Source of the DNA: Syncephalastrum monosporum B8922
Taxonomy: Eukaryota > Mucoromycota > Mucoromycetes > Mucorales > Syncephalastraceae
Assembly: GCA_000697355.1 (NCBI GenBank)
Contig: JNEN01001266.1
Coordinates: 1-64,000, forward strand
Direction: 5' to 3'
Length of the DNA stretch: 64,000 nucleotides
The translations under genes and the position numbers were made by a program. Positions 1 to 64,000 of the stretch are shown piece by piece (position 1 is the stretch's first letter; each line of letters opens with the position of its first letter). The notes under the pieces were generated by a model that was not told where the DNA came from, made no database searches, and saw nothing but the letters and a program-made list of their open reading frames with translations.

Positions 1-493
1 AGAAAAAAAAAAATAAAGGGAAAAAAAAAAAAAAAAAAAAAGGTACTGTTCCTGAAGCTGCGTTTGGGCCTTTTTGCATGTACAAAAATAGTGGTTTTTG
101 GAGCGGCGGTGTCAATTGGATCATGCAACTCAGATAAAGTTGCACGAAAATGTTTAATGCAGAGCAATGCAAGACGCTTATGCCTTACTGTATATACTGG
201 TTTATTGAATGTGATAGTGTGTGTACCTTGTAAAGTACGTTATACACATCCCAACACAAGATAGCTAGTTTCCATCACATCAGCGTCTGTCTCCATAGCG
301 ATCTCCTAGACAGCCTTATGAGAGGCGCCAGGCACAGTTGTCCAGTGCATTGGACTCATCTTTGGGCAAAAAAAGGCAGGAAAAATAGTGAATCCCAACT
401 CCAATGAGTCAATGAAGGCTGGCCATCTGCTCATGCGGGCTCTATACTGTCTCTTCCCACACATACACTGGCTTTGAATAAATCGACACACTG

Positions 494-512
494 GCGCGCG
501 CGCGCGCGCGCG
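494..512. repeat. Alternating CG dinucleotide tract upstream of the arm L ORF
   Basis: About nine CG dinucleotides lie some 75 bases before the ATG of the GC-rich ORF and are followed by a long pyrimidine tract. The same tract sits at the mirror position in arm R (16495-16513). Alternating CG of this length can adopt Z-DNA, and its position suggests a promoter element, but that is inference. Confidence 0.8.
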
Positions 513-587
513 TAGTTTGAGCGCGATTTTTATGCGATTTTTTTTTCCTTTTTTTTTTTCTTTTCTTTTCTCTTCACATTTATCGTC

Positions 588-2106
588 ATGCCTTCTACGC
601 CTTTGACAAACCACTGGACCTTTGCACCTCGCATCTCGCCCGTGCCTATTCTTCGCCTAGAGCCCGTTCCGACAGGGCTGGCCATGCAAGCATTTCAATT
701 CAAGCCGTCGATCGGCGACGTGCCGACCCTGCGACTCGCTGCGCCCGCTGCGCCCGCTCGCCCGTCCCGCCCGAACCTTGCCCACAAGCTGGAGCGCCGC
801 TCGCCTGCTGGGCAGGTCGGTGCCTTTTTAACCAAGTTCGACTTCCACTTTACGTCCTCCTCGTACTCCGGTGCATTGGCGCTCGCGCTGAACACACGGG
901 ATGCTAAAGACTACCGTCTCGCTTTCCCGTCCCACGCCGACGCCCGCTCTTCGTCTGTTTCGCGCCCCTCCGCTGCCACTGCGCCCGTGTGGACTGCTGC
1001 TGCTGCAGCTGGGCCTGCTCGTTTTTCTTCGTCCTCGGTGTCGGTGTCCTCGGTGTCGGTGTCCTCGGTGTCCTCGTCGTCCTGCTTCTCCTCCTCCTAC
1101 TTCTCCTCCTCCGCTCTCTCCTCCTCCACGTCGCTTGCGGGCCCCGTCGCAGCCGTAGCAGCTGGACGGGCAGCTGCCGCCGCAGCTGGGCGTGCGTCCT
1201 CTTCTTCCTCCTCGGTGTCGTTGTCGTCGACTTTCTCGTCTTTGTCCTCTGCGTCGCCTTCGGGCCCCATCGCTGCGGGGGCAGCTGGACGTATCTCTGG
1301 CGCTCATGCTGCGCAAGCCTCTGCTGTGCGCTCTGCCCGTGTCTGTTGACCGCCCCGCCCGCCTTTCTGTTGTCCGTGGTCCCCGTGTCTCCGCTGTCCG
1401 GGTTCGTCGCGCCTCTGGTCGTCGCACTCGTCGTGTGTCGGCTCTCCACGCTGCCGGCATCTCGGCTGTGCGTGTTCCCCGCGTGTCTGGCGTCCGTGCT
1501 GGGCGTATTTCTGGCCCTCGTCGCCTTCCTGCTTTCCGCGTCGCTGCCCGGATCTCTGCTTCCCGCGCTCGTCGCGTTTCTGGTGCTCGTGCGCGTCGTC
1601 GTCTGTCTGCCATTCGCGCTGCTGCCTGCCTGGCTGCTGCCCGCGCTCGTCGCGTCTCGGGTGCTCGTGTGCGTCGTCTGTCTGTTGTGCGCGCCGCCTG
1701 CGTCGCTGTTGTTCGTGCCGCTCCTCTGTCTGCCGTCAGGACTGGACGTGTCTCGCGCGTTTGCGCTCGTCGAGTCTCTGCGGTCCGGGCCGCCCGCCGC
1801 GCTGTCTTTCGCGCTGCCCGCCTGTCCTCCTTCCGCGCTCGCCGCTGCGGCCGCCCTTCGTCTGGCGCTTCTCCTGGCCGTGGTGCCGGCCCTGCCTGTG
1901 GGTCTGTCCCTGCGACCCTCACCTGGGCGCAGGTGGAATTGGAGGATGAGGACATCCTCATGGGGGATGCTCCCCCGCTGCGCCAACCTGGCGCGTCCAG
2001 GTTCGCCGTGCTCCGTCGCCAAGCCAGGTCGGCGACGGGGCACACCTGGTTGCGGCGCCGCCCATCTGGGCCGCGTCATGAGCGGCGGCTGGTGTCCGCC
2101 TCGTAG
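588..2106 (+). pseudogene. Arm L copy of the octapeptide-repeat ORF, frameshifted
   Basis: The frame starts at an ATG behind a CT-rich leader and matches the arm R ORF (14678-16411, minus strand) almost residue for residue for about 250 codons. It then hits a stop at 1347-1349, because a 179-base segment present in arm R is missing here. The breakpoint sits at a 4-base direct repeat (CACG on the arm R plus strand), which fits a slippage or microhomology deletion. After the deletion the repeat-encoding sequence continues in another frame to a stop at 2104-2106. Differences in the first 250 codons (A to P, S to P, G to S, A to S) are all amino-acid changing, so there is little sign of purifying selection. 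The function is unknown. Confidence 0.6.
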
Positions 2107-2109
2107 CTG

Positions 2110-3684
2110 GTAAGAGCTTTGTCATTTCTTGTATTCTCATGACCAGTTTAATTAACTCGCTTTTCGTTTTTAGGCAGCCCCCTCTGTGGTGTACCGGGAG
2201 AGCCGCCTGCCCATAGCTGCCGTATCCGGAGCCGACTAGCCGGTGCTACTTCACCCCACGACGGGAGACCCTCCCGCCCAAACCGATGCACACCGAGACG
2301 TATAAGGTCTCTAGCAGGCATCTCGAGAACAATGGCATTCACGTCCTCTCGTCTTTGGCTCAAAAGATAAGTATTTGCCTTCTTTTTCTTTTTTTCTCGA
2401 TGAATGGGGTCTAACAACATGACGCAGGTAGCCACCCGTCGAAAGTGAAGGATAGTATCCCAGTCATCGGTCTCCTGGCCACAGTATATGACTGCGAACT
2501 ATCCTACAACCCATTTTGTAGGGCTCCGGATGATGCCATTGTTCTTCTGTTTATCTTCGCTCATGCTCGCACTGCCGCAACGAATACACCGCACTTTCAT
2601 GGTGCCAAACTGGACCAAGTAAAAATACATGGACGGACGGTTGGGAAAGGTACAGTACAATGAGAAAATAAAGCAAGAATAAACAGGTACTCATCTCCTT
2701 TGATAGTCTCAAAAGTGCACGGTCTTGCGGTTGGGGGGTGTCTCCATCCGGGGTGGAGTGGTACCGGTAGGTCGGCAAGGACGGAAACACTGTCGGCACG
2801 CGTCAGGGCGAAAGGCGGCGAACCCGGTGCACCGCGAAGGGGGTCGCCATCGCTGCGGGGCGGACACCATTGCGGGGAGGTTGACGGAAAACAAGGCCTT
2901 TTGGCGGACCTAACCGCCGGAAGAGGTGGGAGGAAGGAAGTTTGGGGCAATACGAACGGTTTGTCCTCCAGGAGCACATCGCATCTTTTCATGTCAAGGT
3001 AAAGTACCTCACTCACTGATTCACCGAACCAGGTCCATTTACTCATATCATTTGAATCATACCTATTTGATTAGGTGAAGCGACGTTTTCCTCTACGGTT
3101 TCCTACGGTTCTGGTGGTATCAATAGGATTTGTCCCTTTTGTTCCGTTCCTCAGGTCGGTACTCAGACTATACAAAGCGTCACACCACGCATTAACTCCT
3201 AATCTTTTCATGGGCAGTTTGGATGGCAAAACAAACACACACGACACACAAGCTATCTCGTATCCCTCGCTCTCATTCGATTGAGGATGGGCTTGGCACG
3301 ATGATCAAGACCTGGACCTTCTATTTCCTACGCATGGCGGCTTAACACTGAGGCGTCGTACAGCAAACATACATTAATTTTGGTGAACAAAGGTCAGTCT
3401 GCAACACCAATTGAAGATATTTCATGCCTTGCTCATCAGTAATATGAGTAGCGCAGGTTCCGATTGGACTCGAGGTCGCTGCCCTACCTGAGTCGTGGTA
3501 GCTACCAATACACCTCCAAAGGTCTAGTTGGCACAGTACCTTTTCTACTCTCGATTGCTTCGACAAGGCAGGCGTATCATGCTTGGGTACCCGGGACCAG
3601 CAAATTTACAGCCCTTTATGGTGGCGACTAGTACCCACGACTACAGAAAGAAAGGCAAACAGCACGGAGCCATGTTTGCAAAAC
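2110..3684. other. Arm L interior, no secure gene
   Basis: This part follows the repeat ORF and is mirrored at about 13042-14670 in arm R. A GTAAGAG donor-like site at 2110 pairs with TTTTTAG at about 2174, giving a plausible 65-base intron directly after the ORF. A GC-rich block around 2700-2900 is open in several frames on both strands; the frames differ between arms through compensating indels, so none looks conserved as protein. The block at about 2895-3245 is the part that recurs in diverged form at 49.3 kb. I see no protein family here. Confidence 0.5.
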
Positions 3685-4107
3685 GGTATGTGTTCAACCC
3701 CCTTCAATTGACAATATCAAATGCTTATACTTTGCCTGGACCACTGATAGGGACACAAGGATAGACGACCGGACACCGGATCTCATGAAGAATGATTACA
3801 AGGGAACAACTACGGCAGATGATTACACAGACAGCGCAAGGGCATGTGTACAAAAAGGTAAGCTTTTAATGTTCTGCAAGTAACAATATCAAATACTTAC
3901 AGTATATCATATATGCATCACTGACAGGGACACGAATATAACCGGGCGGACACACCGGATAAGATGGCGAACGATTAGGAAAGAACAACTGCGACCGATA
4001 ATTACACAGACAGCACGCGGGCATGGTGTGCAAAAAGGTATGTGATTATTTGCACCTGGACAAATATATATAAGATGCTTATACAATGCCGATTCTTTTC
4101 GCTGACA
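3685..4107 (+). repeat. Tandem exon-intron-like modules in arm L
   Basis: Two and a half copies of a degenerate unit of about 175 bases are present: 3685-3856, 3857-4036 and a partial copy from 4037. Each begins with a good splice donor (GGTATGTG, GGTAAGC, GGTATGTG). An AT-rich stretch containing ATATCAAATGCTTATAC-like sequence follows, then an acceptor-like CACTGACAG, and then an exon-like block with CCGGACACCGGAT, ATTACACAGACAGC and a GCAAAAAG end. The preserved donors and acceptors suggest duplication of an exon plus its intron. The mirror copy lies at about 12620-13041 on the minus strand. Reading frames across the modules are interrupted in arm L, so coding capacity is unproven. Confidence 0.7.
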
Positions 4108-4576
4108 GTGCGCGCAAACGAACTCAAAGTACACCCATCACATTTGGCGAAAAACAGCATCCATATTATTCCACATATCGTGGATCCCGACATGCGATCA
4201 TTCCTACTTCTTCATGGTCATTGGTGCGCAGACGTCTTATCCTACTGTCTTGACCATCGCAACCTACTTTATATGTGGCGAACACACCCAACATACTGCT
4301 CTGGTAGCTCTCGACTATCGTTTTGAGATTGCTGGAAGCACCTTTGGAAAGGTAAAGCAAGCGTACCGCAGTTGACATGACAATGATCTTACGTGATTTT
4401 CATAGAGCATGTGCCGTATATGATACTCGACACTCCTGCGCATACTGTGGACAATCGCCTTCTCGCTACACGCATTCCGAGCCCCAATTTGTACGCTGCT
4501 TGGGTGAACAAAGGCCTCTCTGGATGGAACATCAATCTGTGCTTGACTCATCTTGGCTGGCTGCAACAACAACAAC

Positions 4577-4611
<35 letters not shown>

Positions 4612-5596
4612 CATATCCAAATCCAAATCCAATACCAAACCAGAAAGCATCGTCCGGCCCAGACATTACATGGTAAGCAAAAATGACAGGTGATGATCAT
4701 AGTCATGTATTAATTCATCCTTGCTTAATGTCTTGTTATAGGACACCGGACATGGTAGACGGACACATACACAAAAGTCCCTTCTACAGGATCGATTGGC
4801 CTACAAGTCAGTAGGCATATCCAAAGCCAAATCCTTCTTGAAACGCTTTCACACGCATCAGCTATCAGCAAATGCATACGCAGCACAAACCCCAACAAAA
4901 GAAAAAGAGCAAGTCACTTGTATAATGCACTACCCAGCAGACGCACTAGTTCACCCAGGTAGCATGGCCTATAGCTCGTCTTACACAAATAAAAATAAAA
5001 TACTTGTGGTGTGTACACTACACCTATCTTATTATACTGCATGATCATCCACTGAATCTGTGTTGAAAGAGACGTGCGTGTGTTTACAGAAAATGAGTTT
5101 TGGTGGATGTGCTCACTGCCGTGGACAGAGCAAGGATCACTTGGCCAATCGCATTGCATCGCAGTCAGACTAGACCACGATCACCGCTTTTACTTTGGGA
5201 GAAAAGGTACGTGCCCCAATCTCTCAATCATTCCGGATCTTCTTCTTCAAACACACAATTCGCCCAGACTGATCTTGCTTCTGCAGCCCGCTGAAGGTGA
5301 AACGAGAGCCATGCTGGGCGCTCATTGAACCAAGATGACGATGGGTGCCGAGTATCACGCGTAAATAGCCTTGGATGGTCACCACCTTGCACTGATTTAT
5401 TTTTTTCTTGTTTCTCCTTCTTTCTAGTCTCCATCCACACGCTCTCTTTCCTGTAGGCTTGCCACGGGGATCTTTCTGTTACGGCAGCAAGCATTAAGGG
5501 ACACCAGCAAAGGTACGTCCCTGAATTGTAATCATGCAAGACTCCAATTGCCGCACGCCGACCGGCATGACGCGTTGCACAGACTCAAACATGCCC
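4108..5596 (+). other. Arm L inner part with candidate spliced exons
   Basis: Several open segments are bounded by convincing splice signals. A block at 4108-4326 follows GCTGACAG and encodes 72 residues conserved in arm R with only three changes. A block at about 4408-4674 ends in a GGTAAGC donor and holds a CxxC...H...C-like segment plus a Q/N/K-rich microsatellite tract. A block at about 5090-5204 ends in GGTACGTG. A block at 5426-5511 follows a long pyrimidine tract and TTCTAG and ends in GGTACGT. The phases do not join into one clean protein in either arm. I recognise no family. It may be a decayed multi-exon gene or a spliced non-coding transcript. Confidence 0.4.
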
Positions 5597-7662
5597 ACTT
5601 GCACCTCGTGTCCGGTAACACAAGACCGCACAGCACAGCACACTGACCAAAAAGCAGCACGCACTCCTTGGCGATGGCCACGCCACCATCCACGCATATC
5701 CACCTCAGAACAGGTATTTCACCACATCCATTCATGCACAGAAATTGATCCATCACTGCGTACCATCCCCAACCAAGCCGCCAACACTGCAGACAGGCCT
5801 CTTACTACCTTTCCATGCTACAGCCATCCTCTCTGTTAGGTGAGAACGGACATGTGCAAGTAGCAGCATTACAACAAAGTGCATCGATACCAAGCTATTT
5901 CCGTGTTCATTTTTTAGCTAATCAGCTCCCAGATCAGCCCAACCCAAGTCCATACGCGGTGCATTGAAAACCCTTCGATACGATGAGCTTTTCGGGCCGT
6001 CTTAACGTCCGCTTTTCAGATCCCAATCAGCCAAGTGCGTCCTGGTCGAGTTATCGCCGGGTGGAAGTCAAATTTTCTATGGGAGCAAAAGCCACGGGAT
6101 TGTTGCAAGGGATAGTATATCATGGAAAAGGAAGGATGGATTCAGTTTGTAGGGCATTGGTGTGTCGAAGGCGTTCGGTATCAGGATTGTGCTATGATGG
6201 TGCCGTTGGGGCATTCGCGAATGCTGTATCAAAGTTAGTACATGGTGCCATTCCTTTCACATTTTGTTCACACCAGATCGGATGGTCATGAACGCATAAA
6301 TCTTCTGGCTGCACAGTGCCCTCCTGCTTTGCAACGTCATGTAAAAGCGAAGGTGCCGAAAGGTTGGTTTCCATGGATATGCTCTTGACACTGTATGTAT
6401 TGAAAAGAAGCATTAGAATGCCTTGGTCATTACCACTCCTGTTTTTATCGTCTTGTTTTTTTTTTTTCAATCCTGGTCAAGCGGTACTGTGCTCCTTCTT
6501 ACGGCAGCTATAAGCCGTAGCACGCCGTTTGACATGTGCAGCTGTTGACAGGCACACACAAACACCAGACCTCTGCTTGATGATATTTGGATTGAATAGA
6601 TATAATGTATGCATATATTCAAATCTTATATATATAACCGCTGTGCTCGTGAACAAAAGCCTTTGTTTCTCTTCCTCACACATTCTGACTCGCTTTCTCT
6701 GTCTCTCTCTTTTCAACAGAATACACAGATACATTGTCTCTGTCTATGTTTTAGATTTGGAGATCGATTCCCCGGCCAATTCGTCCATGCTAAGACTGTT
6801 TGTGAGATGACCATTGAGCTTACGAGCCTTTTTTTGCCACCCATAGGCGATCGAGTGTCCATAGCATAACCCGTGCACTCTGGTGCAACCATGCACAGGT
6901 TGGCCATTGTTCCCTGTTCATAGTAAGTAGTGTAATCTTCCGCTGGTCCGCGGACGTGAATGTGAGATATAGACAGGAGAGAATGTAAAATGAATATAGG
7001 CTCACGAAGTGAGACCTGTATTTTAGGTATATTGAGAATCTGGAGAGAGCATGCGCAAGAGACTGCAACCTAAAGAAGAATGTACTAGAGAGCCTGCATA
7101 TGTGGCACTGGCTGGAGGCGAAGCAAGCTGCGCTCAGTGAAATATAGAGGGAAGAGACGGGAAGAAGCGCTGTTGTGGACAAGATCGCGCGCTCCTTGCA
7201 TAACTATCAAAGCGACTCGTGCTACAGTGTAGGTTGAATTTCGAGCGATAATACAGATATGCAAGGCCTATATAAACCCAAAGTTTATCCTTATACAGTA
7301 CTTTAGTGCTTATGAAGAATCATAGATACCTGCTTCATCGTCTACCCTAAAATCAAATTGCCTACTTGTTTTTACTGCGCTTTTCACTACGCTATGAAAT
7401 ATAGATCAAGGGCGAAAACCTGCTTCTTTTTATAAAACCTTATCCGAGCTTATGCCTACAAGAGCGCATCTAGCTTGGTGGAATTGAACCCCGCATCTCC
7501 AAGTAAGACAAAGTCATGCGTATATAAGTGATAGATGAGTTTGCTTCAGATACTATGATACTACAGATGTGATTGTCTTGACGTCTTGGATGGACTACAT
7601 AGATAGACAGATACACCTTAAATGAGTCGACTGATCCACATAGCAATTTCATTATGAAAACA
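5597..7662. other. Inverted-repeat spacer, left part, no secure gene
   Basis: Unique DNA lies between arm L and the oxidoreductase gene. A plus-strand frame near 5983-6291 is open but not recognised. The segment around 6020-6100 (CAGCCAAGTGCGTCCTGGTC and onward) resembles 9999-10075 on the other side of the oxidoreductase gene in the same orientation, so both may be decayed copies of one unknown sequence. No tRNA, rRNA or transposase was found. Confidence 0.5.
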
Positions 7663-9285
7663 TTACAGTTCCTCTGTTTTAAGCACCATCTTCCCGTCTG
7701 CTCGCAAGCGTTCCAAAAGAACATGTCCAAACGCGGTAGCAGTTGTAAGGACTCCTCCTTCTTTGCCTGGAAGTACTTCATGATCTTTGACGAGGCACAT
7801 CGCCGATTCAATTAGCATGCGGGCTGTATCACCGTATCCACCGTGTTTGAAACCTGCGTAGACCGTGTCAGCTCTCTATGTCTTCCCAATGAGCACCATT
7901 ACCTTTGACAATGCCGCGTACCCGCACAGATTGGTCAGAAGGGCCCTTTTCAGATGTGGCAACGAGCTGGACCTCCCAGGTACTGTTCTCGATCTCTTCG
8001 CGTGTCGGGCCCTCACCACTGCTTGGCAACAGATTTGCCACTCTGTTGCGGGTGAGGCGCATGCGCAACAAGGGGATCATAATGGGACCTAAAAGCACCA
8101 TGACCGTTGTGAACGCAAGAGCAGAAAAGAATTTCATAGATAGCGTTTCGCTTTTATATTGGGTATTAGCTCAAAGTCTCTTTTTCGTCATTCGGTTCAC
8201 TTACTGGTAACGGAACGCAGGACCATAGCCTTCGTCACGTTCGGCAAGAAGAGCCCAGCTACGACGCACAATGCGTTCGTTCGTCGGTGCCATGGCCCAG
8301 AATGCCTGCCAACGCTTACCAAAGTCCTTGTCGCGCCTCATCATCAATGAAGGGATTGAGTCTTTTCCACGCACAGGAGACAGCAGATAAGGGTCAAGTG
8401 ACTGCATGAGCGATATATTATCGTCTCCCATAACTTCTGCGAAGGATTGATAGGTTCCGCCTGACAGACCGCCCTCGAACGAGATGACAGAGCACTTTAC
8501 GTCCTTGATTCCAATATTGTATTTCTTTCGGATGTAATCGCATACCCTACGTAGCATCAAAGAGGGTCAGTACACTTTAGAACTTTTAGTTCTCTGTTGA
8601 GACTCATACATAAAGGTGCCCAGATCACTTGGAATAGAATCAAAACCGCAGCACGGCACAATGAGAGTGCCGTCTTGACGCGCTTTGTTATGGTGCTTGT
8701 CAATAAGGCTCTTGACAAAGTTATATTCGCCCGTGCTATCAATGTAGTGTGTCTGGTTTTCGACACACGCCTCGACGAGCAGACCGCCATATTTGGTGAA
8801 AGGCCCGACAGTACTAAGGACAACGCGCGTCTGACGGACGATACGGTCGAGGGACTCACGGTCGCCCGAGTCACCGATCAACACGTCCACGTGGTTCTAT
8901 ATAGTGTATCGTACTCATATTAGCATAAGGGCAATGCGATCTTTATTGTACTTTGTGACCTACCGCGCATTCGCTGTCAAGCGCCACAAGTTTTGCTTTG
9001 ACGTCTTCGAGTTTCTTGCTGTTGCGTCCAGCTATAGCCCAGCGCACATCCTGACAGTGATAGTACCGAATTTATCAGCTCAGATCATTCATTAAAGGAA
9101 GTACTCAATATGCACACATATCACTTCATACTTTGTTGTTACTTTGGACCAAATACTCGCATACCAGGGATCCAGTAAAACCGGTAGCGCCAAATATCAC
9201 TGAGTTTTATATGTCGCTTGCTTTAGCATAATGAAGGCGGGATTGCATGAAATAAAAAATTACCTAAATCGTATGTTCGTGACAT
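7663..9285 (-). CDS. Saccharopine dehydrogenase-like oxidoreductase, copy 1 (within the inverted-repeat spacer)
   Basis: The product is a saccharopine-dehydrogenase-like (SCCPDH / trans-acting enoyl reductase type) NAD(P)-dependent oxidoreductase, likely membrane- or lipid-droplet-associated; the substrate is unknown. Seven exons joined by six short GT-AG introns give about 420 residues with no break. The N-terminus MSRTYDLVIFGATGFTGSL carries the Rossmann glycine motif GATGFTG. It is followed by the family signatures STVGPFTKYG, THYIDSTGEYN, CCGFDSIPSDLG and GGLSGGT, and a hydrophobic segment (about 30 residues, beginning FFSALAFTTVMVLLGP) near residue 280. The C-terminus has GYGDTARMLIESA and the family's usual TAFGHVLLERLRADG. 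The start is the ATG just before intron 1, matching the paralogue at 20867-22602. All six introns sit at the same places in both genes, so they arose by DNA duplication. Identity to the paralogue is roughly two thirds by eye. Codon use here is more AT-rich than in the paralogue. Confidence 0.9.
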
Positions 9286-11091
9286 TTTCTTGTACGTTGA
9301 TGTGAGCGAAAAAAAAAAAAAAAAAGGTGTGTGCGTGGGACGATACGATGAGAGCGATCATTTTATACAGTAGCCTGCTTTGTACAACTTGACTTTCTAT
9401 TCGCATCATTTGGCGGGGCAGCTTTAAACTGCGACACGTGGACTCTTCCTTCAGCGTTGGCGTAGTACTCTGTTATGGTGTATAAAAGTAACGACGCTAT
9501 ATTGGCATTGCAAATTAGAAATCGTTTTTTCGAGACAAACGTCATTGGCAAATGCATTCCAATTGCACTTGATTTTCTGTGCTCGTTCGGCAAAGCCGCG
9601 TCATGTTACCAAGAAAAGGACTTTTCGGCTTATGTGCTGCTGAAGTCGATCCATACCAAAAATGGTAGATTGTACAGTGTACGTACTGTATGTACATAAT
9701 GTCCAGTATAGGAAGGGCCTTTTTAATACATTCGTCTGGCTCACGTCTTGAACATTCTTGTAACGGAAGAAGGATGGAGTGAGACGGAAAACCCAAAAGT
9801 AAGCGCACGTTACTTTGCAATGCACCACGTAAACTGCAACTTGATGACTGTTTCTTACCGACATTCAGTTGTCAAGCAGTCAAGGCCATGTTGCTCAAAT
9901 CCTCTTCATCTACAGAAGCATTTTCTATCGGTGTCAATGCGGTATAGGATTACGATGGATATTTGTGCCTTTTTCACGTCCGCCTTATAGATGCCAAGCA
10001 GTCAAGCTCGTTCTGGTCAATTCCTCGTCGCGTGCAAGTTCTATGGTGACAAAGCCTTGCGAGAGGTGTACGCGCAGGGATTGGCTGATGGATGTGACGT
10101 TACCATCACGGTATTCATCCAGCTGATGGTGCGCAAAGTCTGTCGAGGAACAGGCGTCTTTCGTATTGACTTTTGCAAAGAAGGCGGAGACCACCGGAGC
10201 CATATCAAGGGCAGCATATCAATGAAAGCGTATGATATATTACAGTCTGTAGGTCGTTTGTTTTCAAAAAACACTCCCTATCAAGTATTTGCATGTGATG
10301 GTAAGGTAAGGTTTGTTAAAACATGTCCGTATATGGTGTATCAAAGGCAGTACCGTAGTCTGTTGGAAACTGAGACCGCCCAATAAAAGTTGAATAACAG
10401 AACCCGGAAGTCAATACAAGTACTTCGCATTGTTGGAGACTCTGTTCGAAGATCACTATAAAAAATAGTTGCCTTGAAAACGAGCACGCTGCTCTTTCGG
10501 GAGTGACATAGCTATCAACGTCTATGTGCGCAGGAAAACCAGAGTGCAGATAATCTTCTTATCCACGCTTTCTGGTGCCGAGGTCGCACCTCCATCTACG
10601 GTGAGATCGTCGTCATCTGCAAGTCCATGCCGTATGGGTATCAGGTTCATGCGAGATGGTTTTATACTCGCACATCAGGCCTTTGGGTGCCGACATGTCA
10701 TGGTTTATTCAGTATCGCTTGTATGGTATTTGCCACCGAGAGGCGATGGACTTGCGGAGCATGAATGCTTGCTTCGGGATGACTGGGACGCTTATTGGCT
10801 GGAAGAACGACGACGTGATTATATCATAGTGCTAATGCAATGCAATGCAGCATTGTATAGCACTTGATACTTTTCTGAGGACGCTACACAGGTGGAAGAC
10901 GGTTGTATGAAATACACTCTAGTGGCGTGCCTAATGAAATAAAGTAGGAAATAAAATTCTGCGCATGTGGAAGGTTCCCGGATACACGTCAATTTTTAGA
11001 CATAAATGGTGGTGCTTCCATGAGCAAGAAATGCTGATCTGTCACGGTGCTGTCTGTGCTGCCTTATGCTACTGCAGTTGAATAATAAAAA
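9286..11091. other. Inverted-repeat spacer, right part, unassigned open frames
   Basis: This stretch contains the short 5' flank of copy 1 (with an A-run at 9308-9325) and two plus-strand frames, 9991-10386 (131 codons) and 10526-10867 (113 codons), neither recognised. The sequence at 9999-10075 resembles 6020-6100 in direct orientation. The first frame has the look of a degraded coding sequence (a segment starting KFYGDKALREVYAQGL is compositionally protein-like), but no family can be named. AATAAA-like signals occur near 10940 and 11085. Confidence 0.4.
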
Positions 11092-12040
11092 GGGCATGTT
11101 TGAGTCTGTGCAACGCGTCATGCCGGTCGGCGTGCGGCAATTGGAGTCTTGCATGATTACAATTCAGGGACGTACCTTTGCTGGTGTCCCTTAATGCTTG
11201 CTGCCGTAACAGAAAGATCCCCGTGGCAAGCCTACAGGAAAGAGAGCGTGTGGATGGAGACTAGAAAGAAGGAGAAACAAGAAAAAAATAAATCAGTGCA
11301 AGGTGGTGACCATCCAAGGCTATTTACGCGTGATACTCGGCACCCATCGTCATCTTGGTTCAATGAGCGCCCAGCATGGCTTTCGTTTCACCTTCAGCGG
11401 GCTGCAGAAGCAAGATCAGTCTGGGCGAATTGTGTTTGAGGAAGAAGATCCGGAATGATTGAGAGATTGGGGCACGTACCTTTTCTCCCAAACTAAAAGC
11501 GGTGATCGTGGTCTAGTCTGACCGCGATGCAATGCGATTGGCCAAGTGATCCTTGCTCTGTCCACGGCAGTGAGCACATTCACCAAAAATCATTTTTTGT
11601 GAGCACACGCACGTCTCTTTCAACACAGATTCAGTGGATGATCATGCAGTATAATAAGATAAGTGTAGTGTACACACCACAAGTATTTTATTTGTGTAAG
11701 ACGAGCTATAGGCCATGCTACCTGGGTGAACTAGTGCGTCTGCTGGGTAGCGCATCATACAGGTAACTTGCTCTTTTTCTTTTGTTGGGGCTTGTGCTGC
11801 GTATGCATTTGCTGATAGCTGATGCGTGTGAAAGCGTTTCAAGAAGGATTTGGCTTTGGATATGCCTACTGACTTGTAGGGCAATCGATCCTGTAGAAGG
11901 GACTTTTGTGTATGTGTCCGTCTACCGTGTCCGGTGTCCTACAACAAGGCATTAAGAAAGGATGAATTAGTACATGACTATGATAATCACCTGTCATTTT
12001 TGCTTACCATGTAATGTCTGGGCCGGACGATGCTTTCTGG

Positions 12041-12128
12041 TTTGGTATTGGATTTGGTATTGGATTTGGTATTGGATTTGGATTTGGATTTGGATTTGGA
12101 TATGGTTTTCGTTTTCGTTTTCGTTTTT
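12041..12128. repeat. Expanded hexamer/12-mer microsatellite in arm R
   Basis: Repeated TTTGGTATTGGA and TTTGGA units are followed by TTTTCG units. The corresponding arm L site (about 4578-4640) has about four TCCAAA/TACCAA units and five CGAAAA units. The two arms therefore differ in repeat number, showing independent slippage since duplication. Confidence 0.9.
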
Positions 12129-12619
12129 TTTTTCTTTTTCTGTTGATGTTGTTGTTGTTGCAGCCAGCCGAGATGAGTCAAGCACAGATTGATGTTTCAT
12201 CCAGAGAGCCCTTTGTTCACCCAAGCAGCGTATAAATTGGGGCTCGGAATGCGTGTAGCGAGAAGGCGATTGTCCACAGTATGCGCAGGAGTGTCGAGCA
12301 TCAGATATGATACATGCTCTATAAAAAACACGTAAGATCATTGTCATGTCAACTGCGGTACGCTTGCTTTACCTTTCCAAAGGTGCTTCCAGCAATCTCA
12401 AAACGATAGTCGAGAGCTACCAGAGCAGTATGTTGGGTGTGTTCGCCACGTATAAAGTAGGCTGCGATGGTCAAGACAGTAGGATAAGACGTCTGCGCAC
12501 CAATGACCATGAAGAAGTAGGAATGATCGCATGTCGGGATCCACGATATGTGGAATAATATGGATGCTGTTTTTCGCCAAATGTGATGGGTGTACTTTGA
12601 ATTCGTTTGCGCGCATTGT

Positions 12620-13041
12620 CAGCGAATAGAATCAGCATTGTATAAGCATTTGATATAATTGTCCAGGTGCAGTTAATCACATACCTTTTTGCACATAATG
12701 CCTGCGTACTGTCTGTGTAATTATCGGTCGCCGTTGTTCTTTCCTAATCGTTCGCCATCTTATCCGGTGTGTCTGCCCGGTTATCTTCGTGTCCCTGTCA
12801 GTGATGCATATATGATATAATGTAAGTATTTGATATTGTTACTTGCAGAACATTAAAAGCTTACCTTTTTGTACGCATGCCCTTGCGCTGTCTGTGTAAT
12901 CATCTGCCGTAGTTGTTCCCTTGTAATCATTCTTCATGAGATCCTGTGTGTGTCCGGTCGTCTGTCTTTGTGTCCCTGTCAGTGGTCCAGGCAAAGTATA
13001 AGCATTTGATATTGTCAATTGAAGGGGGTTGAACACATACC
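12620..13041 (-). repeat. Tandem exon-intron-like modules in arm R
   Basis: This is the mirror of 3685-4107. On the minus strand one module keeps an uninterrupted frame from a CACTGACAG acceptor to a GGTAAGC donor, entering and leaving in the same phase (phase 1), where the arm L module has lost that frame. That is what a duplicated symmetric exon would look like, but the neighbouring modules do not all keep compatible phases. Confidence 0.6.
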
Positions 13042-13620
13042 GTTTTGCAAACATGGCTGCGTGCTGTTTGCCTTTCTTTCTGTAGTCGTGGGTACTTGTC
13101 GCCATCATAAAGGAGTGTAAATTTGCTGGTCCCGGGTACCCAAGCATGATACGCCTGCCTTGTCGAAGCAATCGAGAGTAGAAAAGGTACTGTGCCAACT
13201 AGACCTTTGGAGGTGTATTGGTAGCTACCACGACTCAGGTAGGGCAGCAACCTCGAGTCCAATCGGAACCTGCGCTACTCATATTACTGATGAGCAAGGC
13301 ATGAAATATCTTCAATTGGTGTTGCAGACTGACCTTTGTTCACCAAAATTAATGTATGTTTGCTGTACGACGCCTCAGCGTTAAGCCGCCATGCGTAGGA
13401 AATAGAAGGTCCAGGTCTTGATCATCGTGCCAAGCCCATCCTCAATTGAATGAGAGTGAGGGATACGAGATAGCTTGTGTGTCGTGCGTGTTTGTTTTGC
13501 CATCCAAACTGCCCATGAAAAGATTGAGGAGTTAATGCGTGGTGTGACGCTTTGTATAGTCTGAGTACCGACCTGAGGAACGGAACAAAAGGGACAAATC
13601 CCATTGATACCACCAGAACC

Positions 13621-13664
13621 GTAGGAAACCGTAGGAAACCGTAGGAAACCGTAGGAAACCGTAG
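13621..13664. repeat. 10-bp minisatellite (GTAGGAAACC) in arm R
   Basis: Four full GTAGGAAACC units plus a partial unit are present. Arm L has only one full unit at the matching place (about 3096-3112). Confidence 0.95.
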
Positions 13665-14677
13665 AGGAAAACATCGCTTCACCTAATCAAACAGGTATGA
13701 TGCAAAATGATGTGAGTAAATGGACTTAATTTGGTGAATCAGTGAGTGAGTACTTTACCTTGACATGGAAAGATGCGATGTGCTCCTGGAGGACAAACCG
13801 TTCGTATTGCCCCAAACTTCCTTCCTCCCACCTCTTCCGACGGTTAGGTCCGCCAAAAGGCCTTGTTTTCCGTCAACCTCCCCGCAATGGCGTCCGCCCC
13901 GCAGCGATGGCGACCCCCTTCGCGGTGCACCGGGTTCGCCGCCTTTCGCCCTGACGCGTGCCGACAGTGTTTCCGTCCTTGCCGACCTACCGATACCACT
14001 CCACCCCGGATGGAGACACCCCCCAACCGCAAGACCGTGCACTTTTGAGACTATCAAAGGAAATGAGTACCTATTTATTCTTGCTTTTCTTTTCTCATTG
14101 TACTGTACCTTTCCCAACCGTCCGTCCATGTATTTTACTTGGTCCAGTTTGGCACCATGAAAGTGCGGTGCATTCGTTGCGGCAGTGCGAGCATAAGCGA
14201 AGGAAGATAAACGGAGGAACAATGGCATCATCCGGAGCCCTACAAAATGGGTTGTAGGATAGTTCGCAGTCATATACTGTGGCCAGGAGACCGATGACTG
14301 GGATACTATCCTTCACTTCCGACGGGTGACTACCTGCGTCATGTTGTTAGACCCCATTCATCGAGAGAAAAAAGAAAAAGAAGGCAAACACTTATCTTTT
14401 GAGCCAAAGACGCGAGGATGTGGATGCCATTGTTCTCGAGATGCCTGCTAGGGACCTTATACGTCTCGGTGTGCATCGGTTTGGGCGGGAGGGTCTCCCG
14501 TCGTGGGGTGAAGTAGCACCGGCTAGTCGGCTCCGGATACGGCAGCTATGGGCAGGCGGCTCTCCCGGTACACCACAGAGGGGGCTACCTAAAAACGAAA
14601 AGCGAGTTAATTCAACTGGTCATGAGAATACAAGAAATGACAAAGCTCTTACCAGCTACGAGGCGGACACCAGCCGC

Positions 14678-16411
14678 TTAGCGGCGGCTGTACGGGTGCA
14701 GGCCCCATCTCATGAGGCCCGCACCCAGCCGCCGCTCATGACGCGGCCCAGATGGGCGGCGCCGCAACCAGGTGTGCCCCGTCGCCGACCTGGCTCGGCG
14801 ACGGAGCACGGCGAACCTGGACGCGCCAGGTTGGCGCAGCGGGGGAGCATCCCCCATGGGGATGTCCTCATCCTCCAATTCCACCTGCGCCCAGGTGAGG
14901 GTCGCAGGGACAGGCCCACAGGCAGGGCCAGCACCACGGCCAGGAGAAGCGCCAGACGAACGGCGGCCGCAGCGGCGAACGCGGAAGGAGGACAGGCGGG
15001 CAGCGCGAAAGACAGCGCGGCGGGCGGCCCGGACCGCAGAGACTCGACGAGCGCAAACGCGCGAGACACGTCCAGTCCTGACGGCAGACAGAGGAGCGGC
15101 ACGAACAACAGCGACGCAGGCGGCGCGCACAACAGACAGACGGCGCAAACGAGCACCCGAGACGCGACGAGCGCGGGCAGCAGCCAGGCAGGCAGCAGCG
15201 CGAATGGCAGACAGACGACGCGCACGAGCACCAGAAACGCGACGAGCGCGGGAAGCAGCGATCCGGGCAGCGACGCGGAAAGCAGGAAGGCGACGAGGGC
15301 CAGAAATGCGCCCAGCACGGACGCCAGACACGCGGGGAACACGCACAGCCGAGACGCCGGCAGCGTGGAGAGCCGACACACGACGAGTGCGACGACCAGA
15401 GGCGCGACGAACCCGGACAGCGGAGACACGAGGACCACGGACAACAGAAAGGCGGGTGGGGCGGTCAACAGACACGCAAGCAGCGCCAGCAGACGACATG
15501 CGGGCAGCGGAACCAGAAGCCGCGCAGGCAGCGGGAGCGGAAGGCACGCGGGCAGAGCGGGCAGAGCGGGCAGAGCGGGCAGAGCGGGCAGAAGAGCCAG
15601 AAGACAGGTGGGCGCCAGAAATTCGTCCAGCGCGCACAGCAGCGCGAGCAGCACGGGCAGAGCGCACAGCAGAGGCTTGCGCAGCATGAGCGCCAGAGAT
15701 ACGTCCAGCTGCCGCCGCAGCGATGGGGCCCGAAGGCGACGCAAAGGACAAAGACGAGAAAGTCGACGACAACGACACCGAGGAGGAAGAAGAGGACGCA
15801 CGCCCAGCTGCGGCGGCAGCTGCCCGTCCAGCTGCTACGGCTGCGACGGGGCCCGCAGGCGACGTGGAGGAGGAGAGAGCGGAGGAGGAGAAGTAGGACG
15901 ACGAAGACACCGACACCGAGGACACCGACACCGAGGACACCGACACCGAGGACACCGACACCGAAGACGAAGAAAAACGAGCAGGCCCAGCTGCAGCAGC
16001 AGCAGTCCACACGGGCGCAGTGGCAGCGGAGGGGCGCGAAACAGACGAAGAGCGGGCGTCGGCGTGGGACGGGAAAGCGAGACGGTAGTCTTTAGAATCG
16101 CGTGTGTTCAGCGCGAGCGCCAATGCACTGGAGTACGAGGAGGACGTAAAGTGGAAGTCGAACTTGGTTAAAAAGGCACCGACCTGCCCAGCAGGCGAGC
16201 GGCGCTCCAGCTTGTGGGCAAGGTTCGGGCGGGGTGGGCGAGGGGGCGCAGCGGGCGCAGCAAGTCGCAGGGTCGGCACGTCGCCGATCGACGGCTTGAA
16301 TTGAAATGCTTGCATGGCCAGCCCTGTCGGAACGGGCTCTAGGCGAAGAATAGGTACGGGCGAGATGCGAGGTGCAAAGGTCCAGTGGTTTGTCAAAGGC
16401 GTAGAAGGCAT
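14678..16411 (-). CDS. Octapeptide-repeat protein, unknown function (arm R, intact frame)
   Basis: An ATG behind a pyrimidine tract opens a 577-codon frame. Residues 1-125 are non-repetitive (start MPSTPLTNHWTFAPRISPV). A Ser/Ala-rich region follows, with SVSSVSVSS repeats and short Ala runs. From about residue 300 to 490 there are roughly 20 degenerate eight-residue repeats of the type ARRVSAVR / LRRLSVVR / ARRVSGAR. RRxS is the basophilic-kinase (PKA) consensus, so the repeats would be multiply phosphorylatable if made. The tail has an acidic patch (ELEDEDIPMGDAPPL) and an Arg-rich end. The island is GC-rich (about 65-70%), unlike the rest of the arm. Caution: the 24-base repeat leaves all frames on both strands fairly open, including a long plus-strand frame ending at 16171, so coding is not proven. 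No known family is recognised. Confidence 0.4.
   Translation of the reverse strand: MPSTPLTNHWTFAPRISPVPILRLEPVPTGLAMQAFQFKPSIGDVPTLRLAAPAAPPRPPRPNLAHKLERRSPAGQVGAFLTKFDFHFTSSSYSSALALALNTRDSKDYRLAFPSHADARSSSVSRPSAATAPVWTAAAAAGPARFSSSSVSVSSVSVSSVSVSSVSVSSSSYFSSSALSSSTSPAGPVAAVAAGRAAAAAAGRASSSSSSVSLSSTFSSLSFASPSGPIAAAAAGRISGAHAAQASAVRSARAARAAVRAGRISGAHLSSGSSARSARSARSARSARVPSAPAACAASGSAARMSSAGAACVSVDRPTRLSVVRGPRVSAVRVRRASGRRTRRVSALHAAGVSAVRVPRVSGVRAGRISGPRRLPAFRVAARIAASRARRVSGARARRLSAIRAAACLAAARARRVSGARLRRLSVVRAACVAVVRAAPLSAVRTGRVSRVCARRVSAVRAARRAVFRAARLSSFRVRRCGRRSSGASPGRGAGPACGPVPATLTWAQVELEDEDIPMGDAPPLRQPGASRFAVLRRRARSATGHTWLRRRPSGPRHERRLGAGLMRWGLHPYSRR
15556..15599. repeat. 9-bp tandem repeat GGGCAGAGC in arm R
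   Basis: About five perfect units lie within the 179-base segment missing from arm L. On the coding (minus) strand they encode an alternating Ala-Arg-Ser run. Their repetitive nature makes the region deletion-prone. Confidence 0.9.
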
Positions 16412-16973
16412 GACGATAAATGTGAAGAGAAAAGAAAAGAAAAGAAAAAAAAAAAAAAGGAAAAAAAAATCGCATAAAAATCGCGCTCAAACTACGCGCG
16501 CGCGCGCGCGCGCCAGTGTGTCGGTTTATTCAAAGCCAGTGTATGTGTGGGAAGAGACAGTATAGAGCCCGCATGAGCAGATGGCCAGCCTTCATTGACT
16601 CATTGGAGTTGGGATTCACTACTTTTCCTGCCTTTTTTTTGCCCAAAGATGAGTCCGTTGCACTGGACAACTATGCCTGGCGCCTGCCATAAGGTTGCCT
16701 TGGAGACTTCTATGGAGACATACGCTGATGTGATGGAAACTAGCTAGCTTGTGTTGGGATGTGTATAACATACTTTACAAGGTACACACACACACTATCA
16801 CATTCAATAAACCGGTATATACAGTAAGGCATAAGCGTCTTGCATTGCTCTGCATTAAATATTTTCGTGCAACTTTATCTGAGTTGCATGATCCAATTGA
16901 CACTTCGCCGCTCCAAAAACCACTATTTTTGTACATGCAAAAAGGCCCAAACGCAGCTTCAGGAACAGTACCT

Positions 16974-17494
16974 GTTTTTTAATTTGCCCTGTAGCATATG
17001 AGTTGAAGCCTTTGGGTAATGATCTATCATTGTTTTAGCAAAGGCTACTCATCCTAGCTGTTGTGGCTGGGATATTCGGTGCTTGTCTGTCCGAAGCATT
17101 GTACAGCGCTCTTTCATTTGAGCATGTCCATAAACTTGATGTCGCATTTCCTTAATACCAAAACTCAGCATGCTGGAAGTGACTCATGGCTTCCTCGAAG
17201 CGATGGGACGCCCACAAGGCTGCCCAAATTATAAACGAATAGGATTTCGTTTATGGAGCACCGAATAAAGAAGCTTGTATCAGAATACCACAGACGACAG
17301 GTGCATGGACACGGGCACAGATCAGTTCGTGCAGTATGAGTTTCATCTGTTTGGCAAGTTTTACGAAGTCGGTCATGTGGTTGGGATTCCTCTTATATTC
17401 CACCTTCAACTCTGTCCTGTCCGTTCCTGGTCTCCTCTCTCTTGTCTTGTTTCCTGTGTCCTGTCACGGCTTTGGTCCTTACTTCGCATCACAT
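16974..17494. other. Flank outside arm R, nothing recognised
   Basis: Unique AT-rich sequence begins with a T-run right at the arm boundary. No gene, and no repeat of the bases left of arm L that would indicate a target-site duplication. Confidence 0.6.
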
Positions 17495-18338
17495 CTACAA
17501 CACTACCTTCCACATTACACCGTGTTTGTTGACGCGAGTGACCGTATAAGGACCTAGCCGCCGATCGCTAAACTTACTCTCGGGGTGCTGATCTCGCATC
17601 AGGACTTGCTCGTCGATGCCGAAACGTCTGCGGGACATGATCCCAACAGCTGCTGATAAGGATCCAGCCTTGGCATAAACAACCCAGTCGAGCTTGTAGA
17701 TCAATGACCGTTCGCCGTGTCCGTTGCCCTCGCTGATATCGTTGTCGTCCGAGTCTCCAGAAATGATGTTCTCCGCGGATTTTTGATCGGTTTGGCTGCT
17801 GCAAAGTAAAGAACCGTTTGTGCTGCAGAAAAATAACAGCGAGACAGGGATAAGCTTCCTCATTCAATCCACATGAGTCTGATTACCAGTCATGTCTGAA
17901 CCGAGATTCAGAGCCAAATACAGTAGCAGCGCGGATAAGTTATACTCAGATGAGTTATATTCTTTTGATCTTCCGAGCGCATAACTTGCCCACGCGGCGA
18001 CTGTGTTGTGTCCAAGAGAGCATCCACGTATTGATGAACTAAGGTATCTTCCAGCATTCTTTTTTTTTCCCGAATTGCAATAATCGAGGAGCCCTACCGC
18101 ATAGCAAAATGAGAGAGTCAATCTTAGCGGTAACTGAATTTTATCATTCATTTACAATGAGTGGATGATATCTGCCGCGATAAGTTGATCTGGATATGCC
18201 GATGACACAGCTTCGGCAAGAAAGGAAGTTGTGATCTTCTTCAACGAGTACCAGCATGGATTCTGTACCTATCTGAAGCATTAGTAAATCAATTACTACA
18301 CGCGGAAAAATATTACCGTAGACAATTTGGAGCACCAT
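17495..18338 (-). pseudogene. Ty3/gypsy-like integrase C-terminal remnant
   Basis: On the minus strand, residues resembling the C-terminal region of Ty3/gypsy integrase can be read (VLMRDQHPESKFSDRRLGPY followed by TVTRVNKHGV, the usual 'KFSDRWLGPF.V..V...GV' signature) at about 17510-17620. Further minus-strand open pieces upstream (17864-18151 and 18144-18338) may belong to the same body but cannot be assigned. Stops and frame changes separate the pieces, so this is a decayed retroelement. Confidence 0.55.
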
Positions 18339-18468
18339 CGCGTCAAGAAGTCGACGTCCTTCCGTGGACGGTTCATGATGCCAATAGTCTGGATGATTTG
18401 TCTATGCTGCTCAAGCTTGAATCCAGGACCGCTATCTTCATGTTCACGGGACGGGCGAAAAAATAGAT

Positions 18469-19190
18469 GTGATCGAGCGCCCTATGTACAAGCGAGATAA
18501 AATAACGTTACTTTCTACTTCGTCAGTCCCACTCATCACATTACTTACAATATATAAACATGGCGACATCAAGACTGACCCAAGCAGTATCACGATGCTC
18601 GTATCGATTTTCGTTGCTGGAAAGTTCCGTCCCGGACACATGTGTACCTTCAAGACGGACCGTCCTCTTTGCTCTTTTGGCAGAACTTGGCTCGAGGCTC
18701 AAGGTGTCAGCCAGGACCGTTCGGCTAATACCATCCACATCCCCTCCAAGCGAGACGGACGGGAGCCAGCAGGAGTTGCATCATGACGACCCCGGTAAGA
18801 ACAGCGGCTTCAGGAGATGGAGTGGCAACGGTGGTGGCAGTGAACATCGGCGCCTTCGACCGTCAAGGAACCATGAGTTCGTCAAGAACCATGTTGACGA
18901 TGGCGAGTTGCTGAAGCAGCATAAGGAGGAGATTCAACCGCTGCTGGCAATGTACGACCATTGCTTCGTCGAGACAAGTGGTGTGGGTCGGGGGTGCACG
19001 ATTTCAAGCACCATATCCCGGTGACGAGCGACGCGCCTGCGATCGACACCTTATCGGTTGAATTGGGAGGAAGAAGAGCATCTCCATCGGGAGATCAAGA
19101 ACATGTTGGACTTCGGACTTATGCGCACGTCAAACGGACTTTGGATGTTGCCTGTGTTCTCCATTTTTCCCCAAGGTGCGATTTTCGCGT
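18469..19190 (+). pseudogene. Ty3/gypsy-like protease / reverse transcriptase 5' remnant
   Basis: On the plus strand a protease-end-like segment (FGRTWLEAQGV...ANTIHI) is followed by the region that normally precedes reverse transcriptase (LLAMYDHCFVETSGVGRG, then HDFKHHIPVTSDAP in a second frame, then YRLNWEEEEHLHREIKNML and FGLMRTSNGLW in a third). The frame changes at about 18990 and 19045 are consistent with small indels, and the domain is cut off before the catalytic part of the polymerase. It points opposite to the integrase remnant at 17.5-18.3 kb, so the two come from different insertions or a rearranged one. Confidence 0.6.
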
Positions 19191-20866
19191 CTTACAACTG
19201 AATTATGCCCTAAGGTGCTGTTAGTGGCTAGTGTGCGTGTGGCCCGAGGAGAGAGGAGCGAAAAGAAAAGGGTGACAGCCGAACAGACAGGAGGCAGGAA
19301 GCAGGAAACAGGAAAGAGCAGAGACAAAGGCCGAGCAACGAACTAAAAGGAAGCTGTACACGCACAGGAGGTCAGCGCACCAGCGCAGGATCAGGACAGG
19401 ATGGGTTCCCTAGTGCAAAAGTTAGTCCATTGCATTTTCCCGTGTCTTTCCTTCTACGTAAAGCTTCCAGACTTCTACCTTTCAGGGCCGTACGATGTCT
19501 ATTTTCATGTCTTCGTCGACGTGAGCCAATTATGTTTTCTTTCCAGTACTGTGCATCATGAAATGTTTCGTCTTCTTGGTGCATCTAATACCTTCTCGAA
19601 TGGACAGCTATTCAGTCTGAGGCGCTGAGACTAAGACACCTGTCTTGCAAGATTTACTCTATGACTTTGATACATACATGCGTATTCGTCGAGTATTATC
19701 TAATATCTTTAATTGAGGGCGTGTGACCCTGTCTGCCATTGAGCGCAATTGAAATCATAGCCTATTGTCGATGAGTGATATTTATGGCGTTTAACACATA
19801 CAACACTCCGGATACCCTAATATTCCTTGCTGCTTATCTTATTGACCTCATAGTTTCCTTCATTTGTCTGGTATGCGACTGTAAGACATTGATATAAAAG
19901 AGTTGATAGCGGGTTTTCTCACTCTTAAAATCAACAAGTTGTCACAGTGGCACTGCATAGACTACAATAGACATGATAAAGTACTGTGTCCCTGGTTGGT
20001 TTCATTTGACGATGAGCAATATCAGAAGGCAGCCTCGATCAAGTCATGAACTCACTGTATCTCGGCGTGGTCAGCGAGGGGAACAGCAACACTGACAGCG
20101 ATATGTCGCAAATTATTGCACTGCTAGGTCAGTTATGCAACAGATGCCGACCCGGAGTACGATCCCATATGTAGAGAGAAAACGTGTATCTAAGTCCTCT
20201 GATATACATAAATCCCTATTTGCATGTATGCACGCCGTCCATCGTTACTATGTACTTACGTAAGGGCCATATATGCATAATGATACAGGACAGGTGTAAC
20301 ATCGTCCGCGGTATGTACATTGGTAAAATGTAAAACGAAATGGCTAGTCCAAGATGGTGTGGTGGTCACATATTCATGTGAATAGATACACGCGTACTCT
20401 TTTGCATTTACAGCGTCATCTACTTTTATGCCACGATAGGAAGCGTGCGTCGACATGCCCCTTTCGAATTCAGTGTATCCATTATACTTTGTCATAATAT
20501 CAATTTTATTTCAAGGTTTCACATAAGCCAGAATTTGTCGTTCTGGGAAAGATGACGCGTTTCAAAAAAGCATTTCGAGAAGAAAAAGGCCGAGGAGGAC
20601 TAATACGGGTTTAAATTGGTTTAAAGTCGATATTTCAACGGTGTCCGTATACCCCGACACGTCCTGCGCGTTTAAAAAGCGAGTTTCGGTCGATAAGATG
20701 CATTTATGCGTCGTATAGCATCCATAAGGGTCCAGTGACGCATGAAAGGCAACAAGACAAGATTCACGTGTTACGAAACAAAAACATAAAAAGTTCTCCG
20801 CGGATTATCGAGTCGCACGAAACTTTCATTGGGTGATTTACTTTTTCTTCCTTCCTCACCTTTGCA
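19191..20866. other. Gene-poor stretch before oxidoreductase copy 2
   Basis: AT-rich DNA with short open frames only; none is recognised. The last few hundred bases presumably hold the promoter of the gene at 20867. Confidence 0.5.
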
Positions 20867-22602
20867 ATGTCGCGAGAATACGATTTGGGTAATTCGACTT
20901 GGCCTTGACTGCATTCTATGCGACAGGACGCTCATGGACGTTGTCTGATTCACACCAGTTGTTTTTGGTGCCACCGGTTTTACGGGTTCGCTCGTGTGCG
21001 AATATATTGCCCAACTGAAGGACAGGGTAAGTGCGCGCACGAAGCTGCTCTTGCTGTCATTGCAATGACAATGACTTGCTCATGTGTATACTATCAACAG
21101 GACCTGCGATGGGCCATCGTGGGCCGAAACACCAAGAAGCTCGAAGACGTCAAGGCGCGTCTCGTATCGTATGATGCCGAGTGCGAGGTAAGCACACATA
21201 AATAAATGCCATCATAAAATTCATGCTAAAAATGCTGCCCTCCTGCATCTCTGGAAAAAAGCAACGTGTGGATCTGTTAACAGCCGACTCGGGCGATCGT
21301 GAAGCGCTCGGCCAAGTGGTGCGCAAGACACGCGTCGTTATTAGCACGGTTGGCCCCTTTACAAAGTACGGCACCCCGCTCGTTGACGCGTGTGTGGAAA
21401 ACAAGACGCATTACGTCGATATCACAGGCGAGTATAATTGGGTCAAAAGCATCATTGACAAATATCACGACAAGACCCGTCAAGACGGCACCATGATTGT
21501 TCCCTCCTGCGGCTTTGACTCCATCCCCAGTGACCTCGGCACTTACTTGCAAGTGGATTTTATATGATACTTTAATTTTTTTTTTTTTTCAAATTAACCC
21601 ATGTCTTGAATGTTGCAGGGTCTGCGAGCATATTCGAAAGAAGCACGGTTTGAGTGTTGGGAGCGTCAAGGCGTCCGTGACCGAAGCCAAAGGCGGTGTG
21701 TCGGGCGGCACATGCCAGTCGCTTGTCGAAGCCATGTCGGACCCAAGCACGACGGTGGCGCAGACCATGGATCCTTACTTGCTCGCACCTGTGCGCGGTA
21801 CAGACAAGCAGCCCTCGGTGATCATGCGCAAGGACAAGGACTTTGGCCAACGCTGGCAGGCATTCTGGGTCATGGCCCCTACCAACGAAAAAGTCGTACG
21901 CCGCAGCTGGGCCCTCCTGACCCAGCGGGGTCAAGGTTACGGCCAGCTTTTCCGCTACAAGTACGTAGGAAAAAAGGAGGAACAAGGAAAAAGAGAGAAA
22001 GAGGGAGAGAGAAAGAGAGAAGAGAAAAAAAAAAGGGGTGGGCAGAAACTTTGTTTTGTTTTTTTCAATGGAGGCTCTTGTTGACAACAGCAAAATAGGG
22101 AGACGCTGTCGCTACCGTTCGTGCCCGCATTGGCGTTAACGGCAATGTTGGTCCTCTTTGGCCCGCTCTTTGCTCTCGCGCTGCGTGTAGGATTCATGCG
22201 CCGCATCATCCAAAAGATTCTGCCCGGCAGTGGTCAGGGTCCCTCGCGCGAGGAACGCGAGAATGGCTCCTACGAGTTACAGTTTTATGCTACGGCTGAA
22301 ACCGAGCCTTATGATCATCCTGTGCGCGTACATGGCGTTGTCAAAGGTAAGCCAAAGGAAAAAGGGAGTTCGTGAGCGTGTATGCATATGTGCCTTACAC
22401 TGTCACAACAGGCTTCAAGGATCCCGGCTATGGCGACACATGCCGCATGCTCACCGAGTCCGCGCTGTGCATTGTCAAGAGTTACGACGAACTCCCGGGC
22501 AAGGAGGGCGGTATCCTCACGCCCGCCACCGCGTTTGGCGACGTCCTCCTGGATCGCCTGCGTGCAGATGGCAAGATGGTGTTTGAGGCACGTGACCTGT
22601 AA
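20867..22602 (+). CDS. Saccharopine dehydrogenase-like oxidoreductase, copy 2
   Basis: This NAD(P)-dependent SCCPDH / trans-acting enoyl reductase type oxidoreductase is the paralogue of 7663-9285 with the same seven-exon layout. The start MSREYDLVVFGATGFTGSL has the Rossmann GATGFTG motif. STVGPFTKYG, THYVDITGEYN, PSCGFDSIPSDLG and GGVSGGTCQS follow, then a hydrophobic stretch of about 25 residues (FVPALALTAMLVLFGP) and the conserved end GYGDTCRML ... TAFGDVLLDRLRADG. Length is about 420 residues. The fourth intron appears to use a GC-AG pair: the exon ends ...ACTTACTT and the intron starts GCAAGTGG, whereas copy 1 has a normal GT donor at the same position. Codon use is GC-richer than in copy 1, as expected for a well-expressed gene. 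Confidence 0.93.
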
Positions 22603-22798
22603 TCGCAATCAAAAGAACCCCTTCACTGCTAGCTATCTGCTTTATCCCCTATGTCGCTAACAAAGATATCCAGTCCATGAAGATGAATTTAAATGATTAT
22701 ATAAACTAGATGTATATCTTATTTGTTTTCCATATAGTATCAGATATCAATAGAGGAGGAGGAAGAGGAGTATTTCACGATCCCAGTGTCAAGGGAGG

Positions 22799-24243
22799 TC
22801 ACTTTGTCGGATGGGATTCCAAATCACCTTCGCTTCCCATATCATACTTGTTGGACGACTGTGTCCGCTGGATCGGGAAGCTGTCATCGGCAGAGACACT
22901 CAAGAGGCGGCTGGTGCTGTCTGGTCGGATGGCCGACTCTGAATCGTATTTAGCGTGGTGGTGATCATGCAAACTGCCCGTGAAACGCGCTTTGTAGGGG
23001 TGGTGGCACATGACGTGCGCCAGTGGCGGATAATATTGCCGGTAGGAGAAATATGCACACGCAAGACCTTGTCAAAAAAGCGCGTCAGTCCTTGTATGAT
23101 CCCTTTCTGCACGCATGCCGCTCGTTCACTGGCTTCCCCTTCCCATATCTCTCCTAGAGGTAGACTAGACTTACCTAAAAGAGAACCAATGAAGACGTCC
23201 TGCCAGTGGTGGCGATAGTCCTCCGTGCGAGAAATGGCAACGAGCAAGGCACCAATGGAGGGGAACACAAAGATGAAGCCCTTGTATGTATGCTATAGGA
23301 TACGTAAAGCCAAGAAAAAAAAAATTGTCGCGTTAGACTTGTGCGACGCAAAGTACCAAATCAATGACAATTACCCCCCGCTCGTCAAAAAGCTGCATTT
23401 TTCCAGCCAGGTACAATGCAAGGTAAGATAAGCCGGCCCATGAGACTATTCGTTAACGAGAAGGTGAGCATTCAACTGATTCGCAACCCATATTCCACTG
23501 TAGTTACAGGAAGAATGTCCACTAGGAAAGCTCTTGAAGCCATCGATCATGTCATGTGACGACAAATCGGAAGTGCAGACGGTGTAATTGGAGACGCCGT
23601 ATTCCGGGTCAGAAAGCCCAGGCGTGGGCTGGCAACGTGCCAAAAAATCAGGGCGAGGTCTACCGACACTAATCTAATCATAGATGGTAAATCAGCAACA
23701 TCAGAAATAAATGCGTCATATCAAGTACCTTGATGATGTTGGTCAGCATGCAGCACATACTGAGACTGAGGCAGAGACCTACATAGGCATCCCAAATGAG
23801 TGGTTAGGTTCTGAGGTGGGGCGAGTGTGGGTGGCCGACTGGCTGGGCCTTGTCATGTGTGTAACCCTGGAAACTCGAGAAGCTTACCGAGGACGCCGCT
23901 GTGGAAGTCGCCGGAGCTGCGACGGAAACCCAGTGACACGACCGCCATAATAACGATGGGTGCTGCCAAACAGATCACCTAGGAAATTATCCGTGGGTTA
24001 GGAACTGGAACTTTAACCACCGTCGAGCGCACTTACACCAACCACCCAGATAGGCACGGAGTCTTCTGGTTTGTGCGGGTACCCGATCGTCGTGTCGCGA
24101 AGTGAGAAATCGCGTCTGAATGGAGGAATTTTGTCAATGAGAAAAAAGGCGACGGCCATGATAATAACGAGGATCCAGTCGGGAAGGTAGGACAAGAAGG
24201 CTCGCCGGGTGTGGCGGTCTTTAAGGTCTATGCCGAGTGACAT
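22799..24243 (-). CDS. PAP2-family lipid phosphate phosphatase (DPP1/LPP-like)
   Basis: This integral membrane phosphatase removes phosphate from diacylglycerol pyrophosphate, phosphatidate or lysophosphatidate. The N-terminus (MSLGIDLKDRHTRRAFLSYL) leads into a transmembrane helix (WILVIIMAVAFFLIDKI); more helices follow in later exons. All three PAP2 motifs are readable: KISVGRPRPDF (KxxxxxxRP, reached by using the first of two adjacent AG acceptors near 23675), FPSGHSS, and SRTEDYRHHWQDV (SRxxxxxHxxxD). The arginines, histidines and aspartate needed for catalysis are present. At least six short introns interrupt the gene and the protein is about 330 residues. The C-terminal tail is polar, His/Ser-rich and presumably cytosolic. 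Yeast Dpp1/Lpp1 are the obvious relatives; which substrate is preferred cannot be told from sequence. Confidence 0.9.
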
Positions 24244-24839
24244 GAGGTTGGGAGGGTATGATAGTGCGGGGGAGAGCGAGGAAAACGGAGAGAGATGTAT
24301 GTGGAAAAGAGAGGGGAAGAAAAGAAGACAAAAAAAGGTATCCGTGCCACTTTTATTATTATGATTGCCACCCAGCCCAAAAGGATATCATGCAGCGAGA
24401 GAGAGAATAGAGTTGGACATGGAAAAAAGGTTCCAGCTGGGGCTCCTTTTTAGCTGCATGCCAGATTAGGAAGAATCTTTTCGCCAAGAGGGAGCGACTC
24501 ATCCATAAAGAGAGACAGAAAGAGAGGTCCGATCCGCATTTCTACCCAATCACTTCCTGTCCCTTGCAAGACTAACGCTGGCTCCCGTTTCTCCCTCACC
24601 CGCCCCCCAATCCCGCCCCGTTTTTACGTCTTTTCGTATATCCTGCCTTGGAATGTGGTATAAAATATATAAAATACTTAATCCACGAATACATAAAAGC
24701 GCGAGAATAAAAGAAGAAAAAAAGAAAAGAAAAGAAAACGCTAATAAAATACATTATTGAGTGTAAAGAAGAAGTGATAATCATGAGATGCCAGTAGGGG
24801 GAATAGGTAAAGAGTAGTAGTAGATGCGTAGGAAATTAA
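24244..24839. other. Intergenic region, no gene seen
   Basis: Purine- and A-rich DNA lies upstream of the PAP2 gene and downstream of the DnaJ/TMEM185 gene. It probably combines a promoter with a 3' end. No ORF or RNA gene is recognisable. Confidence 0.6.
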
Positions 24840-26360
24840 TTAGCTGGATGCGATGCGGCGATTAGGATCAACAAGACGCTGGCCCTGTTCCAAATCCTCC
24901 AAGTCACTGACGGAGGAAAGGGCAAGGATACACGGCAAGCAGCATCCGAAACAGCAGAGGAGGAATGACTGGCGATAATAATAGAAAAAAAAAAGAGTCA
25001 ACAAGAGGTCCCTGATGCCAAGCATTTTGAGGTCCTTACCAAAGCAATAAAGATGGGAACAAACACATGTGACATGGAAATTGGGTTGAAACCGTCGAGA
25101 CGTCGTGCGAGCAGACCGACCAAGGCATAGAGGAGTAGGCCAATGATAACAAAAGCGACGACGCCAAGCATGACGGTGGTCTTGCCCTGATGGGCTATTT
25201 CGGGCTGAGCGGTGAGGCGGCTAAAACGGCGATAGCTCAAACCGAGTTGCACAGCGTACTTGAGCGCCACCAGGTACAGCGGAATAAAGACGATGCCCCA
25301 GGAGCACGTGATGGTGTTATCGGCTCTGACAGCAATCAAAACAAACTGGATGAGGCGCAGGACGAAAAACCAATACTGGTCAAAGACCAAGCGTAGCACC
25401 TGCAGCCACACCGGCGGGGGCAGCTGCCCGCGTGCCGATGCAAGGGCGGTGCCAAACAAGACGGTCGTCAGCAGAAAATGCAGGCCTTCGAGGATAAAGT
25501 ACGGGATGAAGACGACTGCGGCCGACCATGCGACGCGGCCGTCGAGACGGAGCACGATGAAGATCTGAAAGAGGAGGACGAGGATAAAGTAGAGGAACGA
25601 GACGGCATGGCGGCTCGTGCGCAGACGGCGGCGGCTCGCGCGACGTTGCTGGCGCTTGCTCTCGTCGTCTTCGTGCATCGCTTCGTCTTCGTGCTCGTCG
25701 TCATGCTCGTCGTCGTCGTCGTCGTTGCCAAGCGCACGCAGCAGGAATTGGAGCAGGACGTAGGCTACAATGGCATTAATGATCCACAGCGGTATCCAGA
25801 CCACGGCCCAGCTCCAGGAGACCGTGTTGTCGACACGGACAGTTAAAAAGGCAAAGAAGATAATCAAGAGCGCAAAGACGAGACTGAGACCGGTCAGACC
25901 GGTGCAAAGCATCGATTCGATTTCGGGATCAAACAATGCACTCGCGGGCGAGTCCATCATTTGCAGGCCGAGTTCGCCGTAACGATCATAGACGCGTCGT
26001 TTTTGTTCATCGCCGAGGACCTAGGTTCGTACTTTATCAGTCCTCGTGTCCTGGGTAGAGCGTAGGCTGTGTGTGTGAGATTTACCTCGTAGGCATGGCT
26101 GATGGCTTTAAACTACGCGCAGCATGTGAGAACGACAGACCTCCTAGTCATGCGGATGTGGACGGCTTACCTGCTCAGCACTGTTGGGATTCTTGTCAGG
26201 GTGGTAGCGAAGGGCAAGCTTTCTGTAGGCCTTTGACCGAAATGAGTTTCAGTTCAGTTTCGTTTTAGACGAGACGGTGTCAAACCTTCTTTATTTCTTC
26301 TGGTGACGCTGACTTTTGTAAGCCGAGCGTGTCGTAGAGGCCCGTCGTGTTGCGGTCCAT
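24840..26360 (-). CDS. DnaJ-domain protein fused to a TMEM185-like membrane protein
   Basis: The first three exons encode a J domain: MDRNTTGLYDTLGLQKSAS..., AYRKLALRYHPDKNPN with the diagnostic HPD, then FKAISHAYEVLGDEQKRR and VYDRYGELGLQMMDSP. It continues without a break into a polytopic membrane region of the TMEM185 (fragile-X-F) type. A motif of the form (V/L)RxD...W..V(F/W)IP occurs four times (VRVDNTVSWSWAVVWIP, LRLDGRVAWSAAVVFIP, VRADNTITCSWGIVFIP, RRLDG...HVFVPIF), each next to hydrophobic helices. A highly acidic loop (D/E/H-rich, around residue 155) sits between the first and second units. The last exon after a GT-AG intron adds a cysteine-rich end (SFLLCCFGCCLPC). Total is about 430 residues. 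It is probably a membrane-tethered Hsp70 co-chaperone, perhaps of the ER; its client is unknown. Confidence 0.88.
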
Positions 26361-26777
26361 GCTAGGCTATCGTTGTCGTATCTGCCAGCTCCTGTCTTTT
26401 TTGACGCAAAATCGGAAGACAGGAAAGAGAAAAAAAAAAAAAAAGCCCTGGCGAGAAACCTAAAGCTTTTTTGCTTTGTATTTTTTGAGTGCCCGCGAAT
26501 TTGACCAAAAATAATTAAAACAAAAAAAAAAAGAGAGACCACCAGGCAATAGAAAAAAGTGTTCATTCATACCTGGCAGCGACAGAAATGATATGGGCAG
26601 GTGCATTGGCATGGCACGCCAAGGGGTTACCCACGTCAAACAATCTATTAATCCCTGACTGCGCGCACATACCCCACCACCTCCTGGGTCCTTACTTTGA
26701 TGCGTCTTTACGCACACACTCTCTTTCGTCTTTTGGATGTTACAGCGTTTGTTTTTTTTTAATTATGTAGGATCGTG
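26361..26777. other. Intergenic region, no gene seen
   Basis: This region holds A- and T-runs between the start of the DnaJ/TMEM185 gene and the 3' end of the RabGAP gene. No coding signal. Confidence 0.6.
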
Positions 26778-29541
26778 TCACTTCTTTAGCAACTGTCTCA
26801 GCTTGTCATCCAGTTGGACTTGTTCGAGCGACTGCTCAATCACAATGCGCTCATGGCTATTGTTCCACACCGACCGCACCTGCAACTGGTTTTTCAGGTC
26901 GTCTCGCCGTCGGTCCAGGGCCTGGACGCGCCCCTCAAACTTGTAAAACAAAACCTCAGCACGTTGCAAGGTTTCCTCCAGATCAATGGTGCCTGACAGC
27001 TCGTTGGTGTACTAAATAATAAACGCGTATGTCAATAGGAGAATCACCTATACACCGCTCCCCTTCCTCATGGGTATGTATTTCTTTCGTCCTTACTTTG
27101 AGTATCTCGTCAAAGGCATGCAGGTCGTTTAGAATGGCATGCCGGTGGGTGTCGAGCACCGCAAGCGCGACAAACATGAGAAAGTGGGGTGACAAGGAGT
27201 CGGTCCATAAGACTTCCCAGAGTCGGATGACATCATCCCACTCAAACTCACGCTTGAACCAGACCAAGAGCCACCGGAAGCAAAAGAAGAGGTTCACTGT
27301 CTCGGTCTCTTCGAGGCGCTTGTACAGTTCTGGGTCCATGAAATGGATCAGGCGGTCCAGTGTCTGCAGCTGGTGATGCATGCCTGACTGATCTCTGTAA
27401 AAATTGGATTTCTACGTTGATAGCACGGATGAGCTTCCAGTGCGCAGGGCATCCTCCTTTTCTTTTCTTTTCCTTTGTTTTGTTTCTTACCACACGCTCC
27501 ATGAACTGAACAAAGCCCCAGAAGGCCATTTCCTCGGTTCCCATGGCGACAAAGAGGGGTGCCAAGAGATCCGACATGCCTTGGACGTAACCCAGCTCGG
27601 TATTATATGCATTGTAGGTCACCAGGATATCCTTCATGATCTCCAGGTTGCTGTTGGTGCCGACCGTCATGTCTGGGTCGGGGTTCGGCATGTTCTCGCC
27701 CTCAAAGAATGGAATTGACCGGTCCGTGCGATGGACGTCCTTGTCTTTTATGGGGCGTGAGTAAGAACACAGCGAAATCTCTCTCTCTCTTTCTTTTCTC
27801 TACCTATGCGATGTTTTTCGTCTTGGAATTCTTTTGTAGTGCGTTTTTCCATGTCGTTGAACCACTGTGATTTGTATTCGTAGTATTCGTCCCTATGAAA
27901 CGATAGCTTATGAGAAAGAGGTCTACTCCATTCGCATCCTGTACTTACACTTTGCTACGCCGGATGGCTTCGCGTTCATCAAAGGTACTGTCCCAGGGGT
28001 ATATCTCCAAAAGGAATTTCCATGCCTCGATGCGGACGTCCGGATCCAAACCGGCGCGAAAGATGGACCGGTACACAACCTCCTTGCTGACGCACAGCTT
28101 GCCCTCCGCATCAAAGAAGTCGACCCACTCTTCAGCCAGGATGGGGCCCCGTCGCGTGTGCACACGCTGCGCGGTGGCGGCATCTGCTTCGGCAAAGATT
28201 TGCTCCAGGTCCATTTTGGCCGAGGCAGGAGGCTCCTGGGGTGTATGATTATCCCGGTGGGTCCATCGGGCGAGATAATAGGTGAAGCGGTCGTACTCGT
28301 GCATGGTGGTTTGGACAGTTTGGTTGCGGCTCATGGCCTGGACGGAGGGGGGTAGGAGAGGCATCAAGGGCTTGACGATGGGGTGGTCGAGCACGTGGGC
28401 GGCGGTGCGCGAGAAACCCGGAATGTGTGAGAACCGGTCGAGGATGGACCATCGTGCGTTCTGCAGCGCTTCGTTGAGCGGGTCGTGCGTGGCCGCCGTG
28501 GTCAGACCGCCCCGGGTGGGTTGTGTCTCTTCGGCGCGAGTGCCTGAGTATGCGTCGGGGATGCCGGGCTGGGCATCAGGCAGGACGAGGTGGAGTTGGT
28601 CGTTCTCGGGGGATCTGTGTATGCACGTAAGAGGGTCCATGAGCACAAACAATGAAAGAAGGGATGGCACTGTTACCGTTGGATGGTTGTAAATGCACTC
28701 AGGATATCCATAAAGTCGTAGACAGGCCAGGCACTGGTATGCTGCCCGCGATACTGCAATGGCTCGAGACGGGTCTGGTTGCGGGTAGTGATGCCCAGCG
28801 TGCCGTGATACACGATGGACGGGGGTGATAGATGGAAGGAAAAGATATCCTTGAGCGGGATCACCAGCGTCTCGTTGGTTCCCGGGTCCAGGATTACGTC
28901 GGGGAAGCCTAAAATAAATGCCTTTAGGATATGCCATCAAAATGACGTATCAAAGACAAATGAATGTACCTTCGTCGGAGGCCAACACGCCATCGAGACG
29001 GGCAAAGCACGGTTTGTCTTGAGCATGGATCAAGTGCTCTGGGATCCACACCACCAGAATGGTCGTATCAGCCTGAGGAAGAAGGGGAGACAATGTGAAG
29101 TGAGTGAGGTTTCAACTATGGTACGCTAAATCCGTGTACCTTGCTTGAGACGGCCGCCAAGAAGCCGTGGACAAGGCCAGTGTGTGTAGGCAGGAAGTAG
29201 CCTGATTTCGCATAGATCATTCGGACGTTGGGCATGGGGCGGAATCGTAATCGGGAAGGCTGAGAAGTGTGGCGAGGTCGCTGTCGATAAGCGGAGGGGA
29301 CAGGTGGTAAGGGCGGAGGACAGGGACGGGAGGTATAAGAAACAGCACGGAAGAGGCGAGGCTGAGGTATCGCAGGGTAAAGTGCACTCGAGCCAGCACC
29401 AGGATAAGGACAAGGACGAGAGGTGGAACCAGAGCCAGAAGCAGAAGCAAAAGCAGAAGCAGAGCTGGAACCAGCACAGGGAAAAGAACGAGATGGCAAT
29501 GGCTGAGACAAACGCGGAGGACTTGCTGGACCACCACCCAT
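26778..29541 (-). CDS. GYP7: TBC-domain Rab GTPase-activating protein, Gyp7/TBC1D15-like
   Basis: The product accelerates GTP hydrolysis on Rab/Ypt proteins; yeast Gyp7 acts on Ypt7 at the vacuole. Eight or more exons give roughly 750-800 residues. The N-terminal Rab-binding region (DUF3548 type) is visible as YAKSGYFLPTHTGLVHGFL..., ILVVWIPEHLIH and VYDFMDILSAFTTIQR. The TBC domain carries both catalytic fingers: DKDVHRTDRSIPFF (arginine finger) and YVQGMSDLLAPLF (glutamine finger). It is followed by FRWLLVWFKREFEWDDVIRL and WEVLWTDSLSPHF. The C-terminus is a short coiled coil. The chosen ATG gives a Pro/Ser-rich leader of about 110 residues; an ATG later in exon 1 (before RMIYAKSGYF) would make a protein closer in length to yeast Gyp7, so the start is uncertain. 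Confidence 0.9.
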
Positions 29542-29781
29542 CTTTGTATAATCTTTGGACTGTATATGTGTATATATGTGTGTGTAATGCACAAGGTGGG
29601 TTGATAGGCTGATAGGCTGATAGAATATAAAAACAAAGAGCTTATTGTCCAGGAATAAAACAAAAAAAAAAGTAACGGGAAAAGTAATATCTAGGGGAAA
29701 AGCTTTATGCAAAAATTACCACTTGGCAAATTGTCTTGGCCAAGCAGGGACCATTGGCAAAATAAAAAAAAAAAAAGGGAC

Positions 29782-30361
29782 TTAAGCCAAGAGCCTCTTG
29801 ACCGTCTCGCTCACCGTCTTTTTATCGGCGCCAGCGTGAGTCCATGCCTTCATGACCTTGCCCATGTCCTTCACCGACGTAGCACCCACGCTCTCGATCA
29901 CCTTGCGCACCTCGGCCTCGATGGCTTCGGCTGACATGCGCTCGGGCAGGTACTTTTCGAGGACGGCGAGCTCTTGCTTCTCCTGCTCGGCCAGTTCAGG
30001 ACGTCCACCGGCCTCGTACTGCGCAATCGAATCCTGGCGTCGCTTCACCAGCTTCTGCAGCACCGACTGCACCGCCGCCTCCTCGCTCTCGCCTTCCTTG
30101 GCATTCGCCGACTTGATGTAGTACGTGTAATCACTCAGCACATTCTTCACCACGTTCAGATCCGGCTGCTTCTTCTCGCGCATCAGCGTCTTGCGATCCT
30201 CTTTTAACCGGGCCAGCAGAGAAAGGGACTCTGGAAACACACTTGAGCAGTCTATTCTCTCTCATAATGCAGTGCGTCTACTTACCTGTCGAGTAGAACT
30301 TGGCATGGCGGACCGTCGGCTGAGCCAGCGAACGCAGCGTCAGAAGCGAATGTCGAAGCAT
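29782..30361 (-). CDS. AIM41: Aim41-like mitochondrial protein with YqeY/GatB-like domain
   Basis: Two exons give about 176 residues. Exon 1 (MLRHSLLTLRSLAQPTVRHA) is a basic, hydroxylated, acid-free presequence typical of mitochondrial import. Exon 2 is a full YqeY domain: RLKEDRKTLMREKKQPDLNV, SDYTYYIKSANA, RRQDSIAQYEAGGRPELAEQ, EKYLPERMSAEAIEAEVRKV, GATSVKDMGKVMKAWT and a KRLLA end. The domain is shared with the tail of GatB amidotransferases and binds tRNA in those proteins; the role of Aim41 itself is not established. It lies 240 bases downstream of the RabGAP start on the same strand. Confidence 0.93.
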
Positions 30362-30761
30362 GGTGTGTTGCCAGTTGTCAAACAGTGCGACTGTCAGGAC
30401 TTGGACTTGTCAAATCAATAAACAAGCAACGACTTGGCAGTATTTGAAACGCCGCCAGACATACGGTAATTCTACACTGTAGACGGTTGTTTACAAGTAT
30501 ATTGGTACAAAGAGGGAATGACGTGATGACTACTCGCTATAAGAAAAAGAGAAGAAAAAAAAAGAAGAATACGAAGATAGGAAAAGATAAAGTGCGTGGG
30601 CCGCGTAGAGTATGTGTGTTTGTGAGCAAGTGTATGTGACGAGGTGGACACGCGAAGAGTCCAATTCTTCGTGTGCGAGCCATTCATGACCCCGAACCGA
30701 ACCAAAAAAAAAAAAAAAAAAGCAAGGAACCAGGAAAGAAAGAAAGAGAGCCGATCTCCTA
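30362..30761. other. Intergenic region, no gene seen
   Basis: This short spacer lies between the MAPK stop and the Aim41 start (both minus strand). It is A-rich with no coding signal, and holds the MAPK 3' UTR and the Aim41 promoter. Confidence 0.6.
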
Positions 30762-32666
<1,905 letters not shown>

Positions 32667-34058
32667 GGTGAAAGTGGGTTACGATGACTGAGGAGAAGGC
32701 AATGAGGTTGGGGGGTGGGTGGCTTTTAGAGGAGAGAGTTGAAAGAAAAAAAAAGACAACAAAGGGTAGAAGAGACGAAAGAGAAGAGAGCGGGGCGCCC
32801 AGTGCGACAAAAGGACAAGAAAGGTTCGAAACGTGAGGAAGGATTCGTGGGCCGAAGCACATTCGGAGCGCTGGATCCCCGACAGCCTTGTATATGCGTA
32901 TTGTAAACAATATCAAGCATACGCCATTCGTTCCATTGCCACCTTTCCTCAAAAAGCCAAGCGAGCCCCGCCAGTCAATCCCAATGTGTGCTTTAAGATG
33001 TGCCCCGCATAGTGGGAAATGATCGATGACATTTGGCTGCGACAGAAACCTACGTGGCCCAGGGCCGTTTGTCTGTGCATGGCTTGTGTCGTCTCTGCTT
33101 TCATAAGCCATCGTCCTTCATTGGAGCCCTTTCCCCCCCCCTTCGTACTTTATCACTTGTTGCCTTTCTATCGTTTCTTTACTCAAATAAAACGACCAAA
33201 CAAGGCCGTCCTCCTGATCCGTTTCGTGCACTCCGCAACTCTGTTGTCTCAACGCCCATGAATTCGTTTTATCAATCACAAAAACATAGTATCGTTATCA
33301 CCTTGACAAACACAGCCTCCCCGGCTTCGACACTTTTTCTTTCACAGCAAGGAGATCCTGGGCTTGGTGGTCCAAATGCCTAATTGCTCCTAGCGGACTG
33401 AACTACAAGTGCCACAAGACATCCAATATATATAAAAGCTGTCTTTTTTCTTCTCGGGCCTTCTGTCAGAGCCCAGGCACCTAGCCGTACCCGCCTGCAA
33501 ACAGGAAAAAAAAAGTTAAAGAATAGTATACTTATCCGTTCATGTCAGGGTGGGGGTTCTTTTTCCAGGCATGAAAATAGAAGGTGCCATTTTTTGCATA
33601 TCCCAAGAGCTGCCATCCAAACGGGCATAAGTAGAAGAACAAGAAAAAGGGAAATAATGAAGTCTCCTGAATGCAAGCCGCTCCTGGATCGAAAACCAGA
33701 ATTCAAGAGTCCAGAGTCCCAGTGATACGATCCGGCTTCGTTTAGCTGCATGGGTGACCCCTGATCTACCGCTGCAGAAGGCCTCGAACTAAAAGAATAG
33801 CCAAAAAAAAAACATATACTGGATATAGCAGACGGTATCTTAACCTCCATGACACAGGACAACTGGGCGGCCCATCTTTCCGTATCCAGCGTGAAAAAAA
33901 AGGGCTACGTCATAGGTCAAATTTTAGACGTATTTATCGGCCCAATCAGACCATAGGACCGTCACGGAGCGTTGAAAAAACTCTTTGCTTTTTTGCAGAA
34001 CTTTGAATTTTTTTTTTTTTTTTTTTCGTTCCCTTTTTCTCCTTGATCTAAATCAACG
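32667..34058. promoter_or_regulatory. Shared upstream region of the MAPK (minus) and ABCF (plus) genes
   Basis: This 1.39-kb region separates two divergent genes. A T-run ends about 30 bases before the ABCF ATG, and a CT-rich leader follows. A possible small minus-strand gene at 33532-33850 is listed separately. No recognised ORF elsewhere. Confidence 0.5.
33532..33850 (-). CDS. Candidate small spliced gene, about 60 residues, unknown
   Basis: Assuming two introns (GTTAAG...TTTTAG and GTAGAT...GATCCAG), an ATG at 33850 joins to a frame ending PFGWQLLGYAKNGTFYFHAW and then KKNPHPDMNG before TAA. The last part has a membrane-like stretch (FPFFLFFYLCPFGW) and a polar tail, a pattern seen in small mitochondrial or ER membrane proteins. 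A second frame through the same exons is also open, so the choice is weak. No family is recognised. RNA data would be needed to believe it. Confidence 0.2.
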
Positions 34059-35975
34059 ATGAGCGGACAAGTGTCGGCATCCAAGGCGAAGCGTCTCGCA
34101 GCGAGAGAAGCCAAGGCCAAGGCCAAGGGCCAAAAGACGCCCGCCGAAAAGAAGGCGGAGGCTGCGCCTGAGTCTGTCGAGAAGCAGCTCGACATGAACA
34201 AGGCCAGCATCAATGTGGATCGTACTGCGACGGGTGTCTACACTTCGCAGGAGCGCAGCAGAGATATCAAGATCGAATCCTTCTCGCTCAACTACCACGG
34301 TCGTGTCCTGATTGACAATGCCACGATCGAACTCAACTTTGGCCGTCGTTACGGTCTCATTGGTGCGAACGGATCCGGTAAATCGACCTTCCTTGCTTCG
34401 CTTGCCGAGAGAGATATTGAGATTCCTGAGCATATCGATGTAAGTCATAAACCATCCACACATGCACAAAGGCATGTGGGATGAAATGCTGTCATGGGGA
34501 TACACATGGCTTATCAATCCATCGATTTTTTCTTGTCTATCTCCGTTTAGACGTATCTCCTGAACCAGGAAGCCGAGCCCTCTGACCTCAACGCCATCGA
34601 GGCTGTGATTGAGCACGCCAAGAACGAGGTCGCCCGTTTCGAGAAGCAGGTGGAGGAGCTCCTGACCGAGGAGGACGGCGCGGACAACCCGCTGCTGGAC
34701 GATCTGTACGAGCGTATCGAGCAGATGGATCCCGCCACCTTCGAGCCCCGTGCCTGCACCCTCTTGTCCGGTCTGGGCTTCACCACCAAGCAGATGCAAA
34801 AAGCCACGCGCGACATGTCCGGTGGTTGGCGTATGCGTGTCGCCCTCGCCAAGGCCCTGTTCGTCCGCCCCACCCTCCTGCTGCTCGACGAGCCCACCAA
34901 CCATTTGGATCTCGAGGCCTGTGTGTGGCTTGAGGAGTACCTGAAGACGTACGACCGTATCCTCGTCGTCAACTCGCACTCGCAGGATTTCCTGAACGGT
35001 GTGTGTACCAACATGATGCACCTCAACCACAAGCGCAAGCTGATCTACTACGGTGGTAACTACGACATGTTTGTCAAGACCAAGGAGGAAAACGAGGTCA
35101 ACCAGCAGAAGGCCTACATGAAGCAGCAGGAAGAAATTGCCCACATCAAGAAGTTCATTGCTTCCGCCGGTACTTATGCCAACTTGGTGCGTCAGGCCAA
35201 GTCCAAGCAGAAGATCATTGACAAGATGGAGGCCGACGGTCTGATCGAGCCCGTCGAGAAGCCGCAGCAGTTCAAGTTCAACTTCACCGACATGCCGAAG
35301 CTGCCCCCGCCCGTCCTCGCCTTCCAGGACGTCTCGTTCTCGTACGACGGCAACATGGCCAACTGCTTGTACCGCAACATTGAGCTCGGTGTCGACATGG
35401 ACTCGCGTGTCGCCCTGGTCGGTCCTAACGGTGCCGGCAAGTCGACCCTGCTCAAGCTCATGAGCGGTGAGCTCATGCCCACCGACGGTCGTGTCCAGCG
35501 CCACACCTCGCTCAAGCTTGGCAAGTACTCGCAGCACTCGGCTGACCAGCTCGACCTGGACCTCTCGCCCATCGATTACATGCGCAAGAAGTTCCCCGAG
35601 GTCAGCACCGAGATCTCGTTCTGGCGCCAGTCCATTGGCCGCTACGGTCTGTCCGGTACCCACCAGACCTCGCCCATCGCCCAGCTGTCGGACGGTCTCA
35701 AGTCGCGTCTCGTCTTTTGCGAGCTTGCCACCCTCCACCCTCACATCATCCTTCTGGACGAACCGACCAATCACTTGGACATGGAGTCCATTGACGGTCT
35801 GGCCGAGGCCATCAACGCCTTCTCGGGTGGTGTCGTGCTTGTTTCTCACGACTTCCGACTTATCTCGCAGGTGGCGCAGCAGATCTGGCGTTGCGAGGGC
35901 GGCCACGTCATGCCCTTCGAGGGTTCCATCGAGGAATACAAGGAGTCCCTCCGCAAGAACGTCAAGCTGGTCTAA
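34059..35975 (+). CDS. ARB1: ABC-F ATPase Arb1 (ABCF2-type ribosome biogenesis factor)
   Basis: A soluble, twin-cassette ABC protein without membrane spans. Yeast Arb1 shuttles between nucleus and cytosol and is needed for 40S and 60S subunit biogenesis. One intron (34440-34550) gives 601 residues, close to yeast Arb1. A basic, Ala/Lys-rich N-terminus is followed by cassette 1: Walker A GANGSGKST, signature DMSGGWRMRVALAKALF, Walker B LLLLDEPTNHLD. The ABC-F linker (NEVNQQKAYMKQQEEIAHIK) comes next, then cassette 2: Walker A GPNGAGKST, a degenerate signature region (SPIAQLSDGLKSRLVFCEL), Walker B IILLDEPTNHLD and the switch histidine in LVSHDFRL. Codon use is strongly biased to C-ending codons, as expected of a highly expressed gene. 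This bias also creates a long meaningless frame on the opposite strand. Confidence 0.97.
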
Positions 35976-36307
35976 ACTCAACACAAAAAAAGTACTTTTA
36001 CTTAGAGGACAAGAAGCCGTGTACAGCATATCCCAAATCATCCCCATCGCGGCTTTTTACATACTTAGACTCTTTTTTTCTCTCTCTCGCTTTTTTTTTA
36101 TATGTACATCTCTCACCTTCCGCTCTCGCTTACTCTCAAAAACACGCGTTCGCTTTTCTTCTCTTTTTCTGTCTCCAAACTCTTTTTTTTTTTTTGCCTT
36201 TTGTTGAAATTCGTTGTCCTCCTGAACGAAAGAGAAAAAAAAAAGAAGGAAGTAAAAGATAAAAAAACTTAGTTTTTCATATATATATTAGTAGGTGAAG
36301 AAGAGGT

Positions 36308-36333
36308 GGGGGGAGGGGGGCGCGGGTGGGGGG
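36308..36333 (+). other. G-quadruplex-forming motif between convergent genes
   Basis: Four G-runs (6, 6, 3 and 6 Gs) separated by 1-3 bases lie 333 bases after the ARB1 stop and 18 bases beyond the stop of the convergent coiled-coil gene. This meets the usual quadruplex pattern on the plus strand. It could mark the 3' end or pausing site of the ARB1 transcript. Confidence 0.7.
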
Positions 36334-36350
36334 AAGAATTGGTACATTCA

Positions 36351-38721
36351 TTAGAAGGATTGAAGGGTATGTGCCTGGCTCGGTTGTTGCGCTAGTTCCT
36401 TTTCGAGCTCCTTGAGCAGCTCGGCGTCTTCATCGAGCGCATACGACTTGCGGCGGATCGGGGGCACAGCCGGCACCGAGGCATGTGTGGAGGTGGGGGT
36501 CACGGGTTCGTTCGAGGACAGCGAGGCGGTCGACCGCTGGGCGTCCGACTTGCGCAGCGTCCGGCGCGGGGCAGGCGTGGAGGGGGAGTCTCCTGAAGGA
36601 CGCAGGAATTGCTCGAGCCGACCCTCCTCGGCGTGCTGGAGCGCATCCTCGTACTGACCGCGGTACGTGCCACCCACAAACACTTGCGGCAGCATGCGGC
36701 CCGTGCTGTTGGGCTGGCGCCGCATGTGCTGCAGCGCGGGCTCACTCTTGGCCACGTCGATGACCTGGAATGGGATCTGGTTTGACTCGAGGAGCGTCCG
36801 CAGGCTCTCCTGGTTGCGCTTGATCGTCGCGTTGCCCGACACGCCCGACACATACACCTGGACACAGCCGGGGTCGCGCGGGTTGAGCTCGATCGCGTTC
36901 TGCTGCAGGGCCGCGACCGGCCACCGGATCGACTTGTTGACACCGCCCGTCGACTTGCGGAGCGGCATCACCTTGGCCGAGGGCAGGTCCGGCACCTGAG
37001 CATCCTCCAGAATCATGGACGCGCGCTTCATGTGGTTGCGCAGCTCGGCCTTTTGGCCCTGGCGCATCTTGGTCACCTGTTCGCGGTGGGATTGCGCCAG
37101 GTTGGCCAGCTCGACGGAATGGGCGTGCTCGGACTGCTCAAACTCTTGCAGGAGCTTCTCGACCTCGTCGTTCATCTCGCTCTTGGCCCGCTTCTCGGCG
37201 TGCTCGAGCCGCTCACGCAGCTTCTCTGTATCGGACTGGTGCTGCATCTTCAAGGTCTGGATCGTCTCGGCCTGCTTGCGCTCCAGGGCTTGCAGCGCCC
37301 GCTCCTGCGATTGCTTGAGCTGGCTCAGCGACTTTTGGTGCTGCACCAGCTCACGGTCCTTCTCGGCCATTTCTTCCGCGTGCGACTGCAAGATCGCCTC
37401 GTGCTCTTGCTTTTGTGCCTATAATATACAATGCGCGTAGGAGGGTCAGTTCAGGGGAGTTCGCTCGGTAGTTTACTTTTCTTTTGTCTTGCGCACGACC
37501 CGCCCCACTATCGCAGTTCCAGATACACGCACACGCATACGTACACTCAGCACACAACACAAAATAGAGCATCCATACACGCACCAAGGACACCCCACCC
37601 CCTTTTTAAAAATCGCCTCCTATTACCTCCAGCTGCTGGTTCAGCTCTTCCAGTTTCTGGATCATGATACGGTCATTCTCGAGGTCCATTGTGAGGCGAT
37701 TCAGTCGTTTCTGACGTTCCTCGTCCTTGCCATCGTTCTTTTTCCGGTCGCGCCGGTTGACCTGGGCCCGCAAGGTCGCCAGCTCCTTCTCCTTATCGGC
37801 CAATCGGCTCACGGCCTCTTGGTTCTATAGAAAGAAGAATAAGGTCACAGACGATGAGAAACAAGCTTTTCATTATTAAAAATACGTTGTTGGGCACATG
37901 GGCACATGCCGACGCACAAACTCAATTAAAAAAAAAAGAAAGAAAGAAAGAAGCACACATACCGCCTTTTTGAGATCCTCCAACTGCTCCGTCACTTGCT
38001 GGAGCGCCGGGCGGACAACTTGGTCTGCCTGGGCCCACTTCTTGTTGAGCTCCTCAAGCTCCTTGTCCTTGTCGAGCAGCATCTGCTCTTTTTCAGCGAG
38101 CTGCAGCTCGAGCCCTTCTGCGGCCATCTCGTTCATTTGGTCCATCAGCTTGCGAATTTCTTGCTCCCGCTCCTCGAGGAGCTTGTCCTTGTGGGATTCC
38201 TCATGCTCCGTCTGTTTTTGCTGGGCCAGCATGTCACGCAGTTCCTTGAGCTCAGCACTCTGGCGCGAAATCACATCCAAGTGTTCCGTTTGCTATGCAA
38301 ACACAAAGCATAGCGTGTCTGTGTGTGAGCTCTACCTTTCTTTGTGCTGTGATGTCTCCCTTGCGTTGGAAACTTTCTTGGCCCATTTGTCGTCAAAGTG
38401 ACAGCAAGCCAGAGAAGGAACGCAGTAAAAGGATGACCTTTTTTTTTTTTTTTGCCCTACCTTGGATTTGAGCTCGTTGTATTCTTGTCGTATCTGCGCC
38501 ACCGCGGCCGAGTTGGTGCTCTTTGCGCTGCCGGCACGCAAGGATCGTCCATCGAGCCCAGCCGCTTCCGTCGGCGCAGCCATGTTGGGCACATCGAGCT
38601 CGCTAGGTGCTGTTGTGGGTCGTCGGTACACTTCGCTCTGTTCCTGCTGCTGTTGCTGCTGCTGCTCCTGCTGTCGTTGCTGCTTTCGCTTCGCTTTCTT
38701 TCGACTACCAAAGCAAGGCAT
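36351..38721 (-). CDS. Coiled-coil protein with C-terminal SH3BGR/glutaredoxin-like domain
   Basis: About 610 residues in four or five exons. The N-terminus MPCFGSRKKAKRKQQRQQ is basic and runs into a Gln-rich stretch. About 300 residues of continuous coiled coil follow (for example EREQEIRKLMDQMNEM, LDKDKELEELNKKW, ALQALERKQAETIQTL, LRERLEHAEKRAKS). A thioredoxin-fold domain of the SH3-binding glutamic-acid-rich type comes next: VQVYVSGVSGNATIKRNQES, IPFQVIDVAKSEPALQHMRR, RMLPQVFVGGTYRGQYEDAL. The domain has no CxxC, so it is not a redox enzyme. The tail is Ser/Pro/Thr-rich with RRKS and a terminal amphipathic segment. An N-terminal MxCF/basic motif hints at membrane attachment. Likely a scaffold of the cytoskeleton or cell tip; the specific role is unknown. 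Confidence 0.85.
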
Positions 38722-39164
38722 ACTATGTGTATATTACTTTTGGGATTGAAAGAAGAGATAAAAAAAAAGTGTTGGGGTAGAAAAGGAAGCAATGCGAGTC
38801 TGATATATAGAAGAAAAAATAAAGCGCTCAAAAGGGTAAAAAAAGAAAAGGAAGTTTACAAGTGTCCCTTGCTTAGGGAGATCCCACTCTACTCCACTCA
38901 TCTTATATCCAAGTGTTGTACCAAGACACGAGTTGGGTGGAACAAAAAAAATAGAGGAAAGAAAAGAGTGAGAGAATGAGAGAGAAAGGGAGGCAGGGGA
39001 CAGACCTACTCCTATTTTATCTTTCAGATCGTCATCATAAAGGCACTTTCAAAGCGACATATTTCATACCATGAAAGAAAATAAAAATTCAGACATGTTA
39101 GTGCTTCTTTATTCATTTTGTCACGTTGCCCAGCATATGCTTCCCCATCATTCCAGTGAAAACT
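38722..39164. other. Intergenic region, no gene seen
   Basis: This A-rich spacer lies between the Mus81 stop and the start of the coiled-coil gene. No coding signal is visible. Confidence 0.6.
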
Positions 39165-41878
39165 CTACGGTCCCCACACGTCGTATAACTTTTTACTGAG
39201 AGCAAGACCCCACCGTCGCCGGCTAATATGCTCCTGCGTCGCTTCCTTGGCCAGCAGCTGACCCTGCTGCGCGTTCGTGGCCTGAAAGGCATCGAGCAGG
39301 GCACGCGGCGTCGGATAGCGCTTCACGAGTGCCGTCGCTTTTTCCGCACTGACACCGCGGAGCACCATCAACATCCGGTGGTACAAGTCCTTGAGCGCCA
39401 TGGACCCCGTCTTGCTGTTCAGGCGGTTGTACAGCGGATAGGAGATCACGTGGGTCGTGCCCAGCTGCTGCTTGAGATCGACATAGGTGTGCCGCGACAC
39501 CGTGTGCTCAGGTATTCGATACAGGGTGACACCCTAACAACAGGGCTGTGTCAGCCAAGACTGCTTGACCGGGTTTTGGGAAAAGAGAGAGAGAAAAAGA
39601 GAAAGAATGTCATTTTCACTTGCCTCATACATGCGTTCTACCATACGCGTCGCCTTGACGAGAAAATCAATCGTATCGTCCACGGTCAGCGTGCGCTTGA
39701 GAAAGAATTGGTCGGTGATCTGGGTCGAGAGCATGCTCGTCTGGATGGCTTGTGCGCCAAACTGGATGGCTGCCTCCTTGTTGTACTCTTCCACAACATA
39801 AAACACCTTGCGGGCCGCCGCGTTGCTCAGACGATGCTGTTTTTTTTTCATCGATCAGCCCCGTGCCATTTCTTTCTCAATCATTTGAGTTGGGGGAAAG
39901 GGGGGGGGGCGTCGGGTGATTACCTTCTGTTCTAGAAAACGTCCATCCTTGATACTCGTGACTAAATCATCCATGCGCTTGCGCTCGAGCACGATATCCA
40001 GGAACAGCGCATCGCCTAGGCTCGTCGAGCCTTTCTTTTGGGCCACCCAGATGACGTCGCCGAGCTCGAGCGCGCGTTTCACGACGTGGATGCCTTTGCT
40101 AACCAGCTGGTCCTGGAAATAATCACGGTCGCTCTTGTTTTTGATTTCGCGGTTGTCGAGGACGAGCACGATATCGTAGCTATCAGGCGGGAAAGCAGAG
40201 ACTTCGGACTGGGACAAGGACTGGGACAAGGGTTGGGAGGAGGAAAGGGCGATGTTCGGCCATGGGTGGGACTGGCTACTCGTGTCCTGGCTGCTAAAGA
40301 GCGGCAGGACGGGCTCGGGTGGCACGCCGCCTGCGACTGGCACACTGTGTTCTTCGGGGAGGTAGCCCAAGCACCGGGCCTCATCATCATAGGACAGGTC
40401 GGTCACACCGTACCGCAAGGCGGTGGAGCGAGCCCGCGCTTCGAAGCGGATGTGATACGCCACCTGCTGATGGGCTACCCCATGTCAAGTCCAGATGAGC
40501 CTAACGCTTACAATGGCCAATGTATCCGTGCTGAATCCTACCTTTTATCTGTACATGGGCTTGGGCGACGTGCTTGACGGGATTGCCGTGGGTATCAAGG
40601 TAGGTGAAAGGGAAAGGGGTATCGGGCTCATTGCGGGGCGGTGGGCCTTCCCATACCATGTCGGCGGGTTGGGAGGATTGGCTCAGAACGAGGTCGATCT
40701 CGTCTTGTGTGGTTGGCGTGGGGTGTTTGATATGGGGGGCAGAAGCATACGAGGGTGATGTCAATGTACTTCTGGCTTCGTGACTCGCGGCGGCATGTTT
40801 CTCGGGCTCCAGGAAGTAGAGGCTCAAGTCGACCTCTTCTTGGTCTTCATCGTCATCCTCGATTTCGATAGGCTGCGGTGTGGCAGCGGATAGGGCGGAG
40901 GAAGCGGCGCGAGAGGAAGGAGCAGGGGCAGAGGGGGCAGACGCGGTGGTGATGATGGCAGGGTCGGTGGTGATGGTGGAAGGGTTGGAACTCGAGGAAG
41001 AGGATGCGCGAAACCGGTCGGGATTCAGGACGTACAAGCTCAAATCGACCTCGGGTTCCTCCTCCTGTGTGTCATTCCATTCGAGTTCTTCGGACGGCTC
41101 TTGCGTATTCAACAGCGGCCGGGCAGGTTCACCGTTGGCGGTGCTTTGCAAGTTCTCTGCAATGTTCAGCCCGGTATCGGTGAGCATGTACTTGGCCGGG
41201 CTGCCCTGTTTCCACACGTATTCCTTTTTTTCGAGGGTTTTAATGCCGGCCCAGGCCGTGTAGGATTTGCCGGGTTCGGGCGTGTCAAACGAGCTGTCGC
41301 AGTGTTCCTGGGCACGTCGAATGATTTCTTCCTTGGTCGCGTACTGCTGTTGATAGAGCTCTCTGAGCTGCAAAAGCGCGAGCAGAATGCCGTACGCGCC
41401 CGTCCTGTAGCCAGGCACGTACGGCTTCGTCGTCTTGCGACGCGTCCGTCGGCTGTCGTCCCCACCTCCTGAATCAGGGCGATCGCGCTTTTCACCTGGG
41501 GGGGGTAGCAGAAGAATCAGCATACTAGATCAGGACGGTGGGCACTACGCACCTCTTGGACGCTCGGGAAGAGGCAAGCTATTCTGAGTGCAGTGTTTCC
41601 GCAGCCGATTCTCGAGACGGGAGACCATGCCCGGGCCAATGCCCTTGAGTTGCTGGGCCTCGCAGGGATGGCTGAACGGGATAGTGCATTGATCCATGGA
41701 ATCGTATGCCTTTGTGCGTGGATTGCGTCGCCCACGTTAGGATTCGACACGGGACGGAAGACGCAGAGCGTACCTTTTTATACGTGAAATAGGCCTTGCT
41801 CTGGATAGCCCTGGCCTCGTCCATCCATTCCTTGATCCAGTCGCGCCACAAGGGGTTAGCGCATGGAGAGGCTGGCAT
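39165..41878 (-). CDS. MUS81: Mus81 structure-selective endonuclease subunit
   Basis: Catalytic subunit of the Mus81-Mms4/Eme1 nuclease that cleaves 3' flaps, nicked Holliday junctions and stalled forks in the nucleus. Six or seven exons give roughly 780 residues. The N-terminal helix-hairpin-helix is visible (QQLKGIGPGMVSRLENRL), followed by the winged-helix region (YRTGAYGILLALLQL). A long acidic, low-complexity linker carries two DLSLYxL motifs (VDLSLYVLNP and VDLSLYFLEP). The XPF-type nuclease core has VLVLDNREIKNKSDRDYF and the active site ERKRMDDL (ERKxxxD), then GRFLEQK. The C-terminal tandem HhH region is present (VLRGVSAEKATALVKRYPTP). The chosen start MPASPCANPLWRDWIKEWMD matches the usual 'NP.....W..E' opening of fungal Mus81. 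The two-copy DLSLY linker is unfamiliar and could be an interaction site. Confidence 0.95.
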
Positions 41879-42084
41879 GGTCGTGTGTGCTGGTGCTGGT
41901 GCCTGTGCTTGTGCTTGTGCTTGGGTGAGCTAGAATGAATTTATTTAAAATAAGAGAAAAGCAGCGACGGGCGGGGTAAGGATGGCCCAAAATCATGCGC
42001 CCAAGTCAAGTATAAAAAAAGAGGGTGGAGGGGAGGTGGCCGCCCACCCCTTGGTTTGGTTCCTTCTTTCTTCGCTTCAATGCA

Positions 42085-43635
42085 ATGAACCTGACACGCT
42101 CCACTTCCAATCCAAACGACATTCCCGGCTTTCTGTACGCCGGCTTCAACCAGGACTACGGCTGCTTTGCGGTCGGCCTCGACAACGGTTTCCGGGTCTA
42201 CAATGGAGAGCCGTTGGTCGAACAAGCTCGAACCGGTAGGAATCTCTCCCAATCGATGCCATGCAACTCACTCTGACCTGACCTGACCTGACCTGACCTG
42301 ACCTGGCCTGGCCTTCATCCCTCCATGGCCCATTGTGTGTACCTGCGTACTTTATACACATATAGAATCCCACGACGGTGGTATCGCGTTGGTGGAAATG
42401 CTCTATCGCACGAATTACCTGGCCTTGGTCGGCGGCGGACGCAATCCACGCTACTCGCCCAACAAGGTCATTATCTACGACAGCATCAAGGGGAAGCCTG
42501 TGCTTGAACTCGAATATAAGAGCGAAGTCAAGAACGTCAAGCTGCGACGAGACAGGTAAATGGCTTGTCAAAAGTAGATTTGCATGTGTATTCAACCTGC
42601 ATACTAGACTCACCGTGGTCTTGTCTCACAAGGTCTTTGTCTACCATTTCGGCATCCAGCCGCGTCTGCTCTACACCTTCGAGACCTGTGAGAACGAACG
42701 AGGCAAGTCGAGTTCAAGTCAAGTCAGATCGAGTTGACATTAGTATAAGAGCTGTGGTTGACAGACAGGGTCACATTTACATTCAGGACTGGCTGCGGTA
42801 TCATCGGCCCAAACGCCTGCGGTGCTGATCATCCCCGGCCGACAGCGCGGCCATGTGCAGGTGATCGACCTCGCCTCGCTCGGATGGCCCAAAGACGAGC
42901 CGGCGTCGCGGCACTCGCAGCCGCCGCCACCCACCGCGAATGTGAGTATCATTGCTGCCCATTCGGGGCGTCTGAGCTGTCTCGCGCTCAACAGCGACGG
43001 GTCGAAATGTGCGACGGCGAGTGATAAGGGCACGCTGATCCGCGTGTTTAGTACAGCCACCGGCACGCTCCTCAACGAGCTGCGACGCGGCATGGACCGG
43101 GCCGAGATCTACTCGATCGCCTTCAACAATGAATCGACACGGCTCTGCGTCGCGTCGGACAAGGGCACCATCCACATCTTCAACCTCGATGTCTCGGTCG
43201 TATCGATGGTCGAGCACAAGCCGCGTGGGCCCACCTACGGCGAAGTGCCCAACCCTACCCCGTCCGCCTCGTCCTCGTCCTCCCGCTACGGCCTCACGCA
43301 CAGCGGCAACCGTGGGTCGAGTCTGAGCTTCATGAAGGACCTTTTGCCAAAGTACTTTAGCAGTGAGTGGAGTTTTGCTCACGCAAAGATCATCACCGAG
43401 AGTCGATGCATAGCTGCGTTTGGTGAGCAGAAGAATACCCTGATAGGTAGGCATGACGAACAATCCATGCATTCGTCTTCTCCATGGGTTGGACACTCAC
43501 ACGTGTTGAAACATAGCGATATGTGCAGACGGCAGCTGCTATAAATTCTATTTTGATCCTCTCAACGGGGGCGAGTGCAGCCGCGACTCGTACGAACGGT
43601 TCTTGCAAGACTTTGAGCCCAGGCCCACCTACTAA
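42085..43635 (+). CDS. HSV2: PROPPIN phosphoinositide-binding WD-repeat protein (Hsv2/WDR45B-like)
   Basis: A seven-bladed beta-propeller that binds PI3P and PI(3,5)P2 on endosomes, vacuole and autophagic membranes. Six or so exons give about 370 residues. The start [20 protein letters not shown] is followed by [20 protein letters not shown] and [16 protein letters not shown]. The defining lipid-binding motif is LRRG in [24 protein letters not shown] rather than FRRG, together with the short length, favours the Hsv2/WDR45B branch over Atg18. The blade before it reads [20 protein letters not shown] and [11 protein letters not shown]. The 6CD loop region is short and Ser/Gly-rich. The first intron contains a run of ACCTG pentamers (about 42271-42305), which is harmless slippage DNA. 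Confidence 0.93.
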
Positions 43636-43900
43636 TACTATACACACTCTTTTGATTCCCCCCCCCCTCCCTCATCCTCCCTTTTCCTCTATTTTTGAAT
43701 ATAGTACTTTTTTCTTTCTTCCTCAATTACGAGAAGCGTGCGCCTTGGAATGGTGCATGGTGAACAGTCAAAGTTTGACATGGATGGGGGAGGGGGAAAA
43801 GAGGAGTTGTGAGTGGCGAGCGACGCTCTGCTGGTCTTATTATTAATTTGATAACAGACACGGGTGGGGGAGTGAGTCAGTCTGTCTGTCTTGTAATTCA

Positions 43901-46091
43901 ATGGAAAAGCTCAATGCCAATGCGCCTGCATTCACGCCTTCGCCCTCCACAGACGGCTCAAAGACACCCCCCAAAACGCCTGCCTCGCATGCCAACACGC
44001 CCTCCAACCGACCGCCGCGTCACAGCAACAAGCGCAGCAACCCAAAGCCCAATCACAAAAGGAATCAGGACCGATCCGCTCGGCCTCGAGAATCGCGTCC
44101 TCGTCCTGCTGCCAGCACCCCTGGAACCTCTTCGACACAGGCTGAACCCGAGGTAAGCCTGGCTCTCGCACGCCTGTCCTCGTGTTTTGCTCACTCTAAA
44201 GCAGCCGGTAGCCGATAAGAAAGGGCGTGTTTCGCTCAACCATCTGCTCAATTTCAGATTTCCAGAGCGACACCAGACCCCCACCACCGTGCGCAAATCC
44301 AGTCGCAAAACGACCTATCAGCCCTACAACAAGGACCGTTTCGTCAATGCCAACTTTCGCTTTATCCTCAACCCCACCCAGGACTACGCCATCCAGCTCG
44401 CGGACCCCGACGCCCACTTTGAGTGGCCCGCCATCGAGCAGATCCTGGTCGCGGATACGCTCACCTGCCCCATCTGCCTGAGTCCACCGACCGCAGCACG
44501 TATCACAAAGTGCGGCCACGCCTTTTGTCTGCCGTGCATCCGCCACTATCTCCAGCTCAGCGACCGCAAATGGCACAAGTGCCCCATCTGCTGGGACGCT
44601 GTCTATGCCCGCGACCTCAAGCCCGTCCGGACCGTCGCGCCTTTTGCGACGGACGACGCTCGCCTCTCGCCCGGCGCCTCCGTCCGCATGCGCCTCGTCG
44701 AGCGCGACTCAGACGCCACACTCGCCTTTCCTGTGTCCGAGACGTGGCCCCTCGACACGGCCCGCGTCGCGCGTCTCCTGCCCGCCCATGTGCCTCTCTA
44801 CGCATGGCATTTCATGCCAAGCGCCCTCCATTTCGCCCGCTTCATGCTCGCCACACACGACTATCTCGAGGCCGAATACGGCCGCGACCTGGACGAACTG
44901 GCCCATGCGCTGGCCGACGCCAAGGAGTGGCACCTCACGTCGGAGATACCGTTCATCCAAGGCTGCGTCGCCGAAGTCCAGGACGCGCTCGCACAGCTCC
45001 GGAAAACCCCCGTGACAGCGTACGAGGCGACCATGGAAATGACGGCCTTGCTCTTCCAAGCAGATGCACCGTCGCCGACGCACCGGGCACGGCAGAGCCG
45101 ACCGCCCTCCGCCGTCGCCGCCGCTGAAAAGCAACCGACGCCTCCCGTGGAAATGCCCGAAGCCTATCGCCAGCACCATCTCCGTCTCACAGGGGAAGAT
45201 CATGCATTAAAAACTGACACCCCGAGTACCAGCCATAGCCAGAGTCAGACTACTGCGACTACGAGTACGAGTTCTACTGCGGCTGTGGAAGCACCGAAAC
45301 CACGGTCGACGCGACCCGCGACCGAGTTTTATTTTTATCAGGCTGCAGACGGGCAGCACATATACCTCCATCCACTGGATATCAAGGTCCTCAAGCATGA
45401 ATACGGCGACTACGCACACTTTCCACACGAGCAGTCCTTTGTGGTTGAAGACGTAGAAGAGACCACAATCACCGAGGTCAGTCGCGCGGATTACTGCAAT
45501 GCATGCTACTGACCCCCTCCACATAGGAAGTACGCAAACGATTCAAATACCTGGGACACTTGCCGCTGGCGTGCGATACCACATTTATCGAGATTGACTT
45601 GAAGAAAGCGGTCTCGTCCGAGACCCTAAAGATGTTCAGCCGTGAGTACTTTCCTCCCTCCCCGCTCTACGTTGCCCTCTTTTTTTTTTATTGACACTCC
45701 TTCTCCCCATTTCTCAGAGGAGCTTGGCCAGCGCCACAAGCGGCGCGTCGAGCGGAGGCGACGCGAAGAAAAAAGCCGAAAGGCGGCCGAAGCCAAGTCA
45801 AAGAAAGCCAGCCAGTCCAAGGCCGAAGCGACGCGGCGCATGATGCAAGAAGACCCCTTTTTCCAGACCGTGCCCGACACGAACGAACACGAAGCCTTGG
45901 CCGAGGCGGTGCGCGCGTCGGCAGCCGAGCATCAGCAGCGCCAGCAGCGGGAAGAGCAAGCGACCCACTCGCGCACGGTGTGGGGCACGCCTGCTGTGGC
46001 CGGCCAGGCCCAGGAGGAGGTCCCTGCCGAATGGGCAGAGCACATCACGATCGTCAACAAGAGCAAAAAGAAGAAAAAGGGCAAGAAATAA
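43901..46091 (+). CDS. RING finger protein of the RNF10/Mag2 family
   Basis: Probable E3 ubiquitin ligase; RNF10 and yeast Mag2 act on stalled small ribosomal subunits. The N-terminus is Pro/Thr/Asn-rich and basic. After the first intron a conserved block reads RVSLNHLLNFRFPER and YNKDRFVNANFRFILNP. The C3HC4 RING is complete: CPICLSPPTAARITKCGHAF, then CLPCIRHYLQL...HKCPICWD. A large conserved region follows, including YFYQAADGQHIYLHPLDIKV, typical of this family ('FYYQ..DGQ.iyLhpl'). The last two exons give FKYLGHLPLACDTTFIEIDL, a basic RRxRREEKSRKAAEAK coiled segment, and a Lys-rich end. Total is about 680 residues. An E3 role is inferred from the family. Confidence 0.93.
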
Positions 46092-46147
46092 TAATAATAA
46101 TAAAAAGCGGGGGACAGGCCGCACGTTTTTATTTTGTTTTTTTGTTT

Positions 46148-48301
46148 TTAAAACAACACAAGGGATGCCACGAGCAGGATGGCGAGGCCCGCAGCCGACG
46201 CAGTGTGCGCCGAGGCCGTGGTGGTGGTGGAAGAGGAGGAGGAGGGTGTGTCTTGCTTGGATGGCTTCTCGACGGCGGCGTCCGCGTCGTTCTGACTCGT
46301 GCTGTCCGGGTCAGGATTCGCATGCTCGGCTGCGTTGACGTGTGCCTCGGGCGGATTGGCATCGTACGAGCTCGGGTCCTTTTCTTTTCGGCCGTCAAAG
46401 GTCGCGGCGCGCATCGCGCCCTGGCCTGGGTAGAGCACCTCCATGTTGCTGTCGAGCGCGTCCGGCTCGGTCAGGAGGCGCCAGGAGAAGGACGAGCGCA
46501 GGTCGCCGCGGGCACAGCCCTTGTTGCAGGTATGGTAGCAGTCGTCTTGCGGCCACGCCGGCGGCGTGCTCGCGTTCGGGTGGGACCAGCCCAGATCGAG
46601 GCCGCAGTCCGAGTACGGCTCAAAGCGCTCCGGGCCATAGTAATCGATCAGACCCGCGATCGCGCCCGTCCACGCCGCATTGTAGTCCTGCGTGACCTCG
46701 GAATACTCGTAGTTGGACCGGTCATCGTGCCAGGTATCATCCACGTTCGGTCCACCCTCGACGGCGCCGTACAGAATAAAGCGCTGTCCGGTCCGGCTGC
46801 CGGAGAAGTCCTCTTCGACCTTGTCCTGGAACTCGCCGCGCATCGGGTAGTCAATGAAGGAGTTGTACGACGACTTGTGATAGGGTTTCGACGGATAGTT
46901 GTCGCCAAAGCCGACCACCCACGAGTAGCCATAGTCGCCGAGCGCATAATTAATCTGTTGGACGGCAAAGTTGACCATCGATTTGCCCTCGGTGGTATCA
47001 TACCCGACGGACTTGGCAAACGCCAGCATCAGGAAGGCGAGGTTACCCGAGTAGCCGACCGAGCCCCAGTGCTCAATGTAGGCCAGACCGCGCGGCGTGA
47101 ACTTGACAATCTGCTTCGGGCCGGGCAAGAACTGGTTAAAGTACTCCATCGCGTTCTTGTAGAACATGCCGTCCCCGGTGAGCGAGTACAGCAGCACGTG
47201 CAGACCCGCGCCTTTCTCGTCCCAGGAGTACTCGTACCACGAGTCGGATGCGATCTGGTACCACTTCTTGGCCTCCTCGAGCCACTCGGGCTCTCGCGTC
47301 GCGGCGTAGATCCACGCCGCCGCCCACGCAATCTCGTCTTCGTAGCGTGTGGACGGGTACCAGAACGTCGCCCACTGGTATGCATTGTCTTTGGACGTGA
47401 CGTAGCTGCCCGGATGCTCGGTCGCAAACTTGTAGAGCCGCTTGGCGCGGTCGACCATCTCGTCGGCGAGCGTCGCGTTGTGCTTGCGCCACGGGATGGA
47501 CGTGGCGGCCAGAGCGGCGCTGTACTCACCCACAATCTCGGACGATGGGTTCTCGGGCGTGAGGTAGTACGCCTTGTGGGGCAGGCCGGTCGGCACCCAC
47601 TGCTCGTATTCCTCGGGCGGGCCCCAGTAATTGAAGTCCACGTCGAGCTCAATCTGCTTGGAGATCGGGCCGAGCGCGCTCGTGCCGAGCTGGCCGACAA
47701 TATGTGTGTCATTGTGGTGGCAATTCATGAGGTAGTCTAGAGAGGCATATATATCCGGGAATCTTTTAGCCTAGATGTCTCTCTTTCGGAAACTTACGCG
47801 GCACTGACCTGCACCCCACTTGAGCAGCTCCAGACCCTCTGCCAGTTCGTTGACGGAGCTCATCGCGTCCTCAAAGATCACCACGTTGAACGCGAGCTGG
47901 GTCGCGGTCCAGCCAAACGGCAAGCCCCATTTCATGGTGTTGGCGGCCTCGTACCAGCCCCGCGACAAGTCCTCGTTAAAGTCACCCACACACACTTTGC
48001 ACGAGTCACCGCGCCAGGCCAGACGCTGGTACGGTAGAATGCCTGACTTTTGTGAGTGGTAGAACAGGTAGCTCTTGTGGATCACTTCGGCGTAGTTGTA
48101 TTTCGGCTCGTCGGGCATCACATAGCGTGACCGGGAAGGCGGTACGGGTGGGGTCATGAGCGGACTGACGTCGTCTTCGCCATCGTCGTCGACGTCTTCG
48201 GTCGGGGAGGGATTTTTTTTACTAGGATCCTTGTCCTTGGCGGCCAGGCCCACCGTGGCGAGCAAGGCCACGCTGATTGCGGCCAAGGAGGTAATGCGCA
48301 T
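46148..48301 (-). CDS. GPI-anchored glycoside hydrolase family 9-like protein with altered catalytic aspartates
   Basis: Two exons, about 690 residues. There is a signal peptide (MRITSLAAISVALLATVGLA), an acidic/Pro linker, then a GH9 (alpha/alpha)6-barrel: SYLFYHSQKSGILPYQRL, SWYEYSW, WGSVGYSGNLAFLMLAFAKS, SWVVGFGDNYPSKPYHKS, and SEVTQDYNAAWTGAIAGLID near the end of the domain. A Ser/Thr-rich stretch and a hydrophobic tail (AGLAILLVASLVLF) indicate a GPI anchor. The usual DAGD motif, which supplies the catalytic base and its partner aspartate, reads EAAN here (GWYEAANTMKWGLP), and PHHR reads PYHK. The Glu of the acid motif seems retained. The protein may act on different glucans, work by another mechanism, or be a non-catalytic wall-binding protein. 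The start used is the ATG directly before the signal peptide; an upstream in-frame alternative would spoil it. Confidence 0.9.
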
Positions 48302-49314
48302 GGATGAAAAACGTAACAAGAACAAATCCCGAGACGCTGCCAGTTTCTTTTTTAACTCTTTATTTTTTTTCTCTCTTTTTTTTTCATCCCGTTGTATTTG
48401 CAATCTACATATGTTTCCGAGGCATGTGGGGCCACCTGAGGGTGTGATGGCAAATGGCCGGAGATATTATCAAGAGGTTGTTTTCCTGCTTTCGATCCCT
48501 TAAAGCATAGGCACAGAGAGGGACTGAAGGATTTCTTTAGGCACGGTATATAAAAAATAAAAAAAACAAAAAAACAAAAAAAAAAAAACTTTCTTGGGTG
48601 TTCAAGGTCGGATTTCTATATGAAAGATTGGTTAAATGAGGAAGGATGTTGGCTATTGGCTGCCAATAGTCCACGTCAGCTTTGTGAAGATGGTACTGAG
48701 AAAAAAAGAGAGTAAAAACACTTGCGGAAGCCTCACGAGCCTTTTAAAAGTAGGTGAAGAATGGAGCATCCGTAGGTGATCTAGAGTAGTTCAGTGTGAG
48801 CCTAAGCAACGACGAACAACGACTTATCAGAATGGGGTAGTTCGTGGTCGCGTACAACATTGTACTTGCCAAGCACGACCTTATGACAGTCACTGAAGCA
48901 AAGTTGGTAAATTGGGGCCTGTGCTCGACAGTCTTTAATTTAAAAGACGCATGAGCTTGTGCGTTGCTGTATTAGGTTTGCATAAGTCAAAGGCATGCGC
49001 AAAGAAGGATAGCAAACCTCACTTACATGACGCCCTTGGTTTCAAATATGCGGCGACGAGATATCACTGATCTGCTTACATATGTCATTCGAGAAGTAAA
49101 GATATCACGTACGTATATCAGTGATATACGGAAGGCTACAGATGCCCATGGCACCTAGGCCACTTTTTTTGTCGAGTTCGATCGGAAGAGGATGATAAGG
49201 CGGTTCCATTCTTGCCAGAGGCACAGGCTTCCCTTCCACAAATACATCTTCATGTGCATCGAAGGTCTCAAGGTTGCTCCTGTTAGGGATGAATATCATT
49301 CCAAGGGGTACGGA
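48302..49314. other. Intergenic region, one unassigned minus-strand frame
   Basis: Mostly A-rich DNA. A 60-codon minus-strand open frame around 49105-49299 (contains EGKPVPLARMEPPYHPLPIE) is protein-like but isolated, and sits directly beside the arm-like fragment at 49.3 kb. Its origin is unknown; it may be another piece of the same decayed repeat. Confidence 0.45.
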
Positions 49315-49650
49315 TACAAAGTCTTTTGGCGGATCTGACTGCCGGGAGAGGTATGAGGAATTTTAGGACAATAAGAAACGTATATTCTTCAAGAGCATAT
49401 TGCATCTTGTGTCAAGGTAATGTTGCTCACTGACTCACCAAGCCAAGTCCAATTACTTACATCAGTAACAGTAGAATTACTTCTATCTAATTGGATGAAG
49501 CAGCATTTTTCTCTACGTCCCTAGTAAGATTCATATGAACACTCTCTTTCTTTCGTTCCTCAGGTCGGTATTCAAACTAGACAACGCCCCACACCACGCA
49601 TTAGCTCGATTTTCTCTTGATCAGTTCGGAAGGCAAACAAGCACACCACA
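49315..49650 (+). repeat. Third, diverged fragment of the inverted-repeat arm
   Basis: The sequence tracks arm L positions about 2900-3245 in the same orientation. Matching landmarks in order include CTTTTGGCGGA, GCCGG(G/A)AGAGGT, AGCA(T/C)AT(T/C)GCATCTT, GTCAAGGTAA, CTCACTGA(C/T)TCACC, GTTCCTCAGGTCGGTA and CACACCACGCATTA. Identity is perhaps three quarters by eye. A pure CA microsatellite follows at about 49648-49669, where arm L has a shorter CA-rich stretch. The fragment shows the arm sequence is dispersed. Confidence 0.8.
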
Positions 49651-49735
49651 CACACACACACACACACACGGAGTTTGCACGGTATATACAAGGTGTGAAT
49701 TTATTTAGAAACATGGCGCGCGCTCTATCTATGCT

Positions 49736-51311
49736 CTAACTTGACGCACGGGGATCTTTCACACTGAAGATCTTGAGATTACCCGCGTACTTGCCATCCG
49801 GGCCCAACTCGTCCCCAGCGTACGCCAGTAGATAATCGCGCGGATGCCATGCAATGGTGTTCATCGCGGCCGAGCACTGGATGTGATACACGCTCTTGCC
49901 GCTCTCCACGTGAGACTGAGGGATAAACGTGAGATGATGTGATATGAGGGGAAAAATCAAGGGGGGGAAGGTGTTTAAGCCTCACTTACGATATCAATAA
50001 AGTTATCCTCGGATGCAGAAGAGATGAACTGTCCATCGTAGCTGAAACTCAATGTACGCACAGGCCAGCTAAAAAGGTCGATAGACACCATGAGCCATTT
50101 GCCTCGTGTGGTTTTCTTTGCCTTTGCTTACGTGAGCTCGGTGAAGCTTCGTATACAATTGAGGGTCTTGAGATCCCAGAGCGTGACGGTGGCATCAGCC
50201 GAGCCGGCTGCAATGAATCGACAGGTCGGGTCGGCTTCGACGCAGTAGCAGTTGGCAGTATGACCTCGCAGCGAGTGGAGGTGCTCCAGCGACGGATAAT
50301 CGTAAACGTGGACCTTGCCCTGGCCCGTCGTGACAAAGAAAAGGTCGTTGGCCTGGTTCCACGCAATCTCATTGACTTCCATGCTGTGTTTTTTCGTGTT
50401 GAGAATCGTATTGGTCCTTGTGTCGATAAAGCTGATCGTGTCATTCTGGCAACCATCGGTGAGCAACACGACAAGATAGAAAGCGAGCTTCCTTTTTCTT
50501 TTCCTCTTACTTTGTCGCCCACAGCGATATGCTGCCCATTCGGACTCCAGCAGATGTTGATGTTTTCGCCTCCGGTATTGACTGTGCCTGTGCACTTACC
50601 AGCTGCGCAACAGCAAAAGAGAAAAAAAAAGGTGAGCTCGGTTGAAGGCAGACATAGGTGGATATTTACTGCGCTGATCCCATAACCGCACTGTCTTGTC
50701 ACACGAGGCCGTGGCAAGGTGATCGGGATGGGTGGGATCCCAGTCGAGCTGATCGACGCTGTCGGTGTGGCCCTTGAGCTCAGTCGAGTATCGAATGTCC
50801 GTCTACGTCGTTCAAAAGAAGCGATGAGAAGAAGCCTTTGACGCACTTTGGCAACGTACCCCTCGGTGAGGTGTCCAGACGCGTGCAGTGCGATCCACTG
50901 AGCCGGACGCAAGCCGTCGACCGTCTGAATTCCAGGCCACCGTGTGCACCTTTTCCTTGTGTCCTTTCAGTTCGCGCACTTTGTGATTCTCAAACATGTG
51001 GTCGAGCTTTGAAGAATATGGATAAGGCGAGGTGAGTGAATGCGGTGAGAGGTGAGATACGCGCGCATGGCATCAACAAGAGACACTACCTCCTCGTGAG
51101 TGATGGCGTGTCCATTATAAGTATAGTCCTCGATTTCACCCGAGGGTATTTTGGTTCCTGTCGACTGCGTGCTGTTGTCGTCCGCAGCAATCTCGGCTTC
51201 TTCGGGTGTGCGATCCATTATTTGACGAAAGAAGGACAGGTATGCGGAGGGCATGGAGGGGACATTTTCGAAGTATTCCGTTGAAAGTCCGGCGCCCCAC
51301 CCGTCGGCCAT
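49736..51311 (-). CDS. THOC3: THO complex subunit THOC3/Tex1 (WD40)
   Basis: WD-repeat subunit of the THO/TREX complex, which couples transcription to mRNA export in the nucleus. Seven exons give about 400 residues. The propeller follows metazoan THOC3 closely: RELKGHKEKVHTVAWNSDGR, LASGSVDRTARVW, GHTDSVDQLDWDPTHPDHLA, GENINICWSPNGQHIAVGDK, SMEVNEIAWNQANDLFFVTT, WPVRTLSFSYDGQFISSASE and VAIDI-equivalent DNFIDI, then NTIAWHPRDYLLAYAGDE. Exon 1 encodes about 74 residues (MADGWGAGLSTEYFENVPSM...) before the propeller that human THOC3 lacks in this form; it joins in frame through a GTAGTG-AAG intron of about 90 bases. An internal start at MFENHKVREL is the alternative. Confidence 0.93.
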
Positions 51312-52107
51312 ACCGGTTCCTCTAACTGGGCTTCACATAGTACATGTGCATGTACCTAGAGCAAGGGAACAGGAGCACCTTTAGCATCAAAAGTAAATAG
51401 ACAAGCATAGATAGGGCTCAAAGTTATGGTATTACAACGGGTCAACAAGGGCTACAGCAGAAAAGAGCTCCATCGTTCAATACGTATCCTTCCTTCTACT
51501 TTGATAGCGTGTATACCACTGCAGCACAATGGCAGCTGCAGCATTGACTATCTCTCGTCTTATAACTTTGATTGTGCCTGATGGAAACAAGGAGCGGACA
51601 GGGTCATGGAAAGCTGGCCATATGCTATAAAACGATGTTTTCTTCCGCTTTGTATGGTCGCTGGCCGATCTTAAACGCTGAGTTGCTGAGCCGACACCCC
51701 TCCTAGCCAAGCTGGATCCACTCCCGGTAAAATACCCAAGATCACCAGGACAATGAGGCATTGATTTTGGCATGCTTTCTCAGTACGAGCCACGGCAGCT
51801 GTGAGTAGGAATACAAAGGGACTTGCGCGGTGATACAAGGTGCACTGTGTTGGAGCTGCATATCGAGTAGATCGACGAATATTAAATACGGTGCAACGCC
51901 AAGGAAAATAAAAGTCATGGACAGGGAAGAGGGAAAGGTGTCCACTCAGTTTACCAACTTGCTGGAGGCTTAATGAATTAAACACAATATAATACGGGGC
52001 CCTTTGATATGCTGCAATGATCAAATCAGGGACTGCAAAGCCACCGTCTGGTAAATTTGATATTCGCCCTTTCTTTTTTGCATAATTTCCTTCGCTGCGT
52101 TTCTCCA
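51312..52107. other. Intergenic region with weak minus-strand frames
   Basis: This lies between the divergent THOC3 and KRI1 genes. Overlapping minus-strand frames at 51477-52108 are open in two or three phases (one with hydrophobic segments) but have no recognised product and no clear splice path. Most likely promoter DNA for both neighbours. Confidence 0.45.
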
Positions 52108-54363
52108 ATGAGTGATTCAGAATCAGAGCAAGTCTCCATCAACATCCGCGAGAGAGAAGACGAGTCGGCTGACTATGTCCGCCCAGAGCTGCGTAAGTGG
52201 AATAAACCAAACTGTATCATACCATACTCATGAACCGTAGTGAAAGAGGGTAATGCCTTGACGTGATGTACCTACCCCGACCTCCCCCATACTAATGAGT
52301 CTATAGCTGAACGCGAAGCCGAGGCCAGAGCAGCCGCAGAGGCCGAGGCGGAAGAAGCAAATGGGAGCGAAGGGGATGACGACGAAGACGAGTCAGAGTC
52401 AGAGACCGAAAGCGATGAAGACGAAGACGAGGATGCATACCAACTGACACCCGCCCTGGACACCGAGATCATGCACACCATTGCAGCACTCCGAAAGAAG
52501 GATCCCCGCGTCTACGATGCCAAAACACAGTTCTATACGTCCAGCATCGGCGAGAAGAAGAAGGGGCCTGTCAAGGACAAGGAATACAGACTCAAAGACT
52601 ACGAGCGTGATATCATTACCGAGCACGGCGGCTACGTCAACGAGCCCGAGCGCATCGAGGACGACGACGACGACGATCGACGGACGAAGCACATTACGTT
52701 CTCGGATGAGCAGGATGAGCTCAAGAACGAGCTCAAGAAGGCTGCGTTCGGGAGCGACAATGAAGACGAGGATGAGGAGGACGGTTTCCTGATCAAGCGC
52801 GAAAAGACGAAAGAAGAGGCGACTCAGGAGGAAGAGGACTACAAAACCTTCTTGTTGAACGCTCTCAATGTATGTGCATCATCCATGGATGGATACTGTG
52901 TGGTGCGTGATGCTAACGACGGTATACGCTATAGGAGGACAAAGCGACCGCCGAGGTCTTCAAGGAGTGGAACAATACGGAGAACCCTGACTTGTCCAAA
53001 GAAGATTCGTTCTTGATGAAGTATGTAGGACTCGAGAGATGAAGAAGTTCTTCTTTTGCTAACGTATGTTCCCTCACACAGCTATCTGCTTAACCGAGGC
53101 TGGATGGATAATAAGAAAACCAACGACGCCATCCCTTCTTACGACGAGGTGACGAATGACGACGATCTGGATAAGGATGAAGAATATCTGGATGAAGTCG
53201 ACCGATTCGAGAGCAAGTACAACTTCCGCTTCGAAGAAGAGTAAGGATGGTTGGCATTGCGTGGTAGCATAGCGGCTGACTCTCTTTTCTTTTTTCGTTT
53301 TCTTTTGTATGATAGACCTGTACCACAGATTATCTCCCATTCGCGTGATATTCCAGATTCGCTTCGCCGGAAACGCGACAAGCGCAAGAAAGAGAGAGAG
53401 CGACGCAAGCTCAAGAAGCAGGCAGAAAAGGAAGCCAAGATGCAGGAGCTGATTGGTATACGACACAAAAAGATGCGCGAAATCGCCGACAAGCTCAAGG
53501 AAATCCAGGAGATCACGGGCAATGACAGTAAGTACTTGGGGTCGTGTCCTAGGTCATTTCGGGCTCATCCTCTCATTCTAACTCTACCTCTTCATAGCTG
53601 TCGGTCTGGAGAAACTCGATCTGGACGGTGACTTCGATCCTGCTGCGTATGACAAGCAGATGGACAGCGTTTTCAATGAAAATTACTATGAGCATGAGGA
53701 GGACCTCACGGAGAAGCCGACATGGGACGATGACATTGATGTCAGCTACGCAGAGCAAGGCGAAGGCGGTGAAGATGGTGAAGAGGACATTGATATGGAC
53801 GCAGACTACCTGCCAGGCGGAGACAAGTACGGCGGCGAAGGCAGCAGCAGTTCGGCTGCAGCAAAGCCGAAGATCATGGACGACGAAAAGAAGGCGAAAT
53901 TCAACGAGTTGATGGAAGAATATTACTCTCTCAACTACGAGGATGTCATCGGCGGTGACTTGCCTACCCGGTTCAAGTATAACAAGGTCGAACCCGAGGA
54001 CTACGGCTTAACGGCAGAGCAAATTCTGCTGGCCGACGACAAAGAGCTTAACAAATACGTGGGCATGAAGATGCTGGCACCGTAAGTGGCGCTATAGCAA
54101 GGTTAACTGCCAGTTAGGTACTCACAACCGATGATGATAGGTACCGTGATGAAAGAACCAAAGAATACGAGACAAAGATCTTTAGACAGCAGCGCAAGAA
54201 GAAACTGCTTGATTTCCACAAACATTTGGAGCAAAAGGGCTTCTACAACCCGGAGTTGAAGCGACAGCGTAACGTACGAGAAGAAAGACAGAAAGAGGGC
54301 AAGCCTATCAAGAAGCAAAAGACAAACAAAAAGGGCAAACACGTTGCTTTCGAGGAACTGTAA
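52108..54363 (+). CDS. KRI1: Kri1 ribosome biogenesis protein
   Basis: Nucleolar factor that works with the KH-domain protein Krr1 in 40S subunit assembly. Eight or so exons give roughly 640 residues. The product is very acidic at first (EREAEARAAAEAEAEE, then D/E runs), with the conserved Kri1 segments DPRVYDAKTQFYTS, LKDYERDIITEHGGY, FLMNYLLNRGWMDNKK and YNFRFEEE. The basic core follows: SLRRKRDKRKKERERRKLKK, LIGIRHKKMREIADKLKEIQ. The central acidic 'DFDPAAYDKQMD' region and the conserved EYYSLNYEDVIGGDLPTRFK with YNKVEPEDYGLTAEQILLAD come next. The C-terminus is basic (KKQKTNKKGKHVAF) as expected for nucleolar targeting. All exon junctions are GT-AG and in frame. Confidence 0.95.
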
Positions 54364-54542
54364 CATTATTATTTGTAAAATTCATTCTGCATACACACCA
54401 ATACACCCCCATCAATCCATCATACTTTTCTTAAGGAAAAAGAAAAAAAATAACCAGCAACAATTATTGCAATGATTTATCTGAGATACGAGAAAGAAAC
54501 GCCGAATTTTATTTCTTCCCAAGTTGTCAACAGTAATCGTGC

Positions 54543-56400
54543 ATGTCCCTCTCACAAGGATCGGCCGATTCTCCTCTACGAGCGAGTGGGTCAACGGATT
54601 TGAAGAGGCCCTGTAAGCGACCGACGATGACACTCAAAGACGACACCAATTCACCGCGCAAAACACGACGCACCCGCTCTCCCAAACGGAATACAGCCAA
54701 TCACAAACATGAGCCCAATCCATTCGAAAGCGACCCTGAGAGCGAAGCGTTGGAAGAACGAAGCTGCCTGCGCCTGGGGCCTAGTCTGCTAGGGACAGGA
54801 CTGACCGACGACGAAGAAGACCCTCAAGATTTGGTGATGCAACGGTCGTCGATGCTGCACAGCCAACCTTTCCACGACGACGACCCAGTCTTCTCGCGCG
54901 GACACGTCTTTGACTACCCGAGCGACGACGACCCGCCCGACGTATCCGACTTTACCGAACTCTGCAGCGCTGCGCTCGATGCCAGCCCTTCACGGCCCAG
55001 CACGTCGCGCGCGCGAGGCGACGACTCGTTCTACACTCACCCATCGTACATGGAAGACAATATACCCACCGACCGCCTTCTGAACGACGCCAAGCGAGCC
55101 TACTGGATCAACGGTGCGCGCGCCGGCCTGCGCGCCCGTCCATCCTACCTCTCGGCCCATCCCGTCTTCCTCACACCCGACTACTTTGCATCCCACGCGC
55201 CACAGCTCTTTACACCCGAGCGCGATGCCAGCCAGCACCGCGAGGAGGAGGACGAGCCCGCCGAAAACTACCTCGACGCCCGCTTTGACGTCATGGAAAC
55301 CGTGGACTCGGGTGAATTCGCCCATGTGTATAAAGTCTGCGACCTCGATACCCGCACATGGATGGCCGTCAAAAAGTCAAAGCTGCCCTTCTGCGACCAC
55401 CATGACCGGTGGCAACAGATCGTTGAAGCCAAGTTCATGCATGCCGTGCGACACAGTCAGCACTGTGTCCATCTCTTTTCGGCGTGGGAGCAGGAAGGGT
55501 TTCTCTATCTGCAGATGGAATTCTGTCCGAACGGAAGGTACAGACGCAACGATACTTCTTTACTCTCCGTTGGTCTGAGTAGCTTACCCTCACCTCTTGT
55601 TGCTCTAGCTTGGAACGTTACATTGACCATAAGCGAGTGCCCGCGCCAGAAGCGCTGGTGGCATCCGTCACACGCGAGATCGCCGAAGGCTTGCGCGATA
55701 TCCATTCCGCCAAGATCGTCCACCTCGATCTCAAACCCGCTAATATCTTGGTCGATGCCCAAGGCTCACTCAAGATTGGCGACTTTGGCGTGGCTGTGCA
55801 GAGCCCTGTGGTAAGAGAAATTGCATCTTTTTTTTTCTATTTCCTCCTTTCACGACGCGTGTGCTCATCGCATGATTGGGTGTGCAGGACAAAGCCTGGA
55901 TCAAGGGCGAAGGCGACCGACGATACATGGCACCTGATCTCCTCCGTGATCGCTTTGACAAGCCAGCCGATATCTTTAGGTATAAAAAGAATAATAAAAA
56001 AAGAAAGGAACGCGTATCGACTGGAAATTGACTGTTTTTTTTATTATTGTACTCAAGCTTGGGGCTGATTGTTCTCGAACTGGCAGCTGGCATCGAGCTC
56101 CCGGAGACGGGTGAATCCTGGGAATCACTTCGACTGGGTGATTTTTCTGAAATCCTGCCTGCACTGAAAAAGACCTCGGTCGTGATGCAGCAGTTTGTCC
56201 TGTGGCTCCTGGATCCCAACGAAAACAAACGCCCTACGGTGGATCAGGTCCTAGAGCACCGGCTGCTCTTGCAGGCATTGAATTCAAAAACAAAAGGACG
56301 CGGCGCCCTTTACGAGCATGTGCAAAAGAAGAAAGACGAAACGGAGGATGCATCTTCCACATCCCCTCAGAGCCCATCTGCGTCCTCTCAAGATATCTGA
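54543..56400 (+). CDS. Wee1-like cell-cycle protein kinase
   Basis: Inhibits mitotic entry by phosphorylating the tyrosine of cyclin-dependent kinase Cdk1. Four or five exons give about 560 residues. The N-terminal 250 residues are low-complexity, with basic Pro-directed sites (SPRKTRRTRSPKRN) and acidic blocks, typical of the regulatory part of Wee1. The kinase domain has FDVMETVDSGEFAHVYKV (glycine loop in the Wee1 style), catalytic lysine in WMAVKKSKLP, FLYLQMEFCPNG in the hinge, IVHLDLKPANILVDAQG (the Wee1-type HLDLKP loop), DFGVAV, and GDRRYMAPDLL in place of the usual APE. The C-terminal helices read SLGLIVLELAAGIELPE and DPNENKRPTVDQVL. It starts 180 bases after KRI1 on the same strand. 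Confidence 0.92.
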
Positions 56401-57591
56401 ACCTATCATGCCTACGCGTCTCATACCATGTTCTTGCCTCTCGTGTCTGCATCCTCTCCATCCCTCTCTCGCACTATCATTATCATTATCACTATCACTA
56501 TCACCTGCTTTTTGTCTTTTCTCCTTTCCCTGCTCGTTCATCCTCATCCCATCCATCTGTGTCCAAGAACTCACTCCCGTATTTCCATCTGCATATTCGC
56601 GCATACATGCTCTCCCCCTCGTAAACCTTTCCATTCGCTTGTCGACCTTTTGTACAGTAAATAAACACACCCTCGCACACCTATTCACATTTGACACGCA
56701 TGAGTCAGCCTACTCCTTGTGCATGCTCAAGAAAGGAAAACTTGAATGTCGTACATAATCTCCTGCCTAGGCCTCATTTTAGAGTTGCGGCTGGAGCTGC
56801 ATGCGTGTGCATCCTTTCCTCCCTCCCTTTCCTGCCAGTCCTTTTTCCGCGTCGCTCGAGAATCTCCCTCCCTACTGATAGCATGTTCTGTCTGTTGGGA
56901 TCATCCGTGGTTGTTTCAGGATGACCTTTTTCATTTCCTCATGTTCATTCCTCCTTGTCACCCATTGTTGACTCGCGTTGGGCATGAACACGTATCCGTG
57001 AGGGACCTCTGCATCTTAAGGCGTAGGAGTATATCCACCTTTTTGTATAATTTTCGGTTTTTACTCTGTGCGACTCGAACGGAAGACAGAGTAGGGCCCT
57101 TTTATCGCTCTATTCATCTCCATGAGAGGAGGGGCCCTCGTACAAATGACGGAGACGGTACGCGCGCGACGCACAGGGCAGTCCTTGCCCTCCCATTTAA
57201 TTTTTTCACTCATAGAACGAATTAGGTGGGAGCGATCAAAGTAAGTGCCTTGTCAGACTCATATTATGTGTTCTTCCATAGTTTAGTAATGGGATGGTAG
57301 GGGAAGGATAGACGTAGGAAAGGAAAAAAGCAGACTGAGAGCGAGAGCGAGAGAGACGCGAACAGCGTATACCGAAACTACGATGAGGAAAACAAAAAAA
57401 AAAAAAAGAATTAAAGTTTCCATAAATGTTGTAGCGTCCTTTTCTGATGCGCGCTTCGAAAACTAGTGTACAAGGTTGTGGCAGTACGGACAGAAGTGGA
57501 AAGTGGAAAGTGGTGTGCGTAAGATTTCGCCCTTTCTTTCTCTCTTCCTTTCTTTTCCTTTCTTCCTTTCTTCCTCATTGCTTCATCTGCC
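56401..57591. other. Intergenic region, no gene seen
   Basis: Pyrimidine-rich, with a TATCAT/TATCAC microsatellite at about 56475-56507 and CT-rich leader DNA (57530-57590) directly before the Yop1 start. Open frames here are low-complexity artefacts. Confidence 0.6.
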
Positions 57592-58374
57592 ATGACCACT
57601 GCCAGCACTCCCAATCTCTACAGCGTCGAAGGTGTCCAGGCCAAGGTGCAGCAGGGCCTGACCTGCCTCGATAAGGAGCTCAGCCAGTACAAGTACTGCA
57701 ACGAGATCGAGCGCAGAACCGGTGTCCCCAAGTCGTATGTCGTCCTGGGCGCTGGTGCCCTTGTCTTTATCATGATCTTCTTCAACCTGGCCGGTCAGCT
57801 TTTGACCAACCTGATCTCGTGGGCCTACCCTGGTAAGTCATAACGCCAACGCGGAAGATACGCGTCATTTCATACACACACACACACAATATTGAACCTT
57901 CGCTCTCTCTCTCTCTCTGTCTGTCTGTCTCTTTGTCGTGTCCATCATCAGCTTACGCGTCCTTCAAGGCCATCGAGTCGCCTGGTACCGCTGACGACAA
58001 GCAGTGGTTGACCTACTGGACCGTCATTGGTTTCGTCCAGATTGTCGAGTTCTTCTCCGATGTCCTGCTCTACTGGTTCCCCTTCTACTACCTCTTCAAG
58101 ACCATCCTCGTCCTCTGGCTCGCTTTGCCTCAGTTCCGCGTAAGTTTCTCTATTTTATATTAGAAAAAGGGGGAAATCTGTCTCTTCGGTAATGGACCCG
58201 TGCTCATCTCATTTTTACTTGCTTTCTTTTAAAATAATGCAGGGTGCTGAGATCCTTTACGGCCGCGTCCTCCGTCCCTACCTGCTCAAGGCTCAGACCG
58301 ACATTGACAGCCGTGCCGAGCAGCTGCGTGAGAAGGTCGGCGATGTCGCGTCCGAGTTCACCAAGAAGGATTAA
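57592..58374 (+). CDS. YOP1: Yop1/REEP5-family ER membrane-shaping protein
   Basis: TB2/DP1/HVA22 family protein that bends ER tubule membranes through paired hairpins, working with reticulons. Three exons give about 185 residues, the usual Yop1 size. KELSQYKYCNEIERRTGVPK leads into a first hydrophobic hairpin (SYVVLGAGALVFIMIFFNLA). The signature follows: YPAYASFKAIESPGTADDKQ, WLTYWTVIGFVQIVEFFSDV, and a second hairpin (LLYWFPFYYLFKTILVLWL). It ends in the amphipathic helix that follows GAEILYGRVLRPYLLKAQ. The introns fall at the typical places, after SWAYP and after LPQFR. A strongly pyrimidine-rich leader and good codon bias suggest robust expression. Confidence 0.97.
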
Positions 58375-58808
58375 GCGCCAGCTTCTCTTTCCCTTTTCTT
58401 CTCTTTTATACCTTTACTATGTAGGCTTTGTAGGTAGAATCGCCCCCAACCCCCTTTTTCTACAAAAGAAAACAGGAATTCAAAAAACAAACCTGAAGAG
58501 CTACAATCAGCTTCTTCAGTACTTTATTGCCATTATTTATTCTTCCCTTTCGTTCGTTGGAAACGGGACGCGTCCTCCTCTTGTCTGGACCTCAAAAGGA
58601 GCATTCACGTGTGTCCATCCGAGTCTTTGTGCGCCGTTACACAGGGTCTGGTCCGCTTGACAAGTCACCGACAGACAAAAAAAAACAGTTGCTTATCACT
58701 CCAGCAAGACGCGCTCGTTTATTTCCTACTTTTAGATGAATACAATCCAAATACATAACAAGAATCATAATTGCAGATAAAAAAAATTTGCGCCGATGAT
58801 GGACGTTT
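58375..58808. other. Intergenic region, 3' ends of convergent genes
   Basis: This spacer lies between the stop of Yop1 (plus) and the stop of the AAC11-like gene (minus). A-rich, no coding signal. Confidence 0.6.
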
Positions 58809-59658
58809 TTATAGCTTGTTGAGCTCATTCGAGAAGAAAACGGCTTCCGAGTTGGCGGTGGTAATCAAAACGAGGGTATTCGATACAAGCTCAGAAGGTA
58901 GTTTGCTGCAGACCCGCCTCACAAGACCTGCATCTTTTCCTGACCGGGTCCAGACATGCAGGATCTGGCGTTCAAACACACAATCGACGACGTTTTCGGT
59001 GGATACCAGGATGCCACCGAGCTTCTTGGTCAGCAGCCGCTGGCAGTCATACGCTGTAAGCCGCCGCTTGTACGCCAGCGCGCGTGTGACAGACACACCC
59101 CACCATACTTGCGTGTCGAGCTGGATCGCAAAATCCGTGATAGGCCCGGGCTGCCTATAGACAAGCTCCATCTCGGTCTTGATCGCACGGATACCTAGCA
59201 GTCGATCCAGGACTTCGGCGGACAGAACTTCGCTCACCAGACTGCTGCCGCCCGCATTCGGTGTCGTCAGGACCCGCTGGGCAGCCATGCCCCAATGCAT
59301 CCGCGCTGCGCCTCGGTGACAGATACCCACGTTGCCGCAGAAGATGTTCTGGTGTGCCTCGCCACGATGCATGTAGACCATCAGGTCCACATGAACGATT
59401 ACCGTGTGAAACCAGATACGACTCGCCGAGGCCGAGACGGCGACTGGCGCAGTGCTGACTACTAGTGTCGCCTCTCTTGCCCTGCTGGGCACCGTCATCG
59501 TGGCAGACGCCTTCAAAGTACGTGCATTCTAGTCCTTCCTCTGGAGATAGACGCTGAGTGGCATAGTTAAGATACTGTTGTGTGGCTGTTTGACTGTTGT
59601 TGTTGTTGCTCCCTTTTAAAAGTGTGCTTGCTGTGTTGCTTCTTACTGTGCTCGGCAT
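58809..59658 (-). CDS. AAC11-like protein, possible 1-nt frameshift near 59516
   Basis: The 3' frame (about 235 codons) encodes a well-ordered protein: RIWFHTVIVHVDLMVYMHRG, FCGNVGICHRGAARMHWGMA, VLSAEVLDRLLGIRAIKTEM, ITDFAIQLD, WWGVSVTRALAYK, AYDCQRLLTKKLGGI and a VFFSNELNKL end. This resembles a family I recall from Mucorales and amoebae under the name 'AAC-rich mRNA clone AAC11 protein'. The E...D...VTRA spacing is suggestive of a PD-(D/E)XK-type nuclease fold but that is speculation. The first 47 residues from ATG 59658 (MPSTVRSNTASTLLKG then an Asn-rich run) lie in another frame and reach ECTYFEG. The frames meet at TTTGAAGG around 59516 and differ by one base, with no room for an intron. 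Either one base is extra here (pseudogene or sequencing error), or translation starts at the ATG about 20 bases later. Confidence 0.55.
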
Positions 59659-62600
59659 TTGCTACGTTGTGTTGTGTATAAGCAATAGGATATAATGAGC
59701 AGACTAGTATCAAAAGCGACAACCATTACATGTCTTTATGGACATCTGCCGCAGCAATGAGTCACCTTTTGCATATACGTGGCGACGTTCAGCTGCGGCA
59801 TATGAGCCTTATGGGAGCCTTTTTTTTTTTCTTGGCCACACAGCATGTACGAAAATGGTGAGATCACGGAAGTCAAGCCTTGCTTGCCCCTGAACGAGAG
59901 CAGAATTTGGCGCGCCACACAATCTTTTGCCGCCAAGCGAGAATAACGGTCTTCTCTCCCACTTTTTTTTTTTGTTTGTCGGCTCTGTACATAAGTCAAG
60001 CTAAAATAGAGCAACACTTGGAGTAAGGTTTCGGATGTGTTATTCTACTTGTGTATCATGCGGTTTTTGGCATAATGATATCCAATGTACGTGTGATATG
60101 AGCAAAAATGTTTCCCGATATTTAAAAGGACGTTGTGTGACCTAACATGCACAAAGACATCGATGATCTCTCATTTATAGATTACGAAAAAGAAAGGACG
60201 CTCTGTCTCCACGTGGTAAAGAGTCAAAAGAATGCTGTCCCGGCCGGCATCGCATCACTTGATCTTCTGTCTTTTTTTTTTTTCACACCCGGCGGTCAGG
60301 CTCGATGTACAAACATCAATATCCCGTATCAAGGTTATCGGTCGGACTCGAGAAATGGGGGACGAAAAAAGCTGCAAAGCAATATAAAATGAAAAAGCAA
60401 GACATTATTATAAAATGATGTAGTAGGCTTGCCTAGCATGGCCGTGCTGTGCGACAGGATCAGTTGAACTGCATACATTAGAACAAAAACAACAACACTC
60501 TGCTTCTCCAAAGAAGAACCGTGGGACAGCTGGTTTCAAGAAAAGAAAGAACGAAATTCCAACGAGCCTCTCTGGGTGACCTCACATGATCTAGAACTTT
60601 GTTGGACTAGCCCCACAATGAGTAGAAATATATACGCGTCTGCTGACTTTTGGATTGTGTGTCTGATGGTCATAGAGAGACATGCCAGATTGTACTCTCA
60701 ACTAGAGACTAGACGAAGAGAGATACTCGGAGGCAAAAAAGGCTAAGAAACAGCAGGCAAAAAAGAATAACAATAAAGGAGGCTGAGTGTGGGGTGGGGC
60801 AATATGGCGTAAAATGGGAATGTATATGAAAAACGTTAGTGTGACAGGCATAAAGATAATAGGAAGTGGCAGATCATTCCTATAGACTGACGCCACCCGG
60901 AAGAAAGATGGCTGGCAGCAAAAACAGCGTCACTGCTACTCACTGACTTGCTTTACAGTTCAAACACACCACTTGTCATACGATCTGTTGGTGCTGAGCA
61001 CAAATGAATCACTTTCTTTCAAACCTTGACTCGCGTGGGCAAGATGGTGACACTGCATCTTTTATTTTTCCATTTATGCTCATTCCTTCTACTTGTCGAG
61101 AATATGGCATGATAAGTGAATGATACAGGCGTATGTATGTATATGCAGCATTCATCGCCGGGGCGCATTATTATTTTGAGGTTTGAGGGTATGTATGTGT
61201 GTGATTCGCATTTCTATCACAACTGATCGTCATTTGTTTCTCGTAGCGTTGCCATGTGGCGACATTCGCTATTTTGATGTGTGCCAAGCGAAAGGTAAAA
61301 AGAAGAAAAAAAAAAGAGAGGGAAATTATAATATGACCCGATGGAGCTGGTCGACGTACAGTACAATAAAGATGAGACGGTACAGGGCGGATCAGAAGTT
61401 TCTATAATTATGATCCCCGCGTCCTTTTTCCCCCTCCTCACCCCCAAACATACACATCCCATACGTTACATCCAATTCACCTCATCCCACCCCCTTTCTG
61501 ATTCGTTCCTCCCCCGTAGCGAGCCGTTCATATCCGCCTCATCTCTCTTTGGTCGACCGAGAACATGTGTCTGAGCCTAACGCGGGCAGTACCCATCCAA
61601 CACGGACCCTATACATATACGTTCTTATGGGGAGTCGAGTATCTATCATTGATGGAATAGTATATGCATAATATATACGCCCTTCAAATCTTTTTTTGCA
61701 TGCACTATAAGAATATACTAAGCCTGTATCACGAGTAGACTGCTTTGACTTCTTCCCCCCCCCCATCTTCATCATCATGGAATATGGAAGACGAATCAGG
61801 GCGTACAATGCATGTTTGACTTCCTGCACCAGTCAACGTGCGCCAACCATTTTTGAACTTTTTTTTTATTTTCAAGGTCAATCTATGTGTGAATTAGAGT
61901 CCCTCATAGATGCGCGATTTTCTGTTATGAATGTCTTTATCAAGATAACTAAGAGAGACAGAGATGAACCAAGGAGCAAGTCATAGAGAAGACAACACTT
62001 ATTATTTGACTGATTGACACACGCCCTTCCTTCTCGTATTCTTATTTTGCACTCGATCGATCAATTGCGGTCTCAACTATGTTTAGACAAGCTGCGCGCA
62101 TTGACTGTTCATAATGTTAAACATATCAGCATCACGGATTATGAAGGGGAAGTTACGAGGGGAAAGGGGGACTGCGGGGGTACCGGAGAAGCGGGACCGT
62201 GTACCCACCTTGTTCTCTTATGATATTTCCGTTGCTATCTTTTCTCCGGAGCCCCATTTAGAGTTCGAGACGCGAGTTGCACGCGGATAGGTGCGTTCTC
62301 ATAGTGAGTGAGATGTGAATAATATATCCTCAGTGGAGTGCAAGCGCGAGGAATCATATATTTTGGCAACAGCAAGAACGAGACATTATACATCAGACAA
62401 ATCAGATGGAGGCATGTGCTTTCTTTTTGGCATAGTGTACAGTATAGATGATCGCCGCTGCTCCGTACACTACAATTTAGCTTGCTTTTTTTATCCTCTT
62501 CTAGCTCTCGTACTAACGTTGATCTCCATCACGCCCTAAACCCCTTCACTGATTGCGCGGGCCGTCCTTTACAAGTGACAGAATATGAACGGGGCAAAAA

Positions 62601-63123
62601 ATGGAGTCACTAAGATGGAAATAAGAGAGAATAAGAACGAGCGCCACGAGATTGCATCCGAGATTTTTTTTTTTTTGATTTTGCTCGAGCCAAGACCCAG
62701 CCCGTCCATGTCCGCATTGGGAAGTTGAATAATAGGAACGAGGGCGTGATGAAAATCCCTTGTGGAGAAGGGCAAAAGCGACTCAAATAATGAAACTCGA
62801 AGGGGTTCGGGGGAACAGAGAAAGAAAAAGTTTTGGTGCGTGTGGTCTATAGAGTAAAATGAATAAGAGAGACAGAGGCGTAAAAAAAAGACAGGCACAA
62901 TGAGCTATGCGCATGGAAATTGTTCATGGAAAGTCAACAATAGGTTCTCTAAATGTGTAACACTTGCTGATCCCTTGTCAAGCCAATGCACTGACTTTTT
63001 TTTTCCGTCGAGTATAAAACGAGGGCAAAGTATGACTGAACTCGTCTTTCTTCACTACTCACTCATCAAGCACACTTTTGCTTACCAAACCACTTCCTAC
63101 TCATTCATTCTATCCTTCGAATA
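59659..63123. promoter_or_regulatory. 3.5-kb gene-poor region upstream of the homeodomain gene
   Basis: No frame here resembles a known protein. A minus-strand frame at 59736-60017 and a plus-strand frame at 60147-60392 are the longest with any protein-like look, and both are probably chance. A G-rich motif at 62146-62180 (four runs of 4-5 Gs) could form a quadruplex. Long upstream regions are common for developmental transcription factor genes, so part of this is plausibly its promoter. Confidence 0.4.
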
Positions 63124-64000
63124 ATGATGGATCCTCACCGCTATATTCCACTTCCTTCTCTGCGCTCCATGTTCCCTTCTAACAAACCCTTACCAACTTC
63201 TGCTGAGCATACTTATCCTCGGCCTACGGTATGCCTCAAAAACCACTTAGTATCGATATTGTGTATGCTGACCATCCTGTTACAGGGCTCTTCTCGCACA
63301 TTCCAACCTGTGGTGCTTTTTCACGAACAGCAGCAGCAATCCTCCACTTACGCAGCGGGAACACTTGAACCTTGTGCGTCGCCGGTTCTCGAGTATCAGA
63401 AAGATAAGGTCCACAAAATGCTGGACACCAACAGCCGGCTATGGTCAGATATCTTCCAAGGCCACCGTCGTCGCCTCCCTCCTCTCCCAAGCGCCTTTCA
63501 GCCGAGTACGAGCATCAGCAGCGAAAGTAGCAATAGCGGTAGCAGTAGCAGTACAACGAGTAGCATGGCTCACACTGCCATGGAAGAAGATGACGCAGGC
63601 AGTATGCTCTATAACTCGTCCTCCTCCTCCTCCTCTTCACCGCAGCCCTACCACCGCAGCCCCTCTCTCCCACTGACACCGATCGCCCAACATCATAATC
63701 ACCATCACTCAGCCCAGACTCCGCAACAACAACACAGATCCATCCATCTTTTTGATAAGTGCGCCGATGTCACGACCTCACCATCAGCAGGGCCCGCCAC
63801 ACTGCAAGACTTTGCCCGCCAAGAACCGTCGCGTGAGCTGATGATGATGTCGACCGCCTGCGCTAGCGAATCCCTTTTGGAGGACAGCAAGCGTAAGCGC
63901 CGTGGCAACCTGCCCAAGCCTGTCACAGCCATCTTGAAGCGCTGGCTCGTGGAGCATTGCGCCAACCCTTACCCGACCGAAGAAGAGAAGAACTGGCTCC
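63124..64000 (+). CDS. TALE-class homeodomain transcription factor, 3' end outside the window
   Basis: Starts MMDPHRYIPLPSLRSMFPSN. One intron (GTATGCC...TTACAG, about 63229-63284) joins two exons in frame. The product has long low-complexity Gln, Ser and His stretches and a conserved-looking VHKMLDTNSRLWSDIFQGHR segment. Just before the window ends a homeodomain begins: SKRKRRGNLPKPVTAILKRW followed by LVEHCANPYPTEEEKNWL. The extra residues after helix 1 and the 'NPYP' loop define the TALE (three-amino-acid loop extension) class, as in PKNOX/Meis and fungal Cup9/Tos8-type regulators. The recognition helix with WFxNxR would lie beyond base 64000, so the gene is partial. Confidence 0.93.
   Translation, partial: MMDPHRYIPLPSLRSMFPSNKPLPTSAEHTYPRPTVCLKNHLVSILCMLTILLQGSSRTFQPVVLFHEQQQQSSTYAAGTLEPCASPVLEYQKDKVHKMLDTNSRLWSDIFQGHRRRLPPLPSAFQPSTSISSESSNSGSSSSTTSSMAHTAMEEDDAGSMLYNSSSSSSSSPQPYHRSPSLPLTPIAQHHNHHHSAQTPQQQHRSIHLFDKCADVTTSPSAGPATLQDFARQEPSRELMMMSTACASESLLEDSKRKRRGNLPKPVTAILKRWLVEHCANPYPTEEEKNWL

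Follow-up and report, generated by a model that had tools for sequence, protein, structure and literature searches.

The first 17 kb of contig C185 of the Syncephalastrum monosporum B8922 assembly, which open the window (the whole stretch of 64,000 nucleotides that was analysed), raise the question of what two long inverted arms on either side of a reductase-like gene represent: one mobile element, a duplicated segment or a source of hairpin RNA. The arms appear to be two copies, in opposite orientation, of a gene that is repeated many times, and not the termini of a single mobile element. Directly behind its protein-coding frame, each copy of this gene (unit A) carries a predicted, unusually long RNA hairpin that may be selected as RNA. 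The features of the region are as follows, with positions in the window.

34..5596, forward: left arm, consisting of a unit A copy, whose 5′ end coincides with the contig start, and unit B fused to it; from self-BLAST and comparison with contig C58
588..1349, forward: ORF1 remnant of the left arm, 253 aa and then loss of frame; the stop-codon region is also deleted
2091..2868, forward: RNA hairpin of the left arm, z −12.9 (fold prediction)
2110..2173, forward: predicted intron of the left arm, the same as that of the right arm, ends approximate (sequence prediction)
2869..4996, forward: 3′ noncoding tail of unit A in the left arm, AATAAA near 4990
5108..6832, forward: fragment of unit B that is joined to A and reaches further upstream in other copies (genome matches)
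7868..8896, reverse: exons of the spacer gene, a saccharopine-dehydrogenase-like reductase (of its exons, 8567-8896 alone has a Pfam match)
11092..11578, reverse: unit B fragment of the right arm, 487 bp
11092..16980, reverse: right arm, made up of the 487-bp B fragment and a unit A copy with its 5′ end near 17005; from self-BLAST and genome matches
11686..13888, reverse: 3′ noncoding tail of unit A in the right arm, with splice-like sites and internal repeats, AATAAA at about 11687-11692
13889..14671, reverse: RNA hairpin of the right arm, z −8.9 (fold prediction, folded as 13885-14675)
14589..14652, reverse: predicted intron (GTAAG...TAG), a bulge in the helix of the right arm, ends approximate (sequence prediction)
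14678..16411, reverse: ORF1 of the right arm, a low-complexity frame of 577 aa plus stop whose C-terminal cap is conserved

Self-BLAST of the window aligned the two arms (34-5596 and 11092-16980) at 95–97% identity in four inverted blocks, each with an E-value reported as 0: 11092-13642 with 5596-3083 (94.9%), 13647-14677 with 3110-2085 (96.4%), 14725-15493 with 2092-1320 (97.3%) and 15649-16980 with 1345-34 (95.5%). The inverted repeat recognized in the preliminary description is thus real in the assembly, while the sharp outer ends in A/T-runs that it also reported were not borne out. The outer end of the left arm is formed by the first bases of the contig, and the similarity of other family members runs past 16980, to about 17005-17069 and, in the case of C180, to 17274. 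The inner ends fall within repeat B, away from any element terminus. In the ORF region, 179, 55 and 6 bases are missing from the left arm relative to the right. Both arms have a common internal A-B junction and are paralogous to dispersed copies, and of the readings first proposed it is an inverted segmental duplication that is supported by these comparisons, with a fused A-B block present twice in opposite orientation.

A search for other copies in this genome, named in the preliminary description as a check, was run and found many, the right arm having at least 103 matches in the 27.5-Mb genome. Judged from these copies, unit A is a gene family without known relatives, and its encoded protein is hypervariable, of low complexity and conserved in a C-terminal cap. 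Of the 11 aligned copies, 6 have an intact ORF1 that opens with a start codon and continues through the conserved C-terminus, with products of 467–618 aa. Its dN/dS is about 0.3 overall (0.32 and 0.28 for whole ORFs; 0–0.30 for the C-terminus in 15 pairs). Synonymous distance was dropped as a neutral yardstick, and introns were used instead, because C-terminal dS (48–62 codons) was out of line with intron distance; between the right arm and C137, for example, dS is 0.69 and the distance in intron1 is 0.016. Searches of about 5.8 billion proteins at E 0.001, with a single-sequence query (7986 candidates scored) and an alignment query (7985), found no relative of the ORF1 protein, although a miss is possible given a low-complexity query and few scored candidates. 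The copy on C125 had no PDB match at E 0.01, and the viral contigs encoded no confirmed ORF1 relative. The 5′ ends of A copies are variable; at the 3′ end, of the 29 pair comparisons that gave a match, 18 end 41–56 bases past AATAAA and 11 reach 76–224 bases.

Every full copy aligned has the predicted RNA hairpin of about 780 nt directly 3′ of the ORF1 stop codon, on the same strand, and the genome contains 12 full-length hairpin copies, three that are cut by contig starts and three decayed loci. Fold z-scores, from 20 shuffles each, reach −15.7 for the copy on C98, and for the right arm −8.9 in the sense orientation versus −4.9 in the antisense; by prediction, this is the long, significantly stable hairpin that characterizes an hpRNA locus. 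Three hairpins fall −64, −69 and −77 kcal/mol below their shuffles, and the window background (80 folds of 800 nt, from 40 places on both strands) is −0.2 ± 10.4 kcal/mol, its extreme of −33 kcal/mol coming from a segment overlapping the left hairpin. A control in the distal tail (12300-13090) gave no signal (z +0.84). Rfam returned no match at the gathering score in the window and none over 11000-17300 with E relaxed to 1, protein searches found no cross-species homologue, and a 30-base string of the hairpin had no exact match in the viral contigs. The earlier suggestion of a hairpin-RNA source survives in altered form, as a hairpin within each arm; the two 5.6-kb arms do not form a good hairpin with one another.

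The genome carries a Dicer-like locus on C102 (PAZ and two RNase III matches), two other PAZ loci and RdRP matches, and with genes for Dicer, Argonaute and RdRP in this genome, self-silencing is the leading candidate mechanism. Dicer acts on long, near-continuous duplexes. In the explanation that we favor, the edge of the window would hold two oppositely oriented copies of the A-B segment, and unit A would run from the hypervariable protein through a quasi-double-stranded hairpin of about 780 nt and a spliced-looking noncoding tail to AATAAA. The unit would be transcribed and spliced, the host Dicer/Argonaute/RdRP system would cut the hairpin, and family A would in this way silence itself post-transcriptionally. 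We consider the anatomy, a gene family plus a selected sense-strand hairpin, to be likely, the RNAi self-silencing step to be tentative and somewhat more doubtful than probable, and the explanation as a whole, anatomy and self-silencing together, to have about an even chance. If the hairpin is diced, family A would be a natural multi-copy gene bearing its own RNAi trigger. More speculatively, and with the balance tilted against it, the family could be a self-limiting selfish one, whose mRNA combines a hypervariable protein with its own family-wide silencing hairpin, or the hairpin could represent a large structured RNA from early-diverging fungi that is linked in cis to a protein.

It is conceivable, but rather unlikely, that the hairpin is a structural or regulatory 3′ element (for stability, localisation, translation or as an RNP scaffold) and not a Dicer substrate. 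Strong conservation of domain A3, the inner one (mean identity 97%), and of the small predicted hairpins over the ORF1 stop codon goes beyond the apparent need of a dsRNA trigger, and the fold has many bulges and G-U pairs. However, it matches no known RNA family, its near-continuous long duplex would suit Dicer, and RNAi genes are present.

The way in which the hairpin has changed among copies bears on whether it has any RNA function, and was followed in an alignment of 11 copies (C58 was left out as a duplicate of the left arm, and C18, C190, C169, C73, C164 and C167 as partial). Canonical pairs occupy 99.6% of long-helix cells in the sense orientation, 87.3% in the antisense and 41–47% when the pairing is slid. 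The pair is kept in 20 of 23 long-helix changes, and in 12 of 23 on the antisense strand (p 0.002), with the pairs predicted from the same alignment, which favors keeping, and changes counted per column and not on a tree. Transitions account for 22 of these 23 changes versus 43 of 104 for unpaired columns. When all predicted pairs are taken together, pairs are no longer kept in excess (52/87, p 0.34), only one of 1263 helix cells shows a double change, and in the inner domain the pair count is powerless (500 of 500 shuffles as high). Among decayed copies, C73 has 79 of 211 pairs broken and 12 double changes that keep the pair, and C167, in the inner domain, 14 of 69 and four. The hairpin might be a passive remnant of an ancient inverted duplication, its copies kept alike by gene conversion and devoid of RNA function, and this unlikely reading draws on the near absence of double covariation among the 11 copies, the loss of pairs in decayed ones, the lack of a pair-keeping excess over all predicted pairs and the apparent sequence exchange among copies (the left arm and C58 are 99.98% identical over 5007 bp). 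Against it stand the almost exclusive transitions of the long helix, the sense-antisense asymmetry (the antisense strand also beats its own shuffles, z −4.9), and the predicted intron, about 64–69 nt long, embedded in the helix. Between subfamilies, the intron has diverged by 0.16–0.22 and the surrounding helix by 0.04–0.07 (8 pairs), a roughly 3–5-fold contrast that regional conversion would not give and that therefore counts against a relic; in one of the 12 pairs compared, C125-C63, the helix is the more divergent (0.031 vs 0.015). Deleting the predicted intron costs 1.3–7.2 kcal/mol, less than all 12 random deletions of the same length in 11 of 11 copies, in a test that left the last intron base in place and in which a bulge anywhere is cheap to delete. 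What can be read from sequence in favor of a gene family with a selected hairpin is the copies, the conservation of the ORF, the thermodynamic hairpin, the slower and mostly pair-keeping change of the long helix and the predicted intron bulge.

Subtelomeric multigene families of fungi have many copies, a hypervariable ORF and near-identical tracts. Unit A resembles them in all of these, its near-identical tracts suggesting exchange, and several of its copies lie at contig ends, but an exact TTAGGG x4 string has no match in the assembly, and contig breaks at the hairpin may partly explain the contig-end bias. Drosophila hpRNA loci, according to excerpts of PMC10317233, are hairpins that make endo-siRNAs against selfish genes, and they share with family A a long imperfect hairpin RNA, fast-evolving multi-copy genes and host RNAi genes. 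The family A hairpin differs in that it lies directly after a protein gene on the same strand, belongs to a fungus, is predicted from sequence, and has no long DNA match outside family A and fragments of it. Comparative genomics has revealed fungal RNA motifs, such as an 11-bp stem and a hairpin with two internal loops (extracts of PMC8216456 and PMC5640933), that are likewise conserved RNA structures in or beside fungal genes, but the motifs described in these extracts are hairpin-sized, whereas the unit A structure is about 780 nt and multi-copy; the word start 'mucor' is absent from the main texts of both papers. In the related mould Mucor, hairpin constructs silence genes through ago-1, with an engineered transgene in the extracts of PMC3720535 as opposed to the predicted natural hairpin of unit A. 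Titles and abstract openings in the literature yielded no selected-looking long hairpin directly after a protein gene in Mucoromycota, and such RNAs seem to be rare.

An assembly error, in which the left arm would be the consensus of a repeat, joined to C58 as well as to C185, is improbable. The end of C58 and the start of C185 have the same terminal base, the two share 1-5376 with a single mismatch, and in five family copies a contig breaks off within the hairpin or at its edge, which points to a difficult assembly. However, the arms differ from each other by 3–5%, which means that they are not a fold-back of one arm, and divergence from C58 over 5377-5694 is gradual, as between real paralogues. 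The five contig ends suggest that the hairpin is a cause of assembly breaks here; family A is also cut by contig ends elsewhere, on C87, C125, C137 and C180.

The region after ORF1 is very unlikely to consist of protein-coding exons conserved at the protein level: open frames of 100–185 aa occur there on both strands and match other copies, and single 60-base windows show a phase skew, but the codon phase is unsteady, indels are mostly not multiples of three, and Pfam gave no hit above the cut-off.

Scarcely credible is the view, also raised in the preliminary description, that the 17-kb structure is a single long-TIR transposon with the reductase gene as cargo, since, despite inverted arms of 5.6–5.9 kb around that gene and the clustering of many A-copy 3′ ends just past AATAAA, no second opposite-orientation A pair occurs within 20 kb among the 103 matches listed, the spacer is mostly unrepeated so that arms and interior do not recur together among those matches, the 5′ ends and the other 3′ ends of A copies vary, the left end is a contig edge, and a transposase domain is absent from the right arm and spacer. 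The earlier remark that known mobile-element enzymes are lacking held for the right arm and spacer, where Pfam found no transposase, reverse transcriptase, integrase or Rep domain in six frames.

Unit B was considered as a second structured RNA and rejected, as a fold signal is absent on either strand of 5108-5907 (z +0.96 and +2.17). Among the matches listed, repeats in the spacer are confined to the B-derived edge (about 5597-6850), the reductase gene with its paralogue, and two places of weak similarity, near 9936-10129 and near 10717-11090. The saccharopine-dehydrogenase NADP-binding match scored 23.7 bits in the frame scan (cut-off 25.1) and 29.5 bits, above the cut-off, in the single exon; exons 7868-8170 and 8201-8566 had no Pfam match, and two further hits in the scans of the right arm and spacer were far below the cut-off. 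The paralogue of the reductase lies at 21268-22603.

The window covers bases 1 to 64,000 of contig C185. The inverted repeat of the preliminary description is present in the genome assembly (27.5 Mb, 198 contigs), with 34-5596 matching 11092-16980 at 95–97% identity apart from some deletions. A DNA search of the right arm against the genome returned at least 103 matches, and these divide the arm into two repeats, unit A (about 5.3 kb) and unit B (the inner 487 bp). Unit B is found without the remainder of the arm in many contigs, and A without B at each of the nine additional A loci retrieved; of the matches inspected, only those in the two arms and contig C58 have the A-B junction. The main features are:

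34-5596, plus strand, left arm
2091-2868, plus strand, predicted RNA hairpin of the left arm
11092-16980, minus strand, right arm
13889-14671, minus strand, predicted RNA hairpin of the right arm
14678-16411, minus strand, ORF1 of the right arm (577 aa)

Judged from its sequence, unit A is a gene family (family A). It carries a long ORF (ORF1) on the minus strand of the right arm, equivalent to the plus strand of the left, and among 11 copies compared this is unbroken from start codon to conserved C-terminus in six (right arm, C137, C125, C88, C98 and C63), a count that leaves aside C188 and C187, where openness from the start codon was not established. ORF1 is broken in C159 and the left arm, where the frame is lost and a 55-base deletion has removed the stop-codon region, and is truncated by the contig end in C99. 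Its middle is repetitive and hypervariable, and its C-terminal stretch is conserved. The dN/dS ratio is 0.32 (C125/C88) and 0.28 (C98/C63) over the whole ORF, and 0 to 0.30 across 15 pairs at the C-terminus. Pfam domains were absent in the six copies scanned, and a homologue search returned none. An AATAAA-like signal near 11686, at the end of the unit, is common to the copies. In the right-arm tail, 12041-12109 is a short run of tandem repeats of a TTGGAT-like hexamer, with a repeat unit of 12 bases.

The most conserved stretch of unit A adjoins the ORF1 stop on its 3' side. It has no consistent codon phase, apart from skew in isolated windows, its indels are mostly not multiples of three, and it is predicted to fold into a hairpin of about 780 nt. 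RNAalifold gave -338 kcal/mol for 11 copies, with a 115-pair long-range helix around an inner hairpin domain, and in single-sequence folds the long helix joins the same regions. With 20 shuffles each, sense-strand z-scores were -8.9 (right arm), -15.7 (C98) and -12.9 (left arm); the right-arm antisense strand also beat its shuffles (z -4.9, 20 shuffles). A control stretch of unit A gave +0.84, and unit B showed no fold signal (+0.96 and +2.17). For 80 folds of 800-nt segments, taken on both strands at 40 places along the window, the difference from shuffles was -0.2 ± 10.4 kcal/mol, the most extreme (-33 kcal/mol; minus strand, 1601-2400) overlapping the left hairpin and ORF; for the three hairpins it was -64, -69 and -77 kcal/mol. 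Twelve full copies are present in the genome; three more are truncated where a contig begins, and C73, C164 and C167 carry decayed pieces.

Substitutions among the copies bear on whether the fold is under selection. With pairs predicted from the same alignment and changes not corrected for the tree, pairing in the long helix is kept by 20/23 changes on the sense strand and 12/23 on the antisense; the share expected to do so on the sense strand, were transitions to strike these pairs at random, is 57% (p = 0.002 for the observed 20/23), and the excess disappears when every predicted pair is counted (52/87, p = 0.34). Transitions make up 22/23 long-helix changes versus 43/104 in unpaired columns (p = 9e-7), and changes number 0.10 per column in the helix versus 0.31 per column in unpaired positions. 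In eight between-subfamily pairs divergence is 0.04-0.07 for the helix, 0.16-0.22 for a predicted intron embedded within the helix and 0.19-0.27 for another predicted intron further downstream; in one of the 12 pairs compared (C125-C63) the helix is more divergent than the embedded intron. This intron forms a bulge, and deleting it (its last base stayed in place) costs 1.3-7.2 kcal/mol, below all 12 random same-length deletions in 11/11 copies, which fits a spliced RNA having a continuous helix. Double changes are nearly absent in the 11 copies (1/1263 long-helix cells), and the inner-domain pair-count test was powerless, 500/500 shuffles scoring as high. In C73, 79/211 pairs are broken and 12 double changes keep the pair; in C167 the figures are 14/69 inner-domain pairs and four. 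This pattern is consistent with dead copies and lends little support.

Genes for RNA interference are present. A Dicer-like locus on C102 matches PAZ and two RNase III domains, PAZ matches occur at two further loci, and RdRP (PF05183) gave 22 match rows (C36, C15, C141, C186 and others), eight with internal stops that introns may partly explain, which suggests an expanded and perhaps partly decayed set. In Mucor, hairpin RNA constructs cause gene silencing via ago-1 (PMC3720535). In a DNA search for long matches, the hairpin sequence turned up only in family A and its fragments, so siRNAs derived from it would target at least family A itself. We therefore tentatively favour self-silencing, in which such siRNAs would act on family A. 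Only slightly less likely is a 3' RNA element with a structural or regulatory role. Five contig ends fall inside the hairpin or at its edge (C18, C190, C169, C99, C184) and others cut family A elsewhere (C87, C125, C137, C180), so their position argues only weakly for a subtelomeric location.

As to mobility, the 5' ends of A copies are variable; on the 3' side, 18 of 36 pair comparisons end 41-56 bases beyond AATAAA, 11 continue to 76-224 bases and seven have no match there. Despite this cluster, the pattern resembles segmental copying more than it does a transposon whose termini are fixed. The right end of C58 equals window 1-5376 except for one base, diverges across 5377-5694 and then has no match, and an end of C180 is identical to 16553-17095, diverging up to 17274. 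The inverted layout looks like an ordinary segmental copy, with no function required. A single element of arms and spacer, one of the readings first proposed, is disfavoured by arm pieces occurring separately in the genome and by most of the spacer not being repeated with the arms, and its supposed left terminus coincides with the contig edge.

ORFs at 17495-17863 (minus strand) and, at another fetched locus, L020:1566-2090 (minus strand) share the peptide stretch EQVLMRDQHPESK, which by eye, without Pfam confirmation, resembles a retroelement integrase end. About 25 bases beyond a copy of unit B on C151 begins a 233-aa ORF (L022:2861-3559, minus strand) with a P-loop, helicase-like by eye; in Pfam it matched DUF5906 only, below cut-off (E 0.014). 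The spacer holds a 131-aa open frame beginning with Met (9991-10386, plus strand; no Pfam match). An ABC-F protein of the window is 98% identical to a Syncephalastrum racemosum protein, other named matches listed reaching at most 90%; one further record is 100% identical over 96% of the length. This places the genome in Syncephalastrum or a very close relative. The spacer gene is saccharopine-dehydrogenase-like (8199-8890) and has a paralogue about 13 kb away, near 21.3 kb (21268-21966), with 66% identity over the longer match.
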